DNA from: Loxodes magnus
Taxonomy: Eukaryota > Ciliophora > Karyorelictea > Loxodida > Loxodidae
Length of the DNA stretch: 64,000 nt
NCBI GenBank assembly: GCA_946699065.1
Contig: CAMPDV010002109.1
Location: 1-64,000, forward strand
Direction of reading: 5' to 3'
Shown here: piece by piece, positions 1 to 64,000 of the stretch
How the letters are laid out: each line of letters starts with the position of its first letter
Numbering within the stretch: the stretch's first letter is position 1
The notes under the pieces: model-generated
Told to the model about the DNA's origin: nothing
The model's input: the letters and a program-made list of their open reading frames with translations, nothing else
Database searches by the model: none
Program-made: the position numbers and the translations under genes

Positions 1-3000
1 TGAGGACTTTCACCTATAATTTCTAATACGAACTTAGTTTGCGTCACATAAACACATAAAATGGAATTGAGTTTGCATGTGGTTTAGCCCATGATGAATT
101 CGATCAAATATTTGAATGTACTTTAAATAAGGATGTCTTTTAGGAATTATCCATTCGAAAATATTTAATGATAAAGATTATAAAAAACTAATTCTGTAAG
201 ACTAAAATTATATTAACTCAAACTTTGTAAAAAATAAAAACCCAAAGATTGGCAAATATATTAAACATTTTCATCAAAAATTGCTTAAAAAAAGGATAGA
301 AATAAAAAAAATTTAATAGTTGAAACAAAAAGAAAAATTGATGGGAGAAAAAAATATAATTTAAGAAAGAAACTTAAGTAATGGTTGTGAAAGCAAATAA
401 GAATAAAATTGAAAATAAGAAGAGAAAGAGGAAAATGCGAGAACACAATTTAGAACCAATATAGAAATACAAAAGAACAGAAGCAGGAAGAATTAACTAG
501 AGGTTGATAATAAACTTATATGAACTCTTATACTTAACATAATTCGTATGAAAATAATATAAGTAGTGCAATTATGTGCTAATACTCAAAGTATTGAAAC
601 TTTTTTATCTTATTATTACTATTATTATTCATCAATTAAAAGTATACGTACAGTTTAGGCTATCAATTTATTTTTCTTAGTTATTTTTTATATAAATCTT
701 TCAAATTATTCTTAAATCCCTTTTTATTTAATATTAAGTAATTTATATTTACTATCTTTTATGGTTTCCTAACTTCTTTACCAATCTTTACCTATATAAT
801 GCCGGATCTATGGGCTCTATTATATATGAGTAATAAAAATCACTTTCTATCCCCTTTTCTCTCATTATCTCTTCAATTATAGAGTAATCTATTTGAAATT
901 CATGCTTTAGTGAACAAAAGTACCTTTTTTAGTTGAGTCTAGGTATATTAAATTTTTCTGTTCCATGAACTGTAGTATATACTCTTTTTAGCTGAGTTTG
1001 TTCTTGGGTAATCGTTTCTTTATGCAAGCATTTCAATCTCCATTGATTATTATATTAAGTCCTTTTATATTACTTATAGTTAAAATTCATTCACTAAATT
1101 ATAGAATGGCTTATATTATTCGTTGTCATTTGCCACAGGTGCATATATATTTATTAATGCCAATTTTTTCTTTATTTCAATGACCATCACTCTCGCTCCT
1201 CCAAAAAGCGTCATTTGGCTCACTTTATTCTATATTTCTCTAATCTCCTTACAAAAGTCGTTTCTAATATAGAATGCTACTCTTTGTCCTTTTTTTGACC
1301 CCACATTTATTAAGTTTTTTTTATTCTAGTATATTACACATATCTTTTTAATCTTCAATCTAAATCTCTCATATTGCCCTTATGTGGATATTTTTTTGAG
1401 TCATGCATTTGGCTAATGCCTCTTTTGCACTTCTAATTACCTGGCATTTTCTGTCCCTATTTTTGTGATTTATTCTTATTCTTCTTTTTCACCCGTCTCC
1501 TCTGCTTCCTCTTCATCACTTTCTTCTTTTTATTCATCTTCCTTCTCCAACTTTCCTTATTCTTATCTATCATTCTCTGCTTCCATATTCTTTCTATTAC
1601 TAGTTCTTTCTCCTTTTTAATCTTTTTCACTTATTATCTATCTTTCCTTCTTCTAATCTATTCTATCCTTCTTCTTTTACCTTTTCCTATTAATTGTTGG
1701 CTGATAATCGTTCATTTTTGTTTTTAGATTTCTTAGCATAGTAAATTCTAGATAAAATTTGCTTCCGTTTGCTTCTTACTTCTCACTTTTATCTTGCATT
1801 TTATTCTTTTTCTTCTTGAATTTTTTTATTTTTTTTCGCTATTTTCTTTATTTAAGCTTTTCATTACATACTCCATCATATTATTTTGTTTGTTTCTTAT
1901 TTCTTATGTTAGGGTTTAGCTTTTTTACCATCACTTATCCTATCTTTTACTCTAATTTGTTTTATAAAATATCTTATTATATAGTTGTTGCTTTCTACTT
2001 TATTTAATTCTTTGAATATTTCTCTGTCCCTCTGTTTACATATGTCCAATTCCATTTTGATGAATAATAATTCTTATTATTTAATTGTTTAGTTGTTTTA
2101 ATTCTTTTTCTATTTTCCTCGTTTATTTCCTTTTCTTCATCACTTGCTTCCTCTATAATCATTTATTCTCCTTCTTCAATTATCCTCTTATTTGTTTTAT
2201 TTTTAATTTTGGTTTTTATATTATTAAATTAGCTTCTCCTTCAAGCATCTTTAATTCTTTTGTATGTAGTTTTTTCCTTTTTGCTACTTCCACCCTTCTG
2301 CATTGTTTTGTGCTCTTTCAATTTGCATAGGCAGCAAATAAAATTTACTGGGCCTTGTATTCTCATTTTGTTCCGTTCAGGTCAATTACTTATGGTATCC
2401 TCTTTGCTTCGTCTATATCCTTTAAATCTAGATACACTACACTGCTACCTGTTAGCATTATAGTGTTTGGGTATGTATGCTATACCTCTACTCTAAATTT
2501 TCCATATTATCTCATTATTTCCATTACTTCCTTCATGTTTGAATATTAGCTTATTATGAGATATATTGGGTAGTTATGAATATCAAAGTATTCAAATTGT
2601 TTCTTCTCAGATAGGAATCCTAACGTCTTAGAATGTTCATTCTCTAATTTACACAAATTGTTATTATCTTTCTTCCTTGCAGAATACAAAATATGCTATT
2701 TGTTTTATTTAACAATGAAATTGGTCGCTGCTATTCCGTACTCGCTAAGTATTTGATTCCTAAACACTTGTATCACTTCTTAGTCTATGGCCTTTTTCTC
2801 TAATAAATAAGTGTTTTCTAGATAGTGGTTAAAATAAACTGCGGTCTACATATCTGATTGATCATCATAGGCATTTTAGTAGGCTCTTATCATTTAGTCT
2901 TCAGGAACGTTGGCCGAAATAAGTTTTTCGTTCTTTTGTTAAATTATTACTTAGATTGTTGCACTTTTTTTACCACTTTATTTCTTTCTTATTATATGCT

Positions 3001-3240
3001 CCTTCTTTTAGTGAAGTCTGTCCAATCTTAGATATATTGATATCCTTTTCCCATTGAGCCTAATATTATTTCATGTTCGTTCGATCAGCGTTGGTTTTGT
3101 GTAGTTGAGTGCTTGCGCTATGAGTTTGGTTCCAATTCGTAATAAAGAAGGTTGGACTTAATTAAAGAGAAGATGTGGGAGAAAAAAGTACTTTAGATTT
3201 TCTCTCCTACTCTGAGGAGGTGCATAAAAAGCTCTTTCTT
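1..3240 (-). mobile_element. LINE (non-LTR retrotransposon), 5' three quarters, cut by window edge
   Basis: Non-LTR retrotransposon read right to left in the Gln/Trp ciliate code. Its 5' leader lies near 3240-3160, 60 bases beyond the stop of the FHA gene on the same strand. An ORF1 region follows, with a degenerate zinc knuckle (CCLCKLKEH) near 2300. An APE-type endonuclease region spans about 1500-790, with IYAPV near 1150 and the GD-W-N active-site motif at 1045-1027, where the W is TGA (1033-1035). The reverse transcriptase would begin below 790 and is cut off. The copy at 60651-64000 is the same family, and the matching protein blocks are clear on both. Frame changes near the EN/RT junction suggest the copy is no longer functional. 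Its exact 3' end is outside the window. Confidence 0.85.
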
Positions 3241-3301
3241 GAAGCTAAATTTTTAATATATATAATAAAGAAATTCTTTAATTTGAAAGTAAGAAATTTT
3301 C

Positions 3302-5548
3302 TCAGGTTCTTTGTGCTAAAAACAAATATCCTCCTATGTTGAAGATTGTTTCTCTAGTAAGCTTATATCCCAATGAAGGATACTTATTTATTAAGGCATC
3401 ATAATCACTTAAGTTAACGAAAGTACCGTTTGCACTTTAATCAAAATATAGTCAGCCCCATCTAGAATTATATTGCATAAATCCATGGTTTGAAGATATT
3501 CCAGCACTACGCAAAATACATAAACCTTGATTTCTTCCAAAATTAAAATTTTCAGTTTAATTTTGATCTTGAACAGTGAAAGTTTATTCTTAAGAAGGTT
3601 TACTTTCTGGTTTTAAAGGCCATTTGTAGATTTTAAATCTTATAAAAGGTTAATTACTTTGAGTAATAACAGGTCCTTCTAATTTCCTTAATTCTGAAAA
3701 TTATTCGCTTTACTACTAGTTAGCATAGTAATATGAAGACATAAACAACTTATCGAACTAATTTGAAATTTCCGATTCACTTCACTAAAAAAAATTTTTC
3801 TTAGTTTTAGTTTTCATATCTTGCTTTTCTTCTTCAATTTACATTCCGAAACATTATGTCTAAAATTGTGCCTCTTCCTTTATTATTCCTGTATTCTAAC
3901 TAATAGAATGCTAAAAAGGCTAGCAATTTAGCCCTAATCTCTCATTTAATTTAGCCATTTGACCTAGAGGATTGAATTAAACTTTCATTGATTTTATTTT
4001 ATTGCCGTTATAGTTTGCATCATGCTGTAATACTTTTAAATTAACTTTAGTATCTTTCAAATTTCATAAATTTTAACTTTTAAGAATGTTAGAAGTGTTG
4101 TAAATTTTAATTAGCTAATCAGGTGGATAATCTAATTCCATTGTATTTATATGCTCTCCTACAGAGCACTCATCTATTACGATTATAAAATCTTGAGCTA
4201 ATTCAAGCACAAGTCCTTTCTATAGCACACAGTTTTAGCTATCTATCTTTACGCTAGTTCCTTAAATACTTCCAAGATCTCTTAAATATCATGCTTTTTC
4301 ATTCTTTATGTAATATATTTGTGACTACTTTTTAGAAATTCCCTATGCTTTCCAGCTAAAGCTTATGTCATTTTAATTTTATTGACTAGGAACATCTCGT
4401 CCGAAATAAACTTTCCTATTCTTTTTTTCACTAGTAGAAAGACCAAATTCATTAATAATTCACGATTAAGGATTTAATATCTTTTCTTATTCCTCCATTT
4501 CACTTTTTTTTCCATAGATTAAAATGTTTTAAAGATTTATGAACGAATTAAATATATTCTCTCCTTTATTCATTCTTTATTAGCATTCTTGAGCTAAGTA
4601 AGTTAACTTGTTCCTTTCGACTATTTAATTTCATATTAAAAAAAAATTATTTATTTATATCCAATTTACTTTATTATCTTGAATATTCATTCATGTTCTG
4701 ACTACTTCCTTGAAGCCATCTTTACAACTCTTAACCTTTTCATACTATCAGTATTTAATTATGTAATCAATAAAATTCTGAATAAAGGTGTCGAAATCCA
4801 AAAAAAAGGCAATTTTAAAATTCTACTTTTATTTATTGTAGAAATCTCATGCTATTTAATCTTAAATTCACTCTTTGAATTTTTCAGTTTGTAGGACAAT
4901 ATTCTAAATTTTTTCAAGTATTTAATCCTATGTCTTCTCCCATTCAATTTTAGCTTTATCAAATTAATCTTAAAAAAGGGAAAATAGATTATGCTTTTCT
5001 TCCTTTAATTTTTAATTGAAAGAAATTATTAGATTGTTAATCTTAATATCTTTCTCTAGTTCGTTTTCGTTAATCAATTTTTAAAGTATTTCACATTTTT
5101 CGCTCATTTATTATATAAAGGTTTATATTTCGTTTTTTATTTAATCAGTTTCTTGTTAAAAGATTTTTTTTAACTCCTGAAATTTCTATTTTTCCTCTTA
5201 ATCCCAAACTCAGTTATTTTCAATACAAAAGAAGTCAAAGATTTACTCTAGCAGTTGCTTTGCATTTTAGATTGATTGCAAGAGCTATTAACTTTTAATC
5301 CTTTACTAAGATCAAGAAGGCTTCGTCAGTTTTATTATTTCCTCGCTAGCAGATTTCAAATATGATTGAACGTTAGAAAGCTATTATGGGTTAATGTTTA
5401 TATATTACTAGCTTTCTAAAATCTGTTATATTTTTGAATCAATTTGTTCCAGAAGGCCATAAAAGGGAGGAAGTTCTAGTAGTTTAGTTTCTTGCAAATT
5501 CTTCATCAAGTCCTAAATAGTTTTTTGAATTTACTAAAGGTCCTGCAT
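3302..5548 (-). CDS. Coiled-coil protein with two FHA domains
   Basis: Predicted 748-residue protein. Residues 1-350 are Gln/Lys/Glu-rich coiled coil. FHA domain 1 lies at about 370-465 (VYFGRD, NDISFSW, ISKKQSQIYY, WYLRDLGSIQGTSVKI) and FHA domain 2 at about 640-740 (FGRNQG, AGISSNHGFMQY, DQSANGTFVNLS). FHA domains bind phosphothreonine peptides, so a role as a phosphorylation-dependent scaffold is inferred. The frame is continuous over 2.2 kb with no frameshift but needs 12 internal TGA codons read as Trp, for example in ILNPQSW, KAWYLRD and GWLYFD; six TGG are also used. The last TGA, after AQRT, is taken as the stop. The ATG at 5548 is the first plausible start, and an alternative lies at 5107. 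It is head-to-head with the gene at 5687, leaving 138 bases between the ATGs for shared control. Confidence 0.88.
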
Positions 5549-5686
5549 TATTATTTTTAAGCTAAGGCTACTATTTAAATTAAAATTACATTATAATTTT
5601 TTATTTTATTACCTCAACTTTATATTCCTTTACTTTCTAGTCTTTTACTCTTGCTATTTCTTTAACAGACTGAATGAAAAGCAAGG
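5549..5686. promoter_or_regulatory. Putative bidirectional promoter
   Basis: The 138 bases separate the start codons of two divergent long genes. The stretch is A+T-rich with Gln-codon-like repeats, and no defined box was recognised. The divergent arrangement is the only evidence that both promoters lie here. The 5' end of the minus-strand gene may extend into it, because a GT...AG pair that could mark an intron is visible around 5615-5570. Confidence 0.4.
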
Positions 5687-8146
5687 ATGTGTAATTTATA
5701 GAACTAAACGATAAAATTAAATTAGTGCTTCTTTTCAAAGATATAATTACTAGGTAACTAGAGGCTAGATTTAATTATCTATGCTTAGCTTTATTTCCTT
5801 AATTATCTACTAGCATTATAGTATAAAGAGTTCCATGATTCTAGTATTCTACCTATGTAGATGAGATCTACTTGTTTAAAATAGAATATAGAGCTAATAG
5901 TTTTATACTAGCTGGTTAATAAAACTAAGGAAAGTGTTTATTAGATAGGTAGAAAAATAGGACTATTTAGCCATATTTAGTTGACTGAAATAGATGATAA
6001 TATCAATTCTCTAGCTAAAGGTATTTAATTTATTAACTAGCAGTATAAGGATGGAAAGTGGGACTTTGATTTATAATTTGAGTAGAAACTGATTGATATA
6101 AGTATAGCTAGTACTCAATAGAAGAATCAAAATAAGCAGATATTAGTTATAAAGCTTGTATCTTATTTACTGGATAATTTCAAGCTATAATCTATTTTAT
6201 TTTAAGAAAGATTCATATAAATTAACCCAAAATTTCTTAACTACAAAAGAAATTAAAATTTAGAAGCAATGAGTGAGAATAAATAAATGTCTCCTTCCAA
6301 AGCATATTACAGCTAATAGTTATTTAAATATATCACTTGAATAGATATTTTTTAAACTTTTAAGGAAAAATTAATTTATAAAATAGAATTAAAGATTCTA
6401 GCTCTAGTATAAGTAAGGCCAAACAAGTAAATATTCAAATTTTGATGTGAAGTGTTTATTTAAAAATAATCATGAAAGCCTTTAAGAAAATAATTTAGCA
6501 AAGAAAGATATTTTTCTTACTTTAATTATTAATTCTACATCTCAAATATTATATAAGAAATAAAGTTAAAAAGGTTAATAGTACATTTCATCATAGAGGA
6601 TGAGACAAATGTATAATTGCTTTAATTTTGTATTATAGAAACTAAAGAAATTTGCTTAGTTTAATAATTATTATTAAGCTGCTTATTGGCTACAATAAGC
6701 TAGCTTTCTATAAATATTTATTTTTAAATTAGTAGACATTTATACCTTAATTTATATAGATGCTGTTATTGCTTGTGATAAATCATTAAATTCCTTAAGA
6801 TAAAATTAGTAAAAATATCATGAAAATTAATAGAAAAGTAGAATTGAAAAAAACTATGAAAAAATTAATAATAAAGGAAAGGAAAAAATTTCGAACTTAA
6901 ATAGAAAGTAGAGAGCAAAATAAAAGCTCTTTTGCCTAGTTGTTTTAGTTAAGGTCTTTAACTATTGGGTTTCACATTTCGCACTGACTTCAACTAAAAT
7001 AATATAAACAAAAAGAATTTAATTTTTATTCTGATCTATGTTTTTTTTATTAAGAAGCTCTATTTAAATATTTACCAAGAATTAAATACTTTTAAGCTTA
7101 TTTTTTAAAATAAAGATAAACTAAAGAAATAATTTTAGACTGTGATTCTAAAAATTTAATTAGATCCTTAGATAAATAAAATCAATTTTATCTAAGCAAA
7201 GGTTTTATTTACTATTTTTATATGTATTAACGAAAAATTTTTCTCTAGGGCTAACTTCAATCCCCTATTTGATAAACCTGATTTGATATATTCAAAACAA
7301 ATTTTAATAAGGGAACTTAAAATTCAACTAAACTAGAAGAAGCTAAGCTTTTACAAGTGTTACAATACAGAACTTAGTATAATAGATTAAGCTAATTCTG
7401 CTTATATAAGTGAACATCTAGCTTGTAGAAAGATTGAAAGCCAATATTTATTCTTGTTAAGTAAATCCAATCTTTCAATTTTATATTAAAAGTTTGCTTG
7501 AGAATATGAAGAAAGGCAAAAATTTGACTTATCTTCATTTAAGTTTACTACTAGAAATTACTTAGAAATATTTCCAATAAATTTCCTGGCAAAATTGCAA
7601 AGATTATTGATTCACTACCAAATTCACTTAAGTTTAAACTAACTTCTTATTAATAGTTATAAATAAACGTTCTCATCATAAAGTTTCATACAATTTACTA
7701 AGAAATAGACAAAATTTTTGGATTAAGTATATAAAAACAATTAGAAGCATAGAAGAATAAAAAATTTTAAATTAAGATGAAGAAAAGAAGCAAGAAAAGA
7801 GCAACACGAAGAAAAAAATGACTTTTTACATAAATAAAATAAAATTTAAAATCAAAAGCTATATAAAGAAGCATTTTTGTTAAATAAAATTGATGTGTTA
7901 AATAAATTAAAGGCTATTCAAGCAAAATATTCTTTTTGTATTTGTTCAAATTAAAAGTAAATGAGACAATTAATAAAAAGAACTTCTTTATTTTCTTAAA
8001 CTAAGAGACTAAATAGAAATAATATATAAATTCTCATTTAATAATAGTAGCTTAACATCACCAAAAATATTAAAACTTTTCTTAGTTTATTTCAAGATCT
8101 TTAAGAGAGTTAGCTGCATATTAATAATGATATTGATTAATTTTGA
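5687..8146 (+). CDS. Large protein of unknown function
   Basis: Reading TAA/TAG as Gln and TGA as Trp gives one frame of 819 residues from ATG 5687 (MCNLQNQTIKLNQC...) to TGA 8144-8146. I do not recognise the family. The composition is that of a soluble protein, with many Gln, Lys, Ile and Leu and balanced acidic residues, for example NSLAKGIQFINQQYKDGKW and KPDLIYSKQILIRELK. A basic, Gln-rich coiled segment lies near the C-terminus. It has nine internal TGA against one TGG, which would be a very high loss rate for a pseudogene without any frameshift. A weakly hydrophobic, Cys-containing stretch near residues 330-365 could be membrane-associated. The stop is uncertain because the frame also stays readable past 8146. 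The tight divergent pairing with the FHA gene supports its reality. Confidence 0.6.
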
Positions 8147-8480
8147 GTGTTTGAGGAAAGCTAAATTCTCACCTTGCTACTTTCTCTGAGATACCTCCTA
8201 ATAGAAATAATAGGAATATTCTCATTTTGCATACAGCGACTACTATGAGTAATGAGTATAGATTTCTTTATCATAGGCTTCAAGTTCCTTCCAAGGCCAG
8301 ATATGCTTTCAGATGCGATTTCTTAAAGATTTGGATTCAAAAAAATATCTCAAATGTAAATAATTAATTTAGGAAATTAAAAAAATTATTTCCTCCATTC
8401 TTTTGATTTTAAATTTCGTTTTAAATTGTTAAAAATCAGTACATCACTTCCCTTTAAAATAAGTTTTCAAACTTAGATTT
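8147..8480. other. Unresolved stretch downstream of the large gene
   Basis: The part at 8160-8340 is less A+T-rich than its surroundings and gives protein-like readings in more than one frame, on both strands. It may be the last exon of the upstream gene or the 3' tail of the minus-strand short element. I could not decide. Confidence 0.3.
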
Positions 8481-9235
8481 TTTGATTGTTAAGACATGGC
8501 TATCTTCTTCTCTTTGCTCCAATTATTCTTTAATTCTTTAATCTTAGGTCTATTTTCTTCTGCAAATGTCTCCATTCTTGTTGTAGTAAAACTATTCTCA
8601 CTTCTTTTGCTTTTAGATTCAACACTCTTTTTAAGATCTGGAATTTCAGGCAGTTCTTGTACTAGTGTCTTATGTTATTACAATAATAAAATTTTTTTCT
8701 AATTCTTTTTCATTAAGTATAAAATTTCTTTGGTTCTTATTCTTTAATTTCCTTGTTGTGGTCTCTTAATTTTAGTTTACTGAATTAGTTCTTTAACTTT
8801 GGAGGATGTTCTCCATATGTTCATTTTTTCTTGCATCTTTTAGAGTTGATAATTAATCTTACTGATTTAATCTCGCTGGTAATTTCATACGACGCCGATT
8901 TCCCTCTCTTAATTGGCCATTTTTAAACCTAGCATATCTTAGAATCCATCATTTATTAGCTCCATAAGTTCATGTTCTCCTTTAGGAGTTTCTTAATTTC
9001 TCTCTGGAGATTCAGTACCATCTTGATGAGCTGTTTCATGCTCCTCTGTCCAGAGTGATTATTTTTCAAGACCTCTTAATGGAGAACGGACTTAGTCAAA
9101 TGCCTCGATATCTTTTCCGCGGTTGGAGTTATTCCAGCTTGATTAGTTTTCTGTTGCTTTTAGCCTCCTCGTGATTATATTGCGTTCTAGGCTCTTATTT
9201 CCTTGGAGCCACGAAGAATCCCTTTCTGAAATTAT
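8480..9235 (-). mobile_element. Short coiled-coil unit of the LINE-related family
   Basis: Read from 9235 leftwards, a leader (FQKGILRGSKE) with a small stem (GGCTC...GAGCC) is followed by a predicted coiled coil: GQRSMKQLIKMVLNLQRE, then IKKLLKENMNLW. This matches the unit at 21850-22753 (GQMSMEQLIKVVLNLQEE). No endonuclease or reverse transcriptase follows. It is a member of the non-autonomous, ORF1-only group. The 3' end is not sharply defined. Confidence 0.7.
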
Positions 9236-9390
9236 ACTCTTATTTTTAATCTCACTTTTGATTATAAGCAACTGTAAAATAATTGCTGTTTGCATTGATT
9301 TAGTTATTAATTTAATTGAATATTAAACCGATATTTTTCATTTATAGCAAATAAAAATTTATAACTAAAATAATAAGGAATAAAAGAAAA

Positions 9391-10250
9391 ATGTCAGGAT
9401 TCAAAACAGGATTCTTCGTGGTTCAAAAAAAGCAGAAGTTAACAACATCCTAAAGGCTACCAAAAAAAGGCACCCATCAGGATGATCAATCATCTCTGAA
9501 GAAACACCTAGAAAATAGGCTAAAAATATAATGTGCTCGGAAGTCTCGAGTCTCACCACATAAAGTAAAAGAATTCTACGATTATCTGATTAAAGTGGTG
9601 CTGGACTACAAGAAGAGGTCACAAAAGTTGAAGATAGAAAATAAGCAAAGAATAGAAAAACTTGAATTTGTAGAGGAAATAAAATCGAAACTCATGATCT
9701 AAGAAAGAAATCTTAAAACATTTTGAAATATTTCACAAGACTAAAACAGTTAATCTCTTAACTTGCTATAAAAGTAGAAAGAACTGCTCAACAAGTTAGA
9801 AAAAATAGAAGAAAATATACAAAATTGCAAATTTAAATGGAACTGAAAGAATAAAAGAATAATCCCATGATAATTTAAAGCGAAAAAATTAAGATTTCAA
9901 CCTAAACAACAAGCAAAAAGATGTTATTACTGTAGCTCTCAAATGCATCTGTGGAAAAGGTGCTAGAGTTTACTCTACTTCAACTAATAATACTAAAACT
10001 AGTAGAAGTATTTGGAGAAAAAAGAAATGATAATAACAAATAAAGCTATCAAAAGAAAGAGAAAGATTATATTACAACACAAATTTGGAGAAATTTATAA
10101 GAAATAAAGATATCTTGCATCTAGGTGAAAGAAGAATTTCGGGACAACATGTAAGGCAAGGAGAAGAGTTGTAGAGATTTTCAAACTTTTATATTTAGAC
10201 TCTTGAGCAATCTAGATGTTGGGAAGAAAGTAGGTTGAAATATCTACAAG
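9391..10250 (+). mobile_element. Short coiled-coil/CCHC unit of the LINE-related family
   Basis: The ATG at 9391 opens a leader related to the minus-strand unit at 37330-38300 (both contain a GGATTCAAA start and a shared segment around KNIMCSEVSS). A coiled coil follows, then a clear zinc knuckle, RCYYCSSQMHLWKRC (CX2CX4HX4C), near 9920-9965. The unit ends at a hairpin, GTAG / loop with TTGAAA / CTAC, at 10230-10247. No reverse transcriptase is present. This is one of the better preserved members. Confidence 0.75.
10230..10247 (+). other. 3' terminal hairpin of a short element
   Basis: Stem GTAG/CTAC, loop G-TTGAAAT-AT, at the end of the unit 9391-10250. Member of the six-hairpin set. Confidence 0.45.
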
Positions 10251-11752
10251 AACGCCAAACATTTAATTTTATATACACATTTAAATCAGAAAAGTTAATG
10301 AAATTCCTAAATTTTGGCATAAAAATAGCCATTTCTATGAAAGATTACATGAATTCTGAGAGTAAAAGATAATAGAATGCAGCAAAAGTCAGTCTATTAG
10401 TTAATTGCGAAGGTAAAATCATTATGATTAAAGAAAGTGTTTCAATGATTATTCAATATATAATCCAAAAGCTTAGAGCAAGAAGTTATTTATCAATCTG
10501 ATAAAAACCCAAAAAGATTATATATTTAATCTAGTTTTTTAGGAAAAAGCAGCCATATAAAGTAGAAAAAGTTCCATGACCAAATGCAAAAAGTTTCAGA
10601 AAAGTGAAAAGATATTTCTTTTATCGTTTTCTATTTCGTTAATTCTAGAATCTAATATAACAATGTTAAGTTATCTAACTATCATTGTTCTAAGCAACAG
10701 ACTTAAAAAGTTGAAATGAATGACTTTAATAATTGAATAAATATGATTTATAAAAATAAGCTATAAAGTGATGGGATTAAGATAAGAATTAGCATAATTA
10801 AAGTAGCAGTTAAGAAATTGATAACTATTATAAACTAAAAAATATCTAAAGCTTGGTAAATTAAATATCTATCTCTTTCAAATTTAAATTGATTTATTAA
10901 TAAACTCTTAAGCTAATTATGAAACTTTAAAATCCTATTTCTAAAGATAATTATCATAGCATCATTTAAATGCTTAATTAAACTATAAGAATGCTTTTAA
11001 TTAGACAGAAGAGCTATGTTTACTTATATAATTGTATTAATTTTATTAGCTTTAAGTTATTTTAGAATAATTTATAAAAATTTGTCTTAGAAGGTAGATC
11101 AATAGTAGAGAGTAAAATAGATACTACAAGTACTTAAGATGAATGTATGACTTTATTATACATAATACTAAGCTAGCAAAACTTCAATATACTTAGTGAT
11201 TATTATTTTACTATATCTCAAGTAAATGTGTCATCTGGTATCATAATATGAAGAATCTAAGGGATTTAAGATTATATTTTTTATTATGCTTTAATAAACG
11301 TAAAGCCAAGCTAAATATAAATAAGGTATTGAATATAATACTCTATAAGTAGTTTATCAAGCTATCTTAAAGTGAGGCTTCATTGTCTTATTTAAGGATT
11401 ATCAATTAACTGTCTTTTTATCCTCAGAGCTTCTAAGATATCATTTTAGTTAAAATCCTTTTATATCTTATAGAATCATTCTGATATCTAATTTAGAAAT
11501 CTTTTTTTAAATAAAAGCTTTAATTCTAGATTTCTCTTTAGCTTGAATGGTAAAAGATCAAATAAAGTATAAAATGAAGCAGAAGGTAAAGAAAGAAGTA
11601 ATAACGAAAAGTTAAGTTATGATAGATGAGATGGGATTAGACTATATTAAAGTACCCTAAATTTATTAATTTAATTAAAAAAGGGGTTAAAAAAGGGGTT
11701 TCTAAAAGTGTTAAACAATGCAATTTTGGTAAGTTTGTGGAAATGAGCTACT
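10251..11752. other. No assigned gene; possible coding fragment at 10285-10640
   Basis: Between 10285 and about 10640 the plus strand reads as a plausible protein segment (NSESKRQQNAAKVSLLVNC, then EGKIIMIKESVSMIIQYII). It matches nothing I recognise and may be the tail of a retroelement. From 10640 to 11750 the sequence is A+T-rich with many TAGCT and TTAAG words, and I see no gene, RNA or repeat in it. Confidence 0.3.
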
Positions 11753-11888
11753 ATGAGTAAAACGACTATTAAAGAGCGTATAAATCGAGAATTATTAAAT
11801 TGCCTAATAAAAAACAATGAGAGCTACGATTTATGTATTGTCTGTCTTACTTTTGCTAACAGAAAGCTAAGTACTTAAGGATAAATTT

Positions 11889-12650
11889 ATGTCCCAAGCT
11901 AAAATTAGAGGAAATTAAAATTGGTAAAGCAAAAAAATGATGTTCAAACATGGTAAAACGAACTTAAAATTTTCAGAAGAACTATCTGGAAAGTTAGATA
12001 GCAAGGGTCAATTATCAAATTCAATTAATGATTTGAATTTTGATGGATAATTCTCTGAAATTTTGGAATAGTAAGAAGCTCCAAATTAGTAGAATCAGTA
12101 GACAGATCTCACTTAACTAAATAACAAAAATCCTTAGATTAAAAAAAATAAAATCTCCTTCTAAATATAGTCAGAAGAACCCAAAGAAGATTTAAACAAC
12201 AAGAAAAAATTAGATTCTGAGGTACAATCTTATAGTTTTAATGGAGAATTTGACGAAGCAAGTGATTTTGATGAACTACAAAGTGCAGGAGATATTTATT
12301 TAGACCAAGACGGTGTTAAACATTTATTTGGAAGCTTTAAAGAGTTCTTTTTAGAAGACTTCAATGAATTAAAAAATATAATAACTGCCTAAGATCAAGA
12401 AAGTAATAGCAATGATTCCACTGAGATGGGAGAAGACTTTTAGCAATTTCTTCATGATGTAGATTAACTAGCAGAAGAGCTAAGTGACTTTGACAACTGG
12501 GAAATAGAAATAATAGACTAAGATGAAATTGACTAAGATGAACTTGACTAAGATGAGTCTTTCCAAAGCTTTTTGAATTTAGAGCAAGATTTAGGGTAGG
12601 GAAAAGGAGCATTCCTGTAAGTGGCTACTCCAAATCGTAAATCAGAATGA
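11889..12650 (+). CDS. Acidic low-complexity protein, unknown function
   Basis: Predicted 253 residues from ATG 11889 to TGA 12648-12650 with no internal TGA. A basic N-terminus (MSQAKIRGNQNWQSKK) is followed by an Asn/Gln linker and a strongly acidic C-terminal half (DQLAEELSDFDNWEIEIID) with a triple DQDE-type repeat near residues 210-225. There is no catalytic motif. Acidic tails like this occur in chromatin and chaperone-type proteins, but that is only analogy. An alternative start exists: ATG 11753 (MSKTTIKERINRELLNCLIK) runs in another frame and joins this one if a 28-nt GT...AG segment at 11871-11898 is an intron, giving 289 residues. The codon pattern is host-like and no mobile-element motif is present. 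Confidence 0.65.
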
Positions 12651-13759
12651 TAAGTTTGAAAGTTTCAATTTCTATTTTAATGTTTTTATTTAAAAGTTTT
12701 TTAATTTCCTAAAGCTATTTTTACTAGGCATAAATATTCCATCTAAATCCTTCTTATATCTATATATCAAAGTTTAACTGCAAAATTCTCTTAAAGTTAT
12801 GAATAAAAATGAATCCTTATGTTTCTTTTGCCATCAGTTTTACTTATCGATTGTTTAAACCTGCAATTAGATTTGGTATTTGAATAATCTTAATCTTCTC
12901 TAAATATTCCTTTTGCAAAAGAGCGAAAGTCTATTTTGCTTTTATATGAATAATGTAATAAAAAGGGTTTTTACTGAAGATAGGAGTAAAATAGTTAATA
13001 GGATATAATTTCTTTCTCTTGATTAGGATTATATGGTAGAGTAGCATTCTAAGATAAGTAAATATAGGAATTTAAATATAGCTAGTTTAATTAAAAGTTA
13101 TATTGGATTAATATTATTCATTTTACTAGAATTAAAAAAGACTACTTTTTATTATATTGCTTATCTATGAAGTTTTAATATAAATCAATCTTTCTTTAAA
13201 GAAGCATGAATAATGAGATCTGATTACATTAAAACTAGCTTGAAATAAGATTAAGAGCATAGAAAAATATACTAAGATTAAGAACTAAAATAGCTTGGAA
13301 ATAAATAAGGTAGAAAATATACTTTTAAATTGATTTGTCTTTGGTAATTAAGCCATAAATATGTAATTAATACTTTTAAATAATTCCCTTCTAGTTAAAT
13401 TTAAGGGATTATCTACATTCAATTAATTAGAATTAGCTAGCAAGGAACTAATATAAATGCTTTTGCTTTTAGTAGCTTAAGGTATTTTATTAATTAAGCT
13501 TTACTATGCATATTATAAGTAATAAGATCTTTATGCTTTTGGTTAAAAGTTACTGTGTATATGGTTTGAAAATATAGTAATTATCGAAAAGTAAAATGAA
13601 TAAAGGTATATTTTTTATTTTTATTGTCAATAAAATAAAGCATTTTATATATAATATTAACTTAAATGGAATGCTTATGAAGTTATTCTCATATATCTCT
13701 ATCGTTTGTTACCAATTAAACAAGTCAGATCATTCATTTAAGAATAACAACCAACTCGA
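12651..13759. other. A+T-rich spacer
   Basis: No convincing coding stretch until about 13640, where the frame of the next gene can be extended upstream (KWNAYEVILIYLYRLLPIKQ). A GT...AG pair around 13605-13640 would allow a short upstream exon. Nothing else was recognised. Confidence 0.3.
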
Positions 13760-14266
13760 ATGAGCCAGTTAACGTCAGAAACTTTACAGAATTACCTTTT
13801 TTCTTGTCATTTATTTCCTCAAATCAAAGTAAAAATAGACTCTATTGATGCTAAGATTACTGAAATACCTTTAGCACTTAGGATAATGTAATAGAATCTG
13901 AAAAAATAAGCAAGAAAATTTGGGTAAAGTTTAAAAAACTGAATATATCTCAAATCTACTAAAAAGGTATGCTAAAATATATCAGATTTAAGATTATTAT
14001 TATAGGGTAATTATATAGATACTTCAAATAGGCATAATTTAGCTATAGTTTATTGTTTTCATTACAATATTTCAAAAGACTTTTAAACCTTTTATCAAGC
14101 ATGTAATGGGAATTTTTTGAATCAAGAAACTCAGATTATAGAGAGTAATTTATCTCTTCAAGTGAATTGGCTTTAAAAAAGGAGGGAAGTTACTAACTAC
14201 TAAGAAGCAAAAGAACTTTTTAAGAAGCATTTTCTTTTAAAAAACTTTTAAATTGATTAGATTTGA
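13760..14266 (+). CDS. Protein of unknown function
   Basis: The ATG at 13760 starts a 168-residue reading (MSQLTSETLQNYLFSCHLFP...) that ends at the first TGA reached after one internal TGA read as Trp (LKNW). Its composition is convincingly protein-like, with segments such as VKIDSIDAKITEIPLALRIM, GNYIDTSNRHNLAIVYCFHY and SLQVNWLQKRREVTNYQEAK. I do not recognise a domain. The frame is open upstream of the ATG for about 40 codons, so an upstream exon is possible. It may also continue beyond 14266, because the following codons remain plausible if that TGA is Trp. It stands alone, with A+T-rich spacers on both sides. Confidence 0.45.
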
Positions 14267-16190
14267 AGAAAGATTTTAATGATTTTCTTAAGTTTTTAGA
14301 GAAAAAAGAAAGTTTAGGTATTTATTTGATATAATTTCACTTTTATTTAAAAGGAAAGCCTTAATAGTTTGAACAGAATTACTTATGTATTAGTTTACTA
14401 TCTTTAGTTTTCTAAAAATACATAGATGAGTTTTAGATAAATTTATACTGGTTTAATTAAATTTAAAATTATAATTTTAATAAAATAAAAGAGTTTCAAT
14501 ATTTAGTACCATTGTGACATAATTACTTGGAATAATAATGTTAATTACGCATAAAATAAAAGTTAAACTCATCCAAATCTCTGAGTTTCAATCGTCTTGG
14601 TATATATCCCAATCACAGCTTATTTGATTGAATTTTTAATAATCTAAAGAATTTATTAATTTCCTTCTTAAAATTTGAAAATAAGTTTAAGTTCTTTTAA
14701 GTAATTCATAGAGAAAGATTTTGATGAATTGCCAATTTTAGGAATTTAACTTTTAGTTTAGTTTTGGTTAATATAATTTTAGTTATATAAGATTACTCTT
14801 TAGTAATTTTTCCTGTTAGAATTTTTCAACTATCAATTCCTAAAAAATATTCCTATAATAAAAGCAAATGAATGCATTTTTATTTTAAAAAAATGTTAAC
14901 TAAATAAACAGAATGCACTGAGTTAGATTGTATTATGGCATAAACTAAGCTTATTTAAAAAATTAAATGCAATGTTCTCAGCTTATAAATGGATATTGTC
15001 TCCTAAAATTTTTTAAAGTTAACTAAAATATAACAACATAGTTATTATTTTTAGAACAATGAATAATTATGTTTTGGAACTTTTAAATTTAGATATTTGT
15101 TTATTTTCTTTAAAAACAATTAACTAGTTTTAAATTAATTTTAAATCAGAATAAATATTAAAAATTTAATTATTTTTACTTATCTTTAAAATACCTTTAA
15201 CTTAAAATTATTCATTACTACTTTTATAACTTTTAAATACTAAGAAACTTATTTAAATTTAAAATCTCATTTATAATATCTTTTACTATTAATTCTTTTA
15301 ACATTTTTTAAACATATCTACTTCTTCGGTTCACGCATAACTTTAAATGAAATTAGCAGTTTAATAATTTAAAGGCTATTTTAGTTAATGCTAGTCTTTT
15401 TTAAGTTCCTTTTTAATTAATAGATAAGAAATATTATTTTTAACTTTTAAATCTCTTTAAATTAATTGCTAGCCACTTCCTTTCTTCTGCTATAAAGTTT
15501 ATACTTCAAATGTTATAATTATTTAATGAATTTGAAAGATATTATTGAACCTGGCTGAAAGGCTTGCAGCTAAAGTAAAAAATTGTTAGTTAGCTTTAAA
15601 TAAGAAAAGTTTAAAAAGATATACCATTAGATTTTTCTTATTATACTATTATTCCCAAATATTTTTATTTATCTGATAAATATGAACTTGTTAATCATCT
15701 TCACTATAGCTAGTTTTTTATTTTGTAAATTGCTTAATTATTTTTATTTAGATTATTAGCTTAAATATTCCTTTTTTTTTCTTTTTTAAGAGTAATTAAT
15801 ATTAGTTTCAGTATTTTATTTTCTTAATTTGTATTTCATATTAATTACTCTTCATATTTTTACTCCTTATATCACATCAAAAAATCAAGAATATCTAAGT
15901 CCTGATTCTTATTATTATGGCTTAAACTTAAATATAAAATCTTCAAATGTATAAAAAGATGGAGCATATTCAATTAAAGTTAAACATTTGTTTATCTTCT
16001 TAGCTTAGTCATACTATTGATAATTATAAAGATTTTATTACTAAAATTTAAAGGTTTTTCACAATAGTTTATCAAAAAAGCTGTTTCTTTATTCTCAGAT
16101 TACAATCTATGAAAATTGCTTAAAATTTTTTGATCAACTTATATCTGAAAACTGAAAAATCTTCTCTTGTCCTTGGTTTTTAATTTATAA
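14267..16190. other. A+T-rich stretch, possibly upstream part of LINE-2
   Basis: The sequence is dominated by TTTAA, AATTT and TAATT words. From about 15880 some segments look like degraded coding sequence in the LINE-2 direction, but no endonuclease motif could be placed. I see no RNA gene or ordered repeat. Confidence 0.3.
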
Positions 16191-18860
16191 ACTAATAAAT
16201 AAGAATACTATTAAAATTAGAAAAAGTTACTAAGTATTTATAATTCAGACTAACATTATGACTAGTTTAATGAGTAAGATCTATATCAACTCTTCCTATA
16301 TATTTTTATTTATGCCTTAGTTAATTGTAATAACTTCTTTATTCTCCATTTAAGTTATCTTATCATTTATGCAAAAATAGTTATAAACTTCTTCTAGCAC
16401 TCTAGTAAAATTATTTAAAGCTTATCATTTTCTTTCCAAAGTTATATACCAAATCATTAACTTATAGCTTAGAAGATAAAATTCTGAAATATGTTGGATA
16501 GTTTATATTATCAGTTTTCACCTCTTTTCTGAATAATATGTTAAGACTTGGAAGAATCCCTTAGGATTTAGAAACATCAATGATTATTCCAATATTTAAA
16601 AAGGAAATAAAGATAATTGGAAAAGCAGACTACCTATTTCACTTATTAGTACTATTCTACAATTATATGATAAAGCTTTAGTAAAAAGACTATAAAATCT
16701 GGTTTTCTAGATAAATTAATTCATCCTTCATAAATGGGATTTATGAAAAATAGATAAACTACTTAATAGATTTGAACAATAAGCAAATAAGTTATAAATA
16801 CTGGAAGCATGCTAAAGGTAAGATTAAATTGATGGAATACTGATAGATGTTGAAAAAATGTTTAACTCAATAGAAAGAAAATTTATTTGATTAACCTAAG
16901 AGAGTCAAACTAAAATTTTAACTAATAAAAACGTTAGAATCGTTTTATTAAAACCTAAATTCTTCATTTATTGTAGATAGAATGAACACTAGAACATTAT
17001 AATACTAAAATGGAGTTATTTAAGGAAGTTCACATGGACCAGTTTAAGCTTTGTTGTATTATGACATTGTAATTAGATATTTGGAAAGTAAAAGTACCTA
17101 ATTGAGATTGAAGTACCAAGACTTGAGTGTTAGCTTCGCTTGCTGAGGATGGGCAGATGATTTGATTCTTCTTTCCAAGTCTGCAATTTAGATATAGGGA
17201 TTAATAAATGAACAAGTAAGATCTTCGCATAAACTCACTTAAAGATAAAAGCTAGCAAATCAATATGCATATAATTTCTAAAAAATATTAAAATAATAAA
17301 TCTTAAATTTATTATTAGAAAATTAGCCAATTATTTAAAGAGAAAAAGTAACATATTTAGGAGTTATTCTACATTATAAGAAGATTTTGAATCCCTATTG
17401 TAGAGAAATCGCCTTCAAATATATAGCTACAATGAAAAATTTGATTTTTACTAATGAAATATAAGAATGCGACTCTTGGCATTTTAAAGCTCTATACAGA
17501 CTTTTTACACTAACTAAAATAGAGAATGGAGGAGAATTATTACTATGAATATTTAAAAAGAAATAACTGAATTTTTAAAACAATTGAATCAAGCATGAAA
17601 ATTATTTCAATAAAAGCATTTTAAGCAGCAATTTCAAACTTTCAAGATTCATGCTATATAGATTTAAACTGGTTACCTTTCAAGCATATTATGGCAATAA
17701 AATTTTTAGAATTCTATTATAAAATGAAGTAAAAATATTTATTTTCCAAGATCAACAATAGACTCTCTTTTCATTAACAACTGGAAAAAAAAGGATTTAA
17801 ATACTTCGATTAAATATAATAATTATCAGACCTCTATAGAACCAACCTAAAGAATTCCTAAATTAATCAAGTTTAAAATCCTTTACTAAATATATAAGAG
17901 ACAAAATACAACACCATTTCTATAATACAGATACTTAAAAATTTAAAAGAATGAAAACAGCTAAAATATATACTGAGCAGTTTAACAATTTTTACCAATT
18001 TCCACAAATTACTTACACTAAGTTGGACAAATAATTTAGACAAGATTATCAGTATATATAAACTTAGAACCCATTCTTAATTTTCGAGAAGCCCTTTAAG
18101 AGCGTCTTTATCCTATTGAAAATCCCTATTTTAGGTGTGGAGAGTATGATACATTTGAGCGCATTTTTAAATTTATATACTATTCAAATACAAGAGATTG
18201 ACTATCATAAAGATTGGGAATTATGGCATAAAACGCCTTATTAAATATGATTAAGGACTTATAAACTCCTTTCCGAAGTCTTATTTGGGAAATTTAGATT
18301 TATAATAAAAATAGTTCACAAGAAAACTATGTTAAGAAGACTTTAATTATTAGAAATGGAAAAAGAAAAAATAAAGAAGTAAAAGATGGGACTATAACAA
18401 GAGTATCTAAAAGTTGAGTAGATAAGATTATATTTTAAAAACTTAAACATTTACTAACGCTTACAGATGTGGACGTTAAAAAACTATTTTAGTTTAAAAT
18501 TTAATTTAGATCTCATTGGGCAATTTCAATATTTTTACTATATTATTCCTATTTTAAGTTGCAAGTATATTTTTCAACTAGTTGTTAAAATGGGAAAGGA
18601 CAAGAATAGAACTATTTCAATTATTACGATCTTAATTGTAAAAAATTTATCTTTATTTATTCGCAAACTATAAATACCATTAAATTGTTGCTTTATTATT
18701 ATGTGAGTATAAAAAATATTTAGGATTATAGAGGAAACTACACCATGAAAATATTAAAAGCACTAGGGAAGTAAAAGATGATTTTGACATAAAAAATATT
18801 GATTTTATAATTTCATAGGATACATAAAAAAGACTGTAAATCTAATTTTTAATTTTTTCT
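16190..18860 (+). mobile_element. LINE-2: decayed non-LTR retrotransposon with reverse transcriptase
   Basis: Reverse transcriptase motifs appear in order: NWKSRLPISLISTILQLYDK near 16610-16680, HPSQMGFMKNRQTT near 16720, GILIDVEKMFNSIERKF near 16835-16890, GVIQGSSHGPVQALLYYD near 17010-17065 and GWADDLILLSKS (the YADD box) near 17140-17190. YLGVILHYKK follows near 17360. A Cys-containing C-terminal block, PYFRCGEYDTFERIF, lies near 18120-18170, as in many LINE ORF2 ends. Several frame changes are needed to link the blocks, so this copy is dead. It differs in sequence from the LINE at the window ends. Its 5' half is poorly preserved and its ends are approximate. Confidence 0.82.
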
Positions 18861-19770
18861 ATTACACACCTTTAGCCATACTTTCATAAAAATAAAAAAG
18901 CTAATTAATATCTTAGAATATAGTATTAAATTAAAAGAAATAAATCTAAATATAAATAAAAAAAAGTCAATCTTTTAATTAACTTTTTATTATTCTCTCC
19001 CGATCTTAAAATACTTTTCGCAAACTAAATTCTAAGCAAATTTAAAGCAAAAATATTAACAGAATAAATGCAATATTCTACACAAAAAGCCAAATATTAA
19101 AAATCTTAACTCAATAATACATAAATTATCTAGCACAATATACTCATAAATCAAAAATCGTCATTTATTTCTATATTAATCACTAAATTTCTCTCAAACC
19201 CCTTTAATATATCATCTTTATAGCAAATCCCTCTTAAATATATATTCTCATCCCAACCTTACCTAATTTTTCAAACTCACTCTCATACTATTATCTTAGT
19301 TCTTTCTTTATTAATAAAATATGCTCAGTCCTTATATTTAAACATATTATAACTATTAATGATTATTAACGTATTATTTAATCTTAGTATATTTTAATTA
19401 CTTCAAACTTTAATTAAAAAAATTAATATTAATCATCACTCTCTCACACTCAGTTTAACACTGCACTAATGATACTCAGAGTTACATCCTTGATTATTAT
19501 TTAAATTATTCTTACCCCCTTTATAGTAAAGCAAGAAATACATTCTATAATGCATATAAACACAACTTACCACCTAATTAGAAATAGTTATAATTTATTA
19601 CGATCTACATAAATATCCTATAAGCACGTATTACATACTATTAATAAATATCCTATTACGATCTATTGGAATAATACATTTAAATTACTATCATCTAAAT
19701 TGTAATTGATAGAATGATTATTACCAACTTTAAATATAAGTCAAATTTTAAATTACTAACTAAGTAGTAA
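18861..19770. other. A+T-rich spacer before the minisatellite
   Basis: C-poor on the minus strand, with short TTAC and CTCTC runs around 19200-19300 and 19430-19520. No coding frame, RNA gene or ordered repeat was recognised until the tandem array starts near 19775. Confidence 0.3.
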
Positions 19771-19774
19771 GCAT

Positions 19775-20245
19775 ACTAAATGTCCACTTACATTCTTCAT
19801 TTTCATATTAACTGTTAACTTACCATCTTTATTTTCTCATTAAATATACACTTACCCACTAAATTTCACATTGAATGTCAACTTACATTCTTCATTTTCA
19901 CGTTAATCGCCAACTTACCAGCTTAATTTCGCATTAAATGTCAACTTACGTTCTTCATTTTTATATTAAATGTCAATTTACATCCTTCATTTTCACATTA
20001 AATGTCAACTTGCATCCTTCATTTTACATTAAATGTTCACTTACCATCTTCGATTTCGCATTAAATGTCAACTTACCAACTTAATTTTTACATTAAATGT
20101 TAAATTACCAACTTCATTTTACAGTAAATGTCCACTTACCATCTTCATTTTCAAAATAAATGTTAACTTGCATCCTTTATTTTCACATTAATTGTCAACT
20201 TACCTTCTATATGTTAAGAATATTAAATGTCAACTTACCTATAAA
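19775..20245 (-). repeat. Minisatellite of about 14 units of 30-32 bp
   Basis: On the plus strand the start of the unit (AAATGTCAACTTAC) recurs at about 19904, 19936, 19968, 20000 and 20030, a period of 32 with some 30-31-base units. Copies further out are more diverged. On the minus strand each unit begins GTAAGTTGAC, passes through ATTTAATGTGAAAATG and ends in GAAG before three more bases. Units therefore open with a 5' splice-site-like word and finish with AG. Unit length is not a multiple of three and varies, so the array is unlikely to be a coding repeat. It begins exactly where the RING/coiled-coil gene ends. Confidence 0.92.
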
Positions 20246-21630
20246 AGAAATAAAGTTTCGAAATTTTTCGTACTTTCTATATTAGCATTATACTTAAAAT
20301 TAGACTTACTTTCTAAAATTTTTTAAAGTTCTCTTAAATTTACCATCTACATAGAATTATTATTTTAAAAACTTAACTTACTCCATTTCATTTAGAGTTC
20401 TTCACCATCAATTATCGATTAAGATTGTATCGTTTAAGAGTTATTAAATATGTTGCTATTCCTTAAGATATCCAACGACCATCAGTATAAATTAGTTTAT
20501 TTTTAGATCTTTTCCTTTATCTTCCTAATAATAGAATTGTATTTAACTGTAAGATTTACAGATTTATTATTTGGTGATACTATCGATATTTAGATTTTTT
20601 AATTCTCGCTTTACTAAGAAGCCTTTTATTACTATGACTTTTATTAAACGTTATGTACTTATTAAGGATTACTTGGTTTCACTATATTTTACTACTAAAT
20701 CTAAGAGAATTATTATTACTATTAAAGATAACCTTAATACTCATTTAACTATATCGTGTGAACTTAATTCTCATTTGCTAGAATTTAGTCCCTATTCTCA
20801 ATATTAATTTACTCCTATAGGTTCTATAATTATGAACTCATTTGATTAATTTATAGCCTTAAATTATTTTTTTCTTAGTTAAGCTAATTCAAACTGTCCT
20901 TAGTATAAGCCATTCCTTTGTTTATATTATTTTTCTCCTATTAAATAAGTGAAATTTGTTAATCCAACTGATTAATCTAAGTAGTATATTAATTGTTAGC
21001 CTGACTTAGTGTATCTATTTAGATTCTTATATTATCTATCTATTCAAACACATTAGCCTATATCTAGGAGATCTATTAGAAGACCTCTTAGGCTTCCGTT
21101 GTTATCTTTAATACCAACTTCTCCTAATTAGGATTAATAAAGCTTTATTGGATGCCTTATTATGGATTATTTTATTTATTAGTCTATAATTACTAAAACT
21201 TGAGATAGTCTAACTATTGTCTTAACTATTAACCAAACTATTTCAGCTCTTTCTATTTAGCCAAACTATTCTTGAAAAGGTATTCGTTGAGGTGATGTAC
21301 TACTTTAAATATCAGACTTCCTAGTTACTTAGACAACAAAATATATGCTGACTATATTTTAGTCTAATAACTTTCAAGCAAAGCTATGCTGCTTTGTATA
21401 TCCTTTTGCTCTAAACACTTTAGTAATTATTCATCTTTCTGCAAATTTAAAGGATATGTCTTATGAACTATCTAACAAGCTTAGTAAGCACATTTTATGC
21501 TCATATTTTTCTAGAAATAGTCATTGACACAAATAAAGCAGATACTGTGTTAACATGGAAGAACCATCGGAACTTTCATCTAGCTATCGAAATCTCCATT
21601 ACACGATTTACATTTAGCAGCCTAGAACAT
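20230..21630 (-). CDS. RING finger/coiled-coil protein (TRIM-like layout)
   Basis: Predicted 466 residues from ATG 21630 to the TGA at 20230-20232. The N-terminal RING-type finger has C7, C10, C26, H28, C31, C34, C47 and C52 (KCKSC...LPCQHSICFIC...KCAYQAC). A long Gln-rich coiled coil follows at about residues 60-330 (QIDTLSQANNQYTTQINQL, NQLNQEKNNLRLQINQMSSQ), then a less regular C-terminal part. RING fingers usually act as ubiquitin E3 ligases and the coiled coil would oligomerise the protein; both roles are inferred from the family. Only one TGA (YWWSLD) is internal. The reading ends in the first minisatellite unit, where GTAAGTTGA offers either a stop or a splice donor. The plus strand also gives long readable frames here, but the Gln-rich heptads and Zn ligands identify the minus strand. 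Confidence 0.85.
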
Positions 21631-21849
21631 TTAAAATATTATTTTTAAAGAAAGCTTCTTCTTTAAACAGAACAACACAAATAACAGAAAAGCACTAAAT
21701 TTAACAGAACTAAATAAAAATAATAATAAATACCAAACTAGCTATTTAATTTGATAGTTATATCTACTATTAACAAATACTGTGAAATAATAAGGATTAA
21801 TAAAAAGGAAATACTTTAAATGAATATTTAATTTAATTAATATTGTTTA

Positions 21850-22753
21850 GCAGTAGATTTCACATCTGCCGCTTAAAATAAGTTTATAAGTTTTATCTCT
21901 CCTCCATTTGATTTATTCCTTGTCGTCTTCTTCCAATAGGTCTTGTTAAAATCAGTCTCAGTGTATCTTGATTCAATTTTCTCTTATAGATTCCTCCTTC
22001 CCAATTGCAAAACAGCATTTCTCTTTCCTTTTTTTCCTTGATTCAGTATTTTTTCTTGAATTGATAAAATTTTTTGCACTATTTGTATAAGTGACCTTGT
22101 TAGCAACAAAAGTAGCATTTCTTTAAAAATCTAATCTTCCTTGCTGTTCTTCCGTTTGACTTGCTTCCTTCTATTTCTTCAATCTCCATTTTGCAGTTTT
22201 AGTTAGGTTCCTTTTCAATTGATTCCACTTGTTGTTGACTTGAAATTTTAAATTCCAATTGCGTATTTTAGCTCTGAATTTATTGTATCTAAGATTTTGT
22301 CTAACTATTTTATTCTTGTTGGTACTTTCATAAAGCATCAATTTCCCTTTCCTAATTGGCCATTCTAAGATCAAGTGTATCTTAAATTCCATGAGAGATC
22401 TGCTCTGTCAACTTCGTGTTCTCCTTACGAAGCTTTTTAACCTCTTCCTGGAGGTTTAGTACCACTTTTATGAGCTATTCCATGCTCATCTGGCCAGAAG
22501 GGTTGAACTCCGATACCTCCTGGTGTAAAGCAGACTTCATCTGCTTCCTTGGTTTCTCATTTGAGGTTGGAGTTTCCATATGGATTGCCTTTAGGTCTTG
22601 CTTTCGTTACTCTTGTTAATTTCCAGGTTATTAAGTAAGAAAAAGTTAGGGTTATGAAAAAGAAGACTGCTAAGAAATGGTTTCCTGCTTCTTCTCTTCT
22701 TTTTTGGCTAAAGAAGAGGTGGTATAGAAGCCCTTTTTGAAACCTTCTACCAT
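21850..22753 (-). mobile_element. Short coiled-coil/CCHC unit, well preserved
   Basis: From ATG 22753 a leader (MVEGFKKGFYTTSS) is followed by a second open region starting METPTSNEKPRKQMK. It contains a predicted coiled coil (KVVLNLQEEVKKLRKENTKL) and a zinc knuckle, CYFCCQQGHLYKQC, near 22060-22110. One TGA falls at a Trp position (ALWKYQQ). The leader folds as nested stems GGTTTC/GAAACC, GCTTC/GAAGC and CTCTTC/GAAGAG within 22679-22744. There is no endonuclease or RT. It ends in an A-rich stretch near 21850, at the same point as the unit at 35770-36590. Confidence 0.82.
22679..22744 (-). ncRNA. 5' leader RNA structure of a short element
   Basis: Three nested stems, GGTTTC/GAAACC, GCTTC/GAAGC and CTCTTC/GAAGAG, enclose the conserved single-stranded word TATACCAC. 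The same arrangement with different base pairs is seen at 56371-56427 and 60657-60711. Confidence 0.55.
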
Positions 22754-23499
22754 TTTTTATTACTTTAAATGAATATTAAACATAATACTTAATTACTAAA
22801 ATTAAGAAATGCTTATTTAATATTCATAGCTAAGATATTTATAATGCTAAATAGCATAATATTTATAGAAATTTTATATGGTAAATTTTAATTAAATCTA
22901 TCATATTTGCTCGATTAAATAAATTTATAATAAAAAAAGTTTAAGGGATCTATATTAATTTATAAAACTAGCATACTAAATAATAAAATAGCAAATGGAT
23001 AATAATTATCAAAAATGATTTAGTAAAAATGGGATAAGCAAAATAATAAAATTATATAACCAATTTATAATAAAATTAAAATGAAACACTAAATTAAAAA
23101 GAATCAAAAAAGTATATAAATACTTTAAATTTCAAACACTAGCATAAATATAAAAATTAATTAAATGAGTTAAATTGATAAATAGGAAAAAAAATTGTAA
23201 ACATTTTTAACAAAATAAAGTAAAAAGGTAAAAGATAGTAAATATATTATTAAATTAAATATATGCAAATATAATAAAACAATATTGCAACATAACTAAA
23301 AATTAAAATATTTGTATAAATTATAATATCAAATCTATCTTACCAGAAGCCATTTTTTTTATAATAAAATATAATAAGAAGCAAAATTGATCTTTAACAA
23401 CTACAAAACAAAAATCTTAAGCTCTAAAAAGTAGTCTAAGAACTTTCAAGCAAAGTATGTATTCTAATTTAGCAAATTGATAAAGTTTAAAATATGGAA

Positions 23500-23549
23500 G
23501 GCTTCAAAAAGGTTTTCTATATTACCTCCTCGAAGAAGGAGAGGAAGCC
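23500..23549 (+). ncRNA. 5' leader RNA structure of a short element
   Basis: Outer stem GGCTTC/GAAGCC with an inner stem CCTC-CTC/GGAG-AGG. It is the counterpart of the structures at 22679, 56371 and 60657, with changed but still pairing bases. Confidence 0.5.
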
Positions 23550-24382
23550 AGAAGCAAATTTAGGACAGTCTTCTTGCACTTAACCTTAACCCTTTTCTTA
23601 ATAATCTTGGCAACCTGGAATATAATAGAACTATGAAGAACGGAAACAGACTTAGAAAGTACTCATGTACTTATTTCAATGTCAGAAGAGAAGTCTAGAA
23701 AACAGGCAGAGTCTGCTTTGCACCAGGAAGTCTTAGAGTTTAACCCTTCTGGCCAGATTATCATTGAACAGCTCATTAAAGTTGTATTAACCTACAAAAA
23801 GAGGTAGAAAAGCTAAGGAAGTACAATGAGAAGCTAATGCAGTAACTTAACCTAGCAGAAGGGATAGAGTCAAGATTCATATCCTAGGAAAGAGGGCTAA
23901 GCCCTTTTGAAACATATCACAAAGCCAGAATAGCTAATCCTAAAATTAAATTCAGAAACAGACTGAACCGGATAACAGATTTGGGAAAATAGAAGAGAAT
24001 ATATAAAATTTAAGAAAGAGAAAAGCGAAACTAGAGCTATATAAATGGAAATCGAAGACTAAAAAGAGTAAAACCATCAAGGAAAATAATTAAAAATCAA
24101 AAAAAAATGCTTCTGTTACGGAAGCGTATGATATCTTTATCGGAAATGTTGAAAATTTTATTAGAAATAAAGAAACTTTTGATAAAAGAGCAACAAAAGA
24201 AGAAAAAATAAGAGGCCAAAATGAAAAGAATATATTGTAACCTAGATGGTTCATTATTCAAAATCAAGACAAGTAAAAGGAAGGAAAACCTGGAGAAACC
24301 CAAGTTTCCATACTCGCTTAAATTCGGCGACCCAAACTTTTATATCTAATAATAGGGAGCATGAACTGTTGTCCTCCTAACG

Positions 24383-24396
24383 GGGTTGAAAATCCC
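24383..24396 (+). other. 3' terminal hairpin of a short element
   Basis: Stem GGG/CCC with loop GTTGAAAAT at the 3' end of the unit starting at 23494. It belongs to a set of six hairpins that share the loop but not the stem sequence. Confidence 0.5.
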
Positions 24397-24788
24397 TAAA
24401 GCGGAAAACATAAATTAATAGTATTATTATTTTCACTATTAAATTTTATTTTAATTATAAGTAACTTCAAATGTATATTTTTTTAATCTTAATATAAAAA
24501 ATAAAAAGTATTTGCAATTAAAACTTGATTGTAAAATTATTGTACCAAGGATATGGATGGATCTTATTTATTGAATTTAATTCTAAAAAGATTTCAATTA
24601 CATAAATTATTCTAATGCCTAAAAAGTGTTAAAGTTAACCCTTTATCTTGTTTAATATTTTTAATGATGATAGACAGTCTAAAATTGTCCATATTTTGTA
24701 CTTCTTAAAATCTTAAATAGAAATATAAAAGGTAAGAGAGCGCGTAGCATCTCAATGGCTCACAGCTCTTTAATAAAGATTTTTAAAG
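24397..24788. repeat. Spacer with a dispersed repeat at 24733-24770
   Basis: The sequence is mostly A+T-rich. The stretch around 24733-24770 contains CGTAGCATCTC in a partly self-complementary setting (AGAGCGCG...CAGCTCT). A similar block lies inverted at 36846-36886. No gene was recognised. Confidence 0.5.
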
Positions 24789-25076
24789 TCAAAAAAATTA
24801 TTTTCTGAAGTCTTCCACAGTGCCAGCATCCTTTGCAAGTCTCGTCTTCTATAGGGCGTGATCGGAATACTCTCTAATTGACCTTTATATCTGTCATTTT
24901 TCATCAATAATGTTACTTGATTCCTCTTTAGCCTTTTCTTCTCTCTTGGCTCCTTCCAAGCTTCTTGTTAGGTTCTTCGCCCATGGGTACTTCCTTGCAC
25001 CAGATCTAAATTCAATGTCAGTTGGATGATTGCTCCTCCAATATATAATAAAAAAGTTATTATGATAATAATTCAA
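24789..25076 (-). CDS. Small basic protein, unknown function
   Basis: Predicted about 95 residues, ending at the TGA at 24789-24791. The core RSNHPTDIEFRSGARKYPWA is followed by a Lys/Glu/Arg helix (SLEGAKREEKAKEESSNIID) and a C-terminal QRSIREYSDHALQKTRLAKD. One TGA reads as Trp (DEKWQIQ). Base composition is clearly less A+T-rich than the flanks, which supports coding. No domain is recognised. The compact Pro/Trp/Arg-rich core followed by a helix resembles small organelle or ribosome accessory proteins only in a general way. No ATG is found at 25076 (a TTG opens the frame), so the true start is probably in an upstream exon, with a splice acceptor near 25040. Confidence 0.55.
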
Positions 25077-25079
25077 GAG

Positions 25080-26790
25080 TATAAGATAATATACAATCTA
25101 AAAGAATATAAAGAAAAATAAAAATATCACAATTCAATTAAAAAATAAGAAAGAGAATAGATTAATTGAAATAACTAAATAAATAGAAAACAATACATTT
25201 TGTTACAACATATATTAAGAATAGAATATATAAAACTATAAATAAATTAACATAAAAAATAACAATAACAACAAACTTGAAAATTTGAAAGAATTAAATA
25301 AATTTTATTATTTTATTTATAATAGTTATTAAAATAGGATTTAGAAAAATATCCAGTTATGTACACGTAAATTCAGTTTAGAGAAAGCAGCACGATTAGT
25401 ACTACTTTTCTCAAAAGTTCGGAGTTAATAATTAGATTAAAAACATTCACTAGCATCTATTGGTAAAGAAAGAATCACTTGCAATTAAAAGAAAAAAAAT
25501 GTTTTTTCAAAAAGCTAAATTACAATAAATAAGTATTTTTTATTATGTTATGAGTTTAAATCTCCGTAGAAGTAGTTTAAATTTTAAAAGAATATACTAT
25601 ATTTAAAAACTATTTCCTTGCATATTGATAAGATATTTAAATATATCTTAAAATATTTAATACCTCAAAAAAGAGAATATGATTGATTATTGTTTGGACT
25701 TACGAATTTTAAGTCAGAGTACAAATGATAATCTATTTTCGACTCTTTTTAATACATATCTCCCTTAAAAAATTTTCTTTTATCACCTTAAAAATTTCTG
25801 AAGTAAAAATCTCCGCAAAAAAACAAAATTTTTAATTATAAAAATATCTCCCAATACTCCTAGTCTCTCTATTATATCTTATCTAAAAAAATTTTGTATT
25901 TCAATTGAACTTACTTAAGTAAAAATTATTTAGACTTAATTATTTTATTCAAAATATTTAAAATTTCTATTCGTCCAAAAACCTTCTATCTCATAAAAGC
26001 ATAAAGCATCAAGGAAAAAAATAAATTTTCACTAATTTATAACTTAAAAATATTAATTTTTTTTTAAGAATTATCTAAAAAATGTATAATTATTTTTATA
26101 AATATATTTATTATTTTTTTGATTTTTTATAATTAATTTTTATAAATAATTCATAATTTTTTAAACTTTTTTCTTTTCCAAATTTTTTTCATTATAAAAT
26201 TTTTTTTTTTTAAATATTTTCTTTTTTATTTTTTTCTCTTTTATCTATTTTGCTTTTAAATTTATTTTTTTATTTTTTTTTAATATTTTATTTTGTTATG
26301 ATTTTTTAACCACCCTCTAAAACCCATTTTTTCAAATTTTTTCTCTTTGAGGAACTTTAAGCAAGAACAAAAAATATTTAATATCTTCTTCTATTCATAA
26401 TTGTTTTTAAAAGAGTTTTTAAATCTTATAAAAACTTAAAACTTTTTTAAATTTAAAAAAAAATTTACACTCTTGAACTTCCTTTTATTCCCACTCTTAT
26501 TATATAAAAAATTTTATTATTTTAATTAATAAAAAACAATGAAATTTAAAGTTAATCATCATCTCAAACTTTTCATCTTTATTGATAATAAGCAAACTTA
26601 TGTATTGTATCTGGAAATCCCCTGTTTCGAATATTACTTAAATAAAGCATAATCTATTCGGTTAATTACTCTTTGGTAACTTCTTGAAACATGACAACAC
26701 ATAATTATTGAACTCTCAGATCTAAACTTAATTAATTAATCATAATAATAATAATAATAATAATTTACACTAATTGTTAATATAAATGTT
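25080..26790. other. Extremely A+T-rich spacer
   Basis: Long A and T runs and AT-dinucleotide stretches, densest between 26030 and 26320, plus an ATA/TAA triplet run at 26736-26764. No frame, RNA or ordered element was recognised. Composition is compatible with a scaffold-attachment or replication-related region, but nothing specific supports that. Confidence 0.4.
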
Positions 26791-26797
26791 TACCTTC

Positions 26798-27560
26798 TTC
26801 AGGGATTTCAACCTGATTGGGGAGGCCCATTAAGTTTTACGTGGCAGGTTTCACGACCTTTTTTGTTAGGAAGGTTAACCAACTTGCTCTCTCTTAGTTT
26901 CGCCATTAAAATATTTTCTTCTTGTAAATTCCTTTTCTTGTTATTCAAAGTCTTGAGATTTGTCGTAATGTTTTTTTTTTCTCTTACTTGAAGGTTTTTA
27001 AAATCTTTACAGTTTCTTATAAAGTGTTATGTTGGTTTGCAATATCAAGATCTTTTTCTGACTACTTTTTTTGTCTCTTGATAAGGATTCTTTCTATTTT
27101 CTCTAATCTTTCAGAAATTCCTTTATTTTGTCCTCTAAATTTGAGGCATTATATTGTTATTAGATTTGAGGAAGTGTCTACTAGTATTCAGGGTTTTCTA
27201 TCTGCATTGATACTCCTTAACTAGATGTTTGTTAGGACTGTAATCATATTTATTCTCTTGTGATGTGGTTATTTGTGACAAGTAAAGTCTTTAATTAGAC
27301 GAGCTCTTCGTTAAGCACTTCGTACTAAGTTAGAATGAATCTTAATTGCTCTGAAAGGTTAAAGATTGCCTCTTCTTACTTAGATATTTTGAGTAATAGA
27401 TTTCAAAACTTAATTAGATTCGTTATTTCTTTTTCTCCTACAAGCCTTTTTCCTTCATATGAGGATAGCGAATCCTCGCCTTCAATGGGTTTCTCCTACT
27501 TACGAATTTATTGGTGAGTAAATCTCTAGGCTTTCATTAACTCACTTTTCATAAATTTAG
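26798..27560 (-). mobile_element. Short coiled-coil/CCHC-like unit
   Basis: Read from right to left, a Lys/Glu-rich coiled region is followed near 27050-27000 by a knuckle-like block SWYCKPTQHFIRNC, which matches the CX2CX4HX4C spacing apart from its first ligand. The unit ends in a G+C-richer tail with the hairpin CAGG / TTGAAATC loop / CCTG at 26800-26815. No RT follows. Confidence 0.65.
26800..26815 (-). other. 3' terminal hairpin of a short element
   Basis: Stem CAGG/CCTG, loop TTGAAATC on the minus strand. It is one of six hairpins with the same loop type and different stems. Confidence 0.5.
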
Positions 27561-28011
27561 ATCCTACACTTTACTGATTTATATTTTTTTCCCTGATTAT
27601 AACTTTTTTTTTCCATTTTTCTTAATATTAAAATAACCTTATTTATAAGCTTAAAATTTAACTTTAACACATAAAAATTATATATAACCTTAACATAAAA
27701 AAATTATTATATTCAGAAAAACTTAATTTGAGTTATAAACAATTTTTAAATATCCTATAACTACCTAGAAAATATTTACATTTTTTAATAGTTAAAAAAT
27801 ATAAGAAAATATAATCTCGTATACATTTGTAAATATTTAAATATTTAATTATGTTAAAAAATTTCATTATGTAAGCATATAAATGGTAAATCATGTAAGT
27901 ATAATAATATATTAGTATATCAGTATATTAGAATAATAAGATAGTAGTATAATTAATTATATAAATATTTAAGTGTTGTTTTATTAATTCATACTTCTCT
28001 TCATGTCCTCC
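27561..28011. other. A+T-rich spacer
   Basis: Repeats of ATATTAGTAT around 27900-27950 and long AT stretches. It lies downstream of the WD40 gene. No gene seen. Confidence 0.4.
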
Positions 28012-30093
28012 TCACTCATCTTAATGCTAGTAGTTATGCAATTCCTCAATCCATAATCACCATATACTTGATTTCAATCCACCTACTTATTATAAAATAA
28101 GAATATTTTAAATAATACTTACCTATTACGCTTAGCTAGATGAATTGATATTTTAATGTAGTACTCTCTAGATATTCCATCTCCTAAATGAGAAGTCATT
28201 ATCAGATCCTCACTTAGAAAATATCCCTCTTCCTGATATTAACCATATATCATCACCCGATATGTCCAATGTCTCCACCGCCTTAGTATGACCCAATAAT
28301 GTAAGGATACATTATCCAGTTGATAAAAACCAAATCTTAATAGTCTTGTCAGTAGAGCCAGATATTATGTAGTTGTTAATTGCAGATACTTTAACAGAAC
28401 ATATCCAGTTTGAATGACCTTGAAGAGTTTTAATAAGTTGATCAGTTTAGAAAGACCAGATCTTTATTGTTTTATCGTCACTTCCTGAGACAATTCATTT
28501 CTGGTCACTTGTTATTGATACCGAGGCAACTCCATCCGTATGTTCAATCAATGTTTTTAGGAGGGCACCACTCTGGAAATTCCAAATCTTTATTGTTTTA
28601 TCGGAACTTCCCGAAACAATTCATTTCTGGTCACTTGTGATTACTACCGATAAAATTGATCTCTTGTGTCCCTTAAAAGTTTTCATACAACTTCCAGTCT
28701 ATAAATCCCAGATTTTGATCGTTTTATCGGAGCTTCCCGATACAATATATTTAGAGTCTGGGGAGATAACTAGTGGTAGGACATAAGAGATATGACCTTA
28801 GAATACATGAGGCTATTCCGTAATGATGCTAGTTAAGTTAGTATTATTCAAATTGCAGCTAAAAAACTTAGTATTTCAAAGATTATAATGTTGGAAATTA
28901 GTATTTGCGATGTTGCATTTATTGAAAGTCTAGTCAGAAATATCAACATTAGTTAAATTCATATTTGAAAAGCTTTATTAATTGAAATTCGAATTCATGT
29001 AGTTAAGTAATGTAATAACATTAGAAGCCCCAATTTGCATCTTCTTGTCATTTCTTACCTAATCCAAGACTTGCTTTAATTTATTCTCCATTTGACCGTC
29101 GCTTATCTCGTTTATCCTTAATAATAACTTGGTTTAATCAACTATGTACTCTCTATTTAATAGACTTTATTATGTCAAGTCTTAAACGTTAATGTCTTCA
29201 ATATATTAGACCATTCTTCGAAACGTACATTATTTAATCTTTAACTATGGGACTATATTATTTGCTACTTTTATATCTATTCACTCTATGTTTTCTAATC
29301 ATGAACTTAATTTTATTAGATTTGAAACTGCTTTGATGGCTCCTTGACTTAACTAGCTTAGTTTGCAAAATATTACCTTACGACTTCACTTATGCTGATC
29401 TCTTCTAAGCCCAATTCTGAATGCTTGCTAATAATTTCTTATAATATTCCAAAAATGTGCTATCTTATACTTTATTGTATTTTATATTTATTTCCAAAAC
29501 CTGAAGGTATTTACCTGACCTAAACTATTTCCTCCTAAAGAGATTAAACTTCTTAAGATATTCCATTTAAAAAGATAAGCATTTTACTACAATCTTAATT
29601 TGTTCTCGCTTAATATGATATTAAATATTAGTAATTTTAATATAAAATGCTTAAGTTTTTTATTAGTTTTTCTGTTTAGATTATGTTGTTTTAAGCATCC
29701 TAAAATTCATCTTAATAAATTTATTTAGTAACTAACATAACAATCTCCATGAAAAACTTTTTTAATTTTATCAGATACTAAATTAAACTTGCTAGGTTAC
29801 TTTTGAATATTTAACCGTTCTGAGTTAAATCTTTAATTAAGCTTAATAAATTTCAATTTATTTCAAATTTTCTCGTCTCTTACTTAAGATATTCAAATAT
29901 ATTGAAGTCTTTTAAATTTTAATATTCAATGCTTACTATTTGATCATGCATCTTACATTTTATAATATTAGTATCTTCCAGTAATATATTGATACAAGCT
30001 AAACATCTAAGACATCCACAATTTAGTTTTTTTCGGAATTCTTAACACTTGATCGAAAGCATTATAACACTTCTAACAGATATTTAAATCCAT
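28012..30093 (-). CDS. RING / coiled-coil / pentapeptide / WD40 protein
   Basis: The N-terminal RING-like finger reads ICQKC...NCGCLRCLACI...IKCKMH. A coiled region rich in Gln follows (SLQEEIVQVRQIPS, KHSELGLEEISISEV). Then comes a pentapeptide-like block (MNLTNVDISDQTF, CNIANTNF, CNLNNTNL) and five WD40 blades (IVSGSSDKTIKIWDLQTGSC and similar). WD40 blades form a propeller for protein binding and the RING suggests ubiquitin ligase activity; the substrate is unknown. TGA is Trp in two aligned blades (DQKWIVSGS). A 29-nt intron, GTAAGG...CTAG at 29353-29381, joins two frames exactly between codons (ISEV|LSQGAIK). The first zinc pair lies in another frame, separated by a run of seven A, so a one-base indel or a start at 30062 must be considered. 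The stop at 28012-28014 is approximate. Confidence 0.85.
29353..29381 (-). other. Predicted 29-nt intron
   Basis: Starts GTAAGG and ends GCTAG on the minus strand. Removing it connects two well-supported coding frames of the RING/WD40 gene without splitting a codon. It is the best supported intron in the window. Confidence 0.6.
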
Positions 30094-30248
30094 CACTGTA
30101 AAAACCCTAAAATATTAAAAAATATAAAGCTTTATTACACATCAGCTTCTTTAAATGGAGAATCTTATTATTAAAGATTATTCTCGAATCTTGAACCAAT
30201 TTTTCCAGACTTCTTGAGCAAGATTTAATTAAGAATTAGTCATTAGTC

Positions 30249-30412
30249 ATTAGCAGGCCTGTCAGTCAAACATTCATACTGCTAGCGAGAACCCTCGGGA
30301 AAGTTAGGCTCGTCTCTATCAAGCTTGTCTATCCTTCTCTGTGGTGGTATCTAGTGTAAGATGCAATGCAGTATACACTGCACCAGATTACCTACTACTT
30401 CTTCTGATCGCG
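30249..30412 (+). repeat. Dispersed repeat R1, copy a
   Basis: A G+C-richer block of about 160 bases that aligns with 53655-53812. Both share GTGGTGGTATCTAGT, a CTAGC-containing start and TGCWCCAGATT near the end. In this copy AGTGTA and TACACT pair, and GGTA/TACC extend the stem, so a structured RNA is possible. It is not a tRNA or snRNA that I recognise. No open frame is evident. Confidence 0.65.
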
Positions 30413-30559
30413 CCAAAATTTTTATTTTTTAGTATAATAAAAAGCTTAATAAATGGAAATATTAGTTGGAAAAACAATAGGAGTAAATAACGATAGAGCA
30501 TATCATATTCTAAAATTTTAAAATGAAAATAATAATTTTATTAAACAAAAGTTAAAGTT
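30413..30559. other. Short A+T-rich spacer
   Basis: Nothing recognised between repeat R1 and the next short element. Confidence 0.4.
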
Positions 30560-31260
30560 AAAAAGCTTTGTTAAAGCCTTAGTAGTCAGTAATCTGATAT
30601 ATTCTATCAGCTTGTCTCCATTAGTTTGTCTTGAATTTCTACTAGGCTTAGTTAGGCGGTGTAGCACTTCACTAGTGCATCATCCTTTAATATTTTGAAT
30701 AGTTTTGATCTTGTACGAAGCGTTCCTAATTATTTATCAAAGGATTAAGAATTGAATTAAAGAATTTTTTTCTATAAATGTTTCCGCTTTATGTTGGATA
30801 TATCCTAAATAGTTTTCTAAAAATATCTTATTTATTCTTTCTTTAAATTTCGCTTAGTTAGTAGCTGGATTTTCATTGGCGTTATTTATTGCACATGTAG
30901 CATTTTATTTTTCTTTTAAACTATTATTCCTGTAACACTTATTTAGATTAAATTTACTATTTATTTTAAATAAACGTTTACTATTTATTTTAATTTGAGG
31001 CTTCATTTTTTTATAGGATCTTATTAATTCTGTTAAAACGAAAATGGTGTTACCTGAATTGATTATTAAATTTAAAGAATTCATTGTTCCAGTTTGTTTT
31101 CTATTTCTTATGATGATTAATATTGTTTCTCAAGTAAAGATGTTATTAGTTTTTATAAATTTTCTTCTGTAGTTATTTCGCTTTTTTATTTTTTAGAGAA
31201 TTTCCTGTTTAAATATTTTGTTCAAAGTTCTGTTATTTCTTAGAAACTATTTTATTTTTA
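30560..31260 (-). mobile_element. Short unit, degraded
   Basis: Read right to left it has a knuckle-like block KCYMCNKQRQ near 30905 and flanking Lys/Asn-rich sequence. Size, orientation and position of the Cys block fit the ORF1-only units, but the coiled coil and both ends are poorly preserved. Confidence 0.45.
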
Positions 31261-31330
31261 ATATATATATAAAATTGAAATAAGTATATATAAGTCAACT
31301 ATTATATTTATTAATTAATTTCAACTAAAA

Positions 31331-31617
31331 AAGTTTTCGGACTGGAAACTCCTTTCCAATTGCACAATCGACGCTCTCTTTTTATGGAATAACGGGGATA
31401 TCCTGTTGTGCCCCAGGCTCAGCAGTTAGGGAGCTTCATCGCTATGAGCAGCCAGGCTTCAAGCCCCTGCCAAGAGCGGATAATCTCAAAGATAGCGTTC
31501 CCTTCAGAAAATGACTCCGACAGGGACTTTCTCAGCGACAGGAAAGGAACTTGTTCCTACCCATAAAACCAGAAAGTTTAGTCACGAGGGTCATTCTCAG
31601 CTCCCACCATCTTTTCA
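31331..31617. other. GC-rich island 1, possible structured RNA
   Basis: About 285 bases with far higher G+C than the flanks and sharp borders. It has many local inverted repeats, such as GGAAACTCCTTTCC near 31345 and GGCTTCAAGCC near 31465. No protein frame stands out. It may be the 3' tail of a retroelement unit or a stand-alone RNA gene. It is not recognised as rRNA, SRP or RNase P RNA. Confidence 0.55.
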
Positions 31618-32387
31618 ATTATTAAATTATTATATTTATCTTATAGAATTTCTTAATAAGATACTTAATACAAATATTTAGTTACATTTATTCCTTAAAT
31701 TTTATTTCTAGTTTAATTTTAAATTTATTGAAATATAAATGATAAGAGAAAAACAACTATTGCATTTATAATTTAAATTCTTATATTTTAGTAATTCTCT
31801 TAGAAATAAGATCATATTACTATATAGTCGTTATATCATTTTCATTATTAAAATATATATGCAAGAGATATATTACAAGCTTTCAAAATGATTATATAAG
31901 AAAAGCTTCCACTGTTACCCACATTCAATACTTATGCTACTACTAAACTTTTATAAAATATATCTGAAAGTTTATTATAATTGAAACTTTCAGTTAAATT
32001 AAAGTAGGTTATTATACTAAATTTTTAGTAACTTAAGATAGCTTTTAATTTACTATATATTTAAATAGCAATTGCAATAATATAAATGATATTATTAAAA
32101 ACTAATCCAAAAATACTCTAACTGTTTTTCTTTTTATCATTTGAATCTTAAGTGCAGCCATTCAAAAATTATAAACTTCCTAGAAGCTAATTAATATAAA
32201 ATAACGCTTGAATATCTTCCAAAAGTTAAATAGTATATTATTTTCTATGCTTTACAATTAATAGTTTAAAATTGCTTGCTTTTTATATCTAGCAACTGAA
32301 GATAACTTATTATCTGCTTCTTCTACTTATTTTATGGAAAAGAGATGTAAAATTTAAATTTTATTATTTATTAAAAAAATTTGAAGA
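31618..32387. other. A+T-rich spacer between islands
   Basis: No frame or repeat recognised. The TTTAAAT and ATTATAT words are typical of the window's spacers. Confidence 0.4.
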
Positions 32388-32660
32388 CTGAGGCTTCCAA
32401 ACTTTAGCTTGCTTTAGTGGGTGGAACTTTTGAAGGAACTAAAGCCATAATCGAAGGATGAAGAAAAGGATAGCTTCATCAGAGGGTGGGGAAATAAAGT
32501 ACCCATGATCGACTATGTCTTCCACTGCTTTGGTTTATCCTCGGCAGCTTGGAACGGAATGACCTTCGGCTGTGGTGACCTGAAATCTGAATTGGAGTGA
32601 TTTGTGAATACTACCTTGGTAGTTTATAGAGATGCAACTTGCCATGACTCCATTTTCAAG
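32388..32660. other. GC-rich island 2
   Basis: About 270 bases of G+C-rich sequence. A frame from 32505 reads as a peptide (MIDYVFHCFGLSSAAWNGMT...) of unknown relation, so a short coding piece cannot be excluded. Structure words such as GAACTTTTGAAGGAAC also occur. It is unassigned. Confidence 0.45.
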
Positions 32661-32799
32661 ATGAATTTACTTATCAGTATTGAGCATTTAAACAGTGTTT
32701 AACCTAAAAATGGTGAAGTCACTTTAATTTATTATAGAATATAATCAATATTTAAATAAGCTACTCTTAAATATTATTTTTTATAATTGATTTTAAATA

Positions 32800-33045
32800 G
32801 GGAGGAGAAATCCTCTCACCATGATTGAAAGAAACTCAGTAACTAGGAAGTACCCTGTGTGAAGGCATGAACAAGAATCTTGGCTGGAGTCAAGTATGTC
32901 AAGACCGAGGCATCAAGTAATAATATGCTAAACAATGCCTGAGATTAAGGTCTTTTTAGAGAAGCACTCCGACACTGACCCTACAGGAGAAAATAATTTC
33001 CAAGGGATGCTAGCACAGGGAAGAATGTATCGTAATACGCTTTTA
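32800..33045. other. GC-rich island 3
   Basis: About 245 bases, opening with the hairpin GAGGA-GAAA-TCCTC at 32802-32815. It shares the word CTCCGACA with island 1, 1.4 kb away. No frame was recognised. The three islands may be 3' tails of related units or a family of RNA genes. Confidence 0.5.
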
Positions 33046-33129
33046 AACTTTAAAATACTTTAATTTAATGAGCTGCGCACTATCGTAGTAATATGCGTTC
33101 TATAATCTTAGTTTTTTTTTATTTTTGTA

Positions 33130-33710
33130 CTTTTTTAAATCCTCTGGTTTTCAATCTTTTTGTTAAGTAGTACTATGCCTTATCCAATTTAGCAATTTCT
33201 TTCTCTTAATTTCCACTTAAGATTTATATATTCTTTAAGCTCTCAAAATTGCTCTTAATTTATCAAGATCCTTTATGGGGATATTCATCTTCGAAATGTT
33301 TTTGGAGTTTTTGCTGCTTTTACAACATTTCATCAACTAAATGGTCTAGCTCTTTTCCTTGTTTTTCAGCTTACTGATGAGTCTAAACATTATATTACCG
33401 TATCTTCCCTACTTATTCCTGCTGAAATTCCCGAGATCAATGTAAAGACTGAACATCGTGACTTGGGATTGGATTTCACTGATTTTAATCTTTGACAAAT
33501 TTTCAATTGTGGCTGTTCCGTGTTTGTGTTTATCTGGCTTTCTTGGACGAGTTATCTTCATTATTTTTTTATTAGTTTTTGTTTTTACTTAGAAGAAAGT
33601 TGGGTTAAGAAAGAAGATATATGTGAGAGATGTAATGCTTCTGGTTTCCTTTCCTACTTTTAAAAGGTGGTCATAAAGCCTTTCCTGAAATAATCTATCA
33701 TTTTATAGTA
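33130..33710 (-). mobile_element. Short unit of the LINE-related family, 5' part
   Basis: Read from 33710 leftwards, the leader YFRKGFMTTFQK...ERKPEA matches the LINE leader (GFKKGFYTTSSMQERKPE) with a local stem CCTTT/AAAGG. Only a short Lys-rich region follows and no knuckle was found. It lies head-to-head with the next unit. Confidence 0.65.
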
Positions 33711-33829
33711 CATCTATTTACTATATATTTTTCTTTATTCCTAGGAATTGTTTGAAGGTTATTGAATTTGATTGATAATTTTTGAAATTTCATTTTATAT
33801 TTATATTTGTAATAATTATAAAATGGAAA

Positions 33830-34640
33830 GATTCCGTGTTTGAGGGAATAAAGAAAAAAAGGAATCGGGGTAATTCATAAGATAACGCATCATAATCAAT
33901 CGGAGAAATATAGTCACATCTCTGTAGAGATTAAGAAAACACTCATAAATTAAAAAATATTCCTTCTAAGAACTTCCAAATTAAGAAATTCGACACATTG
34001 AAAGTATTAAATAAAAGAGAAATGGATAGGAACAATTGAGTCACAATAGAAATGGAAATTGTTAAAGCTCAAAAAAGAATATTTTATGTAACGGGATGAA
34101 AGTATCATCGAAAAGGTGTTACACTAAAATTAGAAAAAAAACTAGAAGTCATTTCGAGTATAATTATTATCATGAAACCTCCTTAACAAAAATGAAGCAA
34201 TTTTATGAACTCAAGGGAGACATCAGAAGTTGAGAGAGCGAAAAGAGAATGAAATTGTCAAATAAACTAGCACTAATGCTTAAAAATAAAAAAATTGACA
34301 AGAAGGGGATTAAAAGTGAACTCAAATGATGATGAAAGTTTAAAAGCAAGAATTACTGATTAAGGAATTTAGAGAAGAGATTAAGAAATATAGAAAGAAG
34401 TGCTACTACTGCTAATCATCAAGATGTTTGTTTAAAATCTGTTCAAAGTTTAAAGAGTAAAAAAATTAAACAAAAAAGAGCGCAAATATACTAAGAGATA
34501 AAGAACAGAAAATCTGAAATATTTTTGCAAGATTATGAATAACATTACAGGGTTTGTTAAAAAAAGGTTTAAGAACAAGATTGTATCTGAATTAACTCAA
34601 GCAGAAGCATTTAACTTATTTTAGGCCAAAAGGAAATAAT
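33830..34640 (+). mobile_element. Short coiled-coil/Cys-knuckle unit
   Basis: Lys/Glu-rich coiled coil followed by a knuckle-like KKCYYCQSSRCLFKIC near 34405-34450. The spacing resembles the CCHC knuckle but His is absent. No RT follows. Confidence 0.6.
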
Positions 34641-34739
34641 TATTTTATATATTAATTTTAAAAATTGTATTGATTTCTATACATTATTTTTTGATAGATT
34701 AAATAAAAATTTATTATTAATGAATTTTAAAATTATAAT

Positions 34740-35610
34740 TAAAATGAAAAGCTCTTAAAGGTGATTTTTTCTGAGGATGAAGGAATATAAGAAGGTTAAG
34801 CCCAGTATAAAGGGACCAGGCTATAAAAAAACATAGGCGTGATTTTCTCCTTATTCAACACCTAAAAAGAGAAAATAACTATAGGCGGGAACACTTAAAC
34901 TCCGTCAAAGAATTTTAATAAAAATCCACTAATTTAATAACCAGGAATAAGCGACTTTAAAGCCGGAACAAATTGGAACGACTTGGATAAGAAAGCTATA
35001 AAAAGCATTCATCTAATTTAGATTTAAAATCTAATATGAACATTGATAATAAGATTCTGAACATTGGGAGAAGATTAAACAAAATAAAAAGAAGAGTTTT
35101 AGATCCACATTAAAGGTGAAGAACCTCACTTTGACAGAAAATTTAGAAGTAAAACAGGACGAAAATAGTAAGAGTAAGAATTCGGATAATAAAAAAAAAC
35201 ATTTGAATTTTTCAAGAATAAGATAGAAAAATTGGATGATGGACATGACTAATTTAATACAGAAATTAAAATAAAACTGAAATAAACCCAATAAGAATAT
35301 TAATAGAGTAATTTTGATAAATGGAAATAAAGAAAAGAGCAAACAGATCTAAAACCAAAATAAATCAGAAAACTATGTAATATTTGCAAAAATCAATGTA
35401 CCTATGAATTGTTCGTAGTAAGAGAAAATAAGAAGAGTAATTTAAAGATAGAATTGACGCAAGACAACGAATCTCTTTCCATCAAGCGATGGTAAGATAT
35501 TATGGAGAAAGCAAGAAACACTTGATTGGAAGTTTACGAATTATTAGAGAAAGGAAAATCTTACAGACGTTTAAAACTTTCAAACTTTTAGCAGAAAGGC
35601 AATCTTTAAT
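34740..35610 (+). mobile_element. Short coiled-coil/Cys-knuckle unit
   Basis: Starts with a G+C-richer leader or tail (34745-34920). An Asn/Lys-rich coiled region follows and then a knuckle-like LCNICKNQCTYELF near 35375-35415. The last block reads IELTQDNESLSIKRWQDIME. Position and layout match the other units. The upstream G+C-rich segment might instead be the 3' tail of the preceding unit. Confidence 0.55.
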
Positions 35611-35769
35611 TGAATTATAATTTAATTTATTAAAAATTATGGAAAATATTGTTATAATTTTTTATTTCTTTTATTTTTGTAAGCTATTTTTTTGGTATTA
35701 TTTAGAAATTTAAGTTTAATACTTTTGAATTTAATTATTTTTTTATTAATTTAAAATTATTTAAAAGCT

Positions 35770-36590
35770 TATTTCACATCTGTAGCTTAAAAAAAGTTTT
35801 TAAGTTTGAACTTTCCTCTATTTGAATTAATTCTTGTCACCTTCTTCATATAGATCTTGTTTAAATCAGTCTCAGTATATCTTGATTCTCTTTTCTCTTA
35901 TAAATTCCCCTTTTAAATTGCAGAATAATATTTATCTTTATTTTTTTCAAAATAAAGCCTTCTATCTTGAACTTAAAAAATTTCTTACACTACTTGTATA
36001 AGGGATCTAGTTAGTAACAGAAGTAGCATTCTTATTAAAACTAATATGTCTTGCTGTTCTCATGTTTATTTACTTTCTTCCATTTTTTCAATCTTCATTT
36101 TGCAGTTTAGTTAGGTTCCATTTTAATTTATGCGATTTGTTTGCTTGATATTTTTGTTTACAGCTATGAATTTTAGCTCTGTTTATTATGTCTAAGATTT
36201 GGTTTAGCTGTTTTATTATTGTTAATGTTTTCATAGAGCTTCGATCTCTCTACTAATTATTCATTCTGAGATCTGGTATATCTTAAAGTCCATTATTTAT
36301 TAGCTCTGTCAGTTTCTCGTTTTCCTTACGGAGATTTTTAACCTCTTCCTAAAGGTGGACCAATTCTTTGATAAGCTGTCCCATACTCATCTAAAAAAAG
36401 GATGAACTCTTTAACTTCCTGATTTATGGCGTTTTTCGCTTACTTCCTTTATTTCTCCTTCGAAGTTAGTATCAATACAGTGTAAATCATTATTTGAAGC
36501 TTTTTCTACTCCTCCTAATCTGCTTCGTTCCAGGTTTCTGCTTCCTAGAAAAGGGAAAGAATCCCATTCTGAAGTCCTACATTTTTTAAA
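35770..36590 (-). mobile_element. Short coiled-coil unit of the 21850 subfamily
   Basis: Nucleotide similarity with the unit at 21850-22753 is visible over most of the length, for example the block around the knuckle and the 3' end (CAGTCTCAGTRTATCTTGAT and CACATCTGYMGCTTAAAA on the plus strand). Both copies stop at the same 3' position, which defines the element end. No RT. Confidence 0.75.
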
Positions 36591-37330
36591 ATTATATTTC
36601 TTTAAATTAAATTTATTGTATTACTTTAATTTAACAGAAATTAACTAAAATTATTTTTTACTGTAAAATATTTATAAAGCCTATATATGAAAAATTAGTT
36701 CTCTTTATACCTTTTATCAAATATTTTTTATACTTTAGTAGAAATTCTTTTTTTATTAATTTTTGCTGTTTTAGTTTCATTGATTCTTTGGACAGTTAGA
36801 ACGACAACAAGAAGTATGAGAACACTTTTTTAATTATTAAATATTAATATTAAAAGAGAAGCGTCATCGAGATGCTACGAGCTCTATAATCATATTTATT
36901 TATTATTTATTGTAATGAAAATTTTTTAGGAATATATCTAAATCTTAGACTTAATAAATTTATTATTATTAGATTTTGTATAGATACATCAAATATTGTT
37001 ACTCTTAAGACAATATAAAGATTTGCTTTAGGATAATCATATTTTATTTAATTTTACTAATTTTATCCTTGCTGTTAATTATATTATCATAAATTTTCTT
37101 GCATTTACTATTTCTTTTCATTCCTTTTTCTTTTTATTGCAGTTGTAGAATTTGAATTCTTCAAGATTGTTATTTTTACAAGAGTTCTTAATATCTTTAA
37201 CTTAAGTTAGCAACTTGATTTTAAATTTTAGTATTCAAAATTTAAAGTAGTTAACTTTATTATAAACAGTGAAAACTTTTTATTCTTTCTAATACAAATC
37301 ACTTAGTAATCCTTATCCTTTTTCCAAATT
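36591..37330. repeat. Spacer with dispersed repeat R2 at 36846-36886
   Basis: The minus strand of 36846-36886 reads AGAGCTCGTAGCATCTCGAT, which matches 24733-24760 (AGAGCGCGTAGCATCTCAAT). The block is partly palindromic. The rest is A+T-rich without a recognised gene. Confidence 0.5.
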
Positions 37331-38300
37331 CTAGTATACATTTAATATTCTTGGCTTTTTCAATAATTCAGATAGAATATAAATAAATACAAATACAAAA
37401 TTAAATTTTAGTGTTCTTGAGGTATTTAAATCATCTTTCCCAAAAAAACTACGGATAATTTTAGAGGCTAAATATAAAATTTTAAATGTTTTTAAAGCTT
37501 TTCTCCTTGTTATAAATACTGTCACTAAGATTTCCATTCATCTAGATAATGATTGATATCTTTGATCTTTTGTATTTTTCCAAATCTATTGCAATATAAT
37601 CTTAATCTTTTTTGTTTTAGTTGTTGTTGTATCTTCTTTCTATTTTCCAACTTTTTCTAGTAGTTTCAGTATTCTTGTTTAAGTTTTGAAATTTCTAGCA
37701 TCTTTTCCATAGATGCTTTCGAGAGTTACAATATAGCATCTTTTTGATTCTCGTTTAAGTTTAAATCTTGAGTTCTTTTCTCCTTCGATTATCATTGATT
37801 CATTTCCTTTTTCTTATAGGTCAATTTAACGCTGTAACTTTTGCTGGCTTTCTTTTATTTTTTTTATTTTGTCGACCAATTCTTTATGCTTCTATTGTTA
37901 GTGTTATGATTAATTTTTCTGATCATGCAAAATGTTTCAAAATGCATAAGGCCTCTTTCTTAGATCATGAGTCTAAATTCTTTTTTCTCTGAAGTTCAAA
38001 TTTTTACATTAACTTCTTTTTGTCTTTCTTCAACTTTTTGACCTCTTCCTGATGTTCCAGCACCACTATAATCAGCTAATCGTAGCTTATTTACTTTTAT
38101 GTTGTGGGATTCGAGACTTCCGAGCACATTATGTTTTCTAGCCTATTTCAAAGGCTTTTCTTCAAAGATAGGAGACTCATCATGATGGGTGATTTTTTTG
38201 GTACCCTTTTCCTGTTCCTAGCGTTTCTAGGTGTGTCGTTAACTCCTGCCCTTATAGAAACCGTGAGAACTCCTGTTTGAATCCTAACATCTTTTTTTCA
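37330..38300 (-). mobile_element. Short coiled-coil unit of the 9391 subfamily
   Basis: Read leftwards from 38300, the leader and following region match the unit at 9391-10250 (shared ATAATGTGCTCGGAAGTCTC and the TGGTGCTGGA... region). A coiled coil follows at about 38050-37650. The knuckle region is degraded. Confidence 0.7.
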
Positions 38301-38944
38301 GAAAGAAAGCTAAAACTTTATCTTTATAAGCTTAAATTAAGCTTAATATCTACCTATCAAAGCTTCTTTAAATATTTTTTTAACCTCAAATAGTTAGTTT
38401 ATTTCATTAAACTTACTCCTTTAGTTACTAAAGATATGAGTCAAATATTAATTTTATTGATTCATAGGCTAATAGAAGTTTGATATGAACTAAGTTAGAA
38501 TTAAATAAGCAGTTGATAGCTTTCTAAGTAGTTAAAGTAGCAATTAGATAATTAATAGTCTATTAGCTATCTTAAGCTATATGTTTAAACTATATTCATT
38601 TAATTGCTTTTAAAATCCTTTAATTATGTTACAACTTATTATCCTTTCCTTCTTAGTAAACATCCTTAGAAATAAGAGTAATTGATGAGTAATGATATTT
38701 CCTATAAAGCCATGATAGATACTTTTATTACTAAATTAAATAAGATTAAAAGTCCTTGTTATATATATTAAATAAGTAAAATGGATAATTTAGAAAACAA
38801 GCTATATAAAGCATTTAAAATTAACTAGAAGATGTATTTACTTAATTTAACTTGACTAATTTATAGTAAATTATGATTTTATATAAATATTTTCCTTTTT
38901 AAATAATAATATAATAATATATACTTAATTGTTTAAAGTTTTTG
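38301..38944. other. A+T-rich spacer
   Basis: TTAAG/TAGCT-rich sequence typical of spacers here. Nothing recognised. Confidence 0.4.
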
Positions 38945-39660
38945 CTCTCCCTGGGCTTTCAACCAGGTACCTGCATCCATTTTTTTACATGAATGAATAC
39001 CACGAACTTTTTTTATACGTGGTAGGCTGCCACTAATAGCTATTTTCAGTTCTCTCTAAAATTTTCTATTTATAAATTCCATCTTTCGTTATTCAGAGTT
39101 TATTAAGGTTTCTTCATGTTCTTCGTTCTTCTCTTATTTGGAGTTTCTCTCAAGCTCAGCATTGTCGTAGAATGTGATTATTCGCCTTACAGTATCAGCA
39201 ATTTTTGGTCTATTTTTCTTAAATCTTCTTCTAAAAAACTCCTTTTTCCAGTTTCTCTATTCTATAATCATGTTCTATTGTTAACTAACTATGGATTGCG
39301 ATTGTTCATAAAGTTATAATTCTGTTACTAAGTTATTTTAGATTAACTGACGACGTAGTATTAATAATTCATTATTTTGGTAGTCAATACCGTTCATTAA
39401 TTCCCTTCCTCTTGATTGTAAATTGTTTCTTCGTATTTTTGGATTCTTTTTTTCATTTGATCTAACTGACTTTAGAGTTTTTTATCAGCTTCACTCTTAG
39501 ATTCCTGAATATCGATTGGTCTTACCATAACTTTTCCTTCAGAAGAAGAACTTAAATCCTCTTTTTGCTGTTAAATTTTCTGCATTTCTTTTTCCGCTTT
39601 TCTTCTTAAGTTTCTTAGTTAATTCTTTGAGAGACGAACAGATTATTCCATTTTTTTCTA
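38945..39660 (-). mobile_element. Short coiled-coil unit, third subfamily
   Basis: From about 39648 leftwards a short frame starts MEQSVRLSKNQLRNLRRKAE and contains QLDQMKKRIQKYEETIYNQE. A second open region follows (NELLILRRQLIQNNLVTELQ). Both are coiled-coil-like. The tail carries the hairpin CCTGG / TTGAAAG-type loop / CCAGG at 38950-38967. The 3' tail resembles that of the partial unit at 55030-55460. Confidence 0.65.
38950..38967 (-). other. 3' terminal hairpin of a short element
   Basis: Stem CCTGG/CCAGG, loop TTGAAAGC on the minus strand. Member of the six-hairpin set. Confidence 0.5.
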
Positions 39661-41009
39661 TTTTCCTTTTTAAATTAAATTATTTAAGCATTTTAATAGA
39701 AACGTTTAGGAGTCTATACATTGAAATAGTCTTTTAAAGTAAAAGACTCTTAAAAAAAAATTAGATTTTAAATAAATAAATCCTAGTTCTTTATAGTAGA
39801 ATAACCTCTCTCACTTTATTATTTTAATTTATTAATTGCCTCATGAAAATATAAAGAAGGGAGATAATATCAACCAACATACTAGCAAATATAAGTAAAA
39901 AATGTATGAATAAAAAGCTATTAAAATTATCAATTGCTTAAAAAGGAAATTAGAGAATTGAACATTAGCGAGATACATAACAATAATAATAAATAGTTAT
40001 TTATTAAAATCGGTAGGTTTCATTACGTTCTAATTAGTTGGAATGCTTTAACAATACTAAGATACTTACTATAGATATATTTGCAAATTGATATCAAATT
40101 TATTATAAATTATCGTTTTAAATTCTCCTTGATTTATTTATTTTGGCTTATTTAGAACTTCAATAGTCAATAAGCTTAAAAAATGTTTTCAAATTAAATG
40201 TTTGCAAGTGTTAAAGATCAAATAGTACCTTAAAACTTAAAAAATATGAATAATAACTTAAATATCTCTTAACTTAATTAATAAAGACAGATATTTCTAT
40301 TTAAATCCCTTAATTACTATTGATATTTTATGCTTAATTATTAATTTCTATCACTCATAACTTTAACTATAATAATTCTACTTTAAGTTTTTTATTTTAT
40401 TAGCGCCTTAATAGTTCTCACTTATCTTATTATAATTATTCTTTGCTTTAATTAAGCAAAACATTGATTGTATTATCTCCAAGTTTGTTAAGTTTATTTT
40501 CAATTATTTATTTTAAGTTAGACTATAAAATACATTCTTATAACCATTCTAGTTAGAAAGCTTATTTTTAATTAAGTTTCTACTTATATTTTAATTTAGA
40601 ATATATAGATAAATCTTCATAAATTGCACTTATTTTAATTTGATGATCTTAATCTTAGCTTATATACTATAAATTTATTTAGTTATACTTGATTCATTTA
40701 TACTATTTCTTTCTTTCAATTTAACACTAAAGATCCTGAAGATACTTTTCTTAATTATTTTATATAACTACACTAGCATTTTTATTTGATTTAAAGATAA
40801 GCATTATTGTAAAGTTTAATAAAGCTTAACATTTTAAGAACAATTTTTTGGGTAAAGATTTTCAATGTTTATTAGTAAAATATCTAAAAATAAAATTTGG
40901 AGTAAATTAGCTTTATTTTTACATTTATTTATAGATAAGAGTAATCTAAATAAACTTATTTAGATATAACTTTAAATTTATTTTTCTTAAAACCTTCTCA
41001 TTAGTTTCC
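39661..41009. other. A+T-rich spacer downstream of actin
   Basis: Spacer-type composition throughout. No coding frame, RNA or repeat recognised. Confidence 0.4.
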
Positions 41010-42128
41010 TCAATAGCATTTCCTGAATACTATTTCTGGCCCTGATTCTTTATAATCACTCTAAGTTATCCATTTATTTTAAAAAAGGACTAAGCTTGAT
41101 AATATGGATCCTCCAATAAATGTCAGTCATTTTCTTTCTGGCACAACTATTATTTTAATTTTTGCATTTGGGGCTAATTTTTACATTTCTTTTTTCATTC
41201 TTTCAGCCAAGCCTGGTAAAAGAGTTGTGCCTCCAGATAATATTATTTAATTGTATAAATCTTATCTCAAAGTAATATCACATTTCTGAATAGATTAATT
41301 AGTTATCTCATCAAGGCCTTTAAAGCAATTTCCATTTAATGAAGGTTGGAAAAGTATTTCTGCACAACGAAATCGTTCACTTCCGATAGTTATTCTATTA
41401 CCATCAGGCATTTCATATGACTTTTCTAAAGTTGAAGATTCTGCTTAATTTTTCATTTCTTAATCAAAATCTTAAGCAACATATGCTTGCTACTCTTTTA
41501 TATCGCGAACTATTTCTTTGTCTGCCGAAGTATTTAGATAATAATCTCTTTCTTTTAGAATCTTTCTCAAGTATTTACTTACATCTCTACCCGCAAGATC
41601 TTATCTCTTAATAGCCTTAGGAATATTAAATCCATCGAAAATAGGAACGACTTGACTTACACCATCACCTGATTCTACTATAACTCCAGAAGCTTTACCT
41701 GTTGCATATAAAGAAAGTATAGCTTATATCTGTATATACATAGCAGGAACATTAAATTTTTCGAACATTATTTGAGTCATTTTTTCTCTGTTTTTTTTAG
41801 GATTTTTTGGAGCTTCAGTCAACAAAATAGGATGCTCTTCAGGCTTTGTATGGAGTTCATTATAGAAAGTATGATGCCAAATTTTTTCCATATCATCCCA
41901 GTTAGTTACAATACCATGCTCAATTGGATAAGTAAAGTCTAAATCTCTCTAATTAATCATTGCTTCATTTCCTACAAAATTATCCTTATCCTATATTCTA
42001 ATAATAGCTTGCTATGCTTTATATCGCCCTACAATCGAAGGGAATACAGAGCTAGGTCGTTCGTCTCCAGCGAAACCAGCTTTGATCTGACCAGAACCGT
42101 TGTCAATTACAATAGATCTTTCTTACAT
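41010..42128 (-). CDS. Actin (divergent)
   Basis: Predicted 372 residues, against about 375 for conventional actin, from ATG 42128 to the TGA at 41010-41012. The nucleotide-binding and subdomain motifs are in place: [20 protein letters not shown] at the start, [74 protein letters not shown] (read as NQIILSGG...) and a [11 protein letters not shown] end. Actin polymerises into filaments for motility, phagocytosis and cytokinesis. The body is diverged, for example a [18 protein letters not shown] region, so it may be a specialised isoform; ciliates are known for divergent actins. One internal TGA falls at a normally aromatic position ([15 protein letters not shown], where actin has Tyr), so Trp is a conservative reading. 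No intron is needed. Another in-frame TGA occurs four codons after the stop. Confidence 0.95.
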
Positions 42129-43640
42129 TTGTGCTAGTTATTAAAAAAAGTGTTAAAAGAGTAATAGATAAAGAAATATTAAAGTTAGAATAAACAAGTG
42201 TATATTAGATTTATTTAGGTAAGTCTACTTGTTCTAAGAGCTAGTATAAACTAATTAAATTTTAAATAAGATACTATATTCATGCTAGTTAAAGACTGTT
42301 ACTCTAATTTTATTTATCTATCTATCTATCTTTCTTTTCTTTTTATTATTTTAAAAAATCTTTCATAATTGAGTTATAAAAAGAGCTTTTAACTTATTTT
42401 TAAGATAAAGCTAATTTAAGTATGTGTTGTATTAATAGAGTAAATAGATTGCTTACTAAATTAAATTAATATCTATGTCTTAGTATGAAGCATATTAAAT
42501 GTATAAGAGTGCATATTAATAGACACTAGTTACTTGTGATTATACATAAATTGCTCCTAGGAAAATGAGTATAAATCTGATTTAATAAATTAACCATTTT
42601 CGGAAATAATAATAATAGATTGATGTGATTCCTCTTTAATGGAATCATCATAGTTTTGATAAGTCTAATTTTATTGTTGTTTATAAAATTTTCCTTAATG
42701 ACTAAGAAATTGTTTAAAGTTTTCTTCCTATTCTTTCTCTTTAGTTCAGTTTTCTTTTTTGTTCTGCTAATAAGCCCTTTTCTTGCTATTTTTTCTTCTA
42801 TAGTTTACTTTTATTAAATAACAGAACTTTCTTAAAATGAGTCCTTGCTTCTTGCATAGCTAGCATCTTAATATATTTCTCTGCTTATAGATGTAAGTAG
42901 AATTTTACTACTTAGCAATACCCTTGGGTCTCATTTATTTATTATTTAGATTATTCTTTACTCATCACTTCGTTCTTCATCTCATTCTTTTAATCCGTTT
43001 TTACTCTTATATCTTTCTTAATATTTAATCTTAGAATGAATCTTAGTTTTATTCTAGTAGTTCTGCCTTGTTTAAATGAGATAAAAATTAAGAATAATAT
43101 TTTCTTTATTTTAGCTTTCTTTCTTATAAATAATACTCAACAAATATCCTTATCTTTGAAGATGCCTTCTTTTTATTAATTTATCTGCTTTATTAAACTA
43201 ACAATTAGGAAATTTTATTAATAACAATTAAATTGTTGCCAGCTTATGTAATACTTCAGATTATTTCCAATAGTTCAAGCATACAGCAAGTTTAATATAA
43301 TTTTAATATCTAGTTATTTTTCCTTTTTTTACCCAACTTCATAAATATACTTATATCTTAACAGCAGTTGATTTCCTATTATTTTTAATATTTTTCTAAC
43401 CAAACAATACATTTTCTCTTATATTTTTGTAGTATGCCATTAAGGTAGTTTAAGATACAGAACTAAATTTAAATCTTTCAAGAGATTTTAAGAGTTTAGT
43501 TACTTTGGCGATTTCCTAAGCTTCTATGCTTTTTTATTGCTAGACTCCTTATTTATTTTTTGAGGATTTATCAGTTAATAATCCATATAACCTAAATTTT
43601 ATTTTAATAAGCTTTTCTTTTTTGCTTGCTTACAGGTGAA
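42129..43640. other. Intergenic region between actin and kelch genes
   Basis: The two genes are divergent, so both promoters lie here. A short CTAT run occurs at 42316-42334. The remainder is spacer-type sequence, and no conserved box was recognised. An upstream exon of the kelch gene ending near 43640 cannot be excluded (TTTACAGGTGAAATG). Confidence 0.35.
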
Positions 43641-44642
43641 ATGGAGAATAGCACTAATAAATAGGTGTATGAATACACAAAATAAGAGCAAATAATAAAG
43701 TTAATAAAAGTGAGGAAGGAATGTAAAAGTTCTAAGGCATCTAATTAGATAGGCAAGATATTTAGTAGAGTTCCTCTTATGATTATTAAATATGAAATCT
43801 CTCCTAATTTCTGCATCAAGAGCTTCTAATAATTTTCAACTATAAAGTTAGATTCTAACATTTTAACTACTTTCAGCTTTAAAAATCACTAATCAACTGA
43901 TATAGAAATTAGTGTCATTTAGAAAATTGATAATAATCATACATATGTGGAACAGATAAGAAACAACTAATGGATAATATCAGGAGGTAAATCATAAAAA
44001 GTAAAAGAGTTCACTTTGCTAGAATAAACTAAAGATAGATTTAAAGTAAAAGAAAATAGAACTATCTTTAATAGAAGCTATCATAGAACTATATACGATA
44101 ACAAAAACTTAGTTTATTTAATAGGTGGAGATGCAACTAGATCAAACGAGATCTATAACATTAAGTGGGACAAGTTCACGTAAGATTTAAAAGATTTCCC
44201 AATAACTTTAAGAACTTTTGGACTCTGCTTTAGTAAAAGTAGTTTTTACGTTTTTGGAGGATATAATTTTGATTTATCCTAAGCTGTAAGCTCTATTTAT
44301 ACATGCAATTTAATAAATTAAGAATGGATAAAATAAGAAAGCGAACTATCAGAAAAGAGTTCAGCAAGTGCAGCTTATTCTTAAAATTTAAATAGTTGCT
44401 TTGTTTGAAACAGTGGAGGGTATCTTAGTAAAACACTAATCTACGACTTTTAAAACATTAAAGAGCATGGATAATCAATGGAAGAAGGTAGCTATACTTA
44501 CTCTAAACCTATAACATAAGAAAATTACATATTTTTCTTTAGAAAGATCTTAGGCTTGCATTTTTATGACATAAAGACAGGAATATGGAACAAAATTGGA
44601 GAATGGAAAAGCTTTAGCTCCAAGCAGAGAGATTAAAAATGA
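43641..44642 (+). CDS. Kelch-repeat protein
   Basis: Predicted 333 residues from ATG 43641 to the TGA at 44640-44642. The N-terminal third is basic and lacks a recognised domain. From about residue 105 kelch-type motifs follow at roughly 50-residue spacing: IISGGK, YLIGGDATRSNEIYNI, YVFGGYNFDLSQAVSSIYTC, NSGGYLSKTLIYDF and a final LGLHFYDIKTGIWNKIGEW. Kelch repeats form beta-propeller blades that bind partner proteins, often as adaptors of ubiquitin ligases or cytoskeletal linkers; the partner here is unknown. Only four or five blades are visible, so the propeller may be completed by the N-terminal part. One internal TGA (CFV-TGA-NSGG) is read as Trp against five TGG. No frameshift and no intron are required. 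Confidence 0.85.
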
Positions 44643-47098
44643 TTGCTAAATATTATATAAATCAAATAAAATCTTATAACTTAAATATTTGAACTAAAGC
44701 ACTAGCATATAAACAAACTTGATCTAATTCTACAATTATTATAATTAAATTTCTTATCAAACTAAGTCAAATACTTGTAGATAAAGAGTATCTTCAATTT
44801 TATTATTAATTAACTATAAAATTAACTTTATAGAATTACCCTTAAGAAAGCTCATAAGTTATGTACCTTAATACCTTCTAGACGACTCTAGAACTAATAA
44901 ATAGAGTGAAAAGTCTTGAGTATTAAAGAAGGCTGGACTAATAATAATAAATTTAATTTTATAAAGAAGTATTCTATCAAATATAATTAGAAAGGACATA
45001 TAACCATATAATCAATAATTGTTAAAATAGATAAGCAGCATCATAAAAATAGCAAAAGAGAGTTACTTATAAAACATTTTTGAAATTATACTTTGGATTA
45101 TACAAAGATTAAGAAAATAAAAAAAGGATAGAAATAAACTATAAGTATAACTGGATGCTTTTTAATGCTTAAACTTATAATTAAAATTTTCAAAGATAAA
45201 GGTTTAATCTCAATGCCTATTATATTAATATATTAGTACTCCTAGTGGACATTCCAAAGTCGTAAATTATAGCTATAATCATTTATAAAGCTTAACTAGT
45301 TTTTATCTGATGGCTAAAATAAAAAATAATAACTATAATTAATAAACTTTCGCTTAGATAACCTAACTTGTAATTCTTTAATGCTTATTAGCTTACTTTC
45401 AGATTATATATAATCTTATCATTTTGGTTTCTTTAAGCTAATGGAAATTATGCAAGCTAATTCTTGATTCTTTGCCTATATCTTAAAAATCTTAGGCATC
45501 TAAAAGATCTAAATTAGCTTTATTCTTAAAAGAGGCCTTTTATTATAAATTTATTAAATAGTAATTTAGCCTTTTCAGTTGTTCATTATTAGCTAGCATT
45601 TAAATAAATGTTTACTTTAAGCAAGTTAAATAAAGCAGCTATTATTACATCTATTATCTACTATAATAGTTCATTTTCCTTTTAGTTTTAGTAATTGTTG
45701 TCCTTTATTATTATTCATCTTTACTTAGTTCTAATGTATTCTTAAGAAGATAAATCTTTATTATTAACTAAACCATAATTTTAATATAATGCTTTTTAAA
45801 TTATAAATCAGTTATAAACTTAATGAAAAAGAAGGAAAAATAAAAGTAGCTTAAGCAGCTATAGTTGTCTGACTGATTAAACAAATCTATTAGCTATTTA
45901 AAGCTTTTACTGCTCTACTTAGTTAGATTGTAATTATATAAGCTTTTAATTATTATAACAAGAGTCTAGTGTTTATAGTCCTTATCATGGTTATAGGATA
46001 TATTGCTGTTAATACTTTGATATGCTAGTTAAAATAAATACTAGCTGACTAAGTTATATTTAATAGCTAGCAAATTATACCAACTAATAGAAATTGTTAT
46101 TCTAAGAGTTAGCTTTACAAAGCAAAACTATAAGCACTAATGATAATAATTAATAGCTGTAATAGATATCTATAAGTGAATCTTTTAATTACTTATTCTT
46201 ATATAAAGTTGATTTCTAACTATTGCTTAAAAGCATATAGCTATTATATCTATATAATGACTAATTATTCTATTTTAGAAGTTGCTTATTATATTATGCT
46301 AGTTATAAGTATAAGCCATTGCTAGCTATTATACCCTATTATTCCTTTTATTATATTGTAAGATTTTATATTTATGATATAAGAAAGTCCTAGTCAAAAC
46401 TCTTTCTTTTTTCAAGGTTTGTTACTAAAAATAAATGCTATACAGTTTATAATATCTAAGGATATACCTACTCCTTACTCTATAGGTAAGAATGATAAGT
46501 TAAAGATATTAGAGAGATATGAATAAATAGAGATAATACTTCTTATCAAAATTTTATAAGCAAAATCATTTATTTATAAGAATTACCTTTATCTCTACTA
46601 TATTCTAGATTGCTTCACTGTACTCTATATACTTCCTATCTCTCCTTTCTTATACTTGTAGATCTTAAATGTAAAAGAAGTAAGTTTTAAGAGTGTTTAA
46701 CTTAAGAAAATATTGCTGTGAGTTAGTTTTATGTTTAATATTATCGAAATGAAGTGAGCCCCAGTAAGTTAATTAGCTATATTAAATAATCTAAATGTAG
46801 CAAGGTTAAATTAATTAGAAATCTAAGAAGTGACCATAATGGTAAATATAACTAGTAGTCACTGATATAAATCTATTGATACTATGCTTAGCTTTCCTTA
46901 TCTAATAAATATTTTAAGTTGCATTTCCATAAGAATAAATGAAATAAGTAAGGATGTTTAGTGCTGATAGTAGTATAAGTGACTTAATAGATATATAATT
47001 ATTAGATAGAATTAATTATTTTCAGATATTAACCATAAAGTCGTTTAAAGGAAACATATTTAATTTCATTATATCAAATCTTTATATTTCTAACTATC
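44643..47098. other. Long A+T-rich spacer
   Basis: 2.4 kb with many TAGCT, CTAGC and TTAAG words and no motif-bearing frame. A weak inverted arrangement of GATAAG/CTTATC words surrounds 46470-46600. No gene, RNA or mobile element recognised. Confidence 0.4.
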
Positions 47099-50000
47099 AT
47101 GTCAAACACATTCCAAATTGGCTTGATTAGTAGATTCAAGGAACTGCTAGAGAAAAGAAACTAAAACTAAAAGAAAATTAAAGATAATGAAGGATAAATA
47201 AAACAAATAAAATAGGTAGAAAAGAAAAATTACATGTACTATGAATAGTTTAAGCTTGGTATCTTTATTGATTTAATCTAGTCAAGTACTGGGTATGTAC
47301 TTAATCAGCAAAGCTTAGATTAAATCAGATAGTTGTTTATTAGCATAGTAATTAATCAGAAAAATTTAAATAAACTAATACGAACCAAAGATTAATTACA
47401 GGTCTAAAACTAAAATAAAGAAGAAGTACTTTAATTTCACAAAGAAATATTAAAGAATCTTTAAGAAAAGTAAAGAGCAAACTATATAAAAATCTAAGAG
47501 CTGAACTAGAAAAAATTAGCTTTATAGGAATAATAAGAGAGATAAAAAATTCTTTGCTAGCCTAACAAATTATACCAATAACCTTAGATAGGTGTATAAG
47601 AATAAAATTAATACATTCAAAATTAGGAAGACATATCAATATTTCAATTCTAACATGTTTAAAAGTCTCCAGAAATAGATTAATCCAAAGTTTATTCCAG
47701 GTAAAGTATCGAAAAAATAAAAGATGAAAATCATAGCAATCTTTCCCAAGCTGTAATATAAAAATTAAAAAGACAATTTGATGCTTACAGACTTTTAAGT
47801 TAGGATGGAAATAGCTACTATAGAGCTATTGGCTATGCCTATTTAGAACATCTCATAAGATCTACAACTCCTAAAGTTGAATTATAAGAATTTATATCAA
47901 ACTTAGTTTTAAAAAAAGGGTATTTTACTGTTAGACCAGCCACTATTTAAGAAGTGTAGGTAAAGCATAGTAAATTGAGAGGATCCTTCCTAGATTTATT
48001 ACAAAATCTACTTTAGTATAGAGATCATACAAATTTGGTTTAGAGACTAGAATCTTACATTGGTGATAACGAATATAACTACGATGAAGCTTTGGTTTGG
48101 GAAATGAGAACACTGACTGCTAATTATATAGAGATACATAAAGATTCTTTTGATTAATGAAATCGAAAGTAGATAGAGGATGTTTTAACAATGGGAAATG
48201 AAGCTATCAATCAAGTAACAGGATGACTATAAGTAGTCCTCAACATAAAAGTTAATATAGTAATAGCTGATAATAATTATGAAGCTCCTATATCGATAAA
48301 CTGAGTAAATATGAAAGGAATCTTACCTGTTATTTACATCATGTATAAGCCTGGACATTTCGATATAATTTACTCAAAGGAATAATCTTAAGCCGACGGG
48401 TACAATGAAGAAACCTTTATCAATTAAAAAAGATTCCCTTAGGGCTATTAATACTATAAGCAACCATTTTACCTGGAAATTTAATTTTAAAATAAGTTAT
48501 CGCCTAAATTAAATGAAGCAAACTATAATTTCTAATCTTAAATAATAAAAGATTACGAGATAAGAAAGTAATTAATACAAGTTAAGGGCTAATACAGTTC
48601 TAAGGAAGAAACTAAGTAAATCTAAAAAGTCTAGCAACTAATATGTGCAAATGAAAAGTGCAAGAATTAAGTTTAAGAAAGTTAATCAGTTGTACTAAAA
48701 TGTTAGCATTTGTTTTGTAAAGAATGCTTGAAAGAGTATATGAAAGTAGTTACTAATGGTAGATTAATATGCTACGAAGGAGAGTTAAATCACAAGTTGA
48801 AATGCTTATTTGAATACTGCAATTAGGAGTTAGAAAAATAAGATGTTCTTAAAATCTTAGACTAATGGGAGATCTAATATTATTCAAATGAAGCTGCTAA
48901 ACGATGGTCTAATGTCTAAAGCGTATATGTAAGAGACAATAAGATAGAATTAAAAGAATAACTTAAAGTAGTATGCTAAAGTAACACTTGCAGGAATCCT
49001 TAAATAAACTAGAATAACTCCATTATATTATAATGTGGGCATATATTCTGTAAAGAATGCTTTATATCATATTTGATGCTAGTTACTAATTACTTATTAA
49101 TATGTAATGAAGGAGAATATGGCTACAACTCTAAGTGTTAATACTTAGGATGCTAATATGTGATATTAATATCTGATATCGAAAAAGCATTAGACTAGTA
49201 GCTTTATAAATAGTACTTGGAATAAGCTACCTAAAGAAGAAATAAAAAAGAATATGTTTAATTGAATCAATTTCAATGCTAGATGCAAAGTTGTCTGTAA
49301 TGGAAGACGAATGATGAAAAAATCTTATTAGATTGCAGTCACTATTTTTGCAAGTAGTGCATACTTAAAAAGTTGTCAAATGAAACAGGTGGGTTTATGG
49401 TGATATTAGAAGCAGAGAAAATCTAAATGCCTTAATGTGATTTCTGTAAGACACAATTATCATAAGATGATTATTATAAAATTCTAGGCAGAAAAGTATA
49501 TAATAAAAAATTAGAAGTTGCTTTATAAAGAATTGAAGGTCTACAAATTCAATAATATGTGATGTAACCAAAGCTGTAAAAGGAAGAAAAAAAACCATAA
49601 ATGAAAGAAGGAATTATCCAGTGTCAAAATAAAAAATGCCTTAGAATGATGATAGGCGAAGATAGTATCACATTATAGTGTAAATAAAAACATACTTTTT
49701 GCAAAAGTTGCATGTTTAATAAATTAAATGAAAAGACAAGTAGAAAATTAATAACAATAGAGGGTTAGTAAGGACATTAAAAAATTAAATGCTTCAACTG
49801 CAGAATTATTATAGACTAAAGCTAGACGACAAAAGAATTATTTGATAAGTAGATATTTGATTACATTTACAATGAGGCCATCCAAAGATATTAAAAAACT
49901 AAAGAATAATAATAATAATAATAAGTATAATTTAATAATCAAATGTAGTAATTTTTATTTTAATGCAAGTGGCCAAATTGCGTAAAATCAATCCCACTTA

Positions 50001-50713
50001 GTTTAAAAGTAGTTCTATCTTGCAGACACGAATTTTGCAGAGTATGTGTGATAAACTAAATACATAGCAACATTAAAAATAAAAATATAATTTGGAATAA
50101 AGATTCTTAGCAATATTAAGTTTTACAATGTCCTTGATGCCTAACGTGGATGAAACAAGAAGATATAAGGGAATTATTTGATGAAAATGTATTCAAAAAA
50201 TACTTTTTAAACTTTTTCGAAGAGATATAAAAAAATTGTGCAAGATGCAAGAAGTCAATTAATAATGAAGTAGTTTTTCAAGGTTTTTAGGGATTTTGCG
50301 AGGACTTTTACTGTGACAATTGCCTTTTTTACGAGTTTAATTCAACTTAATAGGATCCTAAATGTCGAATATGTAATAGGAAGTATACTAGAGCTATAGT
50401 ATAAAAGATCAAAGAATACATTAAAAAAATAGATAAGTGTAATTTTTGCCAGGATGCTAGACAAGAGCAAAATGTATAGTAAAAGAAAATAAAATTACAA
50501 TGCAAACATTGATTTTGCTATTCGTGTTTATAATAAAATGCTCGTAAATAATGCTTGATATGTTTTATAAAGTTTACACAAGAAGATGAGGAGTATATTC
50601 GGGATTTATAGGGTTAGATGCGAGAGCAGTAATAGAATTAATAATAAATTGACCAATAAAGACAATAGTTACCTAACTAGGAGATTGCAAATTATGGGTA
50701 GAATCTTAACTGA
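47099..50713 (+). CDS. OTU-like domain with seven tandem RING-type fingers; catalytic Cys replaced by Ser
   Basis: Predicted 1204 residues. Residues 1-225 are Gln/Lys-rich, coiled-coil-like and without TGA. An OTU (otubain-like) domain spans about 225-425, with the active-site box DGNSYYRAIGYAYLEHLI at 236-253 and the His box YKPGHFDIIYS around H420. OTU deubiquitinases have DGNC; here residue 239 is Ser (AGC), one base from Cys, so cleavage activity is probably lost. Residues 515-1160 hold seven successive zinc clusters: CQHLFCKEC, CGHIFCKEC, CSHYFCKQC, KHTFCKSC, CRHEFCRVC, a variant CEDFYCDNC and CKHWFCYSC, most preceded by CX4C or CX2C pairs. RING clusters recruit ubiquitin-conjugating enzymes. 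Five TGA are Trp (CPWC, CKHWFC and three in the OTU part). The stop may be 50711-50713, or 50828-50830 if the former is Trp. Confidence 0.85.
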
Positions 50714-50985
50714 GGCAAATAAACACCAACTTTAAACTTTAGAATTAAAAAATTTTATTTAAACAAAAATATTTGCAAAAATCTCTAGTTTCTATAAAGG
50801 AAAAATTTAACTTGCTTGTGCACTTTGTGAAATCCCAAATAAAGTTAGAACAATTGATTATTATAATGCAAATATATCATAAATACTTTATAATACAAAT
50901 CTATTTTTTTATTATTTAAAGCTTACATTAAATAAATAAGAAAAAACATCTTTAGAAATAAATATTGTTAATATTGTTAATTTCT

Positions 50986-52221
50986 ATGAGTAAGCATTAA
51001 ATCAAATATTGAAAACAATAAAGGTAAATAAATTAAAATTAAATTATGAAAGCTATATAACCTAATATTTTCTAGTTTTGCTCTAGTTAAGTTAGTTGTT
51101 GTTATAAGTTGAAAGCAAATTAAATTAAAAATTATGAAATACTCATTAAAAAATATAGAACAATTATAGAAGCAATAGTGATAGCAAAAGAGATTTAATT
51201 ATTTTTTCTTAGTCTTCTGATTAAAACTTTTAACACTATTCTTCTTTTTATTGTTATGCTCTGAAAGAATTTAGAGTTTCGTGGTGAAAGTAGTTAATAT
51301 AAATTATTTTCCTTTTAAGGTTTTAAAAAGGAAAATTAATATTGATATAAGTTAAATAGTTATATAAGCAAACTTCCATAAAGCTGCAATTAAAGCTTAA
51401 GGTAAAGGTTTATTTAATAGCTTTATTAATTTAAAGAGATAAACTCTTATTATTATCAAGCAAATTTTGAGTTTAATTAAGCAGATTCAATTATATTTTT
51501 CTTATTAATTACTAAAGGAAAATAAATGAGATATTTATTTTAAAGGGTTAAGAAAGAAGCTAAAAGGGGCAATCTTAAACAGCTTATTAATTTTTATTAT
51601 CATTTATACTAAAATAGTTTGATATTGATCATTAAAATATCCAAGGGTAGAATAATCTAGCAATAGGTTAATAAATATCTCAAATGTTTTGTTTTGAAAA
51701 TTCCCAATCTCATTATGGAGAATATCAAGCTAGGAAAAATAATTTAATAAGCTTTATAGCGAAGATAAAATATCATTACATTAGAATTATTAGATAAATG
51801 CTTTAAGATAAATAATAGTATTTGCTATCTTTAGCTTACGAAAAGAATATCAAATATTTAGCCAGATAATCTAAATAATTTCTATAAAACACCTGAAGAT
51901 ATTCATTTTAGCACTGCTCACATTCATCTTATAAAACCTTACAAGAAATTAACTTGGTTATATTTATAAAAAATATGATATAAGTATATCATAAATATAA
52001 AATAAACTTAATATAGTATAATTTTGACTAAAATTAACAAAATAATTTGGGAAGTTTCTAGAAGCGAAAGATTAAAAATGAAATTTATACTTTTGTTTAG
52101 GAAATCTAAGATTCAAACTCTCTTAATTTTTATCATTCAGCAGCAAAAACTGAATTTTAATAAACTCATGAGAAATATCAAAGCTAAAATAAGTTTTATT
52201 AGTCTAAATTCCTTTATATGA
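50986..52221 (+). CDS. Protein of unknown function, possibly cNMP-binding-like
   Basis: Predicted 411 residues from ATG 50986 (MSKHQIKYWKQQ) to the TGA at 52219-52221. A hydrophobic helix, IQLFFLSLLIKTFNTILLFI, lies near residues 70-90. A middle block (YYYQANFEFNQADSIIFLLI, then TKGKQ) weakly resembles the GD...F.I..G core of cyclic-nucleotide-binding domains. The C-terminal part is basic and helical (IIWEVSRSERLKMKFILLFR). The domain call is a resemblance only. Four internal TGA are read as Trp (KYWKQ, MLWKN, QYWYK, KIWYK). It lies 270 bases after the OTU/RING gene on the same strand and is a separate gene, since polar low-complexity sequence intervenes. No frameshift is needed. Confidence 0.6.
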
Positions 52222-52619
52222 AAATAATTAGAATAATATAGAATTAAATTAATTTTCTATACTTCCAGATATTTTAAATTAAATTTGATAAATAATAAAG
52301 GATATCATAGCAAAATTTAGCTTAGAAAAAAGATGGAATCTAATCAAAGCATTAGATAATTTTAGCGTTCTTTTTGTGCGAATGAATACTAGCTGAACTT
52401 GTGAAATAATAAAAATTAATTAAATGCAGGATACTTATGAAATAATATTAATTGCTTTGTTAATTATCTCAAATATAAAGTTATTTTCTTATATTATCTT
52501 AATCTCTTTTTTTAAGATTAAATACAATTTTAATCATTTTTTAATTTTTCAAACTTTAAAACTGAGATACTCTGTATTAGTTAACAGAAGATTTATTTGA
52601 TAAATTATATACGTTTTAT
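52222..52619. other. A+T-rich spacer
   Basis: Nothing recognised between the stop at 52221 and the next short element. Confidence 0.4.
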
Positions 52620-53330
52620 AAATGGAGCGATAAGAAAGAAAGAGAAAAACAGAGAAGCTATTTTTTAAAATAAACTTTAAGAAATCAAAATTAAGAAATA
52701 GGAGAATTAAAAAATTTTAAGAAACACATAAGAACTTGAAGGAAAAATTGTATATCTAATACATGATAATATAGGACTGAAAATAAGTTCTCAGTAAGGA
52801 TCATAATCGAATAATAAGAAACAAAATTTAACTAATTCGCAGAGCTGATTGAAAGCATATTCCTTTAAAATATTTCATTGAATGATCTGATGGATGTAGA
52901 ACCTAAAGATAAACCTGAAAAAAATTTCTTTTATAAGAAAAAAAAATTATACTGATATCGCCAGAGATTTGGACATACACTAAGATGTGCTGATATTTCA
53001 AACGAAATCAATAACAAGAAAATTTAAATTTATGATAACCCTTTAGTAATTTATCTTGCCCTCCAGAAGGGCTATTATATAGGAAAAAATTGTCCCAAGG
53101 GAGGGGAAATCTTGATGGATATTTCTCATGCTCTACGAAGAAGAATTTATAATATGATTGGAATTTTGAACTCGACTGAAGCAAGAAAACTTTATTAAAA
53201 AAGGGTTGACGTAGTACATCCAGATATATATTAAAAGAGAATAAACCTGAAGAAGACTGGAAATGGGTTTTGAGCAAAACTGGTAAACTTTGCAGTGATG
53301 AACCTAATAAAATGCAGAATCACTACAATT
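52620..53330 (+). mobile_element. Short unit with degraded zinc knuckle
   Basis: Lys/Glu-rich N-terminal part, an acidic segment (SLNDLMDVEPKDKPEK) that matches the position of the pre-knuckle acidic segment in other units, and a knuckle remnant LYWYRQRFGHTLRCAD near 52945-52995. The G+C-richer 3' tail spans 53030-53320. Confidence 0.6.
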
Positions 53331-53654
53331 AATTATTATTATTGTCATTATTATATATATAAATTTTTAAGTACTAAAATAATTTATAATTTCATTATTT
53401 CAATAGGGGGAAATAAATATTATAAATTAATTAATTAACTAAAAGATTAAATTGTTTCACATTTAATAGATTTGTCGCAAATTAACTATTTGTGTAAAAA
53501 AGTGTTCTCAATAATTATTTTGTCTTAGAATTATCATCAACTGAGACATGTAAGTTTCATTAAGTGGGTATTCTTCTTATTATGAAATCATTTTCGAATT
53601 TTTGGTAACTGAATTTATCTTTTAAAAAAATTCGAATCAAAATTAAAAATTAGG
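53331..53654. other. A+T-rich spacer
   Basis: Contains a run of ATTATT units near 53332-53360. No gene recognised. Confidence 0.4.
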
Positions 53655-53812
53655 ATATTAAATGGAGCGTCATTCAGACCTTCATAACGCTAGCAAAAAA
53701 TCCTTGGGCAAGCTATGCATATCTCTTCCGAACTTGCCATCCTTATCCGTGGTGGTATCTAGTTCAAGCTTATTCGCAATATATATAAATTGCTCCAGAT
53801 TTCTGGAAGTTC
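53655..53812 (+). repeat. Dispersed repeat R1, copy b
   Basis: Aligns with 30249-30412 in the same orientation, sharing GTGGTGGTATCTAGT, an upstream CTTGCCATCCTT/CTTGTCTATCCTT block and TGCTCCAGATT. The inner stem of copy a is only partly kept. A standard-code frame of 63 residues crosses it but is not conserved in copy a, so coding is unlikely. Confidence 0.65.
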
Positions 53813-54179
53813 TCTTGATTGTGGGCAAATATCCATCTTATATAATAATTTGATATCCTTCCAATTTATTTCAAAGTTAAATTTTTAATTTATTAGAAGT
53901 ATAATGAATAAAATAAAATTATTTTTAGTAAATAATAAAAATATATAGATAATTATAACTAAAAGCATATAAAATAGTTGTAATAAAAAAAGTTTAAAAC
54001 TAAAAAGAATTAATATAAATATACCTAAAAACTTTTTAAATAAAGTAATTTAAAATAAAATAAACAAGATGATGGATAAAATAAATTATTATAGTGAGAA
54101 ATCTTAAAATTTAAAATTAGTAAATTATAATAAAAATTTAATATAAAAATTTAATTAATAATAATAATATTCTAAATTA
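53813..54179. other. A+T-rich spacer
   Basis: AATAATAAT-type sequence, nothing recognised. Confidence 0.4.
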
Positions 54180-54965
54180 AATGTTTGTGACTTTGAGGAA
54201 TCTCAACTTCATTTCCAATACCAACCAGTGATAGCTCCTAGAGGCTTGAAATGAAAGTTACGGTTACCCAGTTTTTTCACTCGATTGGAAAATTCTCTTT
54301 CTTTAAATTCTTCCGTCCATCGTCACGTAAATTCTTGCTAATTCTCTTCATATTTCTTCGTTGTTTCTCTTCATCTGTTCCTTGTATATCTTGTATATTG
54401 TAATTATGGAATCTAAATAGCACAGGTAACATCTCTTAGAATCCTTCTAATTTTAGTTGTTTCTATTTGCCTATTGTCTTCTACTTCCATTTTTATTTCT
54501 TAGATTAAAGGTTCTATTCTTTTTTGTACAAGTTACTTTAATTCGATTTCTTATTTGACTAATCTTTCTTCAATATTTTAACTTTTTTCTAATAATTTTT
54601 TTATTTTCTTACTCTAATATTTTGACTTCTTCTCACAGAATTTGAACAGATTTCAAAAGAGTTTCAATTAGTATTATTCTTCATTTTCTGTTTTGCATTA
54701 TCGGATTTCATATAGTTTCTTGGTCTTGGTTTAGGAAGAAAGTCAATATTTTATTATTCGTTTTATTCTTTTTCTGTTTATTTAAGTTCTTATTTTATTT
54801 AAGATTGTCTTTAATTTTCTACTGTTGGAAATTATTAAGATAAATAAAATCATTATTTTAGTAAAGAATACGTGGTGGATGAAGAATCAGAAGCCTCTGG
54901 TTTTTGCTTCTTTATCTACGAAGCCTGCAAAAATCCTTCTTGGGACCTTCTAACATTTTTTATTT
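54180..54965 (-). mobile_element. Short coiled-coil unit of the LINE-related family
   Basis: From 54965 leftwards, a leader with the stem GCTTC/GAAGC and a Lys/Glu/Asn-rich coiled region. A G+C-richer tail ends at 54185-54300. The knuckle region is degraded. Orientation and size match the other units. Confidence 0.6.
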
Positions 54966-55029
54966 ATATTAAAAATGAAATTAATAAATTGCAATTTATA
55001 TTACATTATTATTGTTAACTAAATGTTAA

Positions 55030-55460
55030 GAGTTTTTGAGCTTGCTGGGATTCCAACCAGTTTCACACTGTCATTTTTTTACATAGATGCATACTATGAC
55101 CTTTTTTAATAAGTGGGAGGTTTCCACTAAATTTCAGTAGGTCTTGCAATGAGCTTTTATCTATATATATTCCTGTTTTCGTTATTCATAATTTATTAAG
55201 TCGACTTCATGTTTTTATTGCTCTTTTTCATTTAATTTTTTCCATTATTGGCATTTTTTTTAGTAGATGATAACACTATTGGCAGTACTTACGGTGTTTT
55301 TTTATTATTGTTAATTTGTACTTACGTTAAAAATATTTTCTATTTTTTTAAGTCTTTTAATTATATTACTTTCGTTATTTTCAGATTCTTTTACGTTTTA
55401 ATTTCTATTCACACAATAGAAGCTATTTTTCAACTTCCATCTTTTAAGAATATTTAAAGT
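55030..55460 (-). mobile_element. 3' part of a short unit (subfamily of 38945-39660)
   Basis: The tail (55040-55140) aligns with 38950-39050, including the GACC/GAAC TTTTTT block and the terminal hairpin CTGG / TTGGAATC loop / CCAG at 55045-55060. The upstream part is A+T-rich and degraded. Probably a 5'-truncated copy, as expected for target-primed reverse transcription. Confidence 0.6.
55045..55060 (-). other. 3' terminal hairpin of a short element
   Basis: Stem CTGG/CCAG, loop TTGGAATC. Member of the six-hairpin set. Confidence 0.5.
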
Positions 55461-56349
55461 TTTATTAAGATTATTTTCAAATTTGCTCTATCGTTACTAA
55501 GTTGTTTTCGTTAACTTAATTTTTTAATATTATATGTCATGTTTCATTCTTCTATATAAATTGTTATTTACTTTTTTAAAACTTTTATAGATAAAAATAA
55601 CATAATAGCGCTAAAACTTTCAGAAAGCTCTTATAAAATTGAATATAAATTTAGTTTTATAACTTGATTTATATCAAAAATATAATATAATTTTAAATTA
55701 TATTTCACTTTAAGCTTATATTATATATATATTATATCAATATAATAATAAAAATAAACATTAATTAAAGGATGCTAAAATGCTTTCTTAAATTGTAAAT
55801 TTACATCCATATTTACTTATTAATTTTCTTTTAATGATTATGTATTAAAGCTAAATTTTAATTAGTTTGCTAATATAAAATTGAAATTAATATTTAGCAT
55901 TGTGTAGTTTTGAAAACTAACTAGTTAAACAATTAATATTGTAAACTTTATTTGGTAATTAATATTGTGAATAAACGATAACTTTTTTAGAGAAGCTTAA
56001 ATTAAATATTTTTAAAAGTATTCATAATTTTATTTCTTAAACTAATGATTTCCCTAATTTAAAGGCTATTAGTTAGAATAATGCAAATAGATTTAATAAT
56101 TTAAATAACTTATACTTATGTTTAGCATTATTGTAAAAATTGTATGATGAAAGTAAATTTTTTAAAATATATAAATAGCTTCATCTGAAAATAAAACTAA
56201 GATAATAAAAATTAATTAAACTAATGCTATTGAAATATTTTTATTTAATATCTATAACAAAAAAATGGAGTCTTAAAATCATGTTGTTGGTTTTTTTTTG
56301 AGCAAAGAAGAGAAAAAGGATCTAGAGAAAAATTAGTCATAATAAAAAT
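55461..56349. other. A+T-rich spacer
   Basis: A perfect-looking AT palindromic stretch lies around 55715-55745 (TATATTATATATATATTATA). No gene recognised. Confidence 0.4.
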
Positions 56350-56370
56350 AATAATTTAAAAAAATGGTAG

Positions 56371-56427
56371 AAGGGTTCAAGAAAGGCTTTTATACCACCT
56401 CCTAAAAAGGGGAGAGAAAGTAAGAAC
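56371..56427 (+). ncRNA. 5' leader RNA structure of a short element
   Basis: Nested stems GGGTTC/GAACCC (56371-56376 with 56422-56427), CTTT/AAAG and CTCCT/GGGGAG, enclosing ATACCAC. Compensatory differences are visible against 22679-22744. Confidence 0.6.
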
Positions 56428-57238
56428 CCTCATCTTTAATTCACACATCTTCTTCCTAGAAATAATCTTCTTCTCAAAACCTTCAAGAATAATAGACTCA
56501 ACTAGGAACTTCCAGACCAAACTAAAAGATGGGACAAAAGCGCCAAAAGGCTACCCCGATGACACCAACTGAAGAGGAAGGACCTAGAAAGGTGCTGGAG
56601 ACGCAAGAAGCAGCAGCCGTGCGAGAGTTTGCGATGCCACAGTTCCAGGAAGAATAGGCATAAATTTTAGTCGCATTCTCTGACCTGAAGGAGGAAGTAA
56701 AGAGGCTACGATTAGAGAATAGAGCTCTAAAAAATCAAGTTACTGAGCTCAAGGAATGGAAAGAAAACTTCTGGGAAGTCTACGATCGAGAGCAAAACAC
56801 TTTCTTCAGGGAAATGGGATTGCTGCAGCAGAGAACAACTGTGCTTGAAGAGAACAGCAAGTAGCAACAGTAGTAGGAATTCAAAGTTAGGACAATTCAA
56901 GATCCAATGGACATAGAAGGAGCTACTAATTTACCGAGGAGTCCATACAAGAAATGAATTAGGAATAAACCAAGATGTTTTGTATGCAAACAAACTGGAC
57001 ATAAATATAGACAATGTTAAAAATTGAAATTAATTAAATAATAGTACTGGAATAGAAAATAATAAGAAAAATAATAGTATTAATATTAGGATAAGATTAG
57101 ACGAGAATTCTGTAACTAATTTTATCCGTCAGGAGGTCAAATCTACAAACCGAAGTAGTACACAATCCAAGGCGACTGAAGAAAGAGTTCTGAAGGGAAC
57201 TGGTTCCAGCCAGGTTATCAAACTGGTCCTGTGAATAC

Positions 57239-57254
57239 GAGGTTGAAAGTCCTC
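57239..57254 (+). other. 3' terminal hairpin of a short element
   Basis: Stem GAGG/CCTC, loop TTGAAAGT. Member of the six-hairpin set. Confidence 0.5.
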
Positions 57255-57399
57255 CAAGTTCACTAAACTCCAATTTAAACTTTTTAATTTAGTAATATAT
57301 ATAATAAAAATAATAAGAGTCTTCTTCTCCTTTCATTTGCATAACTAATAAAGAAACTAATAACAATAATAAACATCTCCTAAAGAAATAAAAAGAAAG

Positions 57400-58085
57400 G
57401 AACCTAGTATAATAGCAGGAAAAGAAGTTACATCTATATAATTTGGAAAGAAATCAATATTTAACAGTTAGTATTTGAAATATCCAATCTCCAGGAAGAA
57501 ACTAAAATACTTAAGTAGGAAAATTAAGAACTAAGAAATTAATTGTATCTTGGATAAAATGACTTAACGATTAGAATAATTTATCAAGAAAGGAACTCCA
57601 AACATATTAGAACATTTAAACTGAGCATATGTAAGAAACAACAAGTCTTGGAGATATCGTATTAAAACTAGAGTTGGAGTTTATTAAGCAAAAAAAAAAT
57701 TAGCACAAACATAACTAATTTGACAAATTAGTTGAAAATGAATAAAAAGAGGTTATCAATTGAAAACCAATCAGATAATTAAGGAAGAGATGCTTCTACT
57801 GTTAGAGAATGTGACATTTGTACAAGAATTGCTAAAATTTTAGAATTTCAAGAAAATTTTTGGCATAAAAATAGGAAAAATTCTAGAGGCTTATTGTAAC
57901 TAAATGGAAAGATTTGCAGAAGATAATGTTGTGAAATATCTGTTGAAATAATAAGAACAATAAACCAAAGAAACTGAGAAGATCTTAGTAAAGATAAATT
58001 CATTAGAAGATCAAAAATGATGAGAAATGTTGCCGATAAAGCAACTTTTTTTAGCAGTGTCCAGATTGGCACTTTTTAATAGTTA
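57400..58085 (+). mobile_element. Short coiled-coil/CCHC unit
   Basis: Coiled coil (FEISNLQEETKILKQENQEL) followed by a zinc knuckle, RCFYCQRMWHLYKNC, near 57790-57835, where the residue before His is a TGA read as Trp. It directly follows another unit in the same orientation. No RT. Confidence 0.7.
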
Positions 58086-58594
58086 AATTTTATATTTTTT
58101 ATTATATCTAAATAAAAAATAAAATATCTTGAAGCATAATATTAGATAATAAATGGTGCTAATTAAATAAACGATTAAACAAAATTAGTTTATTATTATG
58201 ATTACTTCTAAAATTACATTTTTCATAATATTATAATAGATTCTTGCATTAAAACTTTTCTTTTTGAAAGAAATAAAATAGAAACAACTAAGTTATTTGC
58301 ATAATTATAGAAATACATGCTCTATTTAATATAAGCTTAGAAAATTAATCATATTTAGGTATTAATAAACATGATTTGATAGACAGTGGAATATTTTATT
58401 GTTTTGTAAATTTCAAATAAATTTAATATCTTTCTATCAGATTTTTGCTTATAAGGTAAATTTAAAATAAATAATTACTTTTATAATTTTCAACTTAAAT
58501 AAAAAGCTCGCATAGAATTCATATTTTAAGTATAATAAAAGTAATTTATATTTTCTTAGTAATTATATCCAAATAGTTCAAATTAATAATTCAT

Positions 58595-59077
58595 ATGAAC
58601 GAAGTTGCTCATCTTAAAATTTATCAATATGTAAAATTTCTTCAGATGGGTATCATAATTAATCTAGCAAGCGAATTTTTGGATTCATAAACTTAAATCG
58701 AAGATTAAATGAAATAAGTATAGCTTAAATAATAAATTTTGATATTTTTTCAAAAAAAATACATTATAAGTATAAGCTATAAAAAGATAACTAGAAAGAA
58801 ATATTTAGATTAACATTAGTTAAAATCATATATTTGAAAGAAAAATTATTTTAAGCTTTCATAAAGTAAAATAAAGTTTTTTAAATAAAATAGTTCTTTG
58901 TAAATATGTATTCCATAGAAATATCTATTCATAATAGTTTATTATTTTTATCTAACAGACATAACTTTACTATATTCTTTAAATAGAGAAAACAATTATT
59001 CTTTATAGACTCATATTATATCAAACTTCTATTAAACTTATATAAAGTATAAAGCTTTATTTTATAAGTAAATATGA
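58595..59077 (+). CDS. Small protein of unknown function
   Basis: The ATG at 58595 starts a plausible reading, MNEVAHLKIYQYVKFLQMGI, followed by an acidic, Gln-rich helix (NLASEFLDSQTQIEDQMKQV) and a basic, hydrophobic remainder. The first TGA (58835-58837) would give 80 residues. Reading it as Trp continues the frame to 59075-59077 (160 residues), 17 bases before the convergent Cys-rich gene. Composition is better than the surrounding spacer, but no domain is recognised and the call is weak. The alternative is chance readability of A+T-rich DNA. Confidence 0.35.
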
Positions 59078-59094
59078 AATTTAGAGATTAATTC

Positions 59095-59697
59095 TCAAAT
59101 TTTATCATACTTTGAGCTACTCTCCATTAGTTGCCTTTAACGATAAAGCTACCTGAAGTTCTGCATACTCCTTTCTTTGCAGCATTTAAATTCGTCTCCA
59201 ATTCTAAAAGGATCTTAACAACATAACTAGCCATCTGGACACTATTAACTTCCACAGCACTTTTCTCCTGGAATATCCATTGCTTAGCATTTTTGTTAGC
59301 TATTTTATACTGCAGTAGCAAACGTATCGTAAATTTATCCAGGACAACATAATTAGAATAAATTGTAAGGATTTACACAGCACATTACTATTGGCATTTC
59401 TCCCATACAGCAACTGTGATCACAACAGGCAACTCTATTATCACAACACCATTTATCTTGAGCATGCATACAGTACGATTATCCAGTTGGACAAAGCTCT
59501 AAAGTATCTTGCGCTTTTATTTAATCAAAAACAATTACCGTTGGAACTAGATAAATGAAGAATGTTAGAAACTTCGTTTTTAATACTAGCATAAATATGG
59601 AATTTAATAGTAAAGCCACAAATAAATAGTCAGAATTTAAATATCCATCATAATCCAGCTACAAATTAACAAGCTTATAACTGGGAACAGAACTCAT
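59095..59697 (-). CDS. Cysteine-rich secreted or membrane-anchored protein, granulin-like pattern
   Basis: Predicted 200 residues from ATG 59697 to the TGA at 59095-59097 with no internal TGA. A hydrophobic segment at about residues 20-55 (YLFVALLLNSIFMLVL and FLTFFIYLVPTVIVF) is either a signal anchor or, if an internal Met is the start, a cleavable signal peptide. The following domain has over 20 Cys with eight CC pairs (DKWCCD, VACCDHSCCMG, VMCCV, QLCCPGQ, EKCCG, GQLCCQD, FKCCK). CPDGQLCC and CCPGQ resemble granulin modules, which are disulfide-rich extracellular mini-domains. The Cys order does not fit a full granulin, so a divergent relative or another ciliate surface protein is possible. 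Extracellular or vesicle location is inferred from the hydrophobic start and the paired cysteines. Confidence 0.75.
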
Positions 59698-60640
59698 AAG
59701 TTAAAATAATAAATTAGTTAGCTTAGTAGAAAATAGTGATTTTAACTAAATATAAATAAGAGGTAAACTTAAATAATTACTTATAAAAAGTTAAATTGAT
59801 AAAAGCTAAGTTGCATATAATTTATCTACAATTACTAATATAAATATAGTTATAGTGTTCTGAATGATTGATAATTTATATGAAACACTTATGAATAATT
59901 TTTAATCTTTCATGCAAATAAATATATCAATGAGGCTGAATTAATTAATTAATAGCCCTGCATTTTATAAGTCAATAAATTAATTTCTATTCATCTAGAA
60001 TTTCTGCTCTAAGCTTTAGAAAATTAAGCAAAAATTAAGATTAAGATTTAAACATGTTACTTCTAGTTAAATTTGGTAGCTAATTATGTTAAAATTCTAT
60101 TGAAGGATATTTTTTAACTTTAGGTAATTAAGATTTAGAAAAGGTTTTTTGGACTAATTCTTTATATGATTTAGATAGAAATATAACATGTCTTAAGTCT
60201 TAAGTCTTAATTTTAATTCTTTAATTAAGTTTTAATGTTTTAATTTTGTAATTATAGATAAAGAAGAAAGGACCAATTCTTAAATTACATTTTACTCCTT
60301 TAATTCTTAATTTTCCATATTCAACTACAAGATAAAGCATTCTAACAACAATTACTTTGAAGTAATTTAATTATTTTAATTGATATTTTCTTATTTTATC
60401 ATTTTATTTTTATGTTTATCTACAATGTTTAAACAAGAAAGGTGTATAAGCTTAATATTTTATAGGTACAAGTTTTATATAGTCATGCTTATTAAAATGA
60501 TTTTAAACAATTTAAATTACTTAAATTTAATGCTTTTATAGTTAAAATTTATTTATCAAGGAAACTTTTCAGAAGATATATGATTAATACAACTTCCAAT
60601 GCTTTGTATCTAAATTTTATATATTTTAGTTAATTTATAC
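59698..60640. other. A+T-rich spacer
   Basis: Promoter region of the Cys-rich gene at its left end. A CTTAAGT repeat occurs near 60190-60210. Otherwise nothing recognised up to the LINE leader. Confidence 0.35.
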
Positions 60641-60650
60641 AAAAACAAAA

Positions 60651-63600
60651 ATGGAAGGCTTCAAAAAGGGTTTCTATACCACTTCTTCAATGTAGGAGAG
60701 AAAACCTGAAGTACTTTCTTCTATCATGTCTTCGCTTTAATTAGTCCAACCTTCTTTATTACGAATGGAAGCCAGACTTATAACTCAAGCTCTCAGACCA
60801 AACGGAACCATTTTCACTGATCTAAGAAACACGATAAAATAATTCACTCAACGGAAAAAGGATACCAATATGTCTATGATTGGACGGACTTCACTAAAAG
60901 GAGAGCATAAAATAAGAAAGGAATGAAGTGGTAAAGCAAAGTCACAATCTAAGCTATAATTTAATAAAAGAATGAACAACTAATCTCAGCTAACGTTTCT
61001 GAAGACTAAATGGTAAGAGTCTACTAAAATGCCTATGATAATCTATCTGATATGGTGGTCGCAGTTTATTTTAACCACTATCTGGAAAATACTGATTTAG
61101 TAGAGAAAAAGGTCATAGACTAAGAAGTATAAAAAGTGTTTAGGAATCAAATATGGAGCGAGTACGGATAAGCAGTGGCCAAATTCATTGTCAAATAAAA
61201 CAGGATAGTATATTTAATATTCAACAATGAAGAAAGATACTAGCAATTCGCTTAATTCAGGGAATGAACATTCAAAGACGTTAGAATTCCTATCTAAGCA
61301 AGAAATTAATTAGAATACTTTGACATTGATAACTTCCCAGTTTATTTCATAATAAATGAATATTCAAACATGAAGGAAGTAATGGAAGTAATGAGACAAT
61401 ATGGAAAATCTAGAGGAGAGGTATAGCATACATGCCCAAACACTATAATGCTAACAGGTAGTAGTGTAGTGTACTTAGATTTAAAAGATATAGACGAAGC
61501 AAAAAGGATACCAGAAGTAATAGACCTGAACGGAAACAAAATGAGAATACAAGGCCCAGTAAATTTTATTTGTTGTAATGCAAATTGAAAGGCCACACAG
61601 ATCAACAATACAGAAGGGTGGAAGCAGCAAAAAGGAAAAAAACTACATACAAAAAATTAAAGATGCTTGAAGGAGAAGTTAAATTAACAATATACAAACC
61701 AAAATTAAAAGCAAATAAAGCAAATAAGAGGATAATTGAAGAAGGAGAGTAAATTATTATAGAGGAAGCAAGGGAAGAAGAGAAGGAAATAAAAGGAGAA
61801 TAGAACAATAATTAAAAAAACCAGACAATTAAATAATAAAAGTCTTTTATGCTAAATTAATAAATAAGTTTTATTTTTCATCAAAATGGAATTGGACATA
61901 TGTAAGGCAAAGGATAGAGAAATGTTTATAGAATTAAATAAAATAGAAAGCAAACAATTATATAATAAGATATTTAAAATATTAGAGAAAAGGATAGGAT
62001 AAGTGATGGTAAAAATGCTAAACTCTAACAGAAAAAATAAAAACAAGCAAAATAGCATTATGTAATATGTAAGGAAAAGCGTAAATTAAGAAAAATAGCA
62101 AAAATAAATAGAAAAAGCTCAAGAAGAAAAAGAATAAAAAGCAAGATGAAAGTGAAAAGTAAAAAGCAAACTGAAACAAATTTTAATTAGAATTTACTAT
62201 GCTAAGAAACCAAAAAACAAATTTAACAATTACCCAACAACAATTAATAGGAAAAGGCAAAAAAGAAGAGAAGAATAGATAAGAAGAAGGAAAAGATAGA
62301 TAATAAGTGGAAAAAGATAAAAAAGGAGAAAAAACTAATAATGAAAATAATATGGAAGCAGAAAATAATAGATAAGATGAAAGAAAGGTGGAGAAGAAAA
62401 GGAATAAAAAGAAGAAAGTGGTGAAGAGGAAGCAGAGGAGATGGGTGAAAAAGAAGAATAAGAATAAGTCATAAAAATAGGGACGGCAAATGTTAGGGGA
62501 GTTATGAAGTGCAAAAGAGGCACTAGCCAAATTAATAACTCAAAAAAGTATCCATATTGTGGCAATATAAGAGATTTAGATTGAAGACTAAAAGGATATA
62601 TTTAATACAGCAGGATATAAAAACTTAATAAATGTGGGGTCAAAAAAAGGGAAAGGTGTAGCATTCTATATTAGAAAAGACTCATGTAAGGAGATCAGAA
62701 AAATATAGAATGAAGTCAACCAAATGACGCTTTTTGGAGGAGCGAGAGTGATGGTCATTGAAATAAGGAAAAAACTGGTAGTAATAAATATATATGCACC
62801 TGTGGAAAATGACAACTAATAATATGAGCCATTCTATAACTTAGTGAAGAATTTAAACTATAAGCAATAGAAAAAGGACATTAATGTAATGATCATAAGA
62901 GATTGAAATACGCACATAAAGAAATGATTACCTAAAAAAGTAAACTTAGTTGGAAAGAGAATGCTACAGTTCATTGAACAGAATAATTTAATATGCCTAG
63001 ACCCAATTTAAATTGGTACTTTTGTTCACTGGGACTATCAAATAAAATAGATTACTTTTTAATTGAAGAGATAATGAGAGAAAAGGTGATAAAAGTGATT
63101 TTTATTACTCATACGTAATAGGGGACCATAGATCTGGTATTATATAGATAAAGATTGGTAAAGAAGTTAGAAAACCATAAAAGATAGCAAATATAAATTA
63201 CTTAATATTAAAGAAAAAAGAGATCTAAGAAAAATTTAAAGATTTATACAAGAAAATATCTAAGAAGAAGAAATTGAAAGCCTAAACGGTACGTAGACTT
63301 ACAAATGATGAAAGAAAAAAATATAAGAAGGAGCTCAAATGGTATGTGAAACAGTTAAAACATAAAACTTTAAGATATATAAATACTCAGAAATAACAAA
63401 ATAGTGCAATAAAATTGCAGCAAATAATTAAAATAAAGGGCTAGGAACAACGAATAAATAAATGAAAATCAATAAAACGAGAAATATAGAGAGAATACCA
63501 AAGAGTAAGACAAGAATACAATTAATCAAGAATAAAAGATACAAGAAATTAGCTAAACCTATTTATGGGCATTGTAAATAAAGGAAACTTGACAGAAATC

Positions 63601-64000
63601 TGAAAGAAACTAAAAAACCTGCTTAATAGAAAAAATAATTAGTGAGTACCCTTATCAAAAGAAGATGTTAAGACTTTCAGGGATGAATGATAGCAGTTAT
63701 ATGAAGATGGCGATAATAAGATAACAACTAAATTCTTAAACAGGAGAAAAATAGTGATAAACGAATTTGAAATTTGAGAAAACATTAACTAATTGGCGAA
63801 ATGAAAAGCTGCAGGCCTGATGAAAAATAAGTAGGAACAATTTTACCAGGCAGGAAAAAAATAATAGAAGTAACTTCTAAAATGATAGCTAAGATGTTTT
63901 AAGAGGAATTAATACCTTAGGAGATGAAATAATAATACATAATATAAATATACGAAAAAGGAGGATAGATAAACCCGATGAACTATAGACCAATCTCTTT
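60651..64000 (+). mobile_element. LINE (non-LTR retrotransposon), 5' part, cut by window end
   Basis: Same family as 1-3240 but in opposite orientation. ORF1 starts at ATG 60651 (MEGFKKGFYTTSSMQERKPE) and includes LTGSSVVYLDLKDIDEAKRI near 61450-61510 and a degenerate Cys/His knuckle near 61570. The APE endonuclease lies at about 62480-63180: ANVRGV, ALAKLITQKSIHIVAIQEI, SKKGKGVAFYI, VVINIYAPVEN, RD-W-NTHI with W as TGA at 62904-62906, and GDHRSG near 63120. The reverse transcriptase starts about 63780 (NPMNYRPISL at the window end). A frame change lies near 63035, at the same place as in the other copy, and another near 62520. The ORF2 frame uses TAA/TAG as Gln throughout, so the element is adapted to the host code. 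Confidence 0.88.
60657..60711 (+). ncRNA. 5' leader RNA structure of the LINE
   Basis: Outer pairing CTTCA/TGAAG, inner pairing GGTTTC/GAAAACC, and the conserved TATACCAC between them. The innermost stem is weak in this copy. It is homologous in position to the structures of the short elements. Confidence 0.5.

Follow-up and report, generated by a model that had tools for sequence, protein, structure and literature searches.

UGA as a sense codon and as a stop in a 64,000-nucleotide stretch of probable karyorelict DNA

The window analysed here, a 64,000-nucleotide stretch of DNA with a GC content of 25.5%, raises the question of whether UGA can specify an amino acid in the same genes that end on it. 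We found no closed open reading frame of at least 150 aa in the window under the standard code, and none of at least 200 aa when TGA alone was freed. With TAA and TAG (TAR) taken as Gln, a self-trained codon HMM, which replaced a first segmentation by codon bias, delimited 32 coding-like segments. Some of the pieces behind its raw count of 115 TGA are apparently mis-framed, and the codon counts given here use only six hand-bounded models (WD40, actin, FHA, otubain/RING, Asp/Glu-rich and RING/ubiquitin-like). The kelch model was left out, and a frame that we take to be granulin-like was dropped because its start motif was not found. Across the ten HMM segments or their extensions searched, Pfam also identified kelch repeats and a weak LINE endonuclease.

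The reading of TAR was scored with four residues, Q, K, E and Y, each tried for both codons together. For actin, Q gave 412.2 bits, K 410.8, E 405.2 and Y 388.7, and for the FHA protein Q gave 49.6 bits against 45.3 for K, 42.5 for E and 37.9 for Y; on these scores, UAA and UAG encode glutamine. With TAR as Gln, the actin gene is full length without an intron, holds 16 TAR and one TGA in frame, and matches PDB actins with 522.5 bits over residues 6-374 of 375, and the WD40 frame is kept open at 28440-28740. The frames of actin, FHA and otubain/RING are unbroken over 372, 748 and 1204 codons, respectively. A search for GT-AG introns of 15-60 nt returned no convincing intron; its single candidate was AT-rich and linked two weak segments.

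Table 1. Gene models, LINE copies and TGA codons located in the window
Feature	Position	Strand	Remarks
Coiled-coil-like protein with two FHA domains, 748 aa, 12 sense TGA	3302..5548	-	coiled-coil label by eye
Sense TGA in FHA 1, EKA-TGA-YLRDLGS	4289..4291	-	
Sense TGA in FHA 2, RWG-TGA-LYFDQSANGT	3452..3454	-	
Terminal TGA of FHA protein, AQRT-TGA	3302..3304	-	directly after second FHA
Asp/Glu-rich protein, 367 aa, one sense TGA	11547..12650	+	
RING + ubiquitin-like protein, one sense TGA	20230..21630	-	3' end putative; domain scores below Pfam cut-offs
Pentapeptide + WD40 protein gene	28210..29091	-	start ATG at 29091; 3' end putative
Sense TGA, DQK-TGA-IVSGSDDKTIKIW blade	28495..28497	-	
Sense TGA, DQK-TGA-IVSGSSDKTIKIW blade	28621..28623	-	duplicate of the other TGA blade
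In-frame TGA in pentapeptide repeats, NL-TGA-N	28876..28878	-	
Actin gene, 372 aa, one uninterrupted frame	41010..42128	-	PF00022 412.2 bits
Sense TGA in actin, PERK-TGA-LTFIGG	41127..41129	-	opposite Tyr of actins shown
Terminal TGA of actin, KCY-TGA	41010..41012	-	at family C-terminus
Otubain-like (C65) + multi-RING protein, 1204 aa	47099..50713	+	PF10275 71.8 bits, RING families; sense TGA at 48158, 48224, 48302, 50135, 50510
Sense TGA in RING, CKH-TGA-FCYSC	50510..50512	+	
Putative stop TGA of otubain/RING gene	50711..50713	+	
Decayed LINE copy with AP endonuclease	60658..63312	+	TGA at 62904 (RD-TGA-N) and 62925 (IKK-TGA)
Second decayed LINE copy, 84% identical	628..3245	-	GD-TGA-N at 1033-1035

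Within the 3450 codons of the six models, we counted 23 in-frame TGA against 27 TGG. Twelve of these 23 lie in the FHA gene; without it, 11 TGA stand against 21 TGG. In their two alternative frames, the six genes carry 178 TGA in about 6900 codons, which indicates that TGA is avoided in frame about four-fold yet clearly tolerated. TGA makes up 0.67% of all codons in the six models (0.41% without FHA) and 6.5% of the in-frame stop codons (23/354). We give next to no chance to an ordinary ciliate in which TGA is only a stop (code 6) and in which pseudogenes, germline insertions or sequencing errors account for the internal codons. Such an origin could draw on the dead LINE copies and on the FHA gene holding more than half of the sense TGA; against it, the actin, FHA and 1204-aa otubain frames run without a frameshift, TGA is nearly as common as TGG, and its positions get their best scores from aromatic residues in the summed scan described below.

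The first-pass annotation had pointed to DQK-TGA-IVSGS in two WD40 blades at 28440-28740, to CKH-TGA-FCYSC in a RING, to ERK-TGA at an aromatic position of actin and to 12 internal TGA in a double-FHA frame. All of these are present at the positions in Table 1; the actin codon stands opposite Tyr in the solved actins shown, and the FHA frame has exactly the 12 internal TGA reported, besides a terminal one. In the WD40 gene, PF00400 reached 156 bits over five stretches within 27988-29295 in the Pfam search, and the blade preceding the two TGA blades reads DSKYIVSGS, with the codon TAT. The two TGA blades are 75% identical duplicates of each other, and their TGAs therefore count as one event. 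The TGAs avoid the conserved Trp columns that we checked and occur at looser ones: the Trp of the WD40 KIW column is TGG in four blades, and actin columns 79, 86 and 355 (numbering of the actin alignment) are TGG, with Phe in the remaining Trp column.

TGA was then re-read as different residues and the Pfam models were re-scored. In the FHA protein, Trp was the best of 20 residues (W 49.6, F 48.0, Y 47.6, V 45.9, lowest D 37.8), and Trp was also the only reading under which PF00498 (49.6 bits) covered two stretches (E up to 0.01); this protein had no match in the PDB at E 0.01. Across 20 residues, PF00400 gave Y 152.4, W 151.8, F 151.7 and L 150.5, with D lowest at 140.4. The three aromatic residues lead these scores, but the WD40 column is loosely conserved, and the closest solved WD40 proteins among those shown have Thr or no residue there. 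Several other WD40-type models placed Trp below Phe or Tyr (for example THOC3, W 135.1 and F 187.9; WDR3_1st, W 190.9 and Y 195.8). The otubain scan of 20 residues gave F 78.1, W 77.2, H 75.9, and Y and A 75.4, with D lowest at 70.8, and in a structure alignment with OTUB1 the TGA columns, counted from the printed alignment, carry Phe, Ala and His. Actin spoke against Trp, which ranked 9th of the 10 residues scanned (Y 185.0, F 184.6, then S, Q, R, K, L and C from 183.3 to 182.7, W 182.3 and G 181.8). In scans of five residues, the AP endonuclease gave W 24.7, F 23.4, Y 19.4, C 16.4 and R 14.1, and RING_2 gave W 23.7, F 23.1, R 22.8, Y 22.3 and C 21.2; among three RING models, one preferred Arg and one Phe. 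Two further sites also spoke against Trp, with Arg ahead in the pentapeptide repeats (PF13599, R 37.4 and W 34.1) and at the ubiquitin-like TGA (R 19.5 and W 17.5). For a zinc segment with CP-TGA-C, no relevant Pfam family was matched.

We summed the scores over six families, namely FHA, WD40 PF00400, otubain, actin, AP endonuclease and one RING model. With RING_2, the model chosen for the main sum, the result was W 509.3, F 508.9, Y 502.1, C 482.0 and R 480.4 bits; with RING_5 it was F 511.0, W 509.7, Y 504.7, C 481.1 and R 479.9, and with zf-C3HC4 it was W 507.6, F 506.9, Y 501.8, R 481.9 and C 478.7. The comparison of UGA positions with family profiles, which the first-pass annotation had named as a check, thus favoured an aromatic residue over Cys and Arg in the sum, and left some single sites that prefer Arg. 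These results support an aromatic reading of TGA, which fits the families far better than Cys or Arg. The scans do not separate Trp from Phe, and their order flips with the RING model. That UGA is sense but stands for Phe, Tyr, Cys/selenocysteine or Arg seems very unlikely to us: Phe equals Trp in the sum, actin prefers Tyr, and the pentapeptide and ubiquitin-like sites prefer Arg, but Cys and Arg fall 27-29 bits below in the six-family sum, UGA is one base away from UGG, and UGA codons of Condylostoma magnum were found by mass spectrometry to be translated as Trp (PMC4967479). TGA most likely encodes tryptophan, and its preference over Phe rests on the published work and on the neighbouring codon TGG.

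The LINE copies were rejected as a test of Trp, since both are dead and shifted in frame, which makes the TGA/TGG exchange between them uninformative; their TGAs, like the two of the WD40 blades, are copies of one another. GD-TGA-N had been reported for both copies. TGA does occur in both AP-endonuclease motifs, but the GD form belongs to one copy only and the other reads RD (Table 1). PF14529 scored 24.7 bits with TGA as Trp, below its cut-off of 27.4.

As had been claimed for actin and other genes, TGA also terminates frames. Actin ends on TGA 39 codons past its last sense TGA, followed four codons further by another TGA in the same frame, and the FHA protein ends on TGA 50 codons past its last sense TGA. 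UGA therefore acts as a stop at both of the family-defined ends (2/2), and the observation that TGA serves both as sense and as stop is confirmed. In the Asp/Glu-rich and otubain genes, the terminal TGA coincides with a fall in GC, which makes these ends composition-defined and putative; in the Asp/Glu-rich gene the putative stop is followed by TAA and a further TGA, and GC falls to 0.15 afterwards. All four ends, two defined by family and two by composition, are TGA, and no TAA or TAG gene end was established among them. The GC of the 60 nt after the stop is 0.183 for actin, 0.133 for FHA, 0.150 for the Asp/Glu-rich gene and 0.167 for otubain; against this pattern, the flanks of the RING/ubiquitin-like model (0.25) and of the WD40 model (0.317) are not AT-rich. 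The WD40 value was taken after IFSK-TGA (28210-28212), the next in-frame TGA of that gene, and this TGA is probably sense because GC stays high after it. The WD40 model in the codon counts stops at IFSK-TGA; if it is sense, the sense count becomes at least 24.

We also counted stop codons in the last 20 codons before the ends. Across the six models, TGA was seen 0 times (0.76 expected), TAA twice (6.9 expected, Poisson P 0.03) and TAG 6 times (3.6 expected); for the four best-defined ends, the numbers were TGA 0 (0.5 expected), TAA 2 (4.7 expected, P 0.16) and TAG 5 (2.0 expected). For TGA, the shortfall reaches significance on none of the sets (0 seen against 0.4-0.8 expected); small numbers suggest that both TGA and TAA are scarce ahead of stops, but not significantly so on the secure models. 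By eye, no neighbouring motif was obvious at sense or stop TGAs among the few cases listed, an observation compatible with a positional rule but no proof of one.

These ends bear on a Condylostoma-type code (NCBI 28), in which the sense meanings of the three codons are the same as here and UAA and UAG are stops as well. The WD40 gene leaves some room for it: its 3' end is not fixed, and one way of reading the sequence is followed by a tandem TAA. However, both family-defined ends are TGA and no UAA or UAG end is established; TAG is undepleted before the model ends, whereas C. magnum depletes all three codons (PMC4967479); and UGA use in C. magnum is only 0.042% (PMC4967479). We regard this code as a slim chance. 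In the 3' part of the WD40 gene, the segment 28086-28122 begins GTAAGTATT and finishes TAATAAG, by eye a possible intron of 37-40 nt; it was not called by the intron-aware search, and at this length it would exceed at least 93% of L. magnus introns, which argues against a Loxodes origin.

The combination of TAA and TAG as Gln with TGA as sense at columns favouring aromatic residues and as stop at both family-defined ends corresponds to NCBI code 27 (PMC11441545, PMC4967479), with a karyorelict as the best fit. The first-pass annotation had ascribed the double use of UGA to karyorelict ciliates, and its placing of the window in such a ciliate is supported. We infer the taxon, since tRNA and Rfam searches found no tRNA, rRNA or other Rfam RNA in the window, the families identified in the scanned frames did not include eRF1, and exact searches with LINE patterns (a 29-mer in viral_contigs, a 21-mer in genome_contigs) gave 0 matches each. 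Users of UAR and UGA as sense codons named in PMC12005148 and PMC4967479 are karyorelicts, Condylostoma and Amoebophrya sp. Kv. The code 27 organisms Loxodes magnus and Parduczia sp. share with the window UAR as Gln, UGA as sense and stop, AT-rich 3' flanks and a LINE-type endonuclease. For L. magnus, UGA and UAA but not UAG are reported to be depleted in about 20 codons before the stop, the 3' UTR has 18.6% GC, and PF14529/RVT_1 LINEs are abundant (PMC11441545); a hint of the same UGA and UAA scarcity is seen here. The L. magnus genome carries LINEs with Exo_endo_phos_2, tandem repeats and introns mostly of 25 bp or less; in the window the PF14529 match is weak, tandem arrays are present and no short intron was called. 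Gene models that lack a convincing intron are in keeping with a Loxodes-like karyorelict, and so are the weak remnants of LINE endonuclease; the coding GC of 0.26-0.33, somewhat below the 33.5% mean of L. magnus, stands against such an origin. Altogether, we hold with high confidence that the window is karyorelict nuclear DNA, most likely of Loxodes or a near relative, using code 27 with positional UGA. In Blepharisma japonicum, UGA is likewise Trp (PMC6935857), but UAA and UAG are stops there and Gln here.

A further rival origin is a syndinean such as Amoebophrya sp. ex Karlodinium veneficum, in which all three stop codons are read as sense: this alveolate has the same sense meanings in a comparatively AT-rich genome, and UGA makes up 9.7% of its in-frame stops (PMC12005148), against 6.5% here. 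Yet its actin is shown without in-frame stops in a figure legend, LTR elements make up 2.0 of the 2.1 Mb of its retroelements, and its MAKER genes average 2.6 exons (PMC12005148), whereas the window has an actin with 16 TAR and one TGA, non-LTR copies and no convincing intron. We consider this origin very unlikely, and prefer the karyorelict.

In a karyorelict of code 27, UAA and UAG would be glutamine, and UGA would be tryptophan inside coding sequences and the sole stop. Near the transcript end, with a short AT-rich 3' UTR and a poly(A) tail, the release factor would win at UGA; elsewhere, tRNA-Trp would win. In a published proposal, translation happens by default, and a poly(A) tail close by allows the release factor to prevail at the genuine stop (PMC4967479). 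A tRNA-Trp(CCA) whose anticodon stem has 4 bp is reported as apparently present in Loxodes (quoted in PMC12005148). The window itself supplies the frames, the reading of TAR as Gln over K, E and Y, the preference of TGA sites for aromatic residues, two family-defined gene ends on TGA and the AT-rich 3' flanks; Trp over Phe, the tRNA and the poly(A)-proximity mechanism are inferred from published work. In ambiguous codes, a stop codon can be recognisable by its place near the transcript end and not by its letters alone. The double meaning of UGA is an already known rule of karyorelict ciliates and is not new; the window is a clear genomic example of this published principle, with both meanings inside one actin gene.

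UGA accounts for 0.120% of codons in Parduczia, 0.059% in B. japonicum and 0.042% in C. magnum (PMC4967479), against 0.67% here (0.41% without FHA). UGA use here lies above these three published values, but six genes are too few for us to claim a difference. That this is a karyorelict in which UGA is nearly half of the Trp codons (23/50, six genes) and the sole stop, with a much heavier sense load than 0.042-0.120% of codons, is a doubtful suggestion; the possible high UGA share of Trp is the one point of the window that would merit further attention.

Several minor observations concern other parts of the window. The granulin-like frame (59152-59586, minus strand) is Cys-rich with a hydrophobic start and carries CPTGQSYC...CCDNRVACCDHSCC; no Pfam family was matched over 59152-59493. 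Besides the LINE pair, decayed interspersed repeats form an inverted pair at 37393-38209/9452-10274 (73% identity), as the LINE pair itself is inverted (84%), and a direct pair at 35730-36477/21816-22580 (75%). At the 3' end of the RING/ubiquitin-like gene lies a 32-bp minisatellite of about 14.5 copies (19777-20239).
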